From assembly GCF_014861485.1 (NCBI RefSeq), contig NZ_JACZHT010000002.1, positions 186,001 through 250,000 on the forward strand: a stretch of DNA of 64,000 nucleotides, in the 5' to 3' direction. Source of the stretch: Phaeovibrio sulfidiphilus. GTDB taxonomy: Bacteria; Pseudomonadota; Alphaproteobacteria; Rhodospirillales; Rhodospirillaceae. The position numbers and the translations under genes are program-made. The number at the start of each line of letters is the position of its first letter. Positions within the stretch are counted from its first letter, which is position 1. The notes under the pieces are model-generated. The model did no database searches, had not been told where the DNA came from, and was given only the letters and a program-made list of their open reading frames with translations. Of this stretch, positions 1 through 64,000 are shown in pieces.

Positions 1-1535
1 TTGTCGCCAAAGCCCGGCCAGATGAAGCGGCCGTTCTCGTCCCTGCGGAACCAGTTGACCCGGAAGATCTTGGGCAGCTTCTCCACGGGAACCGACTTGC
101 CCATCTTCAGCCAGTGGCTCCAGTAGTCGGCCATGTTGTAGCCGCAGAAGGGCAGCATGGCCATGGGATCGCGGCGCAGGCCCTTCTGGTTGTCCGCGGC
201 TGCGGTGGCCTCGGAGCCCATGGTGGCTGCCAGGTACACGCCGTGGGACCAGTCGTTGCTCTGGTAGACCAGCGGGAAGTTGTGGGACACGCGGCCGCCG
301 AAGATGAAGGCGGAAATGGGCACGCCCTCCGGGTTCTCCCACTCGGGGTCGATCTCGGGGTTGTTGGCCGCCGGGGAGGTGAAGCGGGCGTTGGGGTGCG
401 CCGCCGGGCGTCCGCAGCCCGGGGTCCAGTCCTGGCCGGTCCAGTCGATCAGGTGCGCCGGGGGCTCCTTGGACATGCCCTCCCACCACACGTCGCCGTC
501 ATCGGTCAGGGCCACGTTGGTGAAGATGGTGTCGCGCTCGCAGGTCTTCATGGCGACCGGGTTGGTGAACTCGGAGGTGCCGGGAGCCACGCCGAAGTAG
601 CCCGCCTCCGGGTTGATGGCGCGCAAGGTGCCGTCCGGGCCCGGCTTGATCCAGGCGATGTCGTCACCGATGGTGCTGGCCTTCCAGCCCTCGTACCCGG
701 CCGGGGGAATGATCATGGCGAAGTTGGTCTTGCCACAGGCCGAGGGGAACGCGGCGGCGACGTATTTCTTTTCCGTGCTGCCCGGAGCCTGGATGCCCAG
801 GATCATCATGTGCTCGGCCATCCAGCCCTCGTCGCGGGCCATGACCGAGGCAATACGCAGGGCGAAGCACTTCTTGCCCAGCAGCGCGTTGCCGCCGTAA
901 CCCGAGCCGAACGACCAGATCTCGCGGGTTTCCGGGAAGTGGACAATGTAGCGGTTGTCCGGGTTGCAGGGCCAGGCCACGTCCTTCTGGCCCTCGGCCA
1001 GCGGCATGCCGACCGAGTGCAGGCACGGCACGAACTCGCCCGTGTCGCCCAGGACGTCCAGCACCTTCTTGCCCATGCGGGTCATGATGCGCATGTTGAC
1101 GACCACGTAGGGGCTGTCCGTGAGCTCGACACCGATGTGGGCGATGGGGGATCCGAGCGGACCCATGGAAAACGGAATGACGTAAAGGGTGCGGCCCTTC
1201 ATGCAGCCCCGGAACAGGCCCTTGAGCGTGGCCCGCATCTCGCTGGGGTCTTTCCAGTTGTTGGTGGGGCCGGCGTCCTCCTGCCGTTCCGAGCAGATGA
1301 ACGTGCGGTCCTCGACGCGGGCCACGTCGCGGACGTCGGAGCGGGACAGGTAGCTGTTCGGGCGCTTCTTCTCGTTCAGCCGGGTGAACGTTCCCGACTC
1401 AACCATCTCCTGACAAAGGCGATCGTATTCTTCCTGCGAGCCGTCACACCAGTAGACCTGGTCGGGTTCGCACAGCTTTGTGATCTCCTCGACCCAGGCG
1501 ACAAGATTCTGGTTGCGTGTAGGGCAGGTGCTCAT
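1..1535 (-). CDS. pckG: Phosphoenolpyruvate carboxykinase (GTP), 3' end cut off by window edge
   Basis: This enzyme converts oxaloacetate and GTP to phosphoenolpyruvate and CO2, the first committed cytosolic step of gluconeogenesis. About 511 residues are present; the family is usually about 590-620 residues, so the C-terminal portion lies beyond base 1. The GTP-type kinase loop FPSACGKTN is at residues 263-271 with the catalytic Cys267, and the N-terminal half carries the family pattern [11 protein letters not shown] near residue 120. The start ATG at 1533-1535 is the first in frame before the conserved N-terminus. Pyruvate carboxylase also lies in this window (26.3 kb), so both arms of PEP/oxaloacetate exchange are encoded. 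Many rhizobial and Rhodobacter enzymes are, from memory, the unrelated ATP type. Confidence 0.96.
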
Positions 1536-1987
1536 AAGTAGTCTCCAGTTTGCGTGGAACGGGGGCCGTGTGGCCCCTTTCGGATACGGCAAGGCACAAG
1601 AACCAAGAGATGGCTTCGCAGGGCGACGGAAAAGCGGAAATCCGCCGGTTCCCGAAGACCCCGAGCGCAACATTTCTTTCGATAGAAGTCAATATAGGCC
1701 TTCAAATCAACATTAGAAATGTGTTTCGCGAAAGATTCTCATCTTTGGCCCCGGGTTTCACCGAAGGCGCGAGCTGGAGGGGGCTCCCTAAACCGAGGGG
1801 GGTCCGTTTTCGGGCGTGGTGGTGGGTCGGGAGCCGGATTTTCGCCCGGCGGGAGAGGCGGCGCCAGCGCCGGGCGGCCCGATTTTCATTTTGCGGCTGC
1901 GAGGGGGCGGCGGTTCGCCCGGAGCAGCCCGGACTCGGCGGGCTCCGGGTGACGGGGCGTGCGCCGTGTGTCCGGGGTCGCGGGCTT
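1536..1987. promoter_or_regulatory. Non-coding region upstream of pckG
   Basis: No gene is seen here. A perfect hairpin (GGGGCC, 4-base loop, GGCCCC) lies at 1562-1577, about 26 bases before the pckG start, so it would sit in the 5' leader of the message. A local AT-rich patch at about 1665-1750 stands out from the GC-rich surroundings and contains the palindrome TTTCGCGAAA (1724-1733). It is the likeliest place for the pckG promoter and an operator, but no convincing -35/-10 pair was found. Confidence 0.35.
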
Positions 1988-2377
1988 TCAAGGCCCGGTT
2001 GCGGGGCGCGCGTTGGCCAGGTCGGTCCCGGTCGGGGCCAGAGACTCCAGAGGCACCCACCCCTCCTCGCCGGTGGACGGTCTGCGGCACCACAGCCAGC
2101 CGTTTCGGGACCTCAGGCCCGTGAGGGTTTCGCCGTCGTCCACATCCAGTTCCCGGGAGCAATAGTCCTCCAGGGCCTCGGCCTGATCACCGGCCAGCCG
2201 CCGGAAGACCGATCCCGGCACCCACCCCTGAACGCCGTCCGGTGCCGTGCAAAAATACCAGTCGTCCCAGGCCTCGGGTCCCTCGTAGCGTTCGCCAACG
2301 CGCAGACGGTCCCCCGTGTGAACGGAAACGGGAACCGGGTACTCGCATCGGTGCCTGTGGATCACTTTATAGTCCAT
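1988..2377 (-). CDS. Tandem bacterial SH3-domain protein, 129 aa
   Basis: This is a small protein with no signal peptide and no membrane segment. Two SH3-like repeats are visible: residues about 5-58 ending in GWVP (51-54), and about 72-115 ending in GWVP (106-109). Each has an upstream aromatic core (W40, W96). The pattern matches the variant/bacterial SH3 fold; its ligand is unknown. The start ATG at 2375-2377 opens directly into the first repeat. It lies on the same strand as, and 214 bases downstream of, thiSG, but the spacing does not force an operon. Function cannot be assigned from sequence. Confidence 0.8.
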   Translation of the reverse strand: MDYKVIHRHRCEYPVPVSVHTGDRLRVGERYEGPEAWDDWYFCTAPDGVQGWVPGSVFRRLAGDQAEALEDYCSRELDVDDGETLTGLRSRNGWLWCRRPSTGEEGWVPLESLAPTGTDLANARPATGP

Positions 2378-2591
2378 AAGGTGGGCTCCAGGGGGGAGGG
2401 AACCGGGGCGGGGTGTCGTGGTCCGGGTGGTCCGCGTGGGGCAGGGGGCGCCCGCGAGGCCTGCCGGTCCGGGGGCGGGCAGCCCTGCTGTGGGCCGTCC
2501 GCGCGCTCAGGCCGCGTGTCCGGTCCCGGGGCGAGCCGGGCCCGGGCCGGAGTGCGCCCCCGCGTGTTTCGGAGGCGCTTCCCGGGTCGGG

Positions 2592-3584
2592 TCAGATCAG
2601 GCCCGTGATGGGGGAGGACGGGTCCGCAAAGCTCTTGCGGGGCATCCGGCCCGCCAGGTAGGATTCCCGGCCCGCCTGGACCGCCAGCCTCATGGCGTGG
2701 GCCATGCGGATCGGATCCTTGGCGTCGGCAATGGCGGTGTTCATCAGCACGCCGTCGCAGCCCAGCTCCATGGCCACAGCCGCATCCGAGGCCGAGCCCA
2801 CGCCCGCGTCCACCAGCACCGGCACGCTGACGGATTCCTTGATCAGGCGAATCGTGTAGGGGTTGACGATCCCCAGTCCCGAGCCGATCAGCGAGCCCAG
2901 GGGCATGATGGCCACGCAGCCCATGTCCTCCAGGCGCTTGGCCGCGATGGGGTCATCGGCGCAGTAGACCATGACCTGGAAGCCGTCGGCGATGAGCGCC
3001 TCGGCGGCCACAAGGGTCTCGGCCATGTTGGGGTACAGGGTCTTCTGGTCGCCCAGAACCTCCAGCTTCACCAGCGACCAGCCGCCGGCCTCCCGGGCCA
3101 GGCGCAGCGTGCGCACCGCGTCATCCGCTGTGAAGCAGCCCGCGGTGTTGGGCAGGTAGGTGTATTTTTTGGGGTCGACGTAGTCCACCAGCATGGGCTG
3201 GGACGGGTCCGACACGTTGACCCGGCGCACGGCCACGGTCACGATCTCGGCGCCGCTGGCCTCGATGGCCCGGGCGGTTTCCTCGAAATCCCGGTACTTG
3301 CCCGTTCCCACCAGAAGGCGCGACGAGAACGTCCGGCCGGCCACGGTGAAGGGCTCGTCCACCGGCGGCGGGGTGACGGCGCCGCTTCCTCCGCCGATGA
3401 AGTGAACGACCTCCAGCTGGTCGCCGTCCTGGAGAAGGGTGTCGTCGTAGGCGGTCCGGGAGACGATTTCCCGGTTGCGCTCAACGGCCACCTTGCGCGA
3501 GTCGATGCCGATGTGTGCAAGGAAGGCGCCAAGGGAAACGGGGGAGGAAAGCTCCCGGGTTTCTCCGTTCAGAACGATGTGCAT
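2592..3584 (-). CDS. thiG: ThiS-ThiG fusion: sulfur carrier plus thiazole synthase
   Basis: This single 330-residue polypeptide joins ThiS (about 1-66) to ThiG (about 75-330). ThiG builds the thiazole phosphate of thiamine from DXP, dehydroglycine and sulfur carried on ThiS. The ThiS part has the expected beta-grasp sequence running to [13 protein letters not shown] at residues 54-66. The linker GSGAVTPPP then leads straight into ThiG ([12 protein letters not shown], later VKLEVLGD and [14 protein letters not shown]). In stand-alone ThiS the terminal Gly-Gly is adenylated and thiocarboxylated, so here the carboxylate is buried in a peptide bond. The ATG at 3582-3584 begins the ThiS domain; longer in-frame starts overlap the upstream gene region and add unrelated residues. 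thiE lies 67 bases upstream on the same strand. Confidence 0.95.
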
Positions 3585-3651
3585 GGGCTGTCTTTCACAA
3601 GAATTTAGGGAAAAGGAGAGGGTGTCACTATGACTCCCCGGCCAGTCGACT

Positions 3652-4278
3652 TCAAGCGCCCGGGAGCGTGAAGGTATCGATCCCCGCAACCCCGCGGAAC
3701 GTTCCCGGGGGCAGGCGCCGCACGGTCCGCGGCGTCACGCCCCCCAGGGCATACACCGGCACACCCGCCTGCCGGGCGAGCAGCGCGGCTCTCACGGCGC
3801 CCAGGACCGGGGCGCCCGGGTGGCTCCGGGTGGGGAACATGGGGGAGAGAAGAACATAGTCGGCGCCCAGGCTCCGCGCCCGGCCAAGCGCCCGGGCGTT
3901 GTGGGTGGCCATGCACAGCGTCCGCTCCGGCGCGGCCCGGCGCCACAGAAGCAGGCGCGCAAGGGGCAGGCGCCCCAGGGCCAGGGCCTCGGGCAGGTGG
4001 ATGCCTCCCAGGGTTCGGGGAAGGGCGGCGGGCTGGCTGTCGCGGGCCAGAACCACCCGTACCCGCGCGCGCCGGGCCGCGCCCAGAACCCGGGCCTGCA
4101 CCCGGGCCGCCTCGGCGGCGGGCATGCCATAAAGCCTCAGGTGGACCGCACCTCCCGGACCCAGCCGGGCCAGCGCTCCCGAGGGATCGGGCAGGCGGAC
4201 CGGGTCGCTGACAAGAATGCCCGAGGGCAGCCGCGGATCCCGGGAGCGGGCAAACCGGACGGGGAACGGTCCTCTCAT
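3652..4278 (-). CDS. thiE: Thiamine phosphate synthase family protein (ThiE/TenI-like)
   Basis: At 208 residues this has the length of ThiE, which joins HMP-PP and thiazole phosphate. The TIM-barrel pattern is visible: GGIHLPEA near residue 115, ATHNA near 148, [13 protein letters not shown] near 164, and the phosphate-binding ALGGV near 199. The usual GVHLGQ and DYVGxGP motifs are altered, so the protein may be a TenI-like relative or a divergent ThiE. A strong ribosome site (GGAGGAGGAG) sits about 9 bases before the ATG at 4276-4278. It precedes thiSG on the same strand, supporting a thiamine role, and is divergent from yggS. No TPP riboswitch was seen in the 87-base intergenic region. Confidence 0.82.
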
Positions 4279-4365
4279 TTTTATTTCTCCTCCTCCCGGG
4301 GCAAGACCTGCTAAACTCCCGCCCTCTGACCCTTATCCCGTAACGCGTAGCCTGTAGCGAGTCCG

Positions 4366-5049
4366 ATGACCACCCCCGAGACGCTTTCCTGCCCCCCCCT
4401 GACCCGGGCGCTTGAGTCCATCCGCACGGCCTGTGCCGCGGTCTCGCGCCCTGTTTCCGACGTGTCCCTGGTGGCGGTGTCCAAGACCCGCCCGGCCGGG
4501 GACATCCTGCCCCTTCTCAAAGCGGGTCACCAGCTGTTCGGCGAGAACCGGGTTCAGGAGGCCCAGGGCAAGTGGCCCGCCCTGCGCGAGCAGTTCCCGG
4601 ACCTGGACCTGCACCTGATCGGCCCGCTCCAGACCAACAAGGTCCGCGACGCGGTCGCCCTGTTCGATGCCATCGATTCGGTTGACCGGATGCGTCTGGC
4701 CGAGGCCCTGGCGACGGAGATGGAGCGTCAGGACCGCCGTCTGCCGGTTCTGGTCCAGGTCAACACGGGCGAGGAGCCCCAGAAGGCCGGTGTCCCTCCG
4801 CTGGAGGTCGATGCCTTCCTTGAGCGCTGCCGCACCGGGCTGGGCCTGAACGTGCAGGGGCTGATGTGCATTCCGCCGGTTGATGAGGAGCCGGCCCCGC
4901 ATTTTGCGCTGTTGCGCGAGATTGGCAAGCGCCACGGTCTTCCCGTCCTGTCCATGGGCATGAGCGGCGATTTCGAGACGGCCATTGCCTTCGGCGCGAC
5001 CCATATTCGTCTTGGCACGGCGCTGTTCGGCGAGCGTGACCCCGGGTGA
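4366..5049 (+). CDS. yggS: YggS family pyridoxal phosphate homeostasis protein
   Basis: At 227 residues this is a full-length member of the YggS/PROSC family, a single-domain fold-type III PLP-binding protein that buffers PLP and amino-acid pools. PLP would be held by Lys40 in AVSKTRP. Other family blocks are [10 protein letters not shown] (57-66), [10 protein letters not shown] (about 82-91), [13 protein letters not shown] (about 132-144), and [13 protein letters not shown] with IRLGTALFG at the C-terminus. It is transcribed divergently from thiE. argB begins 49 bases after its stop codon, so the two may share a transcript. Confidence 0.95.
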
Positions 5050-5098
5050 GCTTCCGCCCGACCTGTGTTTCTTTACGGTTTCTGCAAGGATGCCCCGC

Positions 5099-6043
5099 AT
5101 GACCAAATCCTCGAACGAGATCCCCGAACCCGCTGAAAGCGTCCTGTCCTGGGGGGAAAAGGCCAGCGTTCTGGCCGAGGCTCTGCCCTATATGCACCGG
5201 TTTGCCGGTAAGACCGTGGTGATCAAGTACGGCGGTCACGCCATGGGCAACGAGGATCTTGCCCGGGCCTTCGCCCGCGACGTGGTCCTGCTGAAGCAGG
5301 TGGGCATGCACCCGGTGGTGGTCCACGGCGGCGGTCCGCAGATCGGCCGCATGCTCGAGCAGCTGCGCATCCAGAGCTCGTTTGTCGAGGGGCTGCGGGT
5401 CACGGACCGGGAGACCGCCGATGTGGTGGAGATGGTTCTGGCCGGGTCCATCAACAAGGCGATTGTGACCGCGATCCATCAGGCGGGCGGCTTTGCCATC
5501 GGCCTGTCGGGCAAGGACGGCAACCTGATCGAGGCCCGCAAGCTGACCCGCACGATCCGCGATCCGGACTCCCGCATCGAGCGCGAGCTGGATCTGGGCT
5601 TTGTGGGGGAGCCGACGGTGGTCAACCCGCACATCCTGGATCACCTGCGCAAGTCCGATATCATTCCGGTGATCGCGCCCATCGGTGTGGGCTCGAAGGG
5701 CGAGACCTACAACATCAACGCGGACACCGCGGCCGGAGCGATTGCCGCCTGCCTGAGGGCGTCGCGCCTTCTGATGCTCACCGACGTGGCCGGGGTTCTG
5801 GACAAGAGCAAGACCCTGATCCACGACCTCTCGGTGGAGCGCGCCCGGGTGCTCATGTCCGACGGCACCCTGACCGGCGGCATGATCCCCAAGGTGGAGA
5901 CCTGCGTCAAAGCGGTCGAGCAGGGCGTCGAGGCCGCCGTCATCGTGGACGGGCGGGCGCCCCATGCGGTCCTGCTGGAGATCTTCACCCCCACCGGCGC
6001 CGGAACCCTGATCCGCGGTGCCGGGGTGGCCAAACAGGACTGA
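5099..6043 (+). CDS. argB: Acetylglutamate kinase
   Basis: This enzyme phosphorylates N-acetylglutamate in the second step of arginine synthesis. It has 314 residues, normal for the long alphaproteobacterial form. The nucleotide/phosphate motif KYGGHAMG is at residues 43-50, followed by [11 protein letters not shown] and the C-terminal block [10 protein letters not shown]. Two in-frame ATGs compete (5090 and 5099). The AAGGA at 5086-5090 is adjacent to the first but is spaced 8 bases from the second, so 5099 is preferred. The long N-terminus is typical of arginine-inhibited enzymes. The HAD phosphatase gene follows after 18 bases. Confidence 0.96.
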
Positions 6044-6061
6044 CCGTCCGGGGAGCGGAAC

Positions 6062-6742
6062 ATGGCCGAGATCAAGGTCTGGATTTTCGATGTCGATGAC
6101 ACGCTTTATCCGGCCTCCAGCGGCCTGTTCCGCCAGGTCCGGGAGAGGATCCGCGAGACCATCGCCCACGCGCTCGGGGTTCCCCCCGGGCAGGCCGATG
6201 AGATCCAGCGGGCCTACGCCCGGGAGTACGGAACGTCCCTCAAGGGAATGATGGAGCGTCACGGTATGGACCCCGTGGCCTTCCTCGACGAGGCCCACCG
6301 GGTGGACTACACCACCCTGTCCCCGGATCCGGGCCTGGAGCGGGCTCTCGCGCGCCTGCCGGGGCGCAAGCTGCTGTTCACCAACGGCACCGCCTCCCAC
6401 GCCCGGAATGTGCTCGACCGGCTGGGGGTCGATCCCGGGCACTTCGAGACCATCATCGATATCGTGGACAACGGCTTTGTCCCCAAACCGGCCGGGCAGG
6501 TCTATGACCGCCTTCTGGCCCGGTTCGGCATTGATCCCGCCGGGGCCCTTCTTGCGGAGGACTCGCCCCGGAACCTGCGCCCCGCCCTGGAGCGGGGCCT
6601 GTACGGCCTTCTGGTGGAGGACGGAGCCCGGGAGGACTTCCCGGGCGGGGGCGTGGATGCGCCCGATCTCGAACCCTTCGCCGCGCGTCTGGAGCGCACA
6701 TCCTGCCTGCGCACCTGGCTCGACGCCCGCTTTCCTGCCTGA
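6062..6742 (+). CDS. HAD-family pyrimidine 5'-nucleotidase-like hydrolase
   Basis: This 226-residue protein belongs to the haloacid dehalogenase superfamily, SDT1/pyrimidine-5'-nucleotidase type. Motif I is FDVDDTLYP with nucleophile Asp10 and Asp12, motif II is LLFTNGT (about 104-110), motif III lysine is in FVPKPAGQVYD, and motif IV is LLAEDSPRNL. A helical cap lies between motifs I and II. The ATG at 6062 has GGAGCGGA upstream. It follows argB by 18 bases, a pairing seen in other alphaproteobacteria, though why it accompanies arginine synthesis is unknown. Its substrate is inferred from family only. Confidence 0.9.
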   Translation: MAEIKVWIFDVDDTLYPASSGLFRQVRERIRETIAHALGVPPGQADEIQRAYAREYGTSLKGMMERHGMDPVAFLDEAHRVDYTTLSPDPGLERALARLPGRKLLFTNGTASHARNVLDRLGVDPGHFETIIDIVDNGFVPKPAGQVYDRLLARFGIDPAGALLAEDSPRNLRPALERGLYGLLVEDGAREDFPGGGVDAPDLEPFAARLERTSCLRTWLDARFPA

Positions 6743-6804
6743 GCCCCTGCGGCCCCGTTGGGCCGTTTGCAGCGGATCCCTGATCCCGCCTGTGGCGAAG
6801 AGAC

Positions 6805-6821
6805 CTCCGCCTGCGGCGGAG
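6805..6821. terminator. GC-rich hairpin between convergent genes
   Basis: A perfect 7-base-pair stem with a 3-base loop (CTCCGCC TGC GGCGGAG) lies between the convergent HAD and pgm genes. It has no T-run on either side, so it is only a plausible bidirectional terminator. Confidence 0.35.
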
Positions 6822-6955
6822 AGCCCCGCCCGCCGTGGAGCCGGGGCCCGTTGTGCAACGCTGTGGCAGGTGCTTGTCCGGTCAGGCGTCCCGAGACAGG
6901 CGTCTGCCCGCTCAGCCGCTGCCGCCCCGGGGTGGGGCGACGGGGACGGGCCCCG

Positions 6956-8596
<1,641 letters not shown>

Positions 8597-8623
8597 TCAT
8601 GCCTCCTGGCAAAATACCGTGTC

Positions 8624-9940
8624 TCAGTGGATGGCCGGACGGCCGATGGAATAATAGCGGAAGCCGTGTTCTTCCATGTCCTGAAGGGTGTAGACGTTGC
8701 GCAGGTCCACGATCAGGGGCGCCTTGAGGCGCTCGCGGGTCCGCTCCAGGTTCAGCTGCCGGAACTCGTTCCACTCGGTCAGGATGACCAGAACGTCTGC
8801 GCCGTCCATGGCGTCGTAGGCGTCGGTGGCGAAATACACGTCGGTGAAGAGGCGGGCGGCCTCCTTCATGCCCTCCGGGTCATAGGCCCGGATGCAAGCG
8901 CCGCGGGCCTGAAGCGCCGGGATGATGTCCAGGCTGGGGCTGTCGCGCATGTCGTCGGTCTCGGGCTTGAAGGTCAGGCCCAGGATGGCGATGGTCCGGT
9001 CCTGGGCCGTTCCGCCCAGCGCCTCTTCAATGCGGTCCGCCATGGCCAGCTTGCGGGTGCGGTTCAGCTCGGCCACCGTCTCCACGATGCGGATGGGGGC
9101 GTCGTACTCCCGGGCGGTGCGGATGAGGGCCGCCGTGTCCTTGGGGAAGCACGAGCCGCCGTAGCCCGGCCCCGGGTGCAGGAACTTCGAGCCGATCCGC
9201 CGGTCCAGTCCGATGCCGCGGGCGATGTCATTGACGTTGGCGCCCACCTTCTCGCACAGGTCCGCGATCTCGTTGATGAAGGTGATCTTGGTGGCCAGGA
9301 AGGCGTTGGCCGCGTACTTGATCAGCTCGGAGCTCTCCCGGGAGGTGAAGAGGATCGGCTTCTCGATCAGGTAGAGGGGGCTGTAGAGCCGGCGCATGAT
9401 GTCGCGGGCGCGTTCGGAGTCGGTTCCGATCACCACCCGGTCCGGGCGCATGAAGTCGTTGATGGCCGAGCCTTCCCGCAGGAACTCCGGGTTGGAGACC
9501 ACGTCGAAGTCCGCGTCGGGCCGGGCCTCGCGGATGATGCGCTCCACCTCGCGCCCGGTGCCCACCGGCACCGTGGACTTGTTGACCACCACCGTGTAGC
9601 CCGACAGGGCCGCCGCGATCTCGCGGGCGGCCGCGTGCACGTAGGACAGGTCCGCGTGCCCGTCACCCCGGCGCGAGGGGGTGCCGACGGCGATGAACAC
9701 CACGTCCGCGTTGCGGACCGCCTCTGTCAGGTCGGTGGTGAAGGTCAGCCGCCCCGCCGCTGCGTTGGTCTGGACCAGGGTATCAAGCCCGGGTTCGTAG
9801 ATGGGGATCTCACAGCGGTCCCTCAGGGCAGAAATCTTGGCCTCGTCCTTGTCCACACAGACAACCTCGACGCCGAATTCGGAAAAGCAGGCTCCGGAAA
9901 CCAGGCCGACGTATCCCGTTCCAATCATCGCGACGCGCAT
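8624..9940 (-). CDS. ugd: UDP-glucose 6-dehydrogenase
   Basis: The enzyme oxidises UDP-glucose to UDP-glucuronate with two NAD+, feeding surface polysaccharide or lipid synthesis. The Rossmann start MRVAMIGTGYVGLVSG is at residues 1-16, the catalytic cysteine is Cys264 in GYGGSCFPKDT, and the central helix block SNPEFLREGSAI is at about 149-160. With 438 residues it is full length. AAGGTGAT precedes the ATG at 9938-9940 with good spacing. It lies between galU and pgm on the same strand, so Glc-1-P, UDP-Glc and UDP-GlcA synthesis are genetically linked. Confidence 0.97.
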   Translation of the reverse strand: MRVAMIGTGYVGLVSGACFSEFGVEVVCVDKDEAKISALRDRCEIPIYEPGLDTLVQTNAAAGRLTFTTDLTEAVRNADVVFIAVGTPSRRGDGHADLSYVHAAAREIAAALSGYTVVVNKSTVPVGTGREVERIIREARPDADFDVVSNPEFLREGSAINDFMRPDRVVIGTDSERARDIMRRLYSPLYLIEKPILFTSRESSELIKYAANAFLATKITFINEIADLCEKVGANVNDIARGIGLDRRIGSKFLHPGPGYGGSCFPKDTAALIRTAREYDAPIRIVETVAELNRTRKLAMADRIEEALGGTAQDRTIAILGLTFKPETDDMRDSPSLDIIPALQARGACIRAYDPEGMKEAARLFTDVYFATDAYDAMDGADVLVILTEWNEFRQLNLERTRERLKAPLIVDLRNVYTLQDMEEHGFRYYSIGRPAIH

Positions 9941-10047
9941 GTCAAAATCACCTTGTTCTCAGGTAAAACCGGGGCATGCCCAACAGGGTCCGGCCCCCGG
10001 CGCGTGTCGGGCGGGGATCCGGAAGTCTGGGGGGCGGGGCAGGGCGC

Positions 10048-10935
10048 CTACTCCCGCAGGCCGGACAGGATGTCCTCCAGCATGCGCTCGACGCGGGCGC
10101 GCATTTCGGGGCGCCTGAGGGCGTAGGACACGTTGGCCTCCAGGAAGCCGACCTTGTCCCCGCAGTCGTAGCGTCGGCCCTCGTAGCGCAGGCCGTGCAT
10201 GGGGGTGGTCCCGATCATGTGGTTCATGGCGTCGGTGAGCTGGATCTCGCCGCCGCTGCCCCTCTGGACCCGCTCGAGGGCATCGAAGATGCCGGGCTCC
10301 AGGACATAGCGGCCGATGATGGCCATGGTCGAGGGGGCGTCGCTGGAGGCCGGCTTCTCCACCAGGCCCTTGGCCCGTGCCAGGCGGCCATCGTCCTCCA
10401 CCACATCCAGGATTCCGTATTTCGAGGTGTCCTCGAGGGCGACGTTCTCCACGGCCACCACGTTGCCGCCGGTCTCCCGGTGAACGTCCATCAACTGCCC
10501 GATGCAGGGGCTGGAGGCCTGGACCAGGTCGTCCGGAAGCAGGACGGCAAAGGGCTCGTCGCCGATGAAGGCGCGGGCGCACCACACCGCGTGCCCCAGC
10601 CCCAGGGGCTGCTGCTGGCGGGTGGAGTAGATCGTGCCCGGCTGGGGCTTGGCCCGCAGAAGGCTGTTGAGGATGGTGACGTTGCCCCGCTCCTTCAAAA
10701 GCGCCTCGAGCTCAGGCATGTGGTCGAAGTGGTCAAGAAGGGGCTGCTTTCCGCGGCCCGTGATGAAGATGAAGTGGTCAATTCCAGCGTCCGAGGCCTC
10801 CTCGACCGCGTACTGGATCAGGGGCTTGTCCACGACCGGAAGCATTTCCTTGGGCATGGTCTTCGTCGCAGGAAGGAAACGGGTGCCCATTCCCGCAACC
10901 GGGAAGACAGCCTTTCTAACGCGTCTCGACATCAT
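10048..10935 (-). CDS. galU: UTP--glucose-1-phosphate uridylyltransferase
   Basis: GalU makes UDP-glucose from UTP and glucose-1-phosphate. The nucleotide-binding signature GMGTRFLPATKTMPKEMLP begins at residue 15, with LIQYAVEEA following, and the product is 295 residues, the usual length. The start overlaps the mipZ stop by one base (TAATG), followed at once by a second ATG at 10932, so the start could be either. This overlap indicates translational coupling with mipZ. ugd lies 107 bases downstream. Confidence 0.96.
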   Translation of the reverse strand: MMSRRVRKAVFPVAGMGTRFLPATKTMPKEMLPVVDKPLIQYAVEEASDAGIDHFIFITGRGKQPLLDHFDHMPELEALLKERGNVTILNSLLRAKPQPGTIYSTRQQQPLGLGHAVWCARAFIGDEPFAVLLPDDLVQASSPCIGQLMDVHRETGGNVVAVENVALEDTSKYGILDVVEDDGRLARAKGLVEKPASSDAPSTMAIIGRYVLEPGIFDALERVQRGSGGEIQLTDAMNHMIGTTPMHGLRYEGRRYDCGDKVGFLEANVSYALRRPEMRARVERMLEDILSGLRE

Positions 10936-11741
10936 TATTCCTTAATTCCAACAGCGGAAAGCAGGCCACGGATCTCGTTTCGGGCTGCCACGTGGGACAT
11001 TTTCATGTCGACGCCCGTTCCCTGGGCGCGCAGGTCAAGAAGGGTCAGGCCGTTCAGGAACAGCTCGCGGTAGATGACCCGCTCCGCGAGGCCCGAGATG
11101 ACCCGAAAGCCGATCCGCCGGGACAGCTCGTTGAGCGCGTCCTCCATCTCCCGCTTGTTGCGGGCGTCCAGCGTGGACAGGCGGTTGCGCAGCACGATCC
11201 ACTCGATCTGGCCCCGGTCGCGCTGGGCGCGGGCCTGCTTGGCCTCCCAGATGGCGGCCGCATAGGGGCTGGGTCCGAGGATTTTCAGCGTCTCGCCGTC
11301 AACCCGGGCGAGCACGTCCAGGTCGATGAAGCTGTCGTTCAGCGGTGTGACGAGGGTGTCGGCAAACGAGTGCGCGTAACGCGACACGGGAATGTCGGTG
11401 CCGGGGGTGTCGATGACGATGGTGTCAACCTGCTCGTAGTACCCCTGCATGACCTCCTCGAGGCGGCGCTTGTCCGCCTCCACGTTCTCGCTGGGGGCGA
11501 GGGGGACGTGGGCGGGGCCCGGCATCTCGATGTTGCGCTTGTCGGCAAAGGCCTTCCGGTTTTCCAGGTAGCGCGTCAGGGTTGCCTGCCCGGCGTCCAG
11601 GTCCACGGATCCCACCACGTGGCCGGCCCGGGCCAGCCCGACGATCAGATGCATCGCGATGGTGGATTTTCCCGATCCGCCTTTCTGGTTGCCGACGACG
11701 ATCACGCGGGCGCGTTTTCTGGTCTGCGTTTGGTTCTCCAT
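10935..11741 (-). CDS. mipZ: MipZ-like ParA family ATPase, division-site positioning
   Basis: MipZ forms a bipolar gradient with ParB and blocks FtsZ assembly away from mid-cell in alphaproteobacteria. The deviant Walker A motif GNQKGGSGKST is at residues 17-27 with signature Lys20 and catalytic Lys25. The switch I-like SVDLDAGQATLTRYLENR at about 43-60 and VIDTPGTDIPVSRYAHSFAD are typical of MipZ rather than chromosomal ParA or plasmid ParA. An upstream in-frame extension exists, but AAGGCGG lies just before the ATG at 11739-11741, giving 268 residues. It is coupled by a one-base overlap to galU, which is discussed in the findings. Confidence 0.92.
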   Translation of the reverse strand: MENQTQTRKRARVIVVGNQKGGSGKSTIAMHLIVGLARAGHVVGSVDLDAGQATLTRYLENRKAFADKRNIEMPGPAHVPLAPSENVEADKRRLEEVMQGYYEQVDTIVIDTPGTDIPVSRYAHSFADTLVTPLNDSFIDLDVLARVDGETLKILGPSPYAAAIWEAKQARAQRDRGQIEWIVLRNRLSTLDARNKREMEDALNELSRRIGFRVISGLAERVIYRELFLNGLTLLDLRAQGTGVDMKMSHVAARNEIRGLLSAVGIKE

Positions 11742-11844
11742 GCCGCCTTTTTCCCTGGTCGTGACGATGAAGGCTGTCGCTATATCTTGTGTCAGATACG
11801 GGATCCGACAACGAGACTGCCCTGTCCCGGAGTTCGGAGCAAGG

Positions 11845-13110
11845 CTAAAATGCAAAGCGGGAGGCGCCGAGGCCCTCCAGCGAAATTTCCGGTGTTTTCG
11901 AGCCGGCGAGGTCGGCGGTCACCCGGGCGCAGCCGCAGGCCTGGGTCCATCCCAGTGTCCCGTGCCCCGTGTTCAGAAGCAGGTTTTCCACTCCGGGGGC
12001 AAACCCCAGGATCGGCGCGTTGTCCGGTGTTGTGGGGCGCAGTCCGACCCAGGGGGTGGCGCTGGCCGGATCCCCCGCTCCGGGGAACAGGGCCCCCAGT
12101 TCCCGGCGGATCAGCTCCACCCGGGCCGGGACCATGGTCTTGTTGACGCCCGAGAACTCGGCCGTGCCCGCCGCGCGAAGGTCCGAGCCCAGGCGGGAGT
12201 AGACCATGCGGCGCTCCTCGTCCGTGATGGAGACCCGGGGCGCGTGGACCGAGTCCCCGCCCACCGGCAGGGTGACCGAGTAGCCCTTGACCGGGTAGAC
12301 CGGCAGCCGGAGCCCCACAGTGCGGGCCACACGGGGCGAGCCCACCCCCAGCGCCAGCACATAGATGTCGGCCTCGAACGCCCCCTGGTCCGTGTGGACC
12401 CGGGCGATGCGCCCCCGGGTTTTCTCGAGCCTCTGGATCCGGGTGCCGAAGTGGAAGCGCACGCCCCGGTCCCGGGCCAGCCGGGCCAGACCGGCTGTGA
12501 ACCGGTACGCATCACCGCTCTCGTCTCCGGGCGCGTGGATCGCTCCCGCAAGGGCCCCCTCCACCCGGGCGAGGGCGGGCTCCAGGGCGGTGCAGGCCTC
12601 GGGCGTCAGGACGGTCTGCTCCAGCCCCCAGGGGCGGGCGGCGTCCAGGGCGCGCAGGCCGTCTTCAAAGGCGCGCTCCGAGCGGTAGATTTTCAGGATC
12701 CCGGCGGTGCTCTCCCGGTACTCGAGGCCCGTTTCCCGGCGCAGCTCGCCCAGGAGCCTGCGGGAGTAGAGGGCGGGGCGAATCGCCCGCTCCATGTTCT
12801 CGAGGAACTTGCGCCGGGTGCAGTTGGTCAGGAACAGGAGGCCCCAGTGCCACAGCGCCGGATCCACGCGCATCAGGTGCATGACCAAAGGCGCGTCATC
12901 CCGGCCGAACCAGTCGAGCACCTGGCGCGCCACAGCGGGCGAGGCCCAGGGCTGGGTGTGGCAGGCGGAGATCTGTCCGCCGTTTGCAAAGCTGGTTTCC
13001 AGACCCGGCCCTTCGTTCGCCTCCAGCACGCTGACCTCGAACCCCGCGCGGGCAAGGTACCACGCCTGGGCAACGCCGACGACGCCGGCTCCCATTACAA
13101 CGGCACGCAA
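11845..13110 (-). CDS. dadA: D-amino acid dehydrogenase small subunit family (DadA)
   Basis: This 421-residue FAD-dependent oxidoreductase deaminates D-amino acids, typically D-alanine derived from peptidoglycan, passing electrons to the respiratory chain. The FAD-binding GAGVVGVAQAWYLARAG starts at residue 8. The following blocks VLEANEGPGLETSFANGGQ and SACHTQPWASP are DadA hallmarks, as are GLRPTTPDNAPILGFAPGVENL and NTGHGTLGWTQACGCAR near the C-terminus. The start ATG is at 13108-13110. It is separated from mipZ by 103 bases on the same strand, so it may head that transcript or be independent. It is divergent from nnr. Confidence 0.94.
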   Translation of the reverse strand: MRAVVMGAGVVGVAQAWYLARAGFEVSVLEANEGPGLETSFANGGQISACHTQPWASPAVARQVLDWFGRDDAPLVMHLMRVDPALWHWGLLFLTNCTRRKFLENMERAIRPALYSRRLLGELRRETGLEYRESTAGILKIYRSERAFEDGLRALDAARPWGLEQTVLTPEACTALEPALARVEGALAGAIHAPGDESGDAYRFTAGLARLARDRGVRFHFGTRIQRLEKTRGRIARVHTDQGAFEADIYVLALGVGSPRVARTVGLRLPVYPVKGYSVTLPVGGDSVHAPRVSITDEERRMVYSRLGSDLRAAGTAEFSGVNKTMVPARVELIRRELGALFPGAGDPASATPWVGLRPTTPDNAPILGFAPGVENLLLNTGHGTLGWTQACGCARVTADLAGSKTPEISLEGLGASRFAF

Positions 13111-13203
13111 AGAAGAGTCCTTTTTGCTTCGGGTTGGTGCTACGCTTTAGAACATAAATGCACGACAAACGAAAGACCTGTCTTTAAACGAGGAACCGGT
13201 TTT

Positions 13204-14706
13204 ATGAAGCGTCCTGCGTTTGCCCCTTTCGACACCTCGCGCCCGCTTCTGACCTCCCGGGAGATGGCCCTGGCCGAGGATCTGGCCAGCCGGACCTGCG
13301 GCCTGTCCCCGGCTTCCATGATGGACCGGGCCGGGTTCGGGGCCGCGGTCCTGATCGCCCAACGGTTTTCGAGAAGGCCGGTTGCGGTTCTCCAGGGGCC
13401 GGGCAACAACGGGGGCGACGGCCTTGTGGTGGCCCGGGAGCTGGCCCGCCGGGGCTGGCCCGTGCGGGTTCTGTCCCTGGGCGAGGTCCGCTCCCCGGCC
13501 GCGCGCGAGATGGCCCGGCGCTGGACAGGCCCGACCCTTCCCCTCACGCCCGAGGCCCTGGACCCGGATGACCTGGTGGTGGATGCCCTGTTCGGGGCGG
13601 GGCTGTCGCGGGATCTGTCGGGTGTGGCTTTGGATGTGGTTCGGGCCCTTGACCGCTCGGGCGCGGACTGTGTGGCCCTCGACATGCCCTCCGGGGTGGA
13701 GGGCGATACGGGCGCCGTCCGGGGCCACGCGCCCCGCTGCCGTCTCACCGTGACCTTCGCCCAGCCAAGGCCGGGGCATGTCCTCTACCCCGGGCGGGGC
13801 CTGTGCGGCGAGGTGTGCGTCGTTGATATCGGCATCCCCGATGCGCTGGTGTCCCAGGTCCGTCCGAACACGTTCTACAATGCGCCCGGTCTTTGGGCCG
13901 TGCCGGTGCAGGGCCCGGATCGCCACAAGTACACCCGGGGGCACGCCACCATCATTGCGGGGCCCATGACCGGCGCGGCGCGCCTTGCGGCCCGGGCGGC
14001 CCGCCGTGTGGGTGCGGGCCTTGTGACCCTTGCGGGCGAGGAGGCGATTCGTGCTCCCCTGGCGGGAGACGAGCCCGGCGCCCTGATCCGGACCCTGGAG
14101 GGGGCCCGTCCCTTCGCGGAGCTTCTCGAGGATCCCCGGCGCACCGGGTTCCTGCACGGTCCCGGGCGGGGCCGGTCGGACCGGACCGCCGCCGAGGCCC
14201 TTTTTCTGGCCCGCAGCGGCCTGTCCCTGGTTTTGGATGCGGATGCGCTCTCGTCCCTGGAGGGGCGCTCCAGCGAGCTGGCCCGGGCCCTGCGGGGCGG
14301 GTGTGTGATCACGCCCCACGAGGGCGAGTTCCGCCGCCTGTTTGCCGGTCCCGAGGGGCTGGCGGTCCTGAGCGCCCGCGGGCGGCTCGAGCAGGCCCGG
14401 CGGGCGGCGAACGCGCTCGGGGCCGTGGTGGTCCTGAAGGGGCCCGACACGGTTATCGCCGCGCCGGACGGCCGGGCGGCCCTGTCGGGGAATGCGCCCC
14501 CCTCCCTGGCCACGGCGGGAAGCGGGGATGTCCTTTCGGGGCTGGTCGTGGGCCTTCTGGCCCGGGGCCTTGCGCCCTTCTGCGCCGCCTGCGCGGGGGT
14601 GTGGCTCCACGGGGAGGCCGCGTGTGCCGCCCCGTCCGGCGTTGCCCTGATCGCCGAGGATCTGCCGGACGCCCTGCCTTCCGTCTTGAACCGGGGCGGG
14701 TTTTGA
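13204..14706 (+). CDS. nnr: Bifunctional NAD(P)H-hydrate epimerase/dehydratase
   Basis: This 500-residue fusion repairs damaged NAD(P)H hydrates. The N-terminal YjeF_N epimerase domain (about 1-215) carries GPGNNGGDG (65-73) and VDALFGAGLSRDLSG. The C-terminal dehydratase domain (about 235-495) carries NAPPSLATAGSGDVLSG with the family GSGD at 439-442 and KGPDTVIA upstream. A long in-frame extension upstream is antisense to dadA and is not used; GAGGAA lies about 9 bases before the ATG at 13204. The gene is divergent from dadA. In several alphaproteobacteria nnr sits beside glnB, but not here. Confidence 0.96.
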   Translation: MKRPAFAPFDTSRPLLTSREMALAEDLASRTCGLSPASMMDRAGFGAAVLIAQRFSRRPVAVLQGPGNNGGDGLVVARELARRGWPVRVLSLGEVRSPAAREMARRWTGPTLPLTPEALDPDDLVVDALFGAGLSRDLSGVALDVVRALDRSGADCVALDMPSGVEGDTGAVRGHAPRCRLTVTFAQPRPGHVLYPGRGLCGEVCVVDIGIPDALVSQVRPNTFYNAPGLWAVPVQGPDRHKYTRGHATIIAGPMTGAARLAARAARRVGAGLVTLAGEEAIRAPLAGDEPGALIRTLEGARPFAELLEDPRRTGFLHGPGRGRSDRTAAEALFLARSGLSLVLDADALSSLEGRSSELARALRGGCVITPHEGEFRRLFAGPEGLAVLSARGRLEQARRAANALGAVVVLKGPDTVIAAPDGRAALSGNAPPSLATAGSGDVLSGLVVGLLARGLAPFCAACAGVWLHGEAACAAPSGVALIAEDLPDALPSVLNRGGF

Positions 14707-14844
14707 CCTACCTTTTTGCGCTTTTGTGGCACAGGCCGTCGGGATGCTGAAGGTTCCGGCGGCTTGTTCTTTTTTCTGATTCGGGCAGCGCGCCGGCTGG
14801 GTTCGGGAGCGCCGGAGCCTGTCTCGTCCACCTGCGGTGAAAAA

Positions 14845-16086
14845 ATGTCCTCCCCACAGACCACCAGCTGGAAAGCCTGGCTTCCGGTTGTCAGCCTGAG
14901 CTGCGCCACCTTCATTTTCGTGACGACCGAGTTCCTTCCGGTCGGCCTGCTCACCAACATCGCCCGGGACTTCCACAAGACGGAAAGTGAGGTCGGCCTT
15001 CTGCTGACCGGCTACGCCTGGCTTGTGGCCCTTGCGTCCCTGCCCCTGACACTCCTTGCCGCCCGGATCGAGCGCCGGAAGCTGCTGCTGTCGCTTCTGG
15101 TGCTGTTCATCGGGGCCCACGGCCTGGCCGCCGTCGCCAGCGAGTACTGGATGCTGGTGGCCTCCCGGGTGGGCATTGCCCTTGCGCACTCGGTGTTCTG
15201 GGCCATCACCACGCCCCTTGCGGCCCGCCTCGCCCCCGAGGGCAAGAAGGCCTACGGGCTTGCAGTGATCGTGGTGGGAACCTCGCTGGCCAGCATTCTG
15301 GGCATTCCCATCGGGACCGTTCTGGGGAAAACCTTCCACTGGCAGACGGCGTTCCTGGTCGTGGGGCTTGCGGCCGCGTGCGTGCTGGTCATCCTTGCGG
15401 TGCTGCTGCCGCGCCTGCCGGCCACCAACGCGGGTTCCCTCAGGAGCCTGCCCCACCTTCTGATGCGCCCCCAACTGATGCTGTGCTACCTGCTGACGGC
15501 CCTTGCCATCACCGGGGACTTCCAGACCTTCACCTACATCGAGCCCTTCAGCCAGGAAATCGGCGGCTACGGGGACAAGACCGTGGTCCTGATCCTGTTC
15601 GCCTTCGGGCTGGCGGGGATCTTCGGGGGCTATGCCAACGCGCGCCTGACGCCCCTGTGGCCCCGGACCATGATGATTGTGCCCCTGGCCCTGGTGGGGG
15701 TGTGTCTGGCCCTTATCAAGCCCTTCGCCACGAGCCTGAGCGGCATTCTGGCCCTGTCCGTGATCTGGGGTGTGTGCGTCACCATCGTGATGCTGGCGCT
15801 CCAGTTGCGGATCATGGCGCTCGCCAGCGACGCGACCGACGTGGCCATGGCCATGTTCTCGGCCATCTTCAACGTGGGAATCGGGTCCGGAGCCCTTCTG
15901 GGCGGGGTGGTGATCAACACCCTCGGGCTTGCGAATGTGGGCTACTGCGGGGCGGTCTTCCTGGCTGGTTCCGTGCTTGTGGCGGTGGTGATGATGCGCA
16001 CGGCCACCGGGCCCGGGGCCGGGACACTGCCCGGGACAGGGACGGGAACAGGGGCAGGCGCCGGGGCCGGATCGCGGCCCGGCTGA
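14845..16086 (+). CDS. MFS transporter, SotB/YdeA sugar-efflux-like
   Basis: This 413-residue protein has the 12 hydrophobic segments of a major facilitator. The N-terminal helix FIFVTTEFLPVGLL and the loop with LAARIERRKLLL (motif A region) resemble the SotB/AraJ/YdeA group that exports sugars or drugs. Resemblance to a group does not fix the substrate. The ATG at 14845 is chosen because it directly precedes the conserved start; a 43-residue upstream extension is arginine-rich and unlike a family N-terminus. The last 25 residues are a Gly/Thr/Ala low-complexity tail encoded by short repeats of GGGACAGG type. It begins 138 bases after nnr. Confidence 0.88.
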   Translation: MSSPQTTSWKAWLPVVSLSCATFIFVTTEFLPVGLLTNIARDFHKTESEVGLLLTGYAWLVALASLPLTLLAARIERRKLLLSLLVLFIGAHGLAAVASEYWMLVASRVGIALAHSVFWAITTPLAARLAPEGKKAYGLAVIVVGTSLASILGIPIGTVLGKTFHWQTAFLVVGLAAACVLVILAVLLPRLPATNAGSLRSLPHLLMRPQLMLCYLLTALAITGDFQTFTYIEPFSQEIGGYGDKTVVLILFAFGLAGIFGGYANARLTPLWPRTMMIVPLALVGVCLALIKPFATSLSGILALSVIWGVCVTIVMLALQLRIMALASDATDVAMAMFSAIFNVGIGSGALLGGVVINTLGLANVGYCGAVFLAGSVLVAVVMMRTATGPGAGTLPGTGTGTGAGAGAGSRPG

Positions 16087-16103
16087 GCCGGCCGGGCCGT
16101 TTG
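16075..16103 (+). terminator. Strong GC hairpin overlapping the MFS gene stop codon
   Basis: CGGCCC...GGGCCG outer stem with CCGGC-TGA-GCCGG inner stem spans 16075-16099, followed by only three T. The loop is the stop codon itself. It may act as a weak terminator. Confidence 0.4.
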
Positions 16104-16509
16104 GGGCGCAGTGTCCGGCCGCGCCCGGTCTCCGGGGGGGGCGGGCCCGTGTTCCTGGCGTCCCCTTGTCGCCCGCTCCCCGGAGCGGATGCGTGCCACG
16201 CGCAGGCCCTGCGCGAGACCTTCGGAGCGTGGTTTTCCAGCCCGGCTTTGTGCTGGCGCCCCGTCCCCTCGACCCGGGGCCGGACCGTCCCCCAATTGGC
16301 CCGCCCCGGGTATCCGGTGTGCGTCGGTAGCGGTCCGCGCGCCCGGACTCCGGGGCCCCTCCGGCGGGGGTGCATCCCCTGCGGGAACGCCCTCCTGAGA
16401 CTTGAAAAAAAAATAAAAATCCCCGTAACACTTGACCCGGACGCCAAAAAAGAGTTCGCTATAGGAGGGTCTAGGCCCCTTGTACCGACCTCCTAAGAGG
16501 AGAGTGTTT
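16104..16509. promoter_or_regulatory. Intergenic region and probable promoter region of the HPF-like gene
   Basis: No gene is seen. An A-rich run at 16401-16420 (UP-element-like) is followed by TTGACC at 16432-16437 and TATAGG at 16460-16465. The gap between these two hexamers is 22 bases, which is too long for an ordinary sigma-70 promoter, so the exact promoter is unresolved. The ribosome site AAGAGGAGAG at 16495-16504 belongs to the downstream gene. Confidence 0.4.
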
Positions 16510-16881
16510 ATGCAGACACCTGCCCAGATCGTCTTTCTCGGACTCGATCGTTCCGACGCCATTGAAGAGCGTATTCAGACCAAACTCACCAAACTGGAGC
16601 AGTTCACCAAAAACATCACTGCTGCCCGTGTCGTGGTGGAGTATCACCACAAGAACCCCTCGCAGCAGAACCGGCGTGGCAAGCCCTTCCTGATCACCGT
16701 CACCATTTCCCTTCCGGGCGAGGATCTCGTCTCGCGCTCGGCTCTCGGCGACGATCCCGGCCAGCTGAAGGAGCACGAGGACATCTCCGTCGCCTTGCGC
16801 GATGCCTTCACGGCCATGGAGCGTCAGCTCAAGGATCTTGTGGAAAAGCGCAGGGAAGAGTATCGAAGCGCTACACGCTGA
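16510..16881 (+). CDS. Short HPF/RaiA-type ribosome-associated protein
   Basis: The 123-residue product matches the S30AE/HPF family that binds the 30S decoding region and helps ribosomes hibernate. Family cues are FLGLDRSDAIEERIQTKLTKLEQF at the start (a helix after the first strand), VVVEYHH, and VALRDAFTAMERQLKD, the conserved basic/helical end. It is the short form: there is no long C-terminal dimerisation domain. The upstream in-frame ATG at 16480 is disfavoured because AAGAGGAGAG (16495-16504) sits 5 bases before the ATG at 16510. The Suv3-like helicase starts 48 bases after its stop, so the two are probably co-transcribed. Confidence 0.85.
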   Translation: MQTPAQIVFLGLDRSDAIEERIQTKLTKLEQFTKNITAARVVVEYHHKNPSQQNRRGKPFLITVTISLPGEDLVSRSALGDDPGQLKEHEDISVALRDAFTAMERQLKDLVEKRREEYRSATR

Positions 16882-16929
16882 TCCGGGCAAACGGGCGCGC
16901 GACAGCGAGCAGTTCAGGGGCTTCCCGGC

Positions 16930-19900
16930 ATGGTGTCGCGCGTCTGCGCCGTTCTTGGTCCGACCAACACAGGTAAAACCTATCTTGCCATGGAGCGGAT
17001 GCTGGCTCATGCCTCGGGTATGATCGGCTTTCCGCTCCGTTTGCTTGCCCGGGAGAACTATGACCGGGCCGTGCGCCTTGTGGGCGCCGGGGCCGTTGCC
17101 CTGATCACCGGCGAGGAGAAGATCCTCCCCCCCAGAGCCCGCTACTTCGTGTGCACCGTCGAGAGCATGCCCGTGAACCGGAGCGTGGAGTTCCTCGCCA
17201 TCGACGAGATCCAGCTGTGCGGCGATCCCGAGCGGGGCCACATCTTCACCGACCGGCTGCTCAACGCCCGGGGCACCGGGGAAACCATGTTCCTGGGCGC
17301 CGAGAGCATGGCGGGCCTGATCCGCCGCCTGGTTCCGGGCTGCACCTTTGACACCCGGACCCGGTTCTCCCGCCTGTCCTATACCGGGGCCAACCGCGTG
17401 ACACGCCTTCCGCGCCGCTCGGCGGTGGTGGCGTTCTCCGCCGACGAGGTCTATGCGCTTGCCGAGATGTTCCGCCGCCAGAGCGGGGGCGCCGCCGTCG
17501 TCATGGGGGCCCTGTCCCCCCGGACCCGCAACGCCCAGGTGGAGCTCTACCAGTCGGGCCAGGTGGACTACCTGGTGGCCACGGACGCCATCGGCATGGG
17601 CCTGAACATGGACATCGACCATGTGGCCTTCGGGGCCCTGGAAAAATTCGACGGCACCGATGTCCGGTCCCTGACCGCCCAGGAGGTCGCCCAGATCGCC
17701 GGGCGCGCCGGGCGCTACCGCAAGGACGGCACCTTCGGGACCACCGCCGGGGCCCGCCCCATCCCCGAGGATGTGATCGAGCGGGTGGAGAGCCACACCT
17801 TTGCTCCCCAGCAGCGGATTTTCTGGCGGAACAGCGTTCTGGATTTTCGTTCTGTCGAGTCGCTTCTGAAGTCCCTGAACCGGCCCCCGCCCGAGCCCGG
17901 CCTTGTGCGGGCTCCCACCGCCGGGGATCAGGCGGCCCTTGAACTGCTTTCGGGCGATTCGGAGATTGCGGCGCGCGCGTCGTCGCCGTCCTCGGTCGCC
18001 CTTTTGTGGGATGTCTGTCGCATTCCGGACTTCCGGAGACTGCGCAGCCAGTCCCATACCCGCCTGCAGATGCAGGTTTTTACCGGTCTTTCGGCACCCG
18101 GTGGGCGTCTCGACGACGATTTTGTCGCCGGGCGTGTGCGCAGGGTTGACCGAACCGATGGTGACATCCACACTCTCGTAGACCGCATTGCCGCCATTCG
18201 CGTCTGGACGTATATTGCGCACCAGAGTGGATGGCTGAAGGACTCCGCCCACTGGCAGGGACTGACGCGCTCAATCGAAGACCGGCTCTCGGACGCCCTG
18301 CACGAGCGCCTGACCCAGAGGTTTGTGGACCGGTGCATGTCCGTGCTCATGCGCCGCCTGAAGGAATGTACAATGCCTGATGTCGAAATCCTGGCCGCCG
18401 ACGGACGGGTCCTGGTCGAGAAAGACGAGTTCGGTCGACTCGAGGGACTCGCGTTTCGTTCGCCGGCGCCGACCGGTTCTCCGGAAAAAGACCAGATGCT
18501 CCTGACCGCGGCGCGACCTGCGCTGGAGGCCGAGATCCAGCGGCGTCTCGGGCGTCTTCTGGGAGATGACGATGCCGTCTTCTCCCTGGACGCGAACGGC
18601 CGCATTCTCTGGCGCGGTGATGAGGTGGGCCACCTGGGCAAGGGGCCCACGCCTCTGGAGCCGGTTCTCGTCGCCGACGACAACCCGTTCCTGGGCGAGC
18701 CCGGGCAGCAGAAGCTCCTGGAGCATCTCAATGCCTGGTTCGAGCGCCAGTTTGCCTCGCGCCTCGAGCCGCTTGCGGAGATGCGCAAGGCCGACCTCTC
18801 GGGTGTGGCCCGCGGGCTGGTCTACCAGATCCTCGAGAACCTGGGCACCTTGCTGCGGGGCCAGGGCGAGGACCAGGTTGACCAGATGGTCCGTGCGCTG
18901 ACCGAGGAGGACCGCCGGGCCCTGGGGCGCCTTCGCGTCCGGCTTGGCGTCGGCTGCCTGTTTGTGCCGGGGCTTCTGAAGCCTACGGCCCAGTCCCTTC
19001 TGGCGACCCTGTGGCGGATCCACAACGGAAACCCGGGGGGCGCCCTTCCGCCGGACGGGCGCGTGTCCTTCGTCGCCGCCCCGGATGTTCCGGAGAGCTT
19101 TTACCTTGCCATGGGCTACCGGCTCATGGGGACCAAGGCCATTCGCGTTGACATGCTCGAGCGCTTTGCCGCCGACGTGCGCCGCCTGATCCGCGAGACC
19201 AACGAGGCCCGCAAGGCGGACGCCGCCGCGCCGGCCACGGATGGGGTGTCTGCGGACGCAGCCGCCGGGGAGGGGGCTGCGGTCCCGGCCTCCGCTGAGG
19301 CGTCCGAGGCCACCCCGGACTCCGGTGATGGCGCGGGCGCGGTGCCCCAGGAACCCGCCGGCCCGTCCGGGGATGCGGATGCGGTTCCGCTGGCTGCGGA
19401 GGGGCCGGACGGCTCGGCCGACGCCGCCCGTGCCGACGCGCCCGAGGCTGCGGCTCCGACCGCGGAAGGTGCCGAAGGTACCGCTGAGGGTACGGAAGGT
19501 GCCGCTGAGGGTGCGGACGCGCCCGTGCGGACCCCCGCGGTCCCCCGCCCGGGAGAGGTGGTTTTCTCCAAGGATATCCTTCCCCAGCTGGGCATCGATA
19601 TCGAGGACGGCGAGATCGTCCTCCAGCTTCTGGGCTACCGGACGCGGATGGAGGACGGCTCCCTGTTTGTTCGGCCCAAGCGCCGTGGCGTCTCGAAAGA
19701 CCGTCCCGAGCGCGGGAACCGCCGGCGCGGTCCGCAGGCGGACGCCCAGGGCGAGCGCGGTGATGCCCGTCCCCGCAAGGAGGGCGACGCGGGCCGTCCC
19801 CGGCGGGACCGGGACGAGGGCCGCAAAGGTCCGGGCGACGGTCGCAAGCGGGGCAAGCCCGGAGCGCACGACGGTGCCAGGGCCGGGCGCAAGCCGTCCA

Positions 19901-19986
19901 GCTTCTCCAGCGCACCGGCTCCGCGTGAGCGCGAGCCGGATCCGGACAGCCCCTTCGCTGTCCTCGGCGCCCTTCTGAAGCGCTAG
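16930..19986 (+). CDS. Suv3-like ATP-dependent RNA helicase with long disordered C-terminus
   Basis: This 1018-residue protein starts directly with a helicase core like that of the mitochondrial degradosome helicase Suv3/SUPV3L1. Walker A is GPTNTGKT (10-17), the Walker B equivalent is DEIQ (92-95), and motif V/VI is VATDAIGMGLNMDIDHVAFG followed by QIAGRAGR (255-262). Residues about 330-760 are a family-specific helical region. Residues about 770-880 are an Ala/Glu/Asp/Pro-rich linker with imperfect AEGTEG-type repeats. After a short folded block (SKDILPQLGIDIEDGEIVLQ) the last about 100 residues are Arg/Lys/Gly-rich, as in RNA-binding tails. The strong terminator at 20014 closes the unit. 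A role in RNA decay or ribosome quality control is inferred from family and from the HPF neighbour. Confidence 0.92.
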   Translation: MVSRVCAVLGPTNTGKTYLAMERMLAHASGMIGFPLRLLARENYDRAVRLVGAGAVALITGEEKILPPRARYFVCTVESMPVNRSVEFLAIDEIQLCGDPERGHIFTDRLLNARGTGETMFLGAESMAGLIRRLVPGCTFDTRTRFSRLSYTGANRVTRLPRRSAVVAFSADEVYALAEMFRRQSGGAAVVMGALSPRTRNAQVELYQSGQVDYLVATDAIGMGLNMDIDHVAFGALEKFDGTDVRSLTAQEVAQIAGRAGRYRKDGTFGTTAGARPIPEDVIERVESHTFAPQQRIFWRNSVLDFRSVESLLKSLNRPPPEPGLVRAPTAGDQAALELLSGDSEIAARASSPSSVALLWDVCRIPDFRRLRSQSHTRLQMQVFTGLSAPGGRLDDDFVAGRVRRVDRTDGDIHTLVDRIAAIRVWTYIAHQSGWLKDSAHWQGLTRSIEDRLSDALHERLTQRFVDRCMSVLMRRLKECTMPDVEILAADGRVLVEKDEFGRLEGLAFRSPAPTGSPEKDQMLLTAARPALEAEIQRRLGRLLGDDDAVFSLDANGRILWRGDEVGHLGKGPTPLEPVLVADDNPFLGEPGQQKLLEHLNAWFERQFASRLEPLAEMRKADLSGVARGLVYQILENLGTLLRGQGEDQVDQMVRALTEEDRRALGRLRVRLGVGCLFVPGLLKPTAQSLLATLWRIHNGNPGGALPPDGRVSFVAAPDVPESFYLAMGYRLMGTKAIRVDMLERFAADVRRLIRETNEARKADAAAPATDGVSADAAAGEGAAVPASAEASEATPDSGDGAGAVPQEPAGPSGDADAVPLAAEGPDGSADAARADAPEAAAPTAEGAEGTAEGTEGAAEGADAPVRTPAVPRPGEVVFSKDILPQLGIDIEDGEIVLQLLGYRTRMEDGSLFVRPKRRGVSKDRPERGNRRRGPQADAQGERGDARPRKEGDAGRPRRDRDEGRKGPGDGRKRGKPGAHDGARAGRKPSSFSSAPAPREREPDPDSPFAVLGALLKR

Positions 19987-20013
19987 GATCACGCATCAGA
20001 CGTGAGACATCGG

Positions 20014-20047
20014 GTGGCCCTGACAGCTGTGCAGGGCCACTTTTTTT
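20014..20047 (+). terminator. Rho-independent terminator after the helicase gene
   Basis: A perfect 9-base-pair stem (GTGGCCCTG / CAGGGCCAC) with a 9-base loop that is itself partly palindromic (ACAGCTGT) is followed by seven T at 20041-20047. It begins 27 bases after the stop codon. Confidence 0.93.
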
Positions 20048-20688
20048 CGGGCTGTGTGCGGCGGCTGCCCTGTTCCAGGAAGGGGGCGTTGGCCGGGTCC
20101 GGTGCCCGGGCTGTTGCGCGGTTCTCTCTTTTGTGGGGCGTTTCCCGGTGTCCGCGCCATACCGGTGACGCGCGGGGGCGTTCCCGCTGCTCCGTTCCGG
20201 GCCCACCTGCACCTGCACAGGCGGGCTCTGTTGCGTCCCGGGGTAAGGGCGGGTCTCGTTTCGTCCCGGTCTCCCGGCCTCCTGATCCCGCCCGGCTGTG
20301 TGTCCGGACACGCCCCGTCCCCGTGCACCTTCGCCGCGGGAGCGTTCTGCCGCTTTGTGACCCTCCCCGCAGGTCGCCGTCCCCGCAGGTCGCCGTTCCC
20401 GGACGGGGCGGGCGGGAGGGGGGGGGCGGGGTGTGGGCTCGGGGACTGCGGGCGCGGTGGCACCTCCGCCAGCGGCTTCGGTATCAGGGGGGGGCGGACC
20501 GCACGCCCTCGGTCCGGATCGCCGCCGGAGTCGCGGATGGTCCGTCCCGTGACTCCCGCTTTGGGGGAGGGGGCGCGTTTCGTTTGGATGCGGACCGGGC
20601 GCAGCATTGGGCGCGCGGGGCTTTGCCGCCCGACTTCTTTTCAGTGCCCATGACACTTTTTTTATGGCGTTATTGTCATGCCCGAAGC

Positions 20689-20705
20689 ACTCGCTGTAAG
20701 CGAGT
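20689..20705. repeat. Perfect 7-bp inverted repeat
   Basis: ACTCGCT and AGCGAGT are separated by GTA. The dyad is operator-like or a small hairpin. It lies about 340 bases before the mucR start, and the protein that binds it, if any, is unknown. Confidence 0.6.
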
Positions 20706-20972
20706 TACCGCGGGGTGCACAGTCGGACCGATATTCGTTGGTAGGGAGAATCGCGCGGGAACAGGCCTTTGGGTGGCCCCGGTCAAGACAAAGGACGGTA
20801 TTTCGCAGCCCGTGTTTGTGATTTTGAACGGAAAAACGGTTAACGGGAAGCGGTGCACATTGGAAGTAATTTTAATTCCTGTCCATGCCACTCGGATTTG
20901 TGTTCAAGATTTTGTCATCCCGGTTGCTTCGGAATGCTGTCCTCGCGGAGCAAAAAGGGAGTTTTTTTGGTC

Positions 20973-21008
20973 TTTACGGTTTTCAAAAAAGTGAAGTATA
21001 CTTATACT
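20973..21008 (+). promoter_or_regulatory. Overlapping mucR promoters with a 14-base operator-like dyad
   Basis: Two -10 elements TATACT (20997-21002 and 21003-21008) can pair with TTTACG (20973-20978, 18-base spacing) and TTTTCA (20980-20985, 17-base spacing). The two -10 elements also form the inverted repeat AGTATA-CT-TATACT (20995-21008). A repressor bound there would block both promoters; MucR/Ros proteins are known to repress themselves, so autoregulation is a reasonable inference. Confidence 0.55.
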
Positions 21009-21045
21009 CGAAATGCCAGGCTCCTTTTTCAATGAAGGTGAGTTT

Positions 21046-21459
21046 ATGTCCAATCCCATGCCGCAAAAAGATCTGATTCAGTGCACGGCTCAAATTGTCG
21101 CCTCCTATGTCGGCAATAATACGGTGGCTGTATCCGAGCTTCCTGATCTCGTCGTGTCTGTCCACAGGTCTCTGGTGGCGCTGTCCAGTCCGCCCGTTGA
21201 GGTTGAGGAACGTCCCCAGCCGGCCGTTCCCATCCGCAAGTCGGTGACCCCGGACTACATCATCTGTCTTGAGGACGGCAAAAAGCTCAAGATGCTGAAG
21301 CGTCACCTGAAGACGGCCTACAACATGACGCCGGAAGAGTATCGCGAGCGCTGGGGTCTGTCGCCGGATTACCCGATGGTGGCCCCGAACTACGCCGTCC
21401 GACGCTCCGAGCTGGCGAAGAAGATCGGTCTCGGGACTCGCACGACCCGCCAGGGCTAG
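21046..21459 (+). CDS. mucR: Ros/MucR family transcriptional regulator
   Basis: This 137-residue protein is a member of the Ros/MucR family, which controls exopolysaccharide, motility and cell-cycle genes in alphaproteobacteria by binding AT-rich DNA. The hallmark block runs from TPDYIICLEDGKKLKMLKRH (68-87) through AYNMTPEEYRERWGL to PDYPMVAPNYA and LAKKIGLG. In classical Ros the zinc ligands are two Cys and two His; here the visible ligands are Cys74, Asp77 and His87, and the usual second His position is Ala or Tyr. The start at 21046 is chosen over the in-frame ATG 33 bases upstream because GAAGGTGAG lies just before it. The AT-rich upstream region is probably its own target. Confidence 0.95.
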   Translation: MSNPMPQKDLIQCTAQIVASYVGNNTVAVSELPDLVVSVHRSLVALSSPPVEVEERPQPAVPIRKSVTPDYIICLEDGKKLKMLKRHLKTAYNMTPEEYRERWGLSPDYPMVAPNYAVRRSELAKKIGLGTRTTRQG

Positions 21460-21578
21460 ACTCCCGCGGGACCGACGCGTTCCGGGCTGTGATGCGGGGC
21501 CCCCGTGGCCCCGCGGAGCCGTTTCCCGCCCCCGAGTGACGGGCGGAGGCCAGGTGGCCGGGGGGCTGAATGACCTCT

Positions 21579-21608
21579 TTGCCTTTCGGGCCGGAATGCG
21601 GGTATGCT
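21579..21608 (+). promoter_or_regulatory. Candidate promoter of the fur-family gene
   Basis: TTGCCT (21579-21584) and TATGCT (21603-21608) are 18 bases apart, each matching four of six consensus bases, and lie 43 bases before the ATG. Confidence 0.4.
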
Positions 21609-21651
21609 TGCGGCCCGGTGCTGCATCATTTTTTAGGAAGAGATCCCCCGC

Positions 21652-22077
21652 ATGATAACGAACATCGAAAAGCGGTGCCTTGATCAGGGCATCAAGATGA
21701 CTGAACAGCGAAGGGTGATCGCGCGGGTTTTTGCAGAAGCCAAGGATCACCCCGATGTGGAGGAGGTCTACCGTCGCGCCTCGCTCCTTGATGACCGCAT
21801 CTCCATCGCCACCGTGTACCGCACCGTCCGCCTCTTCGAGGAGGCCGGCGTGCTGGAGCGGCATGACTTCCGGGACGGGCGTGCGCGCTACGAGAAAATA
21901 TCCGATGAGGGCCAGCACGATCACCTGATTGACGTGAAAACCGGCAAGATCATCGAGTTCCAGAGTGACGAGATCGATCGTATCCGGAAGGAAATCGCCG
22001 AGAAGATGGGCTTCCGTCTTATTGGGCATACCCTTGCCCTGTATGGCGTTCCGCTCGCGTCGAAAGAGTCGGAGTAA
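21652..22077 (+). CDS. fur: Fur family metalloregulator
   Basis: The 141-residue product has the Fur winged-helix region (about 1-82) with the recognition helix SIATVYRTVRLFEEAGVL and a dimerisation/metal domain starting at GQHDHLIDVKTGKIIEF (88-103). His33, His89 and His91 are candidate metal ligands. There is no heme-regulatory or HHH motif typical of Irr, and no C-terminal CxxC zinc site. Fur or the manganese-sensing Mur form used by many alphaproteobacteria cannot be told apart here. AGGAAGAG precedes the ATG. olsB starts 30 bases after its stop, suggesting a shared transcript. Confidence 0.93.
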   Translation: MITNIEKRCLDQGIKMTEQRRVIARVFAEAKDHPDVEEVYRRASLLDDRISIATVYRTVRLFEEAGVLERHDFRDGRARYEKISDEGQHDHLIDVKTGKIIEFQSDEIDRIRKEIAEKMGFRLIGHTLALYGVPLASKESE

Positions 22078-22107
22078 GTCGGCTCCCTCTCGTTCCGGGA
22101 AGTGATG

Positions 22108-22881
22108 ATGGACAATCTGGGCGTTCTTCCAGCGGGTTCGCTTGGGGTGGGGCTTGCGAATACGGACGCCGAACTGCAGGCGGTCCAGTCCCTGCGCTAT
22201 CAGGTCTTCTACGAGGAGATGGGGGCAACCCCGACCGCGGAGATGGCCCTGCGCGGGCAGGATTTCGATGTTTTCGATCCGGTTGCCGATCATCTCCTTG
22301 TGCTGGACTATGATCTCGATCCACCCCACGGGCGGGTCGTCGGGTGCTACCGCATGCTCCGGCGCGAGCCGATGGAGCGAATCGGCCGCTTCTACAGCGC
22401 GTCCGAGTACGACATCACGCCGGTCCTGGATTTTTCCGGAAATATCATGGAGTTGGGGCGGTCCTGTGTCGCCCCGACCCACCGGAACCGGGCGACCATG
22501 CAGATGCTCTGGCGCGGACTGGCGGCCTATGTGCGCCGCCACGACGTGTCGCTTCTGTTCGGGTGCGCCAGCCTGTACGGCACGGACCCGTCGGTTCTGG
22601 CGCCCCAGCTGTCCTACCTGTACCACCGTCACCTGGCGCCGGGCGCGCTTCGGGTGCGCGCCCTTCCCGAGCTGTACCAGCCCATGGATCTCCTTCCCCC
22701 CGAGGCCATTGACACCCGCGGCGTGGTGGTCTCCCTGCCGCCGCTCATCAAGGGCTACCTGAACGTGGGCGGGTTCTTCGGGGACGGGGCCGTCATCGAC
22801 CGGCAGTTCAACACAACAGATGTCTTCGTTATTGTTGCGCTGGACCGTCTCGAGGAAAAATACCGCAGGCATTTCTTCTGA
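22108..22881 (+). CDS. olsB: Ornithine-acyl-ACP N-acyltransferase (OlsB-like GNAT)
   Basis: OlsB attaches a 3-hydroxyacyl chain to ornithine, the first step of ornithine-lipid synthesis. The acetyltransferase-like core includes LRYQVFYEEMG (about 29-39), MELGRSCVAPTHRNRATMQMLWRGLAAY and FGCASLYGTDP. The family C-terminus LPPLIKGYLNVGGFFGDGAVID with FNTTDVFVIV is clear. The start lies among GTG-ATG-ATG at 22102-22110; GGGAAG (22097-22102) is spaced best from the last ATG (22108). The gene is followed 44 bases later by the partner acyltransferase olsA, and follows a Fur-family gene. This implies synthesis of phosphorus-free membrane lipids at the inner membrane. Confidence 0.9.
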   Translation: MDNLGVLPAGSLGVGLANTDAELQAVQSLRYQVFYEEMGATPTAEMALRGQDFDVFDPVADHLLVLDYDLDPPHGRVVGCYRMLRREPMERIGRFYSASEYDITPVLDFSGNIMELGRSCVAPTHRNRATMQMLWRGLAAYVRRHDVSLLFGCASLYGTDPSVLAPQLSYLYHRHLAPGALRVRALPELYQPMDLLPPEAIDTRGVVVSLPPLIKGYLNVGGFFGDGAVIDRQFNTTDVFVIVALDRLEEKYRRHFF

Positions 22882-22925
22882 TATTGCCCACGTTTGTGTC
22901 CGCACAGCTTCAGGAGAGTGTGCCT

Positions 22926-23756
22926 GTGTCCCATGCCTTCCCCGCCCTTCTTCGCCTTGTCTGCCTTACGGTGTGGAGCCTCCTCATTGTGGGGCCCTAT
23001 GCCCTGTCCCGGACCGTGGGCTGGGGCTACCGCCGCCTGGGGGTGTTCCACTGGTGGGTCTGCTCCCGGATTCTGGGGCTGGACATCCGCAGATACGGAG
23101 CGGTGTCGGCCAACCAGCCCCTTCTGGTGGTGTCCAACCACGTGTCCTATCTGGATATCTTCATTCTCGGGCTGTGCATTCCGGGCGGCGTGTTCGTGGC
23201 CAAGGCGGAGGTCGCCGGGTGGCCGGGGCTCGGGCTGCTCGCGAAGTCGGCCCGGACGATCTTCATCGACCGGCGTCGCTCGGCCACGGGGCAGGCGGCC
23301 CGGGATATCCGCAGGCGCTTTGTCCAGGGGGATCCGCTTGTGCTGTTCCCCGAGGGGACAAGCGATGACGGGAACCGGGTGTATCCCTTTAAGAGTGCCC
23401 TTTTTTCCGTTGCGGACACCCCGGTGGTCCTTCCCGGAAACGACACGGCCTCCGAGCCCTGGGTCCAGCCGGTGACCCTGGCCTACACCCGGGTGGACGG
23501 ACTTCCCATGGGGCGGTGCCTTCGCCCGCTTTTTGCCTGGTACGGGGATATGGACCTGGCGCCCCACGCCTGGACGGTCCTGGGCTTCGGGCGTCTCGGG
23601 GTGGATGTGATCTTTCACCCGCCGGTCCGCCCGGCGGACTTCGCCTCCCGCAAGGCGCTGTCGGGGTACTGTCAGGCGCAGATTTCGGGCGGGCTGTCCC
23701 GGGCCCTGTCCGGGCGGCTGGAGGACGAGGCTCCGGCTGCGGCTTCGGGGCGGTAA
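22926..23756 (+). CDS. olsA: 1-acyl-sn-glycerol-3-phosphate acyltransferase-like (OlsA)
   Basis: This PlsC-type enzyme would add the second acyl chain to lyso-ornithine lipid. The acyltransferase motifs are NHVSYLD (HX4D, catalytic His and Asp), FIDRRR, and LFPEGTSDDG. A hydrophobic segment near the N-terminus (LLRLVCLTVWSLLIVGPYAL) anchors it to the membrane. Candidate starts are TTG 22884, GTG 22920 and GTG 22926. The AGGAGA at 22912-22917 is spaced 8 bases from 22926, which decides that start (276 residues). Its placement after olsB makes OlsA more likely than a general PlsC, but the sequence alone cannot separate them. Confidence 0.88.
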   Translation: MSHAFPALLRLVCLTVWSLLIVGPYALSRTVGWGYRRLGVFHWWVCSRILGLDIRRYGAVSANQPLLVVSNHVSYLDIFILGLCIPGGVFVAKAEVAGWPGLGLLAKSARTIFIDRRRSATGQAARDIRRRFVQGDPLVLFPEGTSDDGNRVYPFKSALFSVADTPVVLPGNDTASEPWVQPVTLAYTRVDGLPMGRCLRPLFAWYGDMDLAPHAWTVLGFGRLGVDVIFHPPVRPADFASRKALSGYCQAQISGGLSRALSGRLEDEAPAAASGR

Positions 23757-24280
23757 CGGTCGCCGCCGGAGGGCTTGCCCCGGCCAGAAAGAGGGGTGTG
23801 CGGGCGACAAGACGGGGACGGGCATCAGGAGGGTGCCCCGGAGTTATCGGGCTGCGGTTTGGCGTTGCCAGAGGGCGGCCCCGGAACTGTCTCAGAGGAG
23901 ACTGCCCCGGCAGGGGAACCTTCTGCCTGTGCCCCGGTGCTGGCGGTGCGGACCGGGTCGGACCTGCCCGCTGTCGGGCGTGCGGGCACTCGCTCCGCCG
24001 GGTCCGCTCCGGTGCAGTCCCGTCCTGTGTTCCCGCCGGTGCAGCCCGTTTTTCCTGCCCGCCCGTGGGGTGTTCCCCGTGATCGCGATCCTGCCGGTGC
24101 TGCCCTGTTATGGGGTCCAGTCGGGCGCAATCCTGTGGTGTATCCCGCCCTTCTGTGTCGTCCCCTCGGGGGGGCCGTCCGGTGGTTTTCGCCCGCCTCG
24201 CCCACCTGCGGGGTGCGGGGCGCGGTCCGGCGCCGGGTGGCTTGTCGGGGAGGGGGCCCGCCTGCGGGCGCCCCGGGGGA
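23757..24280. other. Intergenic region, convergent genes
   Basis: This 524-base GC-rich stretch lies between olsA (plus) and the DUF1192 gene (minus). No credible gene is seen. A hairpin at 24252-24274 (CCCGC-CT-GCGGG flanked by GGGG/CCCC) sits just after the DUF1192 stop but lacks a T-run. Confidence 0.5.
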
Positions 24281-24484
24281 TCAGCCCCCGCCGGTTTCCC
24301 GGGCCTTCCGGAACAGCTCCTCGGCGGCGGACAGGTGCCCCGACCGCTTGCGGACCACCTCCCTCACACGGGATATTTCCTCCTCCAGATCTGCGAGGTA
24401 GGCCTCCATCTCACTTACGCTCATGTCATCCAGAACCCTGGGAAGGAATCCGGAAACGGGGACCGTTCTTTCCTCATCGTCCAT
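24281..24484 (-). CDS. DUF1192 family small protein, 67 aa
   Basis: This small acidic, helical protein starts DDEERTVPVSGFLP and contains MSVSEMEAYLADLEEEISRV, the signature of the alphaproteobacterial DUF1192 family. A coiled-coil-like heptad pattern follows to the end. It has no signal peptide or membrane segment, and its function is unknown. The ATG at 24482-24484 precedes the conserved block; longer in-frame versions run antisense into the neighbouring oxidoreductase. It is divergent from the quinone oxidoreductase with 82 bases between starts. Confidence 0.85.
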   Translation of the reverse strand: MDDEERTVPVSGFLPRVLDDMSVSEMEAYLADLEEEISRVREVVRKRSGHLSAAEELFRKARETGGG

Positions 24485-24566
24485 AGCGGCCTTTTCTCCC
24501 TGTCGCGTATCTCCTAAACTCCGGCACTCTCGCTTATATCCGTTTTTACTCTCAGGAGTCCACCAT

Positions 24567-25589
24567 ATGCCACAATCCTCGAATAGCCCTCTGCCCCTTC
24601 CTGAAACCATGGCGTGCATCGAGATCGATGGCAAGGGCGGGCCGGAGGTTCTGAAGCCCGCCCGGCGCCCCGTTCCGGTCCCTGGCGAGGGCGAGGTGCT
24701 CATCCGGATCCGGGCTGCGGGCGTGAACGGCCCCGACCTTGTCCAGCGGCAGGGCTACTATCCGCCGCCTCCGGGAGCCTCGGACCTGCCGGGGCTCGAG
24801 GTCTCGGGAGTCATTGCCGCTCTCGGGCCCGGAGCCGGGGAGGGGCTGCGGGTCGGGATGCCGGTCTGCGCCCTTTTGACCGGGGGCGGGTACGCCGAGT
24901 ACGCCACCGCGGACGGGGCGGTCTGCCTGCCGGTTCCGGGGGATCTGAGCTTTGCCGAGGCGGCCGCCCTTCCCGAGACCACCTTCACGGTCTGGCGCAA
25001 CGTGTTCCAGATCGGGGACTTGCGCGAGGGCGACCGGTTCCTGGTCCACGGGGGCGCGAGCGGGATCGGCACCACGGCCATCCAGCTTGCGAAGGCCTTC
25101 GGTGCGACGGTCTACACCACGGCGGGCAGCCCCGAGAAGTGCGCCCTGTGCGAGCGCCTAGGGGCGGAGCGGGCCATCAACTACCGCGAGGAGGTCTACG
25201 AGGATGTGATCCGCGAGCTGGTCGGCAAGGCCGGGGTGGACGTGATCCTGGACATGGTCGGCGGTGACTACGTGGCCCGGGACATCTCCATCATGGCCGA
25301 GGGGGGTACCCGGGTGTCCATCGCCTTCAAGAAGGGCTCGAAGGTGAGTTTCGACATGATGCGCGTCATGCTCAAGCGGCTGACCCTGACGGGCTCCACG
25401 CTGCGGACCCAGCCCGTGGGCGTGAAGGCGGCCATTGCCTCGAAGCTGCGTCGCCACGTCTGGCCCCTGGTGGAGAGCGGGCGCTTCCGTCCCCACATCT
25501 ACCGCGAGCTTCCCCTGGCCGAGGCGGCCGAGGCGCACCGGCTTATGGAGGCTTCCGAGCACTCGGGCAAGGTCGTCCTCGTGCTCTGA
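24567..25589 (+). CDS. NAD(P)H:quinone oxidoreductase, PIG3-like MDR family
   Basis: This 340-residue zinc-free medium-chain dehydrogenase/reductase resembles the PIG3 (TP53I3) group that reduces quinones with NADPH. Cues are the N-terminal VNGPDLVQRQGYYPPPPGAS, the ALPETTFTVWRNVF block, the cofactor loop VHGGASGIGTTAIQLAK, and the C-terminal LAEAAEAHRLMEASEHSGKV. The catalytic-zinc cysteines of alcohol dehydrogenases are absent. AGGAG (24554-24558) lies 8 bases before the ATG at 24567, ruling out the longer in-frame start. Its physiological substrate is not known. Confidence 0.92.
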   Translation: MPQSSNSPLPLPETMACIEIDGKGGPEVLKPARRPVPVPGEGEVLIRIRAAGVNGPDLVQRQGYYPPPPGASDLPGLEVSGVIAALGPGAGEGLRVGMPVCALLTGGGYAEYATADGAVCLPVPGDLSFAEAAALPETTFTVWRNVFQIGDLREGDRFLVHGGASGIGTTAIQLAKAFGATVYTTAGSPEKCALCERLGAERAINYREEVYEDVIRELVGKAGVDVILDMVGGDYVARDISIMAEGGTRVSIAFKKGSKVSFDMMRVMLKRLTLTGSTLRTQPVGVKAAIASKLRRHVWPLVESGRFRPHIYRELPLAEAAEAHRLMEASEHSGKVVLVL

Positions 25590-26308
25590 CGGGCGGCTCT
25601 TCGGGGCCGTACCCCGCGGCTTGGCACGCCGGCGTGTTTCTTCCCCGCGCGCCGAGTTTCCGGTTGAACGGGCGTTTCCCGTGCGGTACAGATTTACCGG
25701 GGCGCTACCTTTGCGCACGTCGCAGTCTTCGGTTGCGCTGTGGGCCGACTGGCGCCCCATCGGCAGGGAGATGCTCCGGTTCCCCGTCCGGAGAAAAACC
25801 TGACGCCTCTGTTTCCGGAGGCAGCCAGGGGGTGGACCCCGGTCCGGCCTCTGTCTCCTCCGGAAACACCCTGTCCTCCCGAGAGGATCCGGATCCGGTG
25901 TCCTGCCGGTGTCCTGCCGGCGCCCGGCTGTTTCCCCAATCGGTCGGCAACCTGGGGAAAACATGACTTCCAATACGCTCTTATATCGTGTAATCCTGCA
26001 CGGGCCGGTGACGCTTCGGTGACGTCCGGGCCCGTCATTTGAGCGGGAGTCGGAGGCTCCCCGGCCTCCCGTTCTGCCGGAGGCCCTCCAAGGAATGCAG
26101 TGTCCTGATTGACCCCAATGCGTGGGGGACATTGCCGGGCCTCTTTCGGCCCCTTGCCCGTTTCCGGCCGGGCAATTCCTTGCAATCGGGTTGATTTTCG
26201 ATCACCTTTCGTCCCCAAAAGTCCGACATCTTCAGTCGGCGCAGAAACCGGGTGCCCTGTTTTTCGGGGCATCCGATCCAGGGATTTCAATAAGGGGAGA
26301 GGATGCGC
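25590..26308. promoter_or_regulatory. Intergenic region upstream of pyruvate carboxylase
   Basis: No credible gene is present. A dyad ACGGGCC / GGCCCGT (26000-26006, 26029-26035) encloses two direct copies of GGTGACG separated by CTTC and is followed by CATTTG; it could terminate the upstream gene or be a binding site. A small tandem of TGTCCTGCCGG lies near 25900-25920. Composition becomes less GC-rich from about 25960. AAGGGGAGAGG at 26292-26302 is the ribosome site of the next gene. Confidence 0.4.
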
Positions 26309-29300
26309 ATGTCCGCATTGCAGTCTCGCAAGATCAGAAAACTGCTCGTTGCCAACCGGGGCGAGATCGCCATTCGTATCTTTCGCGCAGCCAACGAGCT
26401 GGGCATCCGTACGGTGGCCCTTTACACAGAAGAGGACAAGCTCTCCCTTCACCGCTTCAAGGCTGACGAAAGTTATCTTGTGGGCAAGGGCATGGGGCCC
26501 GTCCGGGCCTACCTCTCCATCGAGGAGGTGATCCGGGTCGCCCGCGCCTGCGGTGCGGACGCCATTCACCCGGGCTACGGCTTCCTGTCCGAGAACCCGG
26601 ACTTCGCCGAGGCCTGCGCCCGCGAGGGCATCTTGTTCGTCGGCCCGCCCCCGGACGTGATGCGGGTTCTGGGCAACAAGGTGTCCGCCCGGGACATGGC
26701 GGTGCGCGCCGGCGTTGCGGTGATGCCCGCGACCGGGCCCCTTTCCACGGACATGGCCGAGGTGCGCAAGCAGGCGAAGGCCATCGGCTATCCCCTGATG
26801 CTGAAGGCGTCCTGGGGCGGCGGCGGCCGTGGCATGCGGGTCATCCACAGCGAGAAGGATCTGGAGACCCAGGTGGACGCGGGCCGGCGCGAGGCGGAAT
26901 CCGCCTTCGGAAACGGCGAGGTCTATCTCGAGAAGCTGGTCCAGCGGGCCCGTCACGTGGAGGTCCAGATCCTGGGCGACATCTACGGGACCATTGTGCA
27001 CCTGTGGGAGCGGGACTGCTCGGTCCAGCGGCGCAACCAGAAGGTCGTGGAGCGGGCCCCCGCCCCGTACCTGAACGAGGAGCAGCGCCTGGCCCTGTGC
27101 GAGAGCGCCCTCAGCCTCGCGCGCGAGGCCAACTACGTCTGTGCCGGAACCGTCGAGTACCTGATGGACGTGGACACGGGCGCCTTCTACTTCATCGAGG
27201 TCAACCCGCGCATCCAGGTGGAGCACACCATCACCGAGGAGATCACGGGCATTGATATCGTCAAGGCCCAGATCCGGATCATCGAGGGCGGCCACATCGG
27301 CAACCCGGAGGAGACCGGTGTCCCGGCCCAGCCCCAGATCCACCACAACGGCCACGCCATCCAGTGCCGGATCACCACCGAGGATCCGGAGGAGAACTTC
27401 ATCCCCGACTACGGCCGCATCAGCGCCTACCGGGGCGCTACCGGCTTCGGCATCCGTCTGGACGGGGGCACGGCCTACACGGATGCGGTCATCACCCGCT
27501 ACTATGACAGCCTTCTCGAGAAGGTGACCGCCTGGGCGCCCACGCCCACCGAGGCAATCCACCGTCTGGACCGGGCCCTGCGCGAGTTCCGGATCCGGGG
27601 CGTGGCCACCAACCTCGCCTTCGTCGAGAACCTGATCAACCACCCGAAGTTCCTCGAGGCCTCGTACACCACCCGCTTTATCGACGAGACCCCGGAGCTG
27701 TTCCACTTCGAGAAGCGCCAGGACCGGGCGACCCGGCTTCTGGGCTTCATTGCCGACGTGACGGTGAACGGAAACCCCGAGGTCAAGGGCCGCGCCCTTC
27801 CCACCCCGGGCCTGCCGCCCCGGGTGCCCGAGCTGCTGCGCGACGAGGTGCCCGAGGGAACCCGCTCGCGCCTGCTGCGGGACGGGCCCGAGGCCTTTGC
27901 CCGCTGGATGCTGGGCCAGAAGCAGGCCCTGATCACGGACACCACCTTCCGCGACGCCCACCAGTCCCTTCTGGCCACCCGGCTGCGCACCTACGACATG
28001 CTGCAGATCGCCGAGGCCTACTCCCGGAACCTGCCCCAGCTGTTCTCGCTGGAGTGCTGGGGCGGCGCCACCTTCGACGTGGCCATGCGCTTCCTGCACG
28101 AGTGCCCGTGGGAGCGTCTGGTCAAGCTGCGCGAGCGCGTGCCCAACATCCTGTTCCAGATGCTGCTGCGCGGCGCCAACGGCGTGGGCTACACGGTCTA
28201 CCCGGACAACGTGGTCAAGGGCTTCGTCTCCCGCGCCGCCGAGGCGGGCGTGGACGTGTTCCGGGTGTTCGACTCCCTGAACTGGGTGGAGAACATGCGC
28301 GTCTCCATGGACGCGGTCCTGGAAAGCGGCAAGCTGCTGGAGGCCACGATCTGCTACACGGGCGACCTGTTTGACTCGTCGCGGCCGAAGTACAATCTGG
28401 GCTACTACGTGAAGATGGCCAAGGAACTCCAGAAGGCGGGCACGCACATTCTGGGGATCAAGGACATGGCCGGTCTGGTGAAGCCCCGCGCGGCCTTCGA
28501 GCTGGTCCGGGCCCTGAAGGAGGAGACCGGGCTTCCGGTCCACTTCCACACCCACGACACCAGCGGCATCTCCGCCGCCTCGGTGCTGGAGGCCATCCGG
28601 GCCGGGGCCGACGCGGTGGACGCGGCCATGGACAGCTTCTCGGGGCTCACGTCCCAGCCGTGCATGGGCTCCATCGTCGAGGCCCTGCGGTTCTCGGACC
28701 GGGAGACGGGGATCGATCCCGTGGTCCTGCGCCAGATCAGCGACTACTGGGAGGCCGTGCGCCGCCAGTACAACGGCTTCGAGAGCGACATGAAGGCCGG
28801 CGCGTCCGAGGTCTATCTCCACGAGATGCCCGGCGGCCAGTTCACCAACCTCAAGGAGCAGGCCCGCTCCATGGGGCTGGAGGAGCGCTGGCACGAGGTG
28901 GCCCGGTCCTACTCGGATGTGAACCGCATGTTCGGCGATATCGTGAAGGTGACCCCCAGCTCGAAGGTGGTGGGGGACCTGGCGCTCTATATGGTGGGTG
29001 CGGGCCTGACGCCGGAGGACGTTACGGATCCGGCCCGGGACATCAGCTTCCCCGAGAGCGTCGTGCAGCTGATGCGCGGCGAGCTGGGGCGCCCGCCCGA
29101 GGGCTTCCCCCAGGCGCTCCAGGCCAAGGTGCTGCGCGGCGAGAAGCCCATGGAGGGCCGTCCGGGTGCTCTGGTTCCCCCGGCTGACCTGAAGGCCCGC
29201 CGCAAGGAGGCTGAGGACAAGGCCGGGCGGCCGATCTCGGACCTCGAGTTTGAGTCCTATTTGATGTATCCGAAGGTCTTCATTGACTACGTCAAGACCC

Positions 29301-29770
29301 AGAAGACCAATGGCCCTGTGTCTACCCTTCCGACCCCGGTGTTCTTCTATGGTATGAAGCCGGGGCAGGAGATCAGCGTCGAGCTCGAGACCGGAAAGAC
29401 CATCGTGGTGTCCTGTCTCGGAGTCGGCGAGGTCGACGAGGAAGGTCAGGTGCGCGTGTTCTTCGAGCTCAACGGCCAGATGCGCACCGTGCGTGTGCCG
29501 GACCGCTCCAGCGGGGTTGTCCAGCAGACTCGGGAGAAGGCCGATCCCACCAATCCCTGCCACGTTGCGGCACCCATGCCGGGCCTTGTGGCCAGCGTTG
29601 GCGTGCAGGCGGGCCAGACTGTCCATTCCGGACAGACACTTATGGTCATCGAGGCAATGAAAATGGAAACGGCCCTGGCCGCAGACCGGGACGGCGTGAT
29701 CGAGCGCGTCGCGGTCACTCCGGGCACAGCGGTCGAGGCCAAGGACTTGCTTGTGATCTACAAGGCCTGA
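26309..29770 (+). CDS. pyc: Pyruvate carboxylase
   Basis: This biotin enzyme carboxylates pyruvate to oxaloacetate to refill the TCA cycle. The 1153-residue single chain has all domains: biotin carboxylase (about 8-455, with KASWGGGGRGMRVI and ERDCSVQRRNQKVVE), carboxyltransferase (from about 540, TDTTFRDAHQSLLATR at 543-558), the tetramerisation region, and the biotin carrier with EAMKME, biotinylated Lys about 1118. In-frame ATGs at 26303 and 26309 compete; the AAGGGGAGAGG ribosome site is better spaced from 26309. It has its own upstream region, and the cold-shock gene follows. Acetyl-CoA activation is expected for this family. Confidence 0.97.
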   Translation: MSALQSRKIRKLLVANRGEIAIRIFRAANELGIRTVALYTEEDKLSLHRFKADESYLVGKGMGPVRAYLSIEEVIRVARACGADAIHPGYGFLSENPDFAEACAREGILFVGPPPDVMRVLGNKVSARDMAVRAGVAVMPATGPLSTDMAEVRKQAKAIGYPLMLKASWGGGGRGMRVIHSEKDLETQVDAGRREAESAFGNGEVYLEKLVQRARHVEVQILGDIYGTIVHLWERDCSVQRRNQKVVERAPAPYLNEEQRLALCESALSLAREANYVCAGTVEYLMDVDTGAFYFIEVNPRIQVEHTITEEITGIDIVKAQIRIIEGGHIGNPEETGVPAQPQIHHNGHAIQCRITTEDPEENFIPDYGRISAYRGATGFGIRLDGGTAYTDAVITRYYDSLLEKVTAWAPTPTEAIHRLDRALREFRIRGVATNLAFVENLINHPKFLEASYTTRFIDETPELFHFEKRQDRATRLLGFIADVTVNGNPEVKGRALPTPGLPPRVPELLRDEVPEGTRSRLLRDGPEAFARWMLGQKQALITDTTFRDAHQSLLATRLRTYDMLQIAEAYSRNLPQLFSLECWGGATFDVAMRFLHECPWERLVKLRERVPNILFQMLLRGANGVGYTVYPDNVVKGFVSRAAEAGVDVFRVFDSLNWVENMRVSMDAVLESGKLLEATICYTGDLFDSSRPKYNLGYYVKMAKELQKAGTHILGIKDMAGLVKPRAAFELVRALKEETGLPVHFHTHDTSGISAASVLEAIRAGADAVDAAMDSFSGLTSQPCMGSIVEALRFSDRETGIDPVVLRQISDYWEAVRRQYNGFESDMKAGASEVYLHEMPGGQFTNLKEQARSMGLEERWHEVARSYSDVNRMFGDIVKVTPSSKVVGDLALYMVGAGLTPEDVTDPARDISFPESVVQLMRGELGRPPEGFPQALQAKVLRGEKPMEGRPGALVPPADLKARRKEAEDKAGRPISDLEFESYLMYPKVFIDYVKTQKTNGPVSTLPTPVFFYGMKPGQEISVELETGKTIVVSCLGVGEVDEEGQVRVFFELNGQMRTVRVPDRSSGVVQQTREKADPTNPCHVAAPMPGLVASVGVQAGQTVHSGQTLMVIEAMKMETALAADRDGVIERVAVTPGTAVEAKDLLVIYKA

Positions 29771-29992
29771 AGCCGGTCCGGACGGGCAGCCGACCCGGCG
29801 TACAGGGAAATGTGCCTTGCGAGGACGTTTTCCTTGCGCCGGGGGCGATAATCAGTCATGCTTACGCATCGATTTTCGCATAGGCTTACCGCGGCTGCCT
29901 AACTGGCCGGCTTCTGGTCTGACCATTGACGAAGAATTGATCGTTTGGGGCATGTTGCCTCTTACGAACGCCAGATCAGGAGACTACCCAAC

Positions 29993-30199
29993 ATGGCGAT
30001 CGGTACTGTGAAGTGGTTCAATGTCACCAAGGGCTACGGCTTCATCGAGCCCGAGGACGGATCCAACGACGTGTTCGTGCACATCACTGCTGTCCAGCAG
30101 GCTGGCATGGACGCCCTGCGTGAGGGCCAGAAGGTGTCGTTCGAGCTCGAGCGCGGCCGCACCGGCAAGATGGCGGCTTCGGAGCTGAAGCCCCTCTAA
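29993..30199 (+). CDS. CspA-family cold-shock protein
   Basis: This 68-residue single OB-fold nucleic-acid chaperone has the RNP1 block [11 protein letters not shown] and RNP2 block [10 protein letters not shown]. The start [10 protein letters not shown] is standard for the family. AGGAG at 29978-29982 is spaced 10 bases from the ATG. A 222-base region separates it from pyc, compatible with a long structured leader as in other cold-shock messages. A palindrome AAAGCGCTTT follows the stop and a hairpin with a 10-base-pair stem follows at 30295. Confidence 0.96.
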
Positions 30200-30294
30200 G
30201 AAAAGCGCTTTCCCTGAAAAAACAGCTTGCACTCACCAGCAAGGTTGTTTAGAAAGCGGGCATCGACGGCGCCCCCGGGCGCTGACAAAAGCGG

Positions 30295-30322
30295 CGGCGA
30301 AGGCCACAGCCTTCGCCGTTCG
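30295..30322 (+). terminator. Hairpin terminator between the cold-shock gene and tRNA-Glu
   Basis: CGGCGAAGGC / GCCTTCGCCG form a perfect 10-base-pair stem with loop CACA (30295-30318), followed by TTCGTTCG. It lies about 95 bases after the cold-shock stop; the T-run is interrupted. Confidence 0.55.
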
Positions 30323-30366
30323 TTCGAGAGCCACAGGCAGGCCTCCGGGTCGGCAGGTGAACATGC

Positions 30367-30442
30367 GTCCCCATCGTCTAGAGGCCTAGGACATCAGCCT
30401 TTCACGCTGAAGACACGGGTTCGATTCCCGTTGGGGACGCCA
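30367..30442 (+). tRNA. tRNA-Glu (anticodon TTC), CCA encoded
   Basis: The 76-base gene folds as a cloverleaf. The acceptor stem GTCCCCA pairs with TGGGGAC, followed by discriminator G and encoded CCA. The anticodon stem TCAGC/GCTGA closes the loop CTTTCAC with anticodon TTC. The T arm is CGGGTTCGATTCCCG. Confidence 0.98.
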
Positions 30443-30469
30443 TTTTCTTTCCTGACAGTCTGACATTCC

Positions 30470-30525
30470 AAAGCGCGCGCTCCTTTTGTTCCGAAGCGGG
30501 ACCGGGGCAGGGCGCTTTTTGTTAT
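30470..30525 (+). terminator. Possible terminator after tRNA-Glu
   Basis: AAAGCGC (30470-30476) and GCGCTTT (30512-30518) form an inverted repeat with a long spacer, and a T-rich tail TTTTTGTTATT follows. The long loop makes this uncertain. Confidence 0.4.
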
Positions 30526-30737
30526 TCCCGCGTCCGGGTGTGACCGCGGAAGCCGGCGGGCTGCCCTTCGGCTTTGCCCGGGGCCCGTTCGCCTCCATCT
30601 CCCCGGAGGCCGGGGCCGGGCGGGGCGCCAGCCGGCTCCGTGGCTGATGCGGTGTTGCAGCGCTCGGATGCTCTTCCGACAGAGCGCCCCGGGGAGGGGC
30701 TGTCGCCCCCTCGGGTAGCGCGGCGCCGGGCTGCGGC

Positions 30738-31778
30738 TCAGCGCTCCCCGGGCGTGACGGTCAGCAAAAGCTGCCCTTTGGACCCCGAGCCACAGGTAAC
30801 CGCTGCTACCCCTTCAAAAACCGTAAAGGGCTTACCCTCCTTGCATGCGCTCTCACACGCTGCGAGCCAATGCCTGGCAGGTTCGAGAACCTCGGGAAAA
30901 AGGCTTCCGGCGATAAGAGCCATGTCTGCCAGAGCATCCCGGTCACAGCTCGTTGCTGTGTAGGAGAGGCTTTCAATCCGTCTGTCCCGCTCGGACCAGT
31001 GAAGCTCACACTCCCGCTCTCCCGTGCACGAATAGCGGAAAACATCGGCCCCGTCCGTGGTCAGGGCTTCTGCAGGAGCAGTGGCCTCGTATCCGAGAGC
31101 CCTGGCGGCATCCCAAAGGCCGCGATCCCCCGGGATCCGGATAGTCCTCGCAGGTTCCGTTGCTGCTTGAACGGCTCCACCCCTCACTCTCTGGTCGGTG
31201 GAGGGTGCCTTGGCCCCATTCTCGTTGTCACCGATCAGCCACACCCCGAGCAAAGTGGCCAGAAGAGCCATGCCCAGACAGCCGAGACCCGCCCGGCCGG
31301 GCTTCTTTATGGCTTCGGACGACCGAGTTTTCGGCGGGGCTGCAGAGAGCTTCTCGCGTGGCGTCGGATGGACAGAGTCGTCCGGGGTGATGTCAGGAGC
31401 CGGCTCGAGACCGCTCATGGCGGTGTGGATGCCGCGCACAAACCTGGGCACGACAGCCTTGTCAACGTGCGTGATTTTTGCCTGTCCAACGGAAATTTCC
31501 CCCAGCAGCAGACCGGTTTTTTGCTGGATGGATTCAATGCGAGTGTAGGGAAACTCTTCCATCGTGGAGCGCCCCAACAGTCCCTTGCTGGCAAAAATCA
31601 GGCGTCGATCCGTGGCAGCCAGGAGACCCTTTCCATCGCTGTAAAGACCGGTTACAGCGCCGTAAAACCTTTCGCCCTCGACCAGCAGACCGGCAATCAG
31701 GGCCAGAGCCGGCTCTTTGGCGATGCGACGCTCGCCGATGACGGCCTCGGCTGCCAGGTCCTCCCGGGTGCGCTCCAT
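30738..31778 (-). CDS. PH-domain membrane protein, lower GC than neighbours
   Basis: The 346-residue protein has three parts. Residues about 30-115 look like a bacterial PH domain (YokE/bPH type), with LLAATDRRLIFASKGLLG and the strand-rich stretch around FPYTRIESIQQ. One membrane segment lies at about 163-183 (GLGCLGMALLATLLGVWLIG). The rest is a region of about 160 residues with six cysteines (YSCTGERECELHW, TATSCDRD, ACESACKEG, VTCGSG), suggesting disulfides outside the membrane. A GAGGGATGACC site precedes the ATG at 31776-31778. By eye its codon use is visibly less GC-rich than neighbours. It sits between two tRNA genes, so acquisition by transfer is possible. Function unknown. Confidence 0.82.
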   Translation of the reverse strand: MERTREDLAAEAVIGERRIAKEPALALIAGLLVEGERFYGAVTGLYSDGKGLLAATDRRLIFASKGLLGRSTMEEFPYTRIESIQQKTGLLLGEISVGQAKITHVDKAVVPRFVRGIHTAMSGLEPAPDITPDDSVHPTPREKLSAAPPKTRSSEAIKKPGRAGLGCLGMALLATLLGVWLIGDNENGAKAPSTDQRVRGGAVQAATEPARTIRIPGDRGLWDAARALGYEATAPAEALTTDGADVFRYSCTGERECELHWSERDRRIESLSYTATSCDRDALADMALIAGSLFPEVLEPARHWLAACESACKEGKPFTVFEGVAAVTCGSGSKGQLLLTVTPGER

Positions 31779-32283
31779 AGGTCATCCCTCCATTCGTGTC
31801 GCCTCAAGGGGCGAAGAGCCGAGTTCGCGGAAACGAAACTGCTCCTGGAGAGTAACATAGCCACCCGGCGCGCCAGAACCTTGCCTTCGCTCACCCCATG
31901 GGAGGACGGGATTTTCAGCGCAGGCGCCCTGCTGCGCCCCGAGGGCAGCGCCGTGGTGAACACGGCCATTCCTGGTGGCTGCCTGGGCCGGAATCCGGAG
32001 ATCGGGACGTCCGGGGGGGAAACCGGCTTGCATCCCTGCGCACCCGGACCCGGGAGGCCGTTTCTGTCTTCCCCCTTCAGATCGGCTGCAGGACAACAAG
32101 AACAAGGTTGGCGTCAACTGTGTCGACCGGAGTGTCACCGATTACGGGGAATGCCTTCAGTTGCGCAGTGCCAATCTTTTTTGCCCCACGCCCAATACGA
32201 ATGGCCCGGGACTTCCCGGCACAGGTTTATGCCAAGGATTGGCTATTTTCTGCGGGTTGTCAATTTTCTGGGACGGGGGGAAA
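31779..32283. other. Intergenic region between PH-domain gene and tRNA-Ser
   Basis: This roughly 500-base stretch has moderate GC. Open frames are present on both strands but none has a recognisable product or good ribosome site. No integrase or attachment-site repeat of either tRNA 3' end was found. Confidence 0.5.
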
Positions 32284-32300
32284 CACCCCCGAAAGGGGGC
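32284..32300 (-). terminator. Hairpin just downstream of tRNA-Ser
   Basis: On the minus strand CCCCC-TTTC-GGGGG is followed by TGTTTCC, three bases after the tRNA CCA end. The position supports a terminator although the T-run is short. Confidence 0.5.
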
Positions 32301-32301
32301 G

Positions 32302-32393
32302 TGGCGGAGCGGGAGGGATTCGAACCCTCGATGCCGGTTTCCCAGCATGACGGTTTAGCAAACCGTTGGTTTCAGCCACTCACCCACCGCTCC
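32302..32393 (-). tRNA. tRNA-Ser (anticodon GCT), CCA encoded
   Basis: The 92-base gene folds with acceptor stem GGAGCGG / CCGCTCC, discriminator G and encoded CCA. The anticodon loop TTTGCTAAA gives GCT (serine, AGC/AGU codons). A long variable arm typical of serine tRNAs is present and the T arm is GGGTTCGAATCCC. Confidence 0.97.
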
Positions 32394-32603
32394 GCAGGTC
32401 TCGGGCTGGCTGCGCCCGCTTCGGTCAAATGCGGGTTCAAGCCCGCCTCGCGCGAAGTGGCCCTGAAGTAACAGATGGCAGACACGAGGTCAATATTCTT
32501 TCCTGCCCTGTGCGATGTTTTGTTTGCAGCAACGGGTTGCCTGCCTTGGGCCGGCGGGAGGCCGCGCCGGCTGCATCCCTTTTGCACGGATCCGGCTCAG
32601 GCC

Positions 32604-33419
32604 TCAGGCCGGCTTTTCCAGCCCGACGTACAGGACGCGGTAGGTGAGGGGGAGACCCTCCAGCGTGCGCAGCGGCTCGAAGGCCCGGGCAAGGGCGGCG
32701 ATCCGGGCCGGGGCCGTCAGCCCCGGGCGGCGTCCGGTGTTGAGGTTGCGTGCACCGATTCCCTTGACGCTGCGCATCAGGGCGAGCACATCCGGGAAGG
32801 TCTCGATCCGGGTTTCCTCGCGCCAGGCCGTGATGCGGAACCCGGCGTTCTCCGCAAGGCTCCGGTAGTCGCCTCCGGTGCGAAAGCGGTTCACGTGCAC
32901 ATGACTGTCCACCTGCCGCCAGCCCTCCTCAAGCTGCCAGAGGGTGCCCGCCAGCAGGGTCGAGAACACAAACCGGCCACCGGGACGCAGGACGCGGTGC
33001 GCCTCGCGCAGGACCGAGGCCGGATCCTCGCACCACTGGATGGCCAGGCTGGAATACAGAAGGTCGGCAACCCGGGGCGCGAAGGGCAGGGCCTCCATGT
33101 CCCCGGTCACATAGAACGCGCCCGGTGCCCGGCTGGCGGCGTGGCGGGCCATGCCCTGGGCCAGGTCCAGCCCGAAGGCGCGGGCGCCGGGGTGGAGGTC
33201 CATCAGCAGGGCGGTGCGCGCGCCGGTTCCGCAGCCCAGATCGATCAGAACCTCAGGGGCCCGGGAGCAACCGGTCTCCAGCAGGTCCAGAAGCGCTGCC
33301 CCCACAACGGTTTGCAGCCCAGCCCGGGCATCGTAGGCCGGCGAGGCCTGGGAAAACGAGCGGGCCACCCGCAGCTTGTCGCGCAGGCGCCCTGTCGGGA
33401 GATCAGGGGGCGGGGTCAC
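32604..33419 (-). CDS. bioC: Malonyl-ACP O-methyltransferase
   Basis: BioC methylates malonyl-ACP to disguise it as a fatty-acid primer for biotin synthesis. The 271-residue product has the SAM-binding core LIDLGCGTGARTALL, the BioC-typical RVARSFSQASPAYDARAG N-terminus, LLYSSLAIQWCEDP, and HRVLRPGGRFVFSTL. The start is a GTG at 33417-33419 whose last bases overlap the stop of the bioH-like gene (GTGA), so translation is coupled. It is the last gene of a bioF-bioH-like-bioC unit; bioA, bioB and bioD are not in the window. Confidence 0.93.
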   Translation of the reverse strand: MTPPPDLPTGRLRDKLRVARSFSQASPAYDARAGLQTVVGAALLDLLETGCSRAPEVLIDLGCGTGARTALLMDLHPGARAFGLDLAQGMARHAASRAPGAFYVTGDMEALPFAPRVADLLYSSLAIQWCEDPASVLREAHRVLRPGGRFVFSTLLAGTLWQLEEGWRQVDSHVHVNRFRTGGDYRSLAENAGFRITAWREETRIETFPDVLALMRSVKGIGARNLNTGRRPGLTAPARIAALARAFEPLRTLEGLPLTYRVLYVGLEKPA

Positions 33420-34282
33420 GGCGCTGTGTGCTCCCGAATGAAGGCGGCCACCCGCCGCGCCACCGCGGCAGGATCCTCGAGCGCGAAGGCGTGGGAGCCC
33501 CCGTCGATCATCTCCACGGTGGCTTCGGGCACGAGCACCGCCAGATCCCGGGCCACAGACGCGGGGACCAGGGCGTCCGCCGAGCCGTACAGGTGCAACT
33601 GGGGCCCGCGGTACGCCACCAGGTCCTGGCGGGCGTCCTGGGTGCCCAGCAGCGCAAGACGCGCCTGGCAGGCGGCACGATCCGGGCGGGTTTCCCCCAG
33701 GCTCCGGGCCAGCGCCCGTCCTCCCGGGCCGCCTTTCGTGCACAGGGCATGGAAACGGCTCAGGGTGAGGTCCGGGTTGGTCCGGAAGCCCTCGCAGAAG
33801 GCGTTGAAGGTGTCCACCGGCATGGCGGCGGTCCAGTCCGTGCTGGCGGTGAACCGGGGGTTGGAGCCCAGGGTGACCAGTCCGGGGCAGGCCGCCCCCC
33901 GGCGCGCGGCCAGGTGTGCGGCGGCCTGTCCGCCCTGGGACCAGCCCACAAGCCAGGCGCCGGGCGCCACGCGGGCGGCGGTTTCGTCGGATACCGGCGC
34001 GCCGGAGAGGTGGTCCGGATGGGGCCCCTCGTGCAGGTCATGGACGCGGATTTCGGCGCCGGGAAGCACGTCCTCCAGGGCGCGGGCGAGTGGGTCTAGC
34101 GTGCAGGCGCACAGGGCCCAGCCCGGGAAGAGGGCGATGGCCGTCGGGGTGTTTGTTTTCGGGGCGCTTGCTGTCGGGCGGGGCGCTGTCGGGCGTGGCG
34201 CCGTCGGGGCCGCGGACCCGGGGCCCTCCGGTGCGCGGGCGACGGGTGCGGGAGCCCCGTTTTGGATGGCGGGGGCGCTCAC
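33416..34282 (-). CDS. Alpha/beta hydrolase in the BioH position
   Basis: This 288-residue hydrolase probably demethylates pimeloyl-ACP methyl ester, closing the BioC-BioH pathway. The nucleophile elbow GWSQGG has Ser115. FPGWALCA begins the core, [13 protein letters not shown] holds the acid, and [11 protein letters not shown] supplies the histidine. An N-terminal stretch of about 45 residues is low-complexity Ala/Pro/Thr with a short tandem repeat and is unlikely to be folded; the true start might be further in. The GTG at 34280-34282 overlaps the bioF stop (GTGA), and its own stop overlaps bioC. The BioH role is inferred mainly from position, since many unrelated hydrolases fill this step. 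Confidence 0.85.
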
Positions 34283-35442
34283 AGGATCCCCCGGTCTTTG
34301 GCCGCCTTCAGGGCGCAGAGCAGGCGGGCCAGATCATCGTGGGTATGGGCCGCGCTGAAGGTGATGCGCAGGCGCGCGGTCCCCCTGGGCACGGTGGGCG
34401 GGCGGATGGCCCGCACAAGCAGGCCCTGGTCTTCCAGGAAGGCGGATGCGGCCACGGCCCGGTCATTGTCCCCCAGAAGAACCGGCTGGATGGGCGTCTG
34501 GCTGTCCATCAGCCCCAGGCCCATGCCGGCGGCTTCCGTCCGGAACGTGGAGATGAGGGCGCTCAGGTGGGCGCGTTCGGTGTCCGCGGTCTCCAGAAGC
34601 TCGAGCGCCTTCAGGGTTGCGCAGGCCAGGGCCGGCGGCGTGCTGGTGGTATAGATATAGGAGTGGGCGAACTGGATCAGGGTCTCGATGACCTCCTCGC
34701 TTCCGGCGACAAAGGCGCCGCTGGTGCCGAAACTCTTGCCCAGGGTGCCCACCAGGACCGGGACGTCGTCGCTGTCCAGGCCCAGGTGCCCGACCGAGCC
34801 GGTGCCCCGCTCGCCGAGCACTCCGAAGCCGTGGGCGTCGTCCACCACCAGGAGACCGCCGTGTGCCCGGGTGAGGGCAGCGATCTCCGGCAGGCGTGCC
34901 AGGTCGCCGTCCATGCTGAAGACGCCGTCGGTGACCACAAGGGGGGCGTCTCCGGCTCGGCCCAGGTGGGTTTCCAGGCTGCCCGGGTCGTTGTGGAGGT
35001 AGCGCACCATGCGGGTGCCGCTCAGCAGGCCGCCGTCCAGAAGGGACGCATGGTTCAGGCGGTCCTGGAGGACCGAGGTGGCCATGCCCCCGAAGACCGA
35101 GAGGACCGCCACGTTGGCCGCATAGCCCGAGCCGAACAGAAGGGCCCGCGGCCGTCCGGTAAACCGGGCCAGGGCCGTTTCCAGCTCGTGGTGGGGCGTG
35201 AAGTGCCCGTTCACCAGGTGCGAGGCCCCGCCTCCGGTTCCCCAGCGGCGGAGTCCGTCCATGAAGGCGTCGGCGATCTCGGGCCGGGCCGCAAGTCCCA
35301 GATAGTCGTTCGAGCAGAAGGCCAGAAGCGACCGGCCCCTGACGGTGATGTTCACAGTCTGGGGAGTTTCGAGGGTGAGACGGTGCCGGTAGAGCCCCTG
35401 GCTTCGGAGCGTCTCCAGACGCCGGGCCAGTTCAAAGGTCAT
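34279..35442 (-). CDS. bioF: 8-amino-7-oxononanoate synthase
   Basis: BioF condenses pimeloyl-ACP with alanine using PLP. The 387-residue product carries [10 protein letters not shown] (42-51), [14 protein letters not shown], the PLP-contacting [12 protein letters not shown] and the Schiff-base Lys236 in [11 protein letters not shown]. The ATG at 35440-35442 fits the usual N-terminus; a 45-residue in-frame extension is antisense to the dnaE leader region. It is the first of three coupled biotin genes and is divergent from dnaE across 226 bases. Confidence 0.96.
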
Positions 35443-35626
35443 GGGCGCGCTTCCTGTCGGCCGCAGCCCGAAAGGGGCGCGGGGGGACGATACGGGTACG
35501 GACGGAAGATATACGACAGGACACACCCGGACGCGAGACCCAACTTGAGGCTTACACTCGCCGTCCGGGCGTGGCATGCTCGCGTGCTGATCCGGATCCG
35601 ATCCCGATCTGATTTGACCGGACCCG

Positions 35627-35648
35627 ACCTGACCCCACCTGACCCCAC
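35627..35648. repeat. 10-bp tandem repeat before dnaE
   Basis: Two full copies of ACCTGACCCC are followed by a partial third. Just upstream four GATC tetramers occur within 21 bases (35589-35609). The stretch lies between the divergent bioF and dnaE genes and ends 20 bases before the dnaE start. Confidence 0.6.
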
Positions 35649-35668
35649 GTTCGCATCACAGGGCTGTC

Positions 35669-38600
35669 ATGACCGCTACCCCCTCTCCGGCGGAGGAAAC
35701 GCCGCAGCTTCCCGCTGTCCAGGTTCCCGAAGGGAGCTTCGTGCACCTGCGCGTTCACACGGCGCTCTCCCTGTCCGAGGGCGCCATCGGCATCCGCCAG
35801 CTTGCGGACGCGTGCCGCGCGGACGGCATGCCCGCCGTCGCCATCACGGACACAGGCAACCTGTTCGGGGCTCTGGAGTTCTCCATTGCGGCCCAGGACC
35901 GGGGCGTCCAGCCCGTTGTGGGGATCCAGCTTGCGGTGCGCAACGAGGACACCCGCGAATCCGGCTTCGGCGCCTCGCGGGAGGTGCGTGATCCCGACCC
36001 GGACACCCTGGTGCTTCTGGCCCAGAACGAGACGGGGCTCGGGAACCTGACGCGCCTGTCCTCGAAGGCGTTTCTCGAGTCCGCGCGCACCGAGCTTCCC
36101 CAGGTCCGGCTGGCGGACATCGAGGCTCTGAGCGAGGGGCTGATTTTGATGACGGGGGGCGTTCGCGGTCCGCTGGGGCGCCTTCTTCTGGCCGGGCGCT
36201 TTGATGAGGCCGAGGCCCATCTCCTGCGCCTGAAAGAGGTGTTCGGCGACCGCCTGTATGTGGAGATCCAGCGCCACGACACGGACGAGGAAAACCGGAT
36301 CGAGCCCCGGCTCATTGATCTGGCCTACGCCCACGACCTGCCCCTGGTGGCCACCAACGACGCGTTTTTCCTCAAGCGCCAGCAGTTCGAGGCCCACGAC
36401 GTCCTCATCTGCCTGTCCCAGAAGACGGTCCTCGACGACCCGGACCGGCGCTGCCTGACGCCGGAGCACTATCTGAAGAGCGCCGCCGAGATGCGGGCCC
36501 TGTTCGCCGACCTCCCCGAGGCCTGTGACAACACCCTGGTGATTGCGCGGCGCTGTGCGGTGCGTTCGCCCAAGCGCAAGCCCATCCTGCCCCACGGTCC
36601 GGGCGCGGGGGAGGGCATGTCCGAGGGCGACGCGCTTCGGAAGCTGGCCCGGGACGGGCTGGACCGGCGCCTGGAGACCGAGGTCTACACACCCGACATG
36701 GATGAGGCCGCGCGCTCCGAGGTCGCCGCCCCCTACCGGGAGCGTCTGGACTTCGAGATCGACGTGATTATCCGCATGGGGTTCCCGGGATACTTCCTGA
36801 TCGTTGCGGACTTCATCCAGTGGGCCAAGGGCAAGGGCATCCCCGTGGGGCCCGGGCGCGGGTCCGGCGCGGGCTCGGTTGTGGCCTGGGCGCTGACCAT
36901 CACGAACCTGAACCCGCTGCGCTACGCCCTTCTGTTCGAGCGCTTCCTGAACCCCGAGCGGGTCTCCATGCCCGACTTCGATATCGACTTCTGTCAGGAG
37001 CGCCGGGGCGAGGTCATCGCCTACGTCCAGGAGCGCTACGGCACGGACCGGGTGGCCCAGATCATCACCTTCGGAAAGCTCCAGGCGCGGGCGGTCCTGC
37101 GCTCGGTCGGCCGGGTGATGCAGATGCCCCTGGGCAAGGTCAACGCCATCTGCAAGCTGGTCCCGGCGCCTCCGGGCAAGACCGTCATGCTGGCCGACGC
37201 CATCCGGGAGGAGGAGCGCCTGCGCGCCCTGCGTGACGAGGATCCGGAGGTCGCCAAGCTGCTGGAAATCGGCCAGGAGCTCGAGGGACTCTACTCCCAC
37301 GCCTCCACCCACGCCGCCGGTGTGGTGATCGGCGACCGGCCCCTGGTGGATCTGGTGCCCCTGTACCGAGACCCCAACTCGGACATGCCCGTCACCCAGT
37401 TCAACATGAAGTGGGTCGAGCAGGCCGGTCTGGTGAAGTTCGACTTCCTGGGCCTGAAAACCCTGTCCGTCGTGGCCACCGCCGCCTCGCTTCTGAAGCG
37501 CCGCGGGATCGAGGTGGACCCGGACACCATTCCTTTGGACGACCGCCCGGCCTACGAACTGATGAGCCGGGGCGAGACCGCCGGTGTGTTCCAGCTGGAA
37601 AGTACGGGCATGCGCGATGTGCTGAAGGGCCTCAAGCCCGACACCATCGAGGACATCGTGGCTATTGTGGCGCTCTACCGCCCGGGGCCGATGGAGAACA
37701 TCCCCAGCTACATCCGGCGCAAGAACGGTGAGGAGGAGGTGATCTACATGCACCCCTCCCTGGAGCCGATCTTGAAAGAAACCTACGGCATCATGATCTA
37801 CCAGGAGCAGGTCATGCAGGCCGCCCAGATCATGGCCGGTTACTCCCTTGGGGGCGCCGACCTTCTGCGCCGCGCCATGGGCAAGAAGATCAAGGCCGAG
37901 ATGGACGAGCAGCGCGCCCTGTTCGTCACCGGGGCCACCGCCCGGGGCACCTCCCAGAGCAAGGCCAACGAGGTCTTCGACCAGATGGCCAAGTTCGCCG
38001 AGTACGGTTTCAACAAGTCCCACGCCGCCGCCTACGCCATCGTGGCCTACCAGACCGCCTACCTGAAGGCCAACTACCCGGTGGAGTTCATGGCCGCCAC
38101 CATGACCTTCGACCTGAACAACACGGACCGCCTGGCCGCCTCGAAGATGGAGCTCAAGCGCCTGGGCATCGAGGTTCTGGGCCCGGATGTGAACCGCTCC
38201 GAGGCCACCTTCTGCCCGGAGGACGGGGCCGTGCGCTACGCGCTCGGGGCCATCAAGAACGTGGGCCTTGCGGCCATGAGGGATCTGGTGGCCGAGCGGC
38301 AGGAGAACGGGCCCTTCCGCTCGCTGGAGGACTTCGTCCACCGCATGGACCTGAAGGCCGTCAACAAGCGCATGCTCGAAAACCTGATCAAGGCCGGGGC
38401 GCTGGACTCCCTGCATCCGGACCGCCGCTCCCTTCTGGACGGGGTTGAGCTTCTCATGCGCCACGCCCAGCTTGCGGGGGAGACCCGGTCGTCCTCCCAG
38501 TCCAGCCTGTTCGGCGATGGCGAGGACAGTCTGCCGCCCCTGAACCTGCCCAAGGCCCGCCCCTGGTCCGAGATGGAGCGCCTCTCCCACGAGCGCGACG

Positions 38601-39199
38601 CCATCGGGTTCTATCTCTCGGCCCACCCGCTGGACATCTACGCGGACTCCCTCGAGCGTCTCGAGGTCATTCCGCTGGCCTACCTGGCCGGACACGTGCG
38701 CAGCGGCGGGTCGTCCGCCCGGGTGCCGGTGGCGGTGGTCCCCGGCGCCAAGAAGGAGCGCATTTCCGAAAAGAGCAAAAGCCGCTATGCTTTTGTCGAG
38801 ATTTCCGACGCCACCGCCATGCTCGAGACCATGGTGTTTTCCGAGCAGCTGGCGGCCTCCCGGGAGCTTCTGGAAAGCGGCCAGCCCCTGTTCATGACCG
38901 TCTCGGTCCGCATGGACAGCGATGAGATCCGGCTCTCGGCCTCCCATATCGAGCCTTTGGACAACGCCATCGCCAAGGCGGTCCAGAGGGTCCGCATCAC
39001 GCTTGGCCCCGAGATTTCGGTCGGGGAGCTGCGGGAGGTTCTGGAGCGCGACGGTCGCGGAAAACGCCAGATCACCCTGTGCCTCACCCGGGAGGAGCGG
39101 GACGTGGATATCCGGCTGAAATCCGGCTACGCGGTGCGCGGCGAGACCATCTCCCGCCTGCGCACCCTGCCGGGAATTCTGGCGGTGCGCGAGGTCTAG
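35669..39199 (+). CDS. dnaE: DNA polymerase III alpha subunit
   Basis: This 1176-residue catalytic subunit of the replicative polymerase has an N-terminal PHP domain (from about residue 24, LRVHTALSLSEGAI), then the palm with catalytic aspartates in MPDFDIDFC (Asp436 and Asp438, equivalent to the E. coli 401/403 pair), and GPGRGSGAGSVVAW before it. The thumb and beta-clamp region follow, then an OB-fold near the C-terminus (about 1000-1080). Length and order match DnaE1 rather than the shorter error-prone DnaE2. The ATG at 35669 precedes a low-complexity leader of about 20 residues. The E. coli-type PHP histidines appear partly degenerate, as is common in DnaE proteins that rely on a separate proofreader. 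Confidence 0.97.
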   Translation: MTATPSPAEETPQLPAVQVPEGSFVHLRVHTALSLSEGAIGIRQLADACRADGMPAVAITDTGNLFGALEFSIAAQDRGVQPVVGIQLAVRNEDTRESGFGASREVRDPDPDTLVLLAQNETGLGNLTRLSSKAFLESARTELPQVRLADIEALSEGLILMTGGVRGPLGRLLLAGRFDEAEAHLLRLKEVFGDRLYVEIQRHDTDEENRIEPRLIDLAYAHDLPLVATNDAFFLKRQQFEAHDVLICLSQKTVLDDPDRRCLTPEHYLKSAAEMRALFADLPEACDNTLVIARRCAVRSPKRKPILPHGPGAGEGMSEGDALRKLARDGLDRRLETEVYTPDMDEAARSEVAAPYRERLDFEIDVIIRMGFPGYFLIVADFIQWAKGKGIPVGPGRGSGAGSVVAWALTITNLNPLRYALLFERFLNPERVSMPDFDIDFCQERRGEVIAYVQERYGTDRVAQIITFGKLQARAVLRSVGRVMQMPLGKVNAICKLVPAPPGKTVMLADAIREEERLRALRDEDPEVAKLLEIGQELEGLYSHASTHAAGVVIGDRPLVDLVPLYRDPNSDMPVTQFNMKWVEQAGLVKFDFLGLKTLSVVATAASLLKRRGIEVDPDTIPLDDRPAYELMSRGETAGVFQLESTGMRDVLKGLKPDTIEDIVAIVALYRPGPMENIPSYIRRKNGEEEVIYMHPSLEPILKETYGIMIYQEQVMQAAQIMAGYSLGGADLLRRAMGKKIKAEMDEQRALFVTGATARGTSQSKANEVFDQMAKFAEYGFNKSHAAAYAIVAYQTAYLKANYPVEFMAATMTFDLNNTDRLAASKMELKRLGIEVLGPDVNRSEATFCPEDGAVRYALGAIKNVGLAAMRDLVAERQENGPFRSLEDFVHRMDLKAVNKRMLENLIKAGALDSLHPDRRSLLDGVELLMRHAQLAGETRSSSQSSLFGDGEDSLPPLNLPKARPWSEMERLSHERDAIGFYLSAHPLDIYADSLERLEVIPLAYLAGHVRSGGSSARVPVAVVPGAKKERISEKSKSRYAFVEISDATAMLETMVFSEQLAASRELLESGQPLFMTVSVRMDSDEIRLSASHIEPLDNAIAKAVQRVRITLGPEISVGELREVLERDGRGKRQITLCLTREERDVDIRLKSGYAVRGETISRLRTLPGILAVREV

Positions 39200-39272
39200 C
39201 CGTCCCGCTTGCCCGCCCTTCCGTGTGTCTGATTGGTTCCGTCCGACCCTCCAGAAGAAAGCCCCTGTCTGA

Positions 39273-40520
39273 ATGATCCGCCTGATCCACACCGCCGACG
39301 TTCACCTGGATTCCCCGCTGCGCTCGCTGGCGCTGCGGGACGGCGCGCTTCAAGACCAGGTCCGGGCGGCCACGCGCCAGGCGTTCGTGCGCATTGTGGA
39401 CAGCGCGCTCGAGCTTGGCGTCCAGGGCCTTCTGGTGGCCGGAGACCTGTTCGACGGGGCCCAGAGAAGCGCCCGCACCGCCGCCTTCCTGAACGCCCAG
39501 CTCGACCGCCTGAACAGCGCGGGCATTGGGGTGTTCTACGTGAAGGGAAACCACGACGCGGAAAACCCGGTGGCGGGGGAAATTCCGCTTCCGGGAAATG
39601 TCCACGTATTCGACGACCAGGGCGGAAAGGTGCGCCTGGGGCAGACCGATGTCTGGATCCACGGCGTCAGCTTCAGCGGTCGCCAGGCCCCGGCCAGTTT
39701 GCTGCCCAAGTTCGCGGCGCCCGTGCCGGGTGCTGTGAACATCGCGCTTTTGCACACGTCCCTTTCGGGGGCTCCGGGGCACGATCCCTATGCGCCGTGC
39801 TCGGTGGCGGAGCTGGAGGCTCTGGGATTTGACTACTGGGCGCTGGGGCATGTCCACCGCCGGCAGGTGCACCGGGAGTCCCCCTGGGTGGTCATGCCCG
39901 GGACGCCCCAGGGCCGGGACATCAAGGAGCCCGGCCCCCGCTCGGCCACGCTCCTGAGCATCGGGGATGGCCGGATTTCCGTGTCCGAGATTCCCACGTC
40001 CGAGGTGGAGTTCCACCGGGTTTCCGTTGACGTCACGGGGATCGGCGATCCGGACGCGCTGCGCCTTGCGGTTCGGAAGGCGCTGCAGCGCTGCGACCGG
40101 GCGCTTGTCTCGCCCCGGGGGATTGTCCGGGTCCGCCTTGCGGGAACCGGCCCCCTGGGCTGGCAGATTGTGCGCGATGCGGAGGTCTGGACCGAGACCG
40201 TGAAAGAGCTGGCCCTGGAGACCGGTCGCCTGTGGGTCGAGAAGGTCGATACAGATGTGACAACCGGCGACGCTGCCGGGCCCGGCGAGACGGCGTGCGA
40301 CGCCACCTCGGAGCTGGCGGTCCTGATGGAGGCCATCGCTGCCGAGCCCGGCATCCGGCAGGACATTCTGGCGGATGTGGACACCGTCTTGCTGCTCGTG
40401 CCAGCGGAGCACCGGGCGGCTCTCCTGCCGGACGAGGGGGCGCTCGAGCAGCACGCGGACGATCTCGCGCGGCGGGGGCGCGAGCGGGTTCTGGCCCTTA
40501 TGCGGGGGGCGTCCTCATGA
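39273..40520 (+). CDS. SbcD/YhaO-like metallophosphoesterase (DNA exonuclease family)
   Basis: The 415-residue protein has the five calcineurin-like phosphoesterase motifs of Mre11/SbcD nucleases: HTADVHLDSP (6-15), AGDLFDG, VKGNHDAEN, IALLHTSLSG and GHVHRRQ. The C-terminal about 150 residues would be the cap and the region that contacts its ATPase partner. It is closer in length and layout to B. subtilis YhaO than to E. coli SbcD. The stop overlaps the start of the ATPase gene (ATGA), the expected pairing for a nuclease-ATPase complex. It follows dnaE by 73 bases. Confidence 0.9.
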   Translation: MIRLIHTADVHLDSPLRSLALRDGALQDQVRAATRQAFVRIVDSALELGVQGLLVAGDLFDGAQRSARTAAFLNAQLDRLNSAGIGVFYVKGNHDAENPVAGEIPLPGNVHVFDDQGGKVRLGQTDVWIHGVSFSGRQAPASLLPKFAAPVPGAVNIALLHTSLSGAPGHDPYAPCSVAELEALGFDYWALGHVHRRQVHRESPWVVMPGTPQGRDIKEPGPRSATLLSIGDGRISVSEIPTSEVEFHRVSVDVTGIGDPDALRLAVRKALQRCDRALVSPRGIVRVRLAGTGPLGWQIVRDAEVWTETVKELALETGRLWVEKVDTDVTTGDAAGPGETACDATSELAVLMEAIAAEPGIRQDILADVDTVLLLVPAEHRAALLPDEGALEQHADDLARRGRERVLALMRGASS

Positions 40521-43500
40521 TGCGCCTGCGCCGCCTGGACTTGAAGCGCTTCGGCCACTTCACCGACACACACCTGGAGTTCGGCGAGGCCGTCCCCGGC
40601 ACACCGGACTTCCACGTGGTCTACGGCCCCAACGAGGCGGGCAAGACCACCCTGATGGAGGGGTATCTCCGGCTTCTTTACGGGTTTCTTGCCAAGAACG
40701 AGCCCTATGACTTCCGCCACCAGCGCCCCAACCTGTCGGTGGCGGGTCTTCTGGATATCAATGGTCAGACTTTATTTCTGGAACGAAGTCCCAGAAAAGG
40801 CTCGCCCCTTCTGGACGAGCGCGGGGCCGTGGTCCCCGAGGCGGTTCTGGGGGCCGTTCTGGGACGGCTGTCCCGGGACGACTACCGGAAGCTTCTGTGT
40901 CTGGACGATGCCACCATCGAGACCGGCGGACAGGAGATCACCAACAGCCAGGGCGAGATCGGGCGGCTGCTGTTTTCCGCGGCGGCGGGGATCAGCGACC
41001 TGTCCACGGTGCTGGAGGACGCCCGGAAGAAGGCGGACGACCTCTACCGCAAGGGCGCGCGCCTGACCCGGTTTGCCGAGGTCAAAAAGGAATTTGATGA
41101 CCTGCGTACTCGTATCCAGGAGACGGACATCCCGGGCGAGGCCTGGAAGGCCCGCAGGCAGGCTTTGGACGAGGCCCGGGCCGAGCAGGCGTCGGCGGAG
41201 GCGGACCGCCGGGCGCTCCATCAGGAAAAGGTGCACATCGAGGCGCGCCTTCGGGCCCTGCCGGTTCTGGAGAGGATCGACGCTTTGGAGCGTGATCTGG
41301 CTCCCCTGGCGCTCTACCCGGAGGCTCTGGACGTGGATCCGGAGGAGCTGTTGGATCTTCTGGGGGAGCGTGCGACCCTGGATGACCGCGCGGCCCAGCT
41401 GGCCCGGGAGCGGGCCCGACTGGAGGACGAGCAGGCTGCAGTTGCGGCGGTTCCCCGGGCTCCCGGCCTGGCCGAGGATCTGGCAGCGCTTCAGGGGGTG
41501 CACGGCCGCGTTCAGGCGGCGCAGACCGATCTGCCCCACCGGGAGCAGGAGCGGGCGGACCGGATCGCCGCCATGCGCCAGTGCGTCCGCGATCTGGGGA
41601 TCGGGGAGGACGTCGACCCGCAGACCCTTGTGGTGCCCGCCCTCCGGCTGACGGAGCTGGAGCAGGCGCGCGAGGCCGTCCTGACCTCCCGCTCGGACAT
41701 CGCACGGGAGTGCGGTGAGCTCGAGGCCCAGGACCGGTTTCTGGCGGACCTGCAGCGGAAGATCGCCCGGCTCCAGGACGACGGGGACCGGGACGGCCCC
41801 GAGATCGCAGCGGTGCTGGAGCGGTTCGACACCCAGGGCCTGGAACGGGATCACGCCGTCGCCCAGAAGGAGCTGGCCTCGGCCCGGGCCCGTCTGGGGA
41901 GTGCTCTGGCCGCCCTGACCCGGGGGCGGCAGGTGTTCGACACCGTGCCCGACACGGCTGTGACCGAGGCCGAGGTGGCCGACCTGGTGTCCTCGATCCA
42001 GAGCCTGGACCGGAAGCTCGCCGACCTGCAGGAGCGCCGCAATGACCTTCGCACCGAGTGCGAGAGCCTTCGGGCCCGGGCCGAGGCCCTGAAAACCACG
42101 GCCGGCGTGGTCTCGGATGAGGAGGTCCTGGCGGCGCGCACGACCCGCGATGCCCTGTGGGCGGCCCACCGGGCGGCCCTGACGGCGGACACGGCCGGGA
42201 CATTTCACGAGGCCATGCAGGCCCTGGACCGGCTGGAGGGCCAGCAGCTTGCCCGGGCGGCGGAAGCCGGAAGCCTGCGGGAGATCCGCCAGGATCTGCG
42301 GGAAAAGGAGGTTCGGGCCGCGGGGCTGGACCGCTCGCTGGAGCAGGCCGGGACGGAGCGGGCCCGACTGTATACCCGCCTTGCGGGGCTTCTTGCGGAT
42401 GCGGGGCTTGAGGCGGGACTTGATGCGGGAACTGACGGCGGGCTTGATCCGGGGGCTGGCTCACGGAGCGCCGGGGGGCTTGCGCCGGATGGGGCGGTGG
42501 TCTGGTTCCGGGCTCTGGACGCGGCGCGGGAGGCGGCCCGCACCCTGGACCAGGTGCAGGAGCAGCACGCGCCGGTTTTTGCCCGGGCCCGGGCCCTGAT
42601 GGCCGAGCTGGGCGCCGATGACACGGGGCCCGCGGAGACCGCGGCGCTTCCCGATGTGCTTCACCGGGCAGGCACGATTGCGACCCGCCACACGACCCGT
42701 CTTCGGGATGTGGAGCAGGAGCAGGTGCGCCTGCGGGACAATCTGGAGGCTCGCGAGGCCCAGGAGAACCGCCTGTCCGCCGCCCGTCTTCGGGAGGAGG
42801 AGGCAGTTGCGCGCTGGACGTCCCTGGTCGACGGGCTGTTCGGCTCCACCCTGGGGGCGGAGGCTTTGCTCCGGTCCCTGGACCCGCTTCGGGATCTGCG
42901 CGAATGCGATGGCCTTCTGCGCGAGACGGTTCAGCGGATCGAGGCCATGGCCCGGGACCGGGAGGCGTTCGGGCAGGAGGTCCGGGCTCTTGCCGGGCGC
43001 TACGCGGTGGCCGACACGGGAACGGCGCAGGAGATTTACGCCGCGCTGGAGGATCGCGCCCGCGAGAGCGCCGCCGCCGAACAGAAGGCCGCCGCCCTGG
43101 AGCAATCCCTGGCAGAGCTTCGGGAAAACGGGGACGACATCACCCGGCGCCGCGAGCGGCTGGCCGCGCGGGTGGCCCATCTGGGCGCCCTGTTCCCGCC
43201 CGCCATTCCCGCGGCCACCCTTGAGGACGTGCGCGCCGCGGTGTCCGCAACCCACCGGGCCATCGGCATGCGCCAGCAGAAGGCGGAGCTGGAGCGGGAG
43301 GTTTGCCTTGGCCTGGGGTGCACCGATCTGGCCGACGCCCGGGCGTCTTTGGCGGATGCCCGCATGAGCGATCTGGAGACCCGGCTTCTGGACAGCGCCG
43401 CGGCTCTGGACGATGCGGACCGGCGCCACACTGCCGCGGTGGAGGCCCGGGTGGCCGCAGAGACCGCCCTGAAAGCGGTCACCGGCGAGGCCGATGTGGC

Positions 43501-44056
43501 CCTGCTTGTGGAGCGGTGCAAGACCCTCGAGCTGGAGCTCGGGGACATTGCCTTCGACTATCTGGAATGGCAGATCGGCCTTCGCCTTGCACACGAGGCG
43601 ATCCGCCGCTACCGGGACCGCCATCGCAGCGGGATGCTGGAGGCCACGGAACGCGCGTTCGTCGAGCTGACCAACGGGGCCTACTCCCGGCTCGAGACCG
43701 TGCCCGATGGCGGGGCCGAAATCCTGATGGCTCTGGACGCGGCGGGAACCGCCAAGCGGGCCGAGGACCTCTCCAAGGGCACGCGCTTCCAGCTTTACCT
43801 GGCCCTGCGCGCGGCGGCCTACGAGCAGATGGCCGCGGCCGGAACGGTCCTGCCGTTTTTCTGTGACGACATTTTCGAGACCTTCGACGAGGGGCGGACC
43901 CGGGCGGCCTGCCAGCTCATGGAGCGGATCGGGCGGACCGGCCAGGCGATCTACCTGACCCACCACCGCCATGTGGTGGATCTGGCGCAGGAGGTCTGCG
44001 GGGCCCGGGTGCACATCCACACCCTTCCGACGGCCGGTCTCCAGCCGGGGGCGTGA
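40517..44056 (+). CDS. SbcC/YhaN-like AAA ATPase with long coiled coils
   Basis: The 1179-residue protein is a Rad50/SbcC-type ATPase. Walker A GPNEAGKTT is at 37-45; the ABC-like signature LSKGTRFQLYLALRAA and Walker B FFCDDIFETFDE are at about 1090-1124, with the switch histidine block YLTHHRHV just after. About 800 residues between them are charged and heptad-like, with a short Gly/Asp-rich break near 725-745. The AID-type N-terminus and the absence of a CxxC zinc hook suggest the YhaN group rather than canonical SbcC. Its ATG overlaps the nuclease stop codon by ATGA. A 6-base-pair hairpin (44071-44087) lies after the stop. Confidence 0.9.
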   Translation: MMRLRRLDLKRFGHFTDTHLEFGEAVPGTPDFHVVYGPNEAGKTTLMEGYLRLLYGFLAKNEPYDFRHQRPNLSVAGLLDINGQTLFLERSPRKGSPLLDERGAVVPEAVLGAVLGRLSRDDYRKLLCLDDATIETGGQEITNSQGEIGRLLFSAAAGISDLSTVLEDARKKADDLYRKGARLTRFAEVKKEFDDLRTRIQETDIPGEAWKARRQALDEARAEQASAEADRRALHQEKVHIEARLRALPVLERIDALERDLAPLALYPEALDVDPEELLDLLGERATLDDRAAQLARERARLEDEQAAVAAVPRAPGLAEDLAALQGVHGRVQAAQTDLPHREQERADRIAAMRQCVRDLGIGEDVDPQTLVVPALRLTELEQAREAVLTSRSDIARECGELEAQDRFLADLQRKIARLQDDGDRDGPEIAAVLERFDTQGLERDHAVAQKELASARARLGSALAALTRGRQVFDTVPDTAVTEAEVADLVSSIQSLDRKLADLQERRNDLRTECESLRARAEALKTTAGVVSDEEVLAARTTRDALWAAHRAALTADTAGTFHEAMQALDRLEGQQLARAAEAGSLREIRQDLREKEVRAAGLDRSLEQAGTERARLYTRLAGLLADAGLEAGLDAGTDGGLDPGAGSRSAGGLAPDGAVVWFRALDAAREAARTLDQVQEQHAPVFARARALMAELGADDTGPAETAALPDVLHRAGTIATRHTTRLRDVEQEQVRLRDNLEAREAQENRLSAARLREEEAVARWTSLVDGLFGSTLGAEALLRSLDPLRDLRECDGLLRETVQRIEAMARDREAFGQEVRALAGRYAVADTGTAQEIYAALEDRARESAAAEQKAAALEQSLAELRENGDDITRRRERLAARVAHLGALFPPAIPAATLEDVRAAVSATHRAIGMRQQKAELEREVCLGLGCTDLADARASLADARMSDLETRLLDSAAALDDADRRHTAAVEARVAAETALKAVTGEADVALLVERCKTLELELGDIAFDYLEWQIGLRLAHEAIRRYRDRHRSGMLEATERAFVELTNGAYSRLETVPDGGAEILMALDAAGTAKRAEDLSKGTRFQLYLALRAAAYEQMAAAGTVLPFFCDDIFETFDEGRTRAACQLMERIGRTGQAIYLTHHRHVVDLAQEVCGARVHIHTLPTAGLQPGA

Positions 44057-44345
44057 GCGCCGCGGGCGTGCGGGGTATAGAACCCCGGCCGGGTGCGGCG
44101 GTCCGCGAGGCCCGGTGCATGTGCGGGGGCGGGGCCGGGACTGGCTTGCAGCGCACGGCGCCAGAGCCGGGTTACGGCGCAAGGGCCTGCGTCGGCCTGG
44201 AGCGCAAGGTGTCAGCGCCGGGTGGCGGCGCGGTCATGGCGTCGGGTGACAGCGCGCGGGCCCGATGGGGCTACCCGTTTTCCGACCGGGCCGGGTGCGT
44301 CCCGGGGGCGTGGCCGATGCCCTCAGGAGAGGCCCCGGATCCGGC

Positions 44346-44987
44346 TCAGGGTGTCAGGCTCTCGCGCAGATAGGCCCCCACCGTGTCCTGCAGGACCGGC
44401 AGGTGTTCCGAGAACGTGTGCCCCGCGCCCGCCACGACCCGGTAGTCAATCTTGATGTTCTTCTGCTGGGACAGCTTGCCGGCCAGCCGGGCCACGTTGG
44501 CCTCGGCCACCATGCCGTCTCGGGATCCGTGGACGATCAGCCCCGAGGACGGGCAGGGCGCAAGGAAGCTGAAGTCGTGCACCCCCGCAGGCGGGGCAAC
44601 GGACACGAACCCGTTGATCTCGGGGCGTCGCATCAGAAGCTGCATGGCAATCCAGGACCCGAAGGAGAAGCCCGCCACCCAGCAGGACCGGGCGTTGGCG
44701 TTGTAGCTTTGCATCCAGTCGAGGGCGGAGGCCGCGTCGGACAGCTCGCCGGGGCCGTTGTCAAAGGTTCCCTGGGAGCGCCCCACACCGCGGAAATTGA
44801 AGCGCATCACGGAAAAACCGTGGCTGGCAAAGGTATGGAACAGGGTGTAGACGACCTTGTTGTTCATGGTGCCGCCCTTCTGGGGGTGCGGCGACAGGAT
44901 CAGGGCGATGGGAGCGTCGGACGCGGAGGAGTGCTTGTAGCGGCCTTCAAGACGGCCTTCGGCACCGTTAAAGATAATTTCAGGCAT
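44346..44987 (-). CDS. Alpha/beta hydrolase (intact copy)
   Basis: This 213-residue hydrolase belongs to the small dienelactone/COG2945-like group. Cues are LSPHPQKGGTMNNKVVYTL (32-50), FNFRGVGRSQG, the nucleophile elbow GFSFGSW with Ser108, HGSRDGMV carrying the acid, and GAGHTFSEH with the histidine. Two in-frame ATGs exist; 44987 gives the family N-terminus MPEIIFNG, and 45008 would add seven residues. Its substrate is unknown. A degraded copy of its N-terminal part lies at about 45928-46002 in the same orientation, and a degraded cysE lies between; see findings. Confidence 0.88.
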   Translation of the reverse strand: MPEIIFNGAEGRLEGRYKHSSASDAPIALILSPHPQKGGTMNNKVVYTLFHTFASHGFSVMRFNFRGVGRSQGTFDNGPGELSDAASALDWMQSYNANARSCWVAGFSFGSWIAMQLLMRRPEINGFVSVAPPAGVHDFSFLAPCPSSGLIVHGSRDGMVAEANVARLAGKLSQQKNIKIDYRVVAGAGHTFSEHLPVLQDTVGAYLRESLTP

Positions 44988-45279
44988 CGTGGTCGGTGTT
45001 CCATCCATGTGTGCGCCGGAGGCGCGGGTTGCGAAGCAACGGTACGAACGGTTGTGGCCGCTGGCGTCGGTCGGCTGCGTGGGCGTGGCCGGTGTTTACC
45101 CGGGGCGCGTGCTCCCGACGGATTCGGGGCAGCCCGGGTGTGCCCGCAGAAAAAACCGGTTCATACGGGCACCGGGACGTGCAGGGAAAAGCCTCGTAAC
45201 CGCCATGCTCCGGAGCTCTCCTCTGCTTCGGACCCGTTCGGCCGTCCGGCGGGCGAGGGATATTAGCACGGAAGTCACC

Positions 45280-45510
45280 ATGTTTTTCAAGAAACTGAGA
45301 GAAGAGCTTGACAAACCCGGTCCCGTGACCGTTCGACGGGCCCGAAACTGGAGGTTTTCCTGCCCGATCCGGTCGATCCTGCCGTGCTTTTGTCGCGAAT
45401 CGCCCCCGCTCCGGCGCCTCGAACGGGGCTGTTTTCCGCCTCGCCGTGCTCATCTGGGGAGAGTTTTCCGCCGCGTCGAGGTGTTTACGGTGTGAAAACC
45501 GGATCCTGGG
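45280..45510 (+). pseudogene. Decayed partial copy of cysE
   Basis: The first 12 codons (MFFKKLREELDK) match the intact cysE at 46467 ([12 protein letters not shown]) almost base for base. After about 65 bases the reading frame shifts by one base relative to the intact gene (65 versus 66 bases to the next shared codon). In the shifted frame KLEVFLPDPVDPAVLLSRIA aligns with the intact [20 protein letters not shown]. Weaker DNA similarity continues through the equivalent of [12 protein letters not shown] to about 45510. The catalytic histidine region is not recognisable. The promoter-proximal bases before both ATGs are also similar (acGGAAG...ATG). It cannot encode an active enzyme. Confidence 0.88.
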
Positions 45511-45927
45511 GCTGTTTTTTGGCTCCTCGGGTCTCCACATGAGGACACACGGGCGTGGTCCCCGATTGGGATCACGGGTCCGGACAGGATGGCGGACGGT
45601 GTATGCGACCGGGGCGGGCGGGATCTGCGGCTGTGCACGACAGGGGTATGCCGCTGTGGCTGCCGTTGGGCCCGGTGCCACGTGCGGGCGGTCCGGGTGC
45701 CCGTGAGGTGGCCGGTGCGCCGGGGCTGCGGGTCTGCGCGGCCGGGTCGGGTCTCCTGGGCCTGCTCCGGGTCTGCGCGGCCGGCTCCCCGAAATCCGTC
45801 GTGCCCGCTTTTCAGTCCGCCTGCTTTTCAGTTTCCCCGGGCTTTGGCCCGCCCGTTCCCCGGGCTTTGGCCCGCCCGGCCTCCGGATCTCCTGTGTGTC
45901 CCTCAGCAGTGGCCATGGGGCAGTGGC
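45511..45927. other. Degraded junction region between the two copies
   Basis: No gene is seen. Traces of both duplicated genes could be present but cannot be aligned with confidence by eye. Short direct repeats of GGGTCTGCGCGGCCGG occur near 45730-45790, and similar GGCTTTGGCCCGCCCG units near 45838-45870. Confidence 0.4.
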
Positions 45928-46002
45928 CACGGGGCGGTGGGCTTCGGGAAAACCATGAGTCGCAACATCCGGCAAAAGGGTGTAGACAGCGGAGTTGAGA
46001 AC
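45928..46002 (-). pseudogene. Decayed fragment of the alpha/beta hydrolase
   Basis: On the minus strand LNSAVYTLLPDVATHGF aligns with MNNKVVYTLFHTFASHGF of the intact hydrolase (residues 41-58), with shared DNA runs such as GTCTACACC and GGTTTT. The predicted elbow and catalytic residues are absent, and the upstream portion is unrecognisable. It lies about 465 bases before the intact cysE start, the same order and strand as the intact hydrolase relative to the cysE copy. Confidence 0.72.
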
Positions 46003-46070
46003 GGCTGGCGCCGGAGCCCTTGCCCGGCGGAGCCCTGGCCGGTGACGAACTCCCGGGCCCGCCCTGTCGT

Positions 46071-46109
46071 CAGGCGGTCTCGGCAGGCGGTCTCGGCAGG
46101 CGGTCTCGT
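46071..46109. repeat. 13-bp tandem repeat, three copies
   Basis: CAGGCGGTCTCGG is repeated three times in a row, the last ending in T instead of G. It lies inside the decayed duplication. Confidence 0.85.
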
Positions 46110-46466
46110 CGGGCGGGCGGGTCCGGCAGGACTGCACCTGCGCTTGCGCGTGGGGGCCGCGCTCCTGTCCCCCCTCATCGGCGCTGGCGGGTCTTCGGGC
46201 CTGCGGGGCGCCGCGGTCCGAACTCCGGCACGGCCCGGATCCGGTTGCTATTGTTGATCGTTTTCGTCGGTGATGTTAGGGTTTTCCATGACCCGGCAGT
46301 CCCTTCCGGAGGGAAAAACGCTCGAAGACATCCACGTGAAAATGCCGTTTGTGCGCGCTCCCGACCCGACAGGGCCGGTCACCGGCGCCGTGTTACACCC
46401 CTGATCTGATACGCCCCGGACCGCTTTCCCTGTCCGGCAGGCTGAGTTACTGGTACGGAAGACCCC

Positions 46467-47219
46467 ATGTTTTTCAAGCAACTGAGAGAAGACCTTGACA
46501 CAATAATGGCCCGCGATCCCGCGGCACGCTCGAAACTTGAGGTTTTTCTGTGTTACCCGGGCTTCCACGCCCTTCTGTTTTACCGAATCGCCCATCCGCT
46601 GTGGACACACGGCTGGTACACCCTGGCCCGTTTCATCGCCCACCTGGGGAAGATGTTCACGGGCGTCGAGATCCACCCGGCGGCAAAAATCGGCCGGCGC
46701 CTCTTTATCGACCACGCCACCGGCGTTGTGATCGGCGAGACCGCCGAGGTGGGCGATGACGTGACCCTCTATCACGACGTGACCCTGGGGGGCACCTCGC
46801 TTGAGCGGGGCAAGCGCCACCCCACCGTCGAGGACGGGGTGGTGATCGGTGCGGGCGCCCAGGTTCTGGGGCCCCATGTGATCGGCAAGGGCGCCCGGAT
46901 CGGCGCCAACGCGGTTGTTCTGAAGCCGGTTCGCCCGGGCGCCACCATGGTGGGCATCCCGGCCCAGGAGGCGGGTGAGGTCCGGCTCCGGGCGGAGGAG
47001 GGGTTCTCCCCCTACGGCACGCCGGAAAACGTGAGCGATCCGGTGGAGGTCCATATCGGGGAGCTTCACAAGGAACTGGAGCGTCTTCGGGAACGAATCG
47101 AGACACTGGAGCGGATGCCGTCTCCGGTGGCGGCTCCGGTCGCGGCTGCAGCACCGTCTGCGCCGGCGGGCGGTGCCAGGACAGGTCGGGGCGAGCGGCG
47201 CTCCGGCACGACACAGTGA
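46467..47219 (+). CDS. cysE: Serine O-acetyltransferase (intact copy)
   Basis: CysE makes O-acetylserine, the carbon skeleton for cysteine. The 250-residue product has the left-handed beta-helix repeats from [11 protein letters not shown] (70-80), catalytic His83 in [12 protein letters not shown] and His118 in [14 protein letters not shown], and GIPAQEAG near the C-terminus. A variable Ala/Pro-rich tail follows a short coiled helix. It is of the compact EpsC/CysE2 type rather than the longer enterobacterial form. GGAAG precedes the ATG at 46467. The iscR-type gene begins 25 bases after the stop, linking cysteine supply with Fe-S cluster control. Confidence 0.96.
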
Positions 47220-47244
47220 GGATACGGACAATGAGGGCGGCGCA

Positions 47245-47757
47245 ATGAGACTGACCACGCGGGGACGCTATGCGGTCATGGCCATGACGGACCTTGCCGC
47301 CTGCAGCACGGAGACGCCGACGGCGCTTGTGGAGATTGCCCGTCGGCAGGACATTTCCCTGTCCTATCTGGAGCAGCTGTTCGGCCGCCTGCGCCGCCAG
47401 GGGCTTGTGAACTCGGTGCGCGGTCCCGGGGGCGGCTATGTCCTGTCCCGGGAGGCCTCGGAGATCCGGATCGCCGAAATCATTCTTGCCGTGGACGAGC
47501 CCATCGAGACCTGCCGCTGCGCCCAGGAGGGCCTGGCCCCCGGAGAGGGCTGCCAGCATGACGGCTCCCGGTGCCTGACCCATGATCTCTGGGATGCCCT
47601 CGCCAGCCATATTTTCCTGTTCCTGGACCGGCTCACCCTCGAGGACGTGGTGCGAAAACGGGTTGGCTGCCCGTCGCAGGCCTCGGGAGAGGCGTCCTGC
47701 GTCCCGGTCAATGCCGCCGATGCCTTGCATTCGGTCCCTCCGGGCGGACAGCCCTGA
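47245..47757 (+). CDS. iscR: IscR-like Rrf2 family Fe-S regulator
   Basis: This 170-residue winged-helix regulator has the Rrf2 start MRLTTRGRYAVMAM and the recognition region SLSYLEQLFGRLRRQGLV with VRGPGGGYVLSR. Three cysteines and a histidine for a [2Fe-2S] cluster are Cys92, Cys103, Cys110 and His113 (CLTHDLW); the spacing between the first two cysteines is longer than in E. coli IscR (10 residues versus 5). GAGGGCGG lies before the ATG at 47245. It lies immediately after cysE, without the iscS/suf genes that often follow it. The usual behaviour is repression of Fe-S assembly genes when the cluster is bound. Confidence 0.9.
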   Translation: MRLTTRGRYAVMAMTDLAACSTETPTALVEIARRQDISLSYLEQLFGRLRRQGLVNSVRGPGGGYVLSREASEIRIAEIILAVDEPIETCRCAQEGLAPGEGCQHDGSRCLTHDLWDALASHIFLFLDRLTLEDVVRKRVGCPSQASGEASCVPVNAADALHSVPPGGQP

Positions 47758-47797
47758 CGGATCTCCGTTCCCCAGTCTTTAGCCGGATACCCCCGCG

Positions 47798-48442
47798 ATG
47801 CTGACGGATTTTTCCCGCAATCCCATCCTGTCCCTGAGGGAAACCCTTCTGGAGTTCGTGCTCGTGCGCGGGCTCTGGCTCTTCAACGGTCTCCTTCATA
47901 TCGTGATCTCGGTTGCTCTGGTGGTGGCGAGCGTTGTGGTGCTCGTCCAGTTCTTCGCCGAGATGTACGTGGCCTTCGGCCGGATCACCGAGACCGGCTT
48001 CCAGGAACTGAACCTGGTGCGCAGCTTCCTGCACGCCCTTGGGGTTCTGTTCATTGTCTGGACCCTCTCGGCCCTGATCTCCGCCGAGGTGGAGTACGTG
48101 CGCACCGGCCAGTTCCAGGTCCGGGTGTTTCTGGAGGTGGCCATGATCACCCTCCTGCGCCAGCTCATCGTAATGCCGGTGCAAACGGCGGCGGGGGACG
48201 TCCATCTCGAGGAGATGATGGGCATCTGGGGCTATCTTCTGGTTCTGGGGGCCATTTTGGTGGTGGCCATTGCCCACCGGCTGGTGGGGGGCGCGACAAC
48301 GACCCTCTTTTTGCCCGAGACCAGTCCCCGGCGCGAGCCTCCGGCGGATCCTCCCCCCGAGGGGGCGGCCGAGGACGCTGCAGCGTCCGACGCCTGGGCA
48401 GACGCCCGCCGGGCGTCCCACCAGGGCGGCGTGGTGCGCTAG
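47798..48442 (+). CDS. PsiE-family membrane protein
   Basis: The 214-residue protein has about four membrane segments: about 25-52, 77-98, a weaker segment near 112-128, and 146-166. It carries the PsiE-like blocks VWTLSALISAEVEYVRTGQFQVRVF and LIVMPVQ. E. coli PsiE responds to phosphate starvation and cAMP; its role is unknown. The C-terminal 45 residues are a Pro/Ala/Asp-rich tail. It starts 40 bases after the iscR-like gene on the same strand. Confidence 0.85.
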   Translation: MLTDFSRNPILSLRETLLEFVLVRGLWLFNGLLHIVISVALVVASVVVLVQFFAEMYVAFGRITETGFQELNLVRSFLHALGVLFIVWTLSALISAEVEYVRTGQFQVRVFLEVAMITLLRQLIVMPVQTAAGDVHLEEMMGIWGYLLVLGAILVVAIAHRLVGGATTTLFLPETSPRREPPADPPPEGAAEDAAASDAWADARRASHQGGVVR

Positions 48443-48799
48443 GAACGCGTTTCCCGGGGCCCGTTTCCCGGGGGGGGGCCGGGCTCCCGCGTCCCGTCCT
48501 TCCGCCGCGTCTCGCCAGGGCCCGATCGGGATGCTTCGCGCTCGCAAATTCCGGCCCCGCCGCGGTATCCGGCCGCGGTATCCGGATTGATGCACCGCGG
48601 GAGCGTTCCAGCCGGGATGTCCGCACATTTTGTGCCTCTTCCCCCTGTAACTTTACTCTATTTTGTTGACGCGCCGTTCAGGTATGATAAACCCGAACTG
48701 ATCTTTCGTCTTGGTTCCCGGTTCAGTATTTTTCGGATACACGGTGGCTCGGGCGGGGATCACCTGTCAGGAGGTTTCGTCGAGCCCGGAGGTGCGCCG
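48443..48799. promoter_or_regulatory. Intergenic region upstream of nrdR
   Basis: No gene is seen. A local AT-rich patch at about 48630-48740 includes TATGAT (48683-48688), but no good -35 at 16-18 bases. GGCTCG (48746-48751) and CGAGCC (48781-48786) could pair to form a leader hairpin just before the ribosome site GGAGGTG (48790-48796). Confidence 0.35.
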
Positions 48800-49258
48800 A
48801 TGCGCTGTCCGTTTTGCGCCAATGAAGATACTCAGGTGAAGGACTCCCGTCCCACCGAGGAGAGTACGGCAATTCGCCGGCGTCGCTATTGCCCCAAGTG
48901 CAATTCCCGTTTCACCACGTTTGAGCGTGTCTATCTCCGCGATCTGTATGTGATCAAGCGCAACGGAGAGCGGGCCGTGTTTGATCGTGACAAGCTGGCC
49001 CAGGCGCTCATGCTGGCCTGCCGCAAGCGGCCCATCGAGACCGGGCAGGTCGAGATGGTGGTCTCCAAGATCCAGCGCGAGCTCGAGGCCCTCAACGAGG
49101 CCGAGGTGCCGTCCCGCCTGATTGGCCAGATGGCCATGGAGGAACTGGCCCTTCTGGACAAGGTGGCCTATGTGCGCTTTGCCTCGGTCTACCGGGATTT
49201 CAATGATCCCAAGGACTTCCAGGAGTTTGTTGGCACTTTGCAAGCGCCGGACCCCTGA
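48800..49258 (+). CDS. nrdR: Transcriptional repressor NrdR
   Basis: NrdR represses ribonucleotide reductase genes through dATP/ATP sensing. The 152-residue product has the zinc ribbon Cys3, Cys6, Cys31, Cys34 and the ATP-cone from about 49 ([20 protein letters not shown]). The family end [18 protein letters not shown] is clear. GGAGGTG before the ATG at 48800 fixes the start. It overlaps nothing but lies 52 bases ahead of ribD, the conserved nrdR-ribD neighbourhood; glyA, often upstream, is absent. Confidence 0.96.
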
Positions 49259-49310
49259 GGACAGCGTGGCCCCTGCGGATCCGGGTCCGCAGGAGCCCGA
49301 AGGCACCCTG

Positions 49311-50462
49311 ATGGTTTTCAGTACAGAGACTTTCTCGTCCGCAGACCGGCAGCACATGCGCGCTGCCCTTGCCCTTGCCGCGCGGGGGCTGGGGCGCGTG
49401 TGGCCCAATCCGGCTGTGGGCTGTGTTCTTGTGTCCGCGGACGGGCGGGTTCTGTCCCGGGGCTGGACCGCGCCGGGAGGCCGTCCCCACGCCGAGCGCA
49501 TCGCGCTGGAGCGGGCCGGGGACGCGGCCCAAGGCGCGGTGGCCTATGTGACGCTGGAGCCCTGTTCCCATCACGGCAAGGAGCCTCCGTGCGCCGACGC
49601 GCTGATTGCGGCGGGCGTGTCCCGGGTTGTGGTGGCCATGGAGGATCCGGACACGCGGGTCAACGGTCGCGGTGTGCAGCGCCTGCGCGAGGCCGGGATC
49701 CGGGTGGATGTGGGGCTCTTCGAGGACGAGGCCCGCGACCTCAATCTGGGATTTGTGCTGAACCGTACCCAGGGGCGCCCCCTGGTGACCCTCAAGATTG
49801 CCTCGACCCTGGATGGCCGCGTGGCCCTTTCCTCCGGTGTCAGCAAGTGGATCACAGGGCCGCAGGCCCGGGCAGCCGGGCAGATGCTGCGCGCGGACCA
49901 CGACGCCATTGCGGTGGGCTCGGGAACCGTTCTGGCCGATGATCCGGCCCTGACGTGCCGCCTTCCCGGTCTGGAGGACCGCTCGCCCGTGCGGGTGATC
50001 CTCGACAGCCGGGCCCGGCTTCCGGCCGACTCGGTTCTGGCCCGCACGGCCCGGGACACGCCGGTCTGGCTGTATTCGGCCCCCGGGGTCGGGGCCGGGC
50101 CCCTCGAGGCCCTGGGCGTGCGTGTGGTGCCAACCGAACCCGACGGCGACAGCGGCCGGCCTTGCGTTCGCGCCGTTCTGGCGGACCTGGCCCGCAGCGG
50201 TATCACCCGCCTTCTGGTGGAGGGCGGCCCCCGGCTCCATGCCGCGTTCCTCGAGGCCGGGGTGGTGGACCGCATTGTGTGGTTCCGTTCCCCCAGCCTT
50301 GTGGGGGGCGACGGCCTGTCCTGCGTGGCGCCCCTTGCCCTGGCCTCACTGGCCGGGCGACCTTTTTTCGAACTCGTGCGCACGCACCCGGTTGGCACAG
50401 ACCGTGTGGAGCATTATGCTGGCGCCCGGGTTTCCAGGCGACAGCCGCCTCTCTGGGAGTAA
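49311..50462 (+). CDS. ribD: Bifunctional riboflavin deaminase/reductase
   Basis: RibD deaminates and then reduces the pyrimidine intermediate of riboflavin synthesis. The 383-residue product has the deaminase zinc site HAE (His60, Glu62) with Cys85 and Cys94 in PCSHHGKEPPC, and the NADPH-reductase domain from about 160 (LKIASTLDGRVAL) ending in LLVEGGPRLHAAFL. GAAGG lies 8 bases before the ATG at 49311. A GTG about 45 bases upstream is possible but has no site. ribE begins 8 bases after its stop. Confidence 0.96.
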   Translation: MVFSTETFSSADRQHMRAALALAARGLGRVWPNPAVGCVLVSADGRVLSRGWTAPGGRPHAERIALERAGDAAQGAVAYVTLEPCSHHGKEPPCADALIAAGVSRVVVAMEDPDTRVNGRGVQRLREAGIRVDVGLFEDEARDLNLGFVLNRTQGRPLVTLKIASTLDGRVALSSGVSKWITGPQARAAGQMLRADHDAIAVGSGTVLADDPALTCRLPGLEDRSPVRVILDSRARLPADSVLARTARDTPVWLYSAPGVGAGPLEALGVRVVPTEPDGDSGRPCVRAVLADLARSGITRLLVEGGPRLHAAFLEAGVVDRIVWFRSPSLVGGDGLSCVAPLALASLAGRPFFELVRTHPVGTDRVEHYAGARVSRRQPPLWE

Positions 50463-50470
50463 GTTTGTCC

Positions 50471-51073
50471 ATGTTTACCGGTATTATCACCGACCTCGGG
50501 CGGGTGCGCGCGGTCGATCGAAGCGGTGAGACCCGCTTCACCTTCTCGACGGCCTATGACACCTCGACCATCCCCCTCGGTGCGTCCATTGCCTGCAACG
50601 GCTGCTGTCTGACGGTGGTTGACACCGACGCGGACGGGTTCAGCGTCCAGGCGTCCGCGGAAACCCTGTCCAAGACCACGCTCGGTGGCTGGACCGAGGG
50701 AACCCCCGTGAACTTCGAGCGGGCCCTGTGCCTTGGCGACGAGCTGGGTGGCCATATCGTCTCCGGTCACGTGGACGGGGTCGCCGAGGTTGTCGACCTG
50801 CGCCCCGACGGCGAGAGCGTGCGCTTCACCTTCCGGGTTCCCGACGACCTGAAACAGTACGTCGCGCCCAAGGGCTCGGTGGCCCTGGACGGCGTGTCCC
50901 TGACGGTGAACGAGGTGGACGGCGCCCTGTTCGGCGTGAATATCATTCCCCACACGCTTTCGGTGACCACGTTCGGCTCCCTGAAGGCCGGGGACCGGGT
51001 CAACATGGAGATCGACATGCTCGCCCGCTACGTGGCCCGTCTTCTCTCGTGCGAGAACGGGGCCCAGTCGTGA
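50471..51073 (+). CDS. ribE: Riboflavin synthase alpha chain
   Basis: This 200-residue enzyme dismutates two lumazines to riboflavin. It has the two lumazine-binding half-repeats: MFTGIITDLG with IACNGCCLTVVD, then GGHIVSGHVDGVAEV with VALDGVSLTVNEV. Conserved residues at the end of each half are present. The GTGA overlap with ribBA indicates translational coupling. It follows ribD by 8 bases. Confidence 0.96.
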   Translation: MFTGIITDLGRVRAVDRSGETRFTFSTAYDTSTIPLGASIACNGCCLTVVDTDADGFSVQASAETLSKTTLGGWTEGTPVNFERALCLGDELGGHIVSGHVDGVAEVVDLRPDGESVRFTFRVPDDLKQYVAPKGSVALDGVSLTVNEVDGALFGVNIIPHTLSVTTFGSLKAGDRVNMEIDMLARYVARLLSCENGAQS

Positions 51074-52203
51074 GCGCCGAGGTGAACTCCAATCCGTCCC
51101 ATGTCTCGTTTCGTGACTACATTGCCAGTCCCGAGGAGATCATCGAGGACGCCCGCAACGGGCGCATGTTCATCCTGGTGGACGACGAGGACCGGGAGAA
51201 CGAGGGTGACCTGGTCATCCCGGCCCAGATGGCCGACCGCAATGCCATCAACTTCATGATCCGGCATGCGCGGGGCCTTGTGTGCCTGGCCATGACCGCC
51301 GAGCGGGTGGAGCATCTGGGCCTGCCCCTGATGGCGCGCAAGAACAAGTCCCGCCACTCCACGGCCTTCACCGTGTCCATCGAGGCGCGCGACGGGGTCA
51401 GCACCGGCATCTCCGCCGAGGACCGGGCCCGGACCATCGCGGTCGCCATTGACCCGGACGCGGGGTCCGAGGACATCGTCTCCCCCGGTCACGTGTTTCC
51501 CATCGTGGCGCGTGAGGGCGGCGTTCTGGTGCGTGCGGGCCACACCGAGGCCGCCGTGGATGTCTCCCGGCTGGCGGGGCTTCTGCCCGCCGGCGTGATC
51601 TGCGAGATCATCAACGAGGACGGGACCATGTCCCGCATGCCCGATCTTGTGCGGTTTGCGCAGGAGCACGGCCTGAAGCTGGGCACCATCGCCGACCTGA
51701 TCGCCTACCGCCGCCGGACCGAGCGTCTGGTGGAGCGGGAGCTGGAGCAGGAGTTCCATTCCCGGTACGGCGGGGACTGGCGTCTGATCCTGTACACCTC
51801 CCGGGTTTCGGGGATCGAGCACATCGCCCTTGTGAAGGGCGACCTGGCCGGGTCCGATCCGGTTCTGGTGCGCATGCACGCCTTCGACGTGTTTGACGAT
51901 CTTCTGGGGCGCTGCGGCGAAGACCACAGCAGCCAGCTCCACTCGGCGATGGAACGTATCGCCGCGGAGGGCCGGGGCGTGATCGTGGTGATTCGCAACA
52001 ACGCACCGCGCATGCTCCTGAACCGGATCCAGAACTCCGTCGACCGCGACGCGTCGTCGGGTCCGCTGCTGGACTACGGCGTGGGCGCCCAGATTCTCCT
52101 GGATCTGGGGGTGCGCGACATGGTCCTGCTGTCCAACACGCCCAAGACGATTGTCGGGCTTGCGGGGTATGGCCTGAAGATTGTTGAACACAGACCGCTT
52201 TAG
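51070..52203 (+). CDS. ribB: 3,4-dihydroxy-2-butanone 4-phosphate synthase with degenerate GTP cyclohydrolase II domain
   Basis: The first about 205 residues are an intact DHBP synthase: VDDEDRENEGDLVIPAQ, GLVCLAM, and the catalytic stretch with HTEAAVDVSRLAG. The second half has the RibA fold but has lost its zinc cysteines: the canonical CLTGDxxxSxRCDCG region reads AFDVFDDLLGRCGED near 280, with a single Cys. It therefore probably cannot open GTP; a real RibA must be elsewhere. The GTG start overlaps the ribE stop (GTGA). The protein is 377 residues. Such RibB-RibA-like forms occur in other alphaproteobacteria. Confidence 0.93.
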   Translation: MSAEVNSNPSHVSFRDYIASPEEIIEDARNGRMFILVDDEDRENEGDLVIPAQMADRNAINFMIRHARGLVCLAMTAERVEHLGLPLMARKNKSRHSTAFTVSIEARDGVSTGISAEDRARTIAVAIDPDAGSEDIVSPGHVFPIVAREGGVLVRAGHTEAAVDVSRLAGLLPAGVICEIINEDGTMSRMPDLVRFAQEHGLKLGTIADLIAYRRRTERLVERELEQEFHSRYGGDWRLILYTSRVSGIEHIALVKGDLAGSDPVLVRMHAFDVFDDLLGRCGEDHSSQLHSAMERIAAEGRGVIVVIRNNAPRMLLNRIQNSVDRDASSGPLLDYGVGAQILLDLGVRDMVLLSNTPKTIVGLAGYGLKIVEHRPL

Positions 52204-52361
52204 CGGCACTGTGAGGGGATTCCCGGCGTGCTGCCGGGGCCGGAAAAACGCCCGGCGTTCCGGTTCGCTCCGGGCCGGGGAGAGTCGGGTGCGCCGACCC
52301 TCCCGGCCTTCGGGGGCGGGGCGGGGCCGGTCCAGAAAAGAAATGAAAAAAGGGGGCTCGC

Positions 52362-52853
52362 ATGTCCGCGTTGGCCAAGAAAAAGCCGACCCGCGTCTTC
52401 ATTATCGAGGCGCGGTTCTACGATGATATCTCCGACCTTCTCGTCAAGGGCGCCATCGAGGCGCTGGAGCGGGCCGGCGTGGTGTACGAGCGCCTGAGCG
52501 TTCCCGGGATTCTGGAAATCCCGGCGGTGGTGCAATATGTCTCCCGCAGCCAGTTCATCGGCATCACCTATGACGGCTGTGACGGTTTCGTGGTCCTGGG
52601 CTGCGCCATCAAGGGCAAGACCGATCACTACGAGCATGTCTCGCGGGTGTGCTTCGATGCTCTGGGCAAGCTGACCCTGGCCCACTCGCTGGCCATCGGC
52701 AACGGCATCCTGACCTGCCCGAACCTGGATCTGGCCCTGGAGCGGGCGGACCCGGCCCAGCGCAACTACGGCGGACGGGCGGCGGAAGCCTGCCTGCGCC
52801 TGATCGACCTCAAGAGGGCTCTGCCCCCGAACCAGACCGCCCAGAAGGTCTGA
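52362..52853 (+). CDS. ribH: 6,7-dimethyl-8-ribityllumazine synthase
   Basis: This 163-residue enzyme forms lumazine from the RibD and RibB products. Cues are VPGILEIPAVV, LGCAIKGKTDHYEHVSR with catalytic His89, and IGNGILTC near 117-124. The variant VLGCAIKG replaces the usual VIRG, as in several alphaproteobacteria. The start ATG at 52362 follows AAAAAAGGGGG. It is 158 bases after ribB, with a GC hairpin-rich stretch between, and before nusB. Confidence 0.95.
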   Translation: MSALAKKKPTRVFIIEARFYDDISDLLVKGAIEALERAGVVYERLSVPGILEIPAVVQYVSRSQFIGITYDGCDGFVVLGCAIKGKTDHYEHVSRVCFDALGKLTLAHSLAIGNGILTCPNLDLALERADPAQRNYGGRAAEACLRLIDLKRALPPNQTAQKV

Positions 52854-53310
52854 GGGCGGGCCGGGCGTCGCCGGGTTCAGGTCGGCACCAGGTACAGGGC
52901 GCCCCACGACCGGGACGCCACCAGGCACAGGGTGCCACACGTCAACGGCCTCCCCACGTCCGGGGCGGTGCCGGATCCGGCGTTTCGCCCTGTCGGGCGG
53001 ATCCGCGGTCCGGCGGACGCGCCCGGGACCACGAGTATGGCCGCCGGGGCTTGTCCCGGCGGTTCGGGTTTGGCGGCTCGGCCTGTTCCGGAACACGGGG
53101 CAGGGGCTCCGCCCGCCGGTCCCGGCGTCCGATGGTGCCCCTGAGGGTGCCGCGCCGGGATCCGAAAACAGGTCCGCTCCCGGGTCCGTCCGGGGCCCTG
53201 CGCCCGCTCCCTGCGGCGCCGGGGCGGGGCCGACATGCATGCGGACTGTGTGTACGGTCCGAACACCAGGGACGGCACGGCCGGGCCCGACAACAAGGAT
53301 AGTCATCACC
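52854..53310. other. Intergenic region between ribH and nusB
   Basis: This 457-base GC-rich stretch has no credible gene. It holds an imperfect direct repeat of about 24 bases (CACCAGGTACAGGGCGCCCC near 52886 and CACCAGGCACAGGGTGCCAC near 52919). A clear promoter was not found. Confidence 0.5.
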
Positions 53311-53907
53311 ATGACCGAAGATTCCGGGACCGGATCCCGTGACCGTACCCGCAGTGAAATCCGTCGCATCCGGAGTTCCAGTGCCCGCCTGGCCGCCGTC
53401 CAGGCCCTGTATGCCTTCGACGTGGACGCCCCCGCCGGGGAGGAGCGCCCCCACCAGGCCAGCATCCGTATCGAGACCCTGGTTCGGGCGTTCATGGACG
53501 GGTCTCTCGGCTCTCTGGCCATGATTGATGTTCCCGATCCTCTGGGGGTGCGCGAGCCCACCGAGGAGCGGGAGGATCTCGCCCCCCCCGACGGCGAGCT
53601 GTTCGGTCTTCTGGCCCGCGGCACCGTGCACGAGCGGGCCCGGATCGACGAGGTTCTGCGGGCCTCCCTGTCGTCCGACTGGCCCTGGGAGCGGCTGGAG
53701 CCCCTTCTGCGCGCGGTGCTCCGGGTCTCCATCTACGAGCTTCTCGAGCGCCCGTCCACGCCGGTTCCGGTGATCATCAAGGAATACGTGGACCTGGCCG
53801 CCTCGTTCTACTCCGGCCCCGAGCGTGGACTTGTGAACGCGGTCCTGGACCGTCTGGGGCGCACCCTGCGGTCCGGCGCAGCCGGCACGGACGGGTTCGG
53901 AAGCTGA
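53311..53907 (+). CDS. nusB: Transcription antitermination factor NusB
   Basis: NusB acts with NusE in antitermination of rRNA operons. The 198-residue product has the family blocks SSARLAAVQALYAFD (about 24-38), ERLEPLLRAVLRVSIYELL, VPVIIKEYVDLAASFYSGPERGLVNAVLDRLGR. It is longer than the E. coli protein because of N- and C-terminal extensions. AAGGA lies about 11 bases before the ATG at 53311, which removes 24 unlikely upstream residues. thiL follows after 19 bases, the conserved nusB-thiL order. Confidence 0.95.
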   Translation: MTEDSGTGSRDRTRSEIRRIRSSSARLAAVQALYAFDVDAPAGEERPHQASIRIETLVRAFMDGSLGSLAMIDVPDPLGVREPTEEREDLAPPDGELFGLLARGTVHERARIDEVLRASLSSDWPWERLEPLLRAVLRVSIYELLERPSTPVPVIIKEYVDLAASFYSGPERGLVNAVLDRLGRTLRSGAAGTDGFGS

Positions 53908-53926
53908 GCCGCGGGGACTGCGGGGA

Positions 53927-54985
53927 ATGGCGCTGCGTCCGGAATTCGAGCTGATCGGCTCCCTGTTTCGCCCCCTGGCCGAGGGAGCGCCCGAGGCCCT
54001 GTCCCTTGCGGATGACGCGGCCCTGATCCCCGCCCGCTGCGGGCAGGAGCAGGTCGTCAGCGTGGATACGGTCCTGGCGGGGGTCCATTTTCTCGAGACC
54101 GACCCTCCCGGCGACGTGGCGCGCAAGGCCCTGCGGGTGAACCTGTCGGACATGGCGGCCATGGGCGCGGACCCGGCCGGCTTCCTTCTGGCGGCGCTTC
54201 TCTCGGACCGGCTGGATGACGGCTGGATGGAGGCGTTCCATGCGGGCCTGAAGGCGGACATGGAGACCTTCGGCCTGTCCCTGTACGGCGGCGACACGGT
54301 CTCCACCCCCGGTCCCTTCGGGTTTTCCGTCACCATCCTGGGCTACGTTCCCGAGGGCATGGCCCTGCGGCGCTCGGGCGCGGCGCCCGGCGACGACGTC
54401 TGGCTGTCCGGCACCCTGGGGGACGGGGCTCTGGGGCTTCTCGCCTGCCGCGACGATCCCGCGCTTGCGGGGCTGGCACCTGAACACCACCAGTGGCTTT
54501 CGGAGCGCTACCGCTGCCCGCGGCCCCGGGTGTCCCTGGGGCGTGCCCTTCGGGGTCTGGCCTCGGCGGCCATGGATGTGTCCGACGGGCTCTTCAATGA
54601 CGCTGCGCACATGGCCCGCGCGTCGGGCGTTTGCGTCGAGATCGACAGGAGTGCCTTGCCGCTGTCCCCGGCTGCCCGTATCCTTTGCCAGTCGGATGCG
54701 CGGTTTCTGGAGACCGCAGTCACCGGCGGTGACGACTACGAGCTCCTGTTCTGTGCCCCGGAAACGGTGCGCGACCGGGTGCTGGCGGCCGGACAGGCCA
54801 GCGGCACCCCGGTGACCCGGATTGGTCGGGTGACGGGGCCGGGGGAAGGGCAGGTCAGTCTTCGAGACGTGGGGGGCGCGCCATTTCGTCCGCGCCGGGG
54901 CGGCTGGGTTCACCTGGCCGGAGGCTCCGGTGACGACGGGTCCGGCGGCTGCTCCCCCGGGGATGCCGTGGAGAATGCAGGGTGA
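53927..54985 (+). CDS. thiL: Thiamine-monophosphate kinase
   Basis: ThiL phosphorylates thiamine monophosphate to the active pyrophosphate. The 352-residue product has FELIGSLFRPLA, LADDAALIP (27-35), the metal/ATP block SVDTVLAGVHFLE, YGGDTVSTPG and MDVSDGLFNDAAHMARAS, and VTGGDDYELLF. The C-terminus has an extra Gly/Ser/Asp-rich tail. Its stop overlaps the GTG of the next gene. Together with the thiamine genes at 2.6-4.3 kb it covers the last steps of thiamine synthesis. Confidence 0.96.
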   Translation: MALRPEFELIGSLFRPLAEGAPEALSLADDAALIPARCGQEQVVSVDTVLAGVHFLETDPPGDVARKALRVNLSDMAAMGADPAGFLLAALLSDRLDDGWMEAFHAGLKADMETFGLSLYGGDTVSTPGPFGFSVTILGYVPEGMALRRSGAAPGDDVWLSGTLGDGALGLLACRDDPALAGLAPEHHQWLSERYRCPRPRVSLGRALRGLASAAMDVSDGLFNDAAHMARASGVCVEIDRSALPLSPAARILCQSDARFLETAVTGGDDYELLFCAPETVRDRVLAAGQASGTPVTRIGRVTGPGEGQVSLRDVGGAPFRPRRGGWVHLAGGSGDDGSGGCSPGDAVENAG

Positions 54986-55497
54986 AGATTCTTGTCGTTA
55001 TTCTGAGCGTGGTGGTTCTGCTGCTGGGCATCTTTGTGGGCGGCATCGCTCTGGGGTTCATTCCCGACACCTTTGGCCTGCGCGGCAGTCTGGGCCTGTC
55101 CGACTCCAAAGCGGTCGAGGCCGAGGCCCCCGCACCGCCGCCGACGCCCCGCGAGCGTCTGGGCCCGCCGCCGTTCTTGCTGTCGGTGCGCACCCTGACG
55201 GTCCCGGTGATCGTGGACGGACGGCTGGTGCGCAGCGCCAACATCAGCGCGCGCATCCTGGTGGATCCGGCCAAGAGCAACATTTTCCTTCGCCGGGGTC
55301 ATATCCTCTCTGCGGTTTTCCTCGAGGAGCTGATGGTCCTGCTGCCCCAGCAGCTGGAGCTGGTCGGCCACTTCAACATGGCCGAGATCAAGGCCCGCCT
55401 GCGGGATGTGGCCAACCGGGCCCTGGAGGAGAACGTGGTCCAGGAGGTGCTCATTTCCGGCTTCTCGGAGACCACCGGCAACCCGCCCCAGCAGTAG
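54982..55497 (+). CDS. FliL-like single-pass membrane protein, unknown function
   Basis: The 171-residue protein has an N-terminal membrane segment (about 4-24), a Pro/Ala-rich linker (47-58) and a folded C-terminal part. The end MAEIKARLRDVANRALEENV with VLISGF resembles FliL-type domains, but the similarity is weak and no other flagellar gene is nearby. The start is a GTG that overlaps the thiL stop (GTGA), so it is coupled to thiL. It may be a general envelope protein conserved beside thiL in relatives. Confidence 0.72.
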   Translation: MKILVVILSVVVLLLGIFVGGIALGFIPDTFGLRGSLGLSDSKAVEAEAPAPPPTPRERLGPPPFLLSVRTLTVPVIVDGRLVRSANISARILVDPAKSNIFLRRGHILSAVFLEELMVLLPQQLELVGHFNMAEIKARLRDVANRALEENVVQEVLISGFSETTGNPPQQ

Positions 55498-55763
55498 CAC
55501 CCGTTCCGGCTTCGGGCGGGGGCGCAGGGACCGGGGGCGAGCGCTGGTATCGCCCCGCACATCCGCACACTAACCCCGGGGGGGCGGCGTCGCTATGTCT
55601 CCTTGCGGCAGTTTGATCTCACCCGCACACCAACCCGGGGCGCAGGCCCGTTTCGTTCGGGCGGGCGCGTTCGTGGTCGCTCAGGTCAGGCCGCTGCCTT
55701 CGTGCCGGTGCAGTTATGTCGCTGCGGTCGGGCCGTTACAGCCGGCCGGAAGGGGAAAAGCGC

Positions 55764-56159
55764 GTCAGAGGATCTGTAAGCCGGGTTCTGTCCACACCGC
55801 ACACACCGGGGTGCCTGCAGCGGGGATGGCCATTCATCTGGGACGCCCGTCGCCGGACGCCTCGTGCGATACTACCCGAACGGCGACCCGGAAACTCCGT
55901 CTGTCCCCGCGAGAGGGACTGCCGTTCCTTTTTGATCTTGCTCCCGGCGGGGTTTACCGTGCCGCTCCCGTTGCCGGGCGCGCGGTGCGCTCTTGCCGCA
56001 CCCTTTCACCCTTGCCGGCCGTATAGACCGGCGGTTTGCTTTCTGTGGCACTGTCCCGGGGGTCGCCCCCGCCGGGTGTTACCCGGCGCCGCGTCTCCGT
56101 GGAGCCCGGACTTTCCTCCCCCGGGCGCGAGCCCGGCAGCGGCCATCCGATCCTCTGAC
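55764..56159 (-). ncRNA. rnpB: RNase P RNA (bacterial class A)
   Basis: On the minus strand the universal motif GAGGAAAGTCCGGGCTCCAC is present near the 5' end and the 3' part reads ACAGAACCCGGCTTACAG. The ends pair as GTCAGAGGATC / GATCCTCTGAC (56159-56149 with 55774-55764). Length is about 396 bases. It is the ribozyme that matures tRNA 5' ends. Frames crossing it are spurious. Confidence 0.96.
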
Positions 56160-56166
56160 GGGGCGC

Positions 56167-56195
56167 ATTGTGCGCATACAAGGCCCCTGATGCAA
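56167..56195 (-). promoter_or_regulatory. Candidate rnpB promoter
   Basis: On the minus strand TTGCAT (56195-56190) and CACAAT (56172-56167) are 17 bases apart, and the -10 ends 7 bases before the RNA 5' end at 56159. Confidence 0.5.
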
Positions 56196-56293
56196 GGGTT
56201 TACAGGCTCCATTGCCAAGGTGCGGGCCTGTGCGTTATTGTACGCGGTCATTTTTCCCGCCCATTCCCCTTTTTCTTCGCGAGACCTTGTTGC

Positions 56294-57124
56294 ATGGCCA
56301 GGAACCCGAACCCCCCGAAGTCGCCCAAATCTGCCGCCGAGTCCGCGGACGAGGAGATCATTGATCCGGCGGAGGCCGCACTGATTCGCGAGGTCGACGA
56401 GGAGCTGCGCCGGGAGCGCATGCTCGCCTTCTGGAAGCGCTACGGGGGCTGGATTTCGGGCCTCGCCCTGTGTCTTGCCCTGGTGGCGGCGGGCTTCAAG
56501 GGCTACCAGTACATTGAGCACAAGCGCACCCTTGCGGCCGTGCGGGCCTACGAGGAGGCGCTGGTCAAGCTCGAGCTGGGCGACACAAGCGGTGCGCTCG
56601 GTGAGTTTTCCGAGATCACCCGCGAGTATCCTGGCGCCGTGGCGGCTCTGGCCGGTCTGTCGGAGGCCGCCATTGCCCTGGACCAGGGCCGGGTGTCGGA
56701 CGCGGTCGACCTCTATCGCCGCATCGCGGCCGACAAGGCGGCTGCGCCCCCGTTCCGGGATCTGGCGCGCATTCTGGCCGTCTCCAACGGCCTCGACACC
56801 CTGAGCCGCGCCGAGGTGGAGGAGATTCTGGCTCCCCTGCGCTCGCCGCGCCACAACTTCCAGCCGCTCGCCGACGAGCTGGCCGCCTATGCCGCCCTGA
56901 AGGACGGGGACCGGGCCGCGGCCGAGGCCCTGTTCACCGCCGTTCTGGGGAACTCCCAGACCGGCGAGCAGGGGCGCGAGCGGGTGCGCGGCGTCATGAT
57001 GTCCCTGGGGCTGGGTCTGGCCAGGCCCGGCGCGCAGGACGGGCCGTCTGCGGCTCCGGCGGGGAACGGATCGCCTTCGGACACTTCGGGTGGGGAGAAC
57101 AGCGATGCTGATGACGGGAACTAG
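56294..57124 (+). CDS. YfgM-like TPR membrane protein
   Basis: The 276-residue protein has a cytoplasmic acidic N-terminus, one membrane segment (about 53-70) and a periplasmic helical repeat region like the YfgM/TPR_21 family, which sits at the SecYEG translocon with chaperones. Repeats run through YEEALVKLELGDTSGALGEF and LSEAAIALDQGRVSDAVDLYRRIA. The C-terminal about 30 residues are low-complexity. The ATG at 56294 was chosen because earlier in-frame codons belong to the region upstream of rnpB. bamB overlaps its end by 20 bases and der follows, matching the E. coli yfgM-bamB-der order. Confidence 0.87.
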   Translation: MARNPNPPKSPKSAAESADEEIIDPAEAALIREVDEELRRERMLAFWKRYGGWISGLALCLALVAAGFKGYQYIEHKRTLAAVRAYEEALVKLELGDTSGALGEFSEITREYPGAVAALAGLSEAAIALDQGRVSDAVDLYRRIAADKAAAPPFRDLARILAVSNGLDTLSRAEVEEILAPLRSPRHNFQPLADELAAYAALKDGDRAAAEALFTAVLGNSQTGEQGRERVRGVMMSLGLGLARPGAQDGPSAAPAGNGSPSDTSGGENSDADDGN

Positions 57125-58478
57125 GTCGCTTCTTGACAGTTTTCGCGCCCGGGTCTTCCGCCTGGGCGGCGGTGCGGCCCTGGCCCTTCTGGTGGCGGGC
57201 TGCGGTGGCGACTCCTGGTTCGGGGAGTCCAGCTTCGAGCCCCACCCGGGCGAGCGGCAGGGCGTGCTGATTCAGGAGCGGGGGCTGGCAACGGCTCCCC
57301 ACTCCAACCGGCCCGTAGTGCTCCCCGATCCTGAGCCCAACGAGGACTGGCCCCAGAGCGGCGGCTACTCCCACCACGCCATGCAGCACATGGTGGCGGA
57401 CGGTCCCCTGACCGAGCTGTGGACCACCCGGATCGGCTCCGGCTCCACCAAGCGTGGGAAGCTTCTGAACTCCCCCATTGTGGCCGAGGGCCTGGTCTTC
57501 ACCATTGACCGCCGCGCCAGCGTGCGGGCCTTCGACGCCCGGACGGGGCGCAAGGTCTGGGACGTGTCCCTGCCCGAGCGGGGCACCGAGGAGCGGGACG
57601 GCGATTTCCTCGGGGGCGGCATCGCCTACGAGGACGGACGGATTTTCGCCACCACCGGCTTTGCGAAGGTTGTGGCCCTGGATGCGGCCTCGGGCACGGA
57701 GCTCTGGCGGGCGTCCATGGACGCGCCCGTACGTGCGGCTCCCACGGTCAACTCGGGCCGGGTGGTTGTGGTGACCCTGGGGAACCAGACCGTGGCCCTG
57801 GCGGCGGCGGACGGCTCCAAGCTGTGGGTCCACTCGGGCGTTGCGGAGAGCACCTCCCTGATGGGCACGCCCGCTCCGGCGATCGATCAGGGCATTGTGG
57901 TGGTGGCCTATTCCTCCGGCGAGGTCTTTGCCCTGCGCCTGGAAAGCGGCACCGAGATCTGGGCGGACTCGGTCACGGCGGTGCGGCGCACGGATGCGGC
58001 CGGGCTGCTCTATGATATTCGCGCCAATCCGATCATCGACGGCAACCGGGTCTACTTCATCGGCAACAGTGGCCTGATGGTGGGCATGGACCTGCGCTCC
58101 GGCGGGCGGGCCTGGCAGCTTCGGGTTGCGGGCACCCAGTCTCCGTGGATTGCGGGCGACGTGCTGTACCTGGTGTCCGAGGATGCGGAGCTTGCGGCCG
58201 TCAGCGCCTCGAGCGGTGAGGTCCTGTGGTCCTTCTCGCTGCCGCGGTGGAACAAGGCCTCCAAGCAGAAGGGCGCCCTGTTCTGGATCGGCCCCATTCT
58301 GGTGTCGGATCGCCTGATCGTCGGCTGCTCGGACGGCTACGTCTACAGCTTCTCGCCCTATACCGGAAAGCTGCTCGGACAGATCGAGCTCTCCAGCGCC
58401 ATGGTCACTACCCCTGTTGTCGCTGACGGGATCCTTTACTTCCTGACCGAAAAGGGGCGGCTGGTCGCCTTCCATTAG
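57105..58478 (+). CDS. bamB: Outer membrane assembly lipoprotein BamB
   Basis: BamB is the beta-propeller lipoprotein of the BAM complex that folds outer-membrane proteins. The 457-residue product has a signal peptide with lipobox LVAGC and an eight-bladed PQQ-like propeller with many repeated blade ends ([41 protein letters not shown]). GGGGAG (57092-57096) is 8 bases before the ATG at 57105. It overlaps the TPR gene by 20 bases and precedes der, a conserved order. Confidence 0.95.
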
Positions 58479-58485
58479 GGCCCGT

Positions 58486-58503
58486 CCGGGCGGCTCCGCC
58501 CGG
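58486..58503 (+). terminator. Hairpin after bamB
   Basis: CCGGGCG-GCTC-CGCCCGG is a perfect 7-base-pair stem 7 bases after the stop, without a T-run. Confidence 0.4.
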
Positions 58504-58824
58504 TTCCGCGGTCCGCCGTCCACCCCGTTGTGTGCCGCTGCACCCCTGGCCCTTTGGGGCCTGCGCCGCGGTTCCTCCGCTTCCGGTTTCGGACAGGGCA
58601 GGGGACGGCGGGACGGCAGGCGGGGCCTGCGGGTGCGAAAGACCGCCGGCCCGGCCCACCGGACGGCGTTCCCGCCATGGAGGCGGACCGGGGTTCCAGG
58701 GAGCGTCCCACACCGACTGAGTTCTCCGAGGAGGGGGCGCACCGGACATCCCGGGTGCGCCGTCCCTGTTCGGACCCGCCGATGGACAGAGGGTCCGTCG
58801 CGGTCTCGTTTCAAGGAAATACAG
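58504..58824. other. Intergenic region between bamB and der
   Basis: This 321-base GC-rich stretch has no credible gene or clear promoter. AAGGA at 58814-58818 is the der ribosome site. Confidence 0.5.
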
Positions 58825-60333
58825 ATGTTTACCCTTGCCATCATCGGGCGCCCCAACGTCGGGAAGTCCACGCTGTTCAACCGTCTTGCGGGACGGCGCC
58901 TGGCCATTGTCCACGACATGCCCGGCGTCACCCGGGACCGCCGGGAGGCCCGGGGCTCCCTGGGGGACATGACCTTCCGCATCGTGGACACCGCCGGTCT
59001 GGAAGAGGCCGGGCCCGAGGTTCTGGAAGGCCGCATGCGCCAGCAGACGGACCGCGCGCTCCAGGAGGCGGACGCCGCCCTGATGCTGATTGACTCCCGG
59101 GCCGGTGTGACCCCCCTGGACGCCCACTTTGCCGACGCCCTGCGCCGGTCTCCGGTGCCGGTGATCCTGGTGGCCAACAAGTGCGAGGGCGGTGCGGGCC
59201 AGGCCGGCCTGTACGAGGCCTACAAGCTGGGCCTGGGGGATCCGGTCCCCCTCTCCGCCGAGCATGGCGAGGGGATGGCCCTGCTGTTCGAGGCCCTGAT
59301 GCCGGTCTACGATGCCTGGGTGGAGGCCCACGGTCCCGAGGAGGATCCCGACGAGGCCGCCGCCCGCCAGCGCGACGGTCTGGACCTCGAGGCCATCGAT
59401 GCCCTGGAGCCCGAGGACTGGCCCGACGACCCCTCGGCCCTGGCGGCCGACGCCGATGCCGACGATGCGGACGCCGAGGATGACTACGCGGTGGAGGCCA
59501 TCGACCCCAGGGGCGAGCGCCCGATCCAGGTCGCCATTGTGGGACGTCCCAACACGGGCAAGTCCACGCTGGTGAACCGCCTTCTGGGGGAGGAGCGTCT
59601 TGTCACCGGTCCCGAGGCCGGTGTGACCCGCGACGCCATCGAGGTGGACTGGGAATGGGGCGGACGCCGCTTCCGGCTGGTGGACACCGCCGGGCTCCGG
59701 CGCAAGGCCCGCATCGAGGACTCCCTCGAGAAGCTCATGGTGGCCGACACCCTGAACGCGCTGCGCCTGGCCGAGGTCTGCATTCTGGTGCTTGATGCCA
59801 ACATGCCCATGGACCGCCAGGATCTGACCATCGCCCGGCGGGTGATCGACGAGGGCCGCGCTCTGGTGATCGCCGTCAACAAGTGGGACGTGGCCGAGGA
59901 CCGCAAGGCGTCGCGCCAGCGGGTGGCGGACCGCCTGGAAAGCTCCCTGTCCCAGGTGCGGGGGGTGCCGGTGGTGACCATGTCCGCCCTTCAGGGCCGG
60001 GGTATGGACGAGCTGATGAAGACCATCCTCGTGGTTCACGAGCGCTGGAACCGGCGTGTGTCCACGGGGCGCCTGAACCGCTGGCTGGCCCGCCATATCG
60101 AGGGGCATCCGCTGCCCCTGGGCAAGCACGGGCGGCGCCTGCGCATCCGCTACGCCACCCAGGCCAAGATCCGTCCGCCCACTTTTGCCCTGTTCATGAC
60201 CCGCCCGGACGACCTGCCCGAATCCTACCGCCGCTACCTTGTGAACGGCCTGCGGGAGGATTTCGACATGGACGGCGTGCCCGTCCGCCTGCTGTTCCGG
60301 GCCACGCGCAATCCGTTCGCCGACAAGCGCTAG
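58825..60333 (+). CDS. der: Ribosome-assembly GTPase Der (EngA)
   Basis: Der is a tandem GTPase needed for 50S assembly. The 502-residue product has G1 loops GRPNVGKST (8-16) and GRPNTGKST (240-248), both with following DTAGLEEAG and [15 protein letters not shown] and NKWDVA, and the C-terminal KH-like domain ending [12 protein letters not shown]. The linker between GTPase domains (about 180-235) is unusually long and Asp/Ala-rich ([17 protein letters not shown]). AAGGA precedes the ATG at 58825; longer in-frame starts are not supported. Confidence 0.97.
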
Positions 60334-60447
60334 GGCCTGTCGGTCTTTTCCGGAAGGGTTCGGCGGTCCGCTGGGGTGCCGGGCCCAATCCCATGGGCTC
60401 GGGCCGCTGTCGGGTCGGGAGCCCGTTCTCACAGCAGGAGGCATGGC

Positions 60448-60777
60448 ATGGTGAAGGTTGGAATAATCCGCTGCCAGCAGACCGAGGACACCTGTCCCGG
60501 GACCAGTTGTTTTGTGGCCAGAGACCACGGGGCGGCCCACTTCCAGCCGCTCGGGGAGACCTCGGTCGTGGGGTTTGTGTCCTGCGGCGGGTGCTCCGGC
60601 CGGCGTGCCGTCCAGCGGGCCCAGCTTCTGGCCCGCAAGGGGGCCGAGGTCATCATGCTGTCCACCTGCATGGTGAGGGGATCCTATGGCGGGACCATGA
60701 CCTGTCCCTATATTGGTCCCATGCGCGAGGCCATCGAGCGGGTCACCGGCCTTCCCATCGTCAACGGAACCCACTGA
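60448..60777 (+). CDS. CGGC-domain protein
   Basis: This 109-residue cysteine-rich protein carries GFVSCGGCSGR (CGGC at 46-49) and further cysteines at 9, 16, 21, 74 and 86. It belongs to the CGGC domain family, whose biochemical role is not established; metal binding or redox chemistry is inferred from the cysteines. AGGAGG (60436-60441) is 6 bases before the ATG at 60448, which removes 24 upstream residues. It lies between der and hldE, without evidence for a shared transcript. Confidence 0.85.
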   Translation: MVKVGIIRCQQTEDTCPGTSCFVARDHGAAHFQPLGETSVVGFVSCGGCSGRRAVQRAQLLARKGAEVIMLSTCMVRGSYGGTMTCPYIGPMREAIERVTGLPIVNGTH

Positions 60778-60886
60778 GCCCGGCGCTCCCGATCCGCGGA
60801 CCGCTGACCCCGGTGGCCCCAGGGCTCCGGTCCCTGAGGCCGCGATCTCCGGTGCCAGGGTTTCCGCTCCGCCAGCCTCCCGTCTC

Positions 60887-60940
60887 TTGCCCCCAACCCC
60901 AGCGTTTTGCCCCCAACCCCAGCGTTTTGCCCCCAGCCTT
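60887..60940. repeat. 20-bp tandem repeat upstream of hldE
   Basis: TTGCCCCCAACCCCAGCGTT occurs twice exactly (60887-60906, 60907-60926) with a truncated third copy. It ends about 50 bases before the hldE start. Confidence 0.85.
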
Positions 60941-60991
60941 TTGCCACCTGTCCTGCACACTGCCCGACGTTCTGAACCAGGAGCCGTCCCG

Positions 60992-62479
60992 ATGACCACC
61001 AAAGCCCTGACTGCCATCGTTTCCCGCTTTCCCGAGGCCCGGGTCTTGTGTGTGGGGGATGTGATGCTGGACCGGTTTGTCCACGGAACGGTGGACCGCA
61101 TTTCCCCCGAGGCGCCCATTCCGGTTCTGAAGGTGGGGGAGACCCGGACCATGCTGGGCGGAGCGGGCAACGTGGTGCGCAACCTTGTGGCTCTGGGCGC
61201 CAGCGTGGTCTTCCTGAGCGTGATGGGGGACGACGCCGCGGGGGCCGAGATCCAGAGCCTTCTCACCCGGGAAAAGAACGTGGAGCCCCTGATTGGTGTG
61301 GACCGGGCCCGGCGCACACCGCTCAAGGTCCGCTATGTGGCGAACGGCCAGCAGCTCCTGCGAACGGACGAGGAAACGGTGGCCCCCCTGTCCGCCGAGC
61401 GGGCCCGCATCCTGCTTGAGACCGCGGTTGCGCGTCTGCCGTCGGTGGATGTCCTGGTGCTGTCGGACTACGGCAAGGGGATCCTGGCCGACGGCGTGTC
61501 CACGCGGCTGATCGATCTGGCCCGCGACGCCGGGGTGCCGGTCATCGTGGATCCCAAGGGGCGGGACTACGGAATTTACGCCCATGCGGATCTGATCACT
61601 CCCAACCGTCAGGAACTGGCCGAGGCCACGGGCCTGGCCGTCAGCACGGATGCCGCCATCGTCGGCGCCTGCCGGACCCTGATGGACAGCTTTGGCTTCG
61701 GGGCCGTTCTGGCCACCCGCTCCCACGAGGGTATGACCCTGGCCCGGGATACGGGCGGAGTGGTGCACCTGCCCGCCGACGCCCGCGAGGTGTTCGATGT
61801 CTCCGGCGCCGGGGACACGGTTCTTGCGACCCTTGCCGCGGCCCTGGCGGTCAAGGCGCCGCTCGAGGATGCCTGCCGCCTGGCCAACCGGGCGGCCGGA
61901 ATTGCCGTGGGCCGGGTGGGAACCGCCACCGTCGAGGCAGACACCCTTGTGGGCTCCCTGCGTCACGAGGAGTGGTCCGAGACCGAGTCCCGCGTGGCAA
62001 CCCCCGAGGAGGCTCTGGAGCGGGTCAGCCGCTGGCGCCGCCGGGGCAAGCGGATCGGCTTCACCAACGGGTGCTTCGATCTTCTCCATCCGGGGCATGT
62101 GTCCTTGCTGAAGCAGGCCAAGGCCCAGTGCGACCGGCTTGTGGTGGGTCTGAATGCGGACGTCTCGGTGAAGCGCCTCAAGGGCGAGCAGCGCCCGGTC
62201 CAGTCCGAGACGGCCCGGGCCACGGTCCTCGCGTCCCTGTCGTTTGTGGATCTGGTGGTCCTGTTCTCGGAGGACACGCCGCTGGAGCTCATCGGCCTGC
62301 TCACCCCTGATGTGCTCATCAAGGGCGCCGACTACTCGGAGGACCAGGTGGTCGGGGGCGACCTTGTCAAGGCGGCCGGGGGGCGGGTTTTCCTCGCCAG
62401 CCTCGAGGAGGGGCACTCCACCACCGCGACGCTGCGCCGCTACCACAGCCGGGCCGAAAGCGCCATTATGGGCGACTGA
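60992..62479 (+). CDS. hldE: Bifunctional heptose-7-P kinase / heptose-1-P adenylyltransferase
   Basis: HldE makes ADP-D-glycero-beta-D-manno-heptose for the LPS inner core. The 495-residue product has a ribokinase-like kinase domain (about 1-320, with VGDVMLDRFV, GGAGNVVRNL, DVSGAGDTV near 268) and a nucleotidyltransferase domain from about 345 with FTNGCFDLLHPGHV and GLNADVSVK. AGGAG lies about 8 bases before the ATG at 60992. The CGGC gene is upstream; no other LPS core gene is adjacent. Confidence 0.96.
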   Translation: MTTKALTAIVSRFPEARVLCVGDVMLDRFVHGTVDRISPEAPIPVLKVGETRTMLGGAGNVVRNLVALGASVVFLSVMGDDAAGAEIQSLLTREKNVEPLIGVDRARRTPLKVRYVANGQQLLRTDEETVAPLSAERARILLETAVARLPSVDVLVLSDYGKGILADGVSTRLIDLARDAGVPVIVDPKGRDYGIYAHADLITPNRQELAEATGLAVSTDAAIVGACRTLMDSFGFGAVLATRSHEGMTLARDTGGVVHLPADAREVFDVSGAGDTVLATLAAALAVKAPLEDACRLANRAAGIAVGRVGTATVEADTLVGSLRHEEWSETESRVATPEEALERVSRWRRRGKRIGFTNGCFDLLHPGHVSLLKQAKAQCDRLVVGLNADVSVKRLKGEQRPVQSETARATVLASLSFVDLVVLFSEDTPLELIGLLTPDVLIKGADYSEDQVVGGDLVKAAGGRVFLASLEEGHSTTATLRRYHSRAESAIMGD

Positions 62480-62797
62480 TCCGGGCGCCCGCGTTCCGGA
62501 TGACAGCACGCGCCCGGTCGGCTTCCGGGGGCGGGACCGGCCTGCGCCCGGCCGGTGGCGGGTCTTCCCGCAAGCACCGTCCTTCCGGTGGGTGTCCCGG
62601 GTGCGCCCGTATCTGAGTGACGCGTCCGCAGGGGCTGCCCGGGAGATGCGCCCCTGCCGATGCCGGGGGGGCGGTCCAGGGCGACCGCGTTCCTTCCGCT
62701 GTGCGGCGGCCCGTCGCCCCCTGTTCCGGGCCTTCCGTCCGGGTGGGGAAGGGATGGCAGGGTGGGGGAGGGATGGCCGGCCGGGGGCGCTTTTGCA
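62480..62797. other. Intergenic region after hldE
   Basis: This roughly 320-base GC-rich stretch has no credible gene. GGGATGG repeats occur near 62751-62776. It leads into the promoter of the small exported protein. Confidence 0.5.
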
Positions 62798-62826
62798 TTT
62801 CCATGCGGCGAATGGATATCTATAAT
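62798..62826 (+). promoter_or_regulatory. Sigma-70-type promoter of the small exported protein
   Basis: TTTCCA (62798-62803) and a consensus TATAAT (62821-62826) are 17 bases apart in an otherwise GC-rich region. The -10 lies about 37 bases before the GTG start. Confidence 0.65.
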
Positions 62827-62863
62827 CACTCCGAGGATGCAACAGCCGTCGGGGGATGTTCTC

Positions 62864-63271
62864 GTGAGCCGAGCCAGAGGAAAAACCGTGCTTCCCGCTG
62901 TGGCGCTTGCCGCGCTGCTGCTCTGTCCTGCCCCTGCGCTCGCCCAGGAGCCGGACTGGAGCGACGACCCGCCCCCCTGGCTTCTGGGATCCTGGGCCGT
63001 GAACGGCGAGTGCGAGTCCAAGGTGTCCGAGACCATCCACTTTGCCCGGGGCGGCTACCGCTGGCGCAAGCGTGACGGAAGCTGGGGCTTTGCCCGGGGC
63101 AAGTACAGCTACTACGCTCCGGACAGCGTGCGGGTGTCGTTCAAGGTGACCCGGGCTTCGGGGGATCCGTCCCAGGACCGCTATGACACCGTCATCACCA
63201 ACGAGGGCAGCCGGATCCGCAAGGCGAACCTGGCGGCGGGCTCGTCCCGGTATTACGACCGCTGTGACTGA
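62864..63271 (+). CDS. Small exported protein of unknown function, 135 aa
   Basis: A signal peptide ([19 protein letters not shown], cut near Ala-Gln at about 27-28) is followed by a roughly 105-residue soluble domain with two cysteines (Cys50 in GECES and Cys134 near the end). The strand-rich sequence [23 protein letters not shown] resembles small periplasmic lipocalin-like or DUF proteins, but the family is not recognised. Two starts compete: ATG 62837 and GTG 62864; GGGGG at 62851-62855 favours the GTG. It has its own good promoter. Confidence 0.8.
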
Positions 63272-63632
63272 GGTCGTCGCCTCGACTGAGTCTGGCCGGG
63301 TTTCCTCTGCCGTTCTGCTGTTGTTTCTGTCGCCCCGACTGAGGCCCGCGCCCCGGCGTGTGCCTGCCCCCCTCCAACCCCCGGGCCCCGGGCAAAGACG
63401 GCGCCGGGGAACCGGACCGCAGAACCGGGCGTCCACCGGGTCGCGCCCGGGATCGGGTAAGGTCGGCCAGGACCGTGCGCCTGCCGGTGCTCCCGCCGGT
63501 GCGCCTTTCCATGATCCGGCTGCCAGGCTAAGGTGGCCCTCCGACAGGCCTTCCCGGCCACTCCGCCGGGCGGTGTCCGGCTCCCTGCTTGCTTGCCTCC
63601 CTCCCTTCCTTGCTCGAACCCCGGGTGTTCTC
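63272..63632. other. Intergenic region before hpnA
   Basis: No gene is seen in this GC-rich stretch. A low-complexity TGCTTGC/CTCCCTTCC run lies near 63586-63612. Confidence 0.5.
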
Positions 63633-64000
63633 ATGACCGTTCTTGTTACCGGCGCCTCCGGATTTGTGGGCGCAGCCGTTGTCCGCTCCCTTCTGGCCCG
63701 CGGGGAGTCCGTGCGGGCTCTTGTGCGCTCCTCCTCGCCCAGGACCAACCTGGACGGCCTCGACGTGGAGACGGTCCAGGGCGACCTGACGGACGCGGCC
63801 TCCTTGCGCGCGGCCACCCGGGGGATTTCGGCGCTCTACCACGTGGCGGCGGATTACCGGCTGTGGTGCCTCCACCCCGAGGAGATGATGCGCGCCAACG
63901 TGGACGGCTCCGTGAACATTATCCGCGCTGCGCTGGATGGCGGGGCCTCGCGGGTGGTGTACACCAGCTCGGTTGCGGTGCTGAAGCCCGGGACCGACGG
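63633..64000 (+). CDS. hpnA: Hopanoid-associated NAD-dependent sugar epimerase (HpnA), 5' part
   Basis: The first about 122 residues are present; the gene runs past the window. The NAD-binding motif GASGFVG is at 7-13, and [22 protein letters not shown] and VYTSSVAVL are typical of HpnA, an extended SDR found with hopanoid genes. The start ATG at 63633 opens directly into the fold. The full substrate is not known; a role in hopanoid-linked sugar or side-chain formation is inferred from family. Other hopanoid genes may follow outside the window. Confidence 0.85.

Follow-up and report, generated by a model that had tools for sequence, protein, structure and literature searches.

The stretch of about 1 kb that separates a helicase gene from mucR in Phaeovibrio sulfidiphilus (20048-21045 of the window, the whole 64-kb stretch of DNA analysed) is probably non-coding DNA at a junction where the chromosome was rearranged or suffered a deletion. 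Its right end would carry a working mucR promoter, TTACGG-17-TATACT with the -10 doubled, lying in a deep AT valley, and MucR most likely binds several AT-rich sites containing T-A steps there and represses its own gene. We infer MucR binding, autorepression, the point at which transcription begins and the origin of the junction. As this locus suggests, an apparent 1-kb control region can be mostly rearrangement scar, with a working part of about 250 bases. The mild surprise lies in the junction and in a promoter, TTGC-N19-TATA, conserved among relatives; otherwise the locus would be a fresh example of known MucR control.

The upstream neighbor is a Suv3-like DEAD/DEXQ-box helicase gene (16930-19986, plus strand; PF22527 at 4.8e-26, PF00271 at 2.1e-9). 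Its intrinsic terminator, on the same strand at 20014-20047, reads GTGGCCCTG-N9-CAGGGCCAC followed by T7, a perfect 9-bp stem with a 9-nt loop, and was missed by our consensus scan because that scan allows loops of 3-8 nt. The original prediction placed about 1 kb of gene-free DNA after a strong terminator, and this was borne out: no coding signal is found in 20048-21045. The long open frames in the gap arise because the DNA is GC-rich. One of 330 aa (20002-20994) has a codon score of -0.165 per codon, where five real neighboring genes reach 0.18 to 0.32 and shuffled sequence gives -0.24 +/- 0.04; nine further frames score from -0.26 to -0.65, and the four frames searched against Pfam gave no match at E<=0.1. 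A hidden gene in the gap was rejected on these codon and Pfam results. Up to 20640 the gap consists of non-coding filler of high GC that is peculiar to this genome among those searched (a DNA search of 61 genomes matched the filler to itself alone) and is presumptively the scar of a rearrangement or deletion. Mobile DNA was rejected as the origin of the gap, with no match in phages, plasmids or the 61 genomes. The filler includes runs of G and, at 20361-20392, a pair of adjoining 16-nt copies, CC(C/G)TCCCCGCAGGTCG; from 20000 to 20500, T greatly exceeds A on the plus strand (AT skew to -0.65).

The arrangement of genes on either side of the gap differs from that in relatives. A helicase upstream of mucR occurs in no other locus of a 110-locus set, whose members carry from 0.04 to 3 kb of upstream DNA, and of 15 relative loci, 13 carry an S4/Hsp15-like gene after the helicase, while the remaining two are contig fragments. 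A TusA-family gene (PF01206 at 2.2e-16 in one example) is divergent from mucR in 71 of the 105 loci, out of 110, with more than 400 nt upstream. In relatives this gene lies on the minus strand, at roughly -350 to -90 of mucR, and carries the motif CPxTFVKTKL. It is missing in 34 of the 105, including this locus and L004 of the nearest genus, and its absence by itself is not rare. The gap is long because both ancestral neighbors are gone, and helicase and mucR appear to have been joined by a rearrangement or deletion. The S4/Hsp15-like gene found no match in this genome, in a search that had no positive control and whose empty answer shows little; a tblastn search with S4 matched only at an unrelated place. 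Profile search of the window revealed no TusA relic (no hit in the region better than E 2.7), and the sole TusA-family gene of this genome is a distant one, encoded elsewhere and 20% identical to the query. Because the genome is a draft of 31 contigs, 97.6% complete, the missing S4 and TusA-like genes could lie in its gaps. The loss of both neighbors, together with the open 330-aa frame, would also fit a gap that is itself a decayed gene (TusA-like, S4 or a foreign pseudogene), but the empty TusA profile search, the unrelated S4 match, the absence of coding bias and the lack of any match among phages, plasmids and 61 genomes make such a relic improbable. We know of no functional link between mucR and the TusA-family gene, and a literature search returned no paper on their neighborhood, which does not prove that none exists. 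Elsewhere in the same genome, a locus beside a CarD-family gene (L195) contains at 760-950 a tandem hexanucleotide-like repeat that reads as (EP)n or (SQ)n depending on frame.

The gene at the right of the gap (21046-21459, plus strand) belongs to the Ros/MucR family, matching PF05443 at 1e-50 with 171 bits against a cut-off of 25.4 over residues 9-130, and is the sole MucR-like gene of the genome at E<=0.001. Downstream, at 21652-23753, lie a Fur-family gene (under every NCBIfam cut-off, with Fur as the best) and then OlsB-like and OlsA-like ornithine-lipid genes, an order common in relatives. The AT-rich end of the gap is probably an ordinary, functional mucR promoter of the sigma-70 type, set in a deep AT valley. 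It reads TTACGG-17-TATACT, with the candidate -35 at 20974-20979 on the plus strand, 17 bp before the first -10 and one base off the TTGC of relatives; the promoter scan favors other -35 hexamers, TTTACG at 20973 (18 bp) and TTTTCA at 20980 (17 bp). The hexamer TATACT occurs twice in tandem on the plus strand (20997-21002 and 21003-21008, or -49 to -38 of mucR), giving two -10 candidates, and a ribosome-binding site, AAGGTGA, was read by eye at 21033-21039. Two overlapping -10 elements forming a 14-base palindrome had been described here; the palindrome (20995-21008) and both -10 elements are present, but the elements are adjacent rather than overlapping, and the palindrome exists because the hexamer is duplicated.

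GC content runs at about 0.7-0.78 up to approximately 20600 and then falls to 0.35 at 20950-21049. The sharp drop claimed for the last 400 bases is confirmed, as the lowest windows of the whole 64 kb, against a mean of 0.678, lie here at every size examined: 0.35 for 100 nt (20950-21049), 0.41 for 200 nt (20815-21014) and 0.43 for 300 nt (20799-21098). T-A steps number 15 in the last 398 nt, compared with a mean of 4.2 and a maximum of 13 in 400-nt tiles of the window. The long AT-rich stretch before mucR, with its many T-A steps, is the feature expected of a Brucella-type MucR-autoregulated promoter, and the valley at 20799-21045, with the lowest GC and the most T-A steps in the window and a position conserved in relatives, is a candidate MucR binding region. 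AT runs with T-A steps occur at -389 and -179 of mucR. The latter, TAATTTTAATT at 20867-20877, is a putative MucR site, 179 bases before the ATG, comparable with Site 1 of Brucella, reported at -174.

Among relatives, the DNA upstream of mucR is not alignable, and a comparison of the gap with 40 of them gave no conserved match beyond one of 20 nt at E 0.0097. What is conserved at mucR is the composition and position of the AT valley. The lowest-GC 100 nt within -1500/+1900 falls at -250 to +50 of mucR in 92 of the 104 loci with enough flank (out of 110), or 25 of 28 whole-genome loci and 67 of 76 genome_contigs loci. The mucR set contains duplicates of one assembly (L009 and L033, for example), so non-redundant counts are given as well: with near-identical upstream regions dropped, the figure is 78 of 89. 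Among control genes, 16 of 27 lexA loci and 16 of 29 HU loci passed the same test (30 loci each, before the flank requirement), and the valley could therefore partly reflect general promoter AT-richness, seen in over half of the lexA and HU loci. The mean GC drop, however, is -0.24 for mucR against -0.18 for lexA and -0.16 for HU (Mann-Whitney p 1.8e-4 and 1.1e-6, whole-genome set). Promoters are AT-rich in general, and that of mucR is more so.

The promoter element also differs between mucR and the controls. TTGC-N19-TATA is found in 58 of 107 mucR upstream regions (of 110 loci; L004-L112), at about -31 to -60, while spacings of 15-18 yield 0 or 1 case each and the counts at spacing 21 would largely be TATATA read two bases on. 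A looser TTGC-N15-21-TATA occurs in 68 of 107 mucR regions and in 0 of 30 for lexA and 0 of 30 for HU; sites of the TTGAC type show the reverse, with 29 of 30 for lexA, 18 of 30 for HU and 10 of 107 for mucR. The exact TTGC-N19-TATA is lacking before the mucR studied here; the TTAC-N19-TATA in its place has one mismatch, and with up to one mismatch allowed nine matches occur in the window where 3.8 are expected. These results offer a simple signature, an AT valley plus TTGC-N19-TATA. They also allow a more tentative proposal, possible but on balance doubtful: that the mucR promoter of the sampled relatives is of its own TTGC-N2-N17-TATA kind, as opposed to TTGAC at lexA and HU, and sits always in the deepest AT valley of its locus; that an H-NS-like silencer and this promoter co-evolved as a self-limiting switch in which composition, not sequence, is conserved; and that in the lineage of P. 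sulfidiphilus the switch was rebuilt, with TTGC changed to TTAC, a doubled -10 and a wider valley, after loss of the divergent TusA-like gene.

Published systems provide the precedent for MucR acting in such a valley. In Brucella, MucR is reported to bind three AT-rich sites with T-A steps at its own gene, at -174, -91 and -31, and to leave unbound an equally AT-rich probe that lacks T-A steps; the reported binding hinges on AT-richness and T-A steps and not on a palindrome (PMC5881533). For Brucella MucR, binding regions of 141-217 nt with 74-83% AT are described (PMC10746212), and in Sinorhizobium fredii recruitment of MucR climbs with AT content (PMC8857273). The mucR promoter of Brucella abortus resembles the one here in being AT-rich, with T-A steps, spread over about 180 bases upstream (PMC5881533, PMC10746212), and in belonging to a paralogous protein family, with autorepression reported in Brucella; however, binding has been demonstrated there, whereas the sites here are predicted, the sequences are not alignable, and the organism is of a different order. 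The S. fredii case, xenogeneic silencing of the H-NS type, is described as genome-wide and directed at foreign genes, in contrast to the single core locus considered here (PMC8857273).

Autorepression through several MucR contacts seems likeliest because of the reported Brucella and Rhizobium precedents together with the AT runs at -389 and -179 and the TATACT pair. In the scheme we propose, a rearrangement or deletion between helicase and mucR would have left the non-coding junction, a sigma-70-type promoter in the AT valley would drive mucR, and MucR, an H-NS-like zinc-finger protein, would bind several of the AT-rich T-A-step sites in the valley and, once bound, repress mucR transcription, keeping its own level down. 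A multi-site autoregulatory region, as originally suggested, therefore appears to be the best reading, judged by base composition, by where the valley lies in relatives and by what has been published on MucR elsewhere. What sustains it is the AT valley with its 15 T-A steps, the placement seen in 92 of 104 loci and the Brucella work (PMC5881533); the inverted repeats and the palindrome do not, the former not being conserved in sequence where searched and the latter being a hexamer duplication. The comparative evidence would extend the picture of MucR self-control drawn from Brucella and Rhizobium to a distant alphaproteobacterial branch.

Inverted repeats had been central to the original prediction, and three dyads do lie in the last 400 bases: CATGACA-N18-TGTCATG at 20649-20680, ACTCGCT-N3-AGCGAGT at 20689-20705 and TTTTTTG-N14-CAAAAAA, built of A-tracts and overlapping the -35 area, at 20963-20990. 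Dyads with arms of at least 7 number three in 20648-21045 against 0.51 expected, a count reached by 1.5% of 200 shuffles, and those with arms of at least 6 number seven against 1.71 expected, which 0.5% of shuffles reach. Among 318 tiles of 400 nt taken from the window, 17 (5.3%) likewise contain three or more dyads with 7-bp arms, and the region was chosen after the fact, so the excess of 7-bp dyads in these 398 bases is modest, and the arms are short. As no dyad excess was found in the first 600 bases of the gap, to call the whole a large inverted-repeat-rich region overstates the case. Within 600 nt upstream of mucR, the first two dyads and the -10 palindrome are each absent from all 109 other loci; conservation of the dyads in relatives, named earlier as a check, therefore failed for the two searched, and conserved dyads before mucR were rejected. 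Some dimeric regulator distinct from MucR might still use the dyads as dedicated operators, and their modest excess could speak for this, but it is unlikely given the absence of the two searched from the other loci, the lack of any sequence in common among the three, and an average of 1.08 dyads with arms of at least 6 in 107 mucR upstream regions against 0.79 in shuffled sequence. The dyads are probably incidental and dispensable for MucR autoregulation. The closest parallel for a repeat-based arrangement is rosR of Rhizobium leguminosarum bv. trifolii, whose 450-bp upstream region is reported to hold six inverted repeats, one of them over a -10, and a Ros/MucR autoregulatory box (PMC3131613). 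That region likewise has several repeats, one of them over a -10, and an autoregulatory site of a Ros/MucR protein, predicted in our case, but it has two mapped promoters, leaders of 240-273 nt and a 22-bp RosR-box (PMC3131613), whereas here there is one promoter zone with a putative leader of about 30 nt, and the two dyads searched and the -10 palindrome gave no sign of conserved repeats of the RosR type.

The original prediction had also raised an unannotated small RNA, or in a related form a structured leader, encoded in the gap. The two stable-looking stems at 20649-20705 and the 1 kb of space without assignment invite such a reading, but it drew no support and seems very unlikely. The Rfam gathering score was not reached, with just one chance match at E 1.7; folding z-scores range from -1.8 to +2.0 against shuffles in 23 windows per strand; in 19000-22500 the only sigma-70-like promoters detected are the pair at mucR, and 20640-21045 holds no terminator-like site; and comparison with 40 relatives gave no conserved DNA besides the single 20-nt match. 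Elsewhere in the window, at 55761-56158 on the minus strand, lies an RNase P RNA of class A (RF00010, 280 bits).
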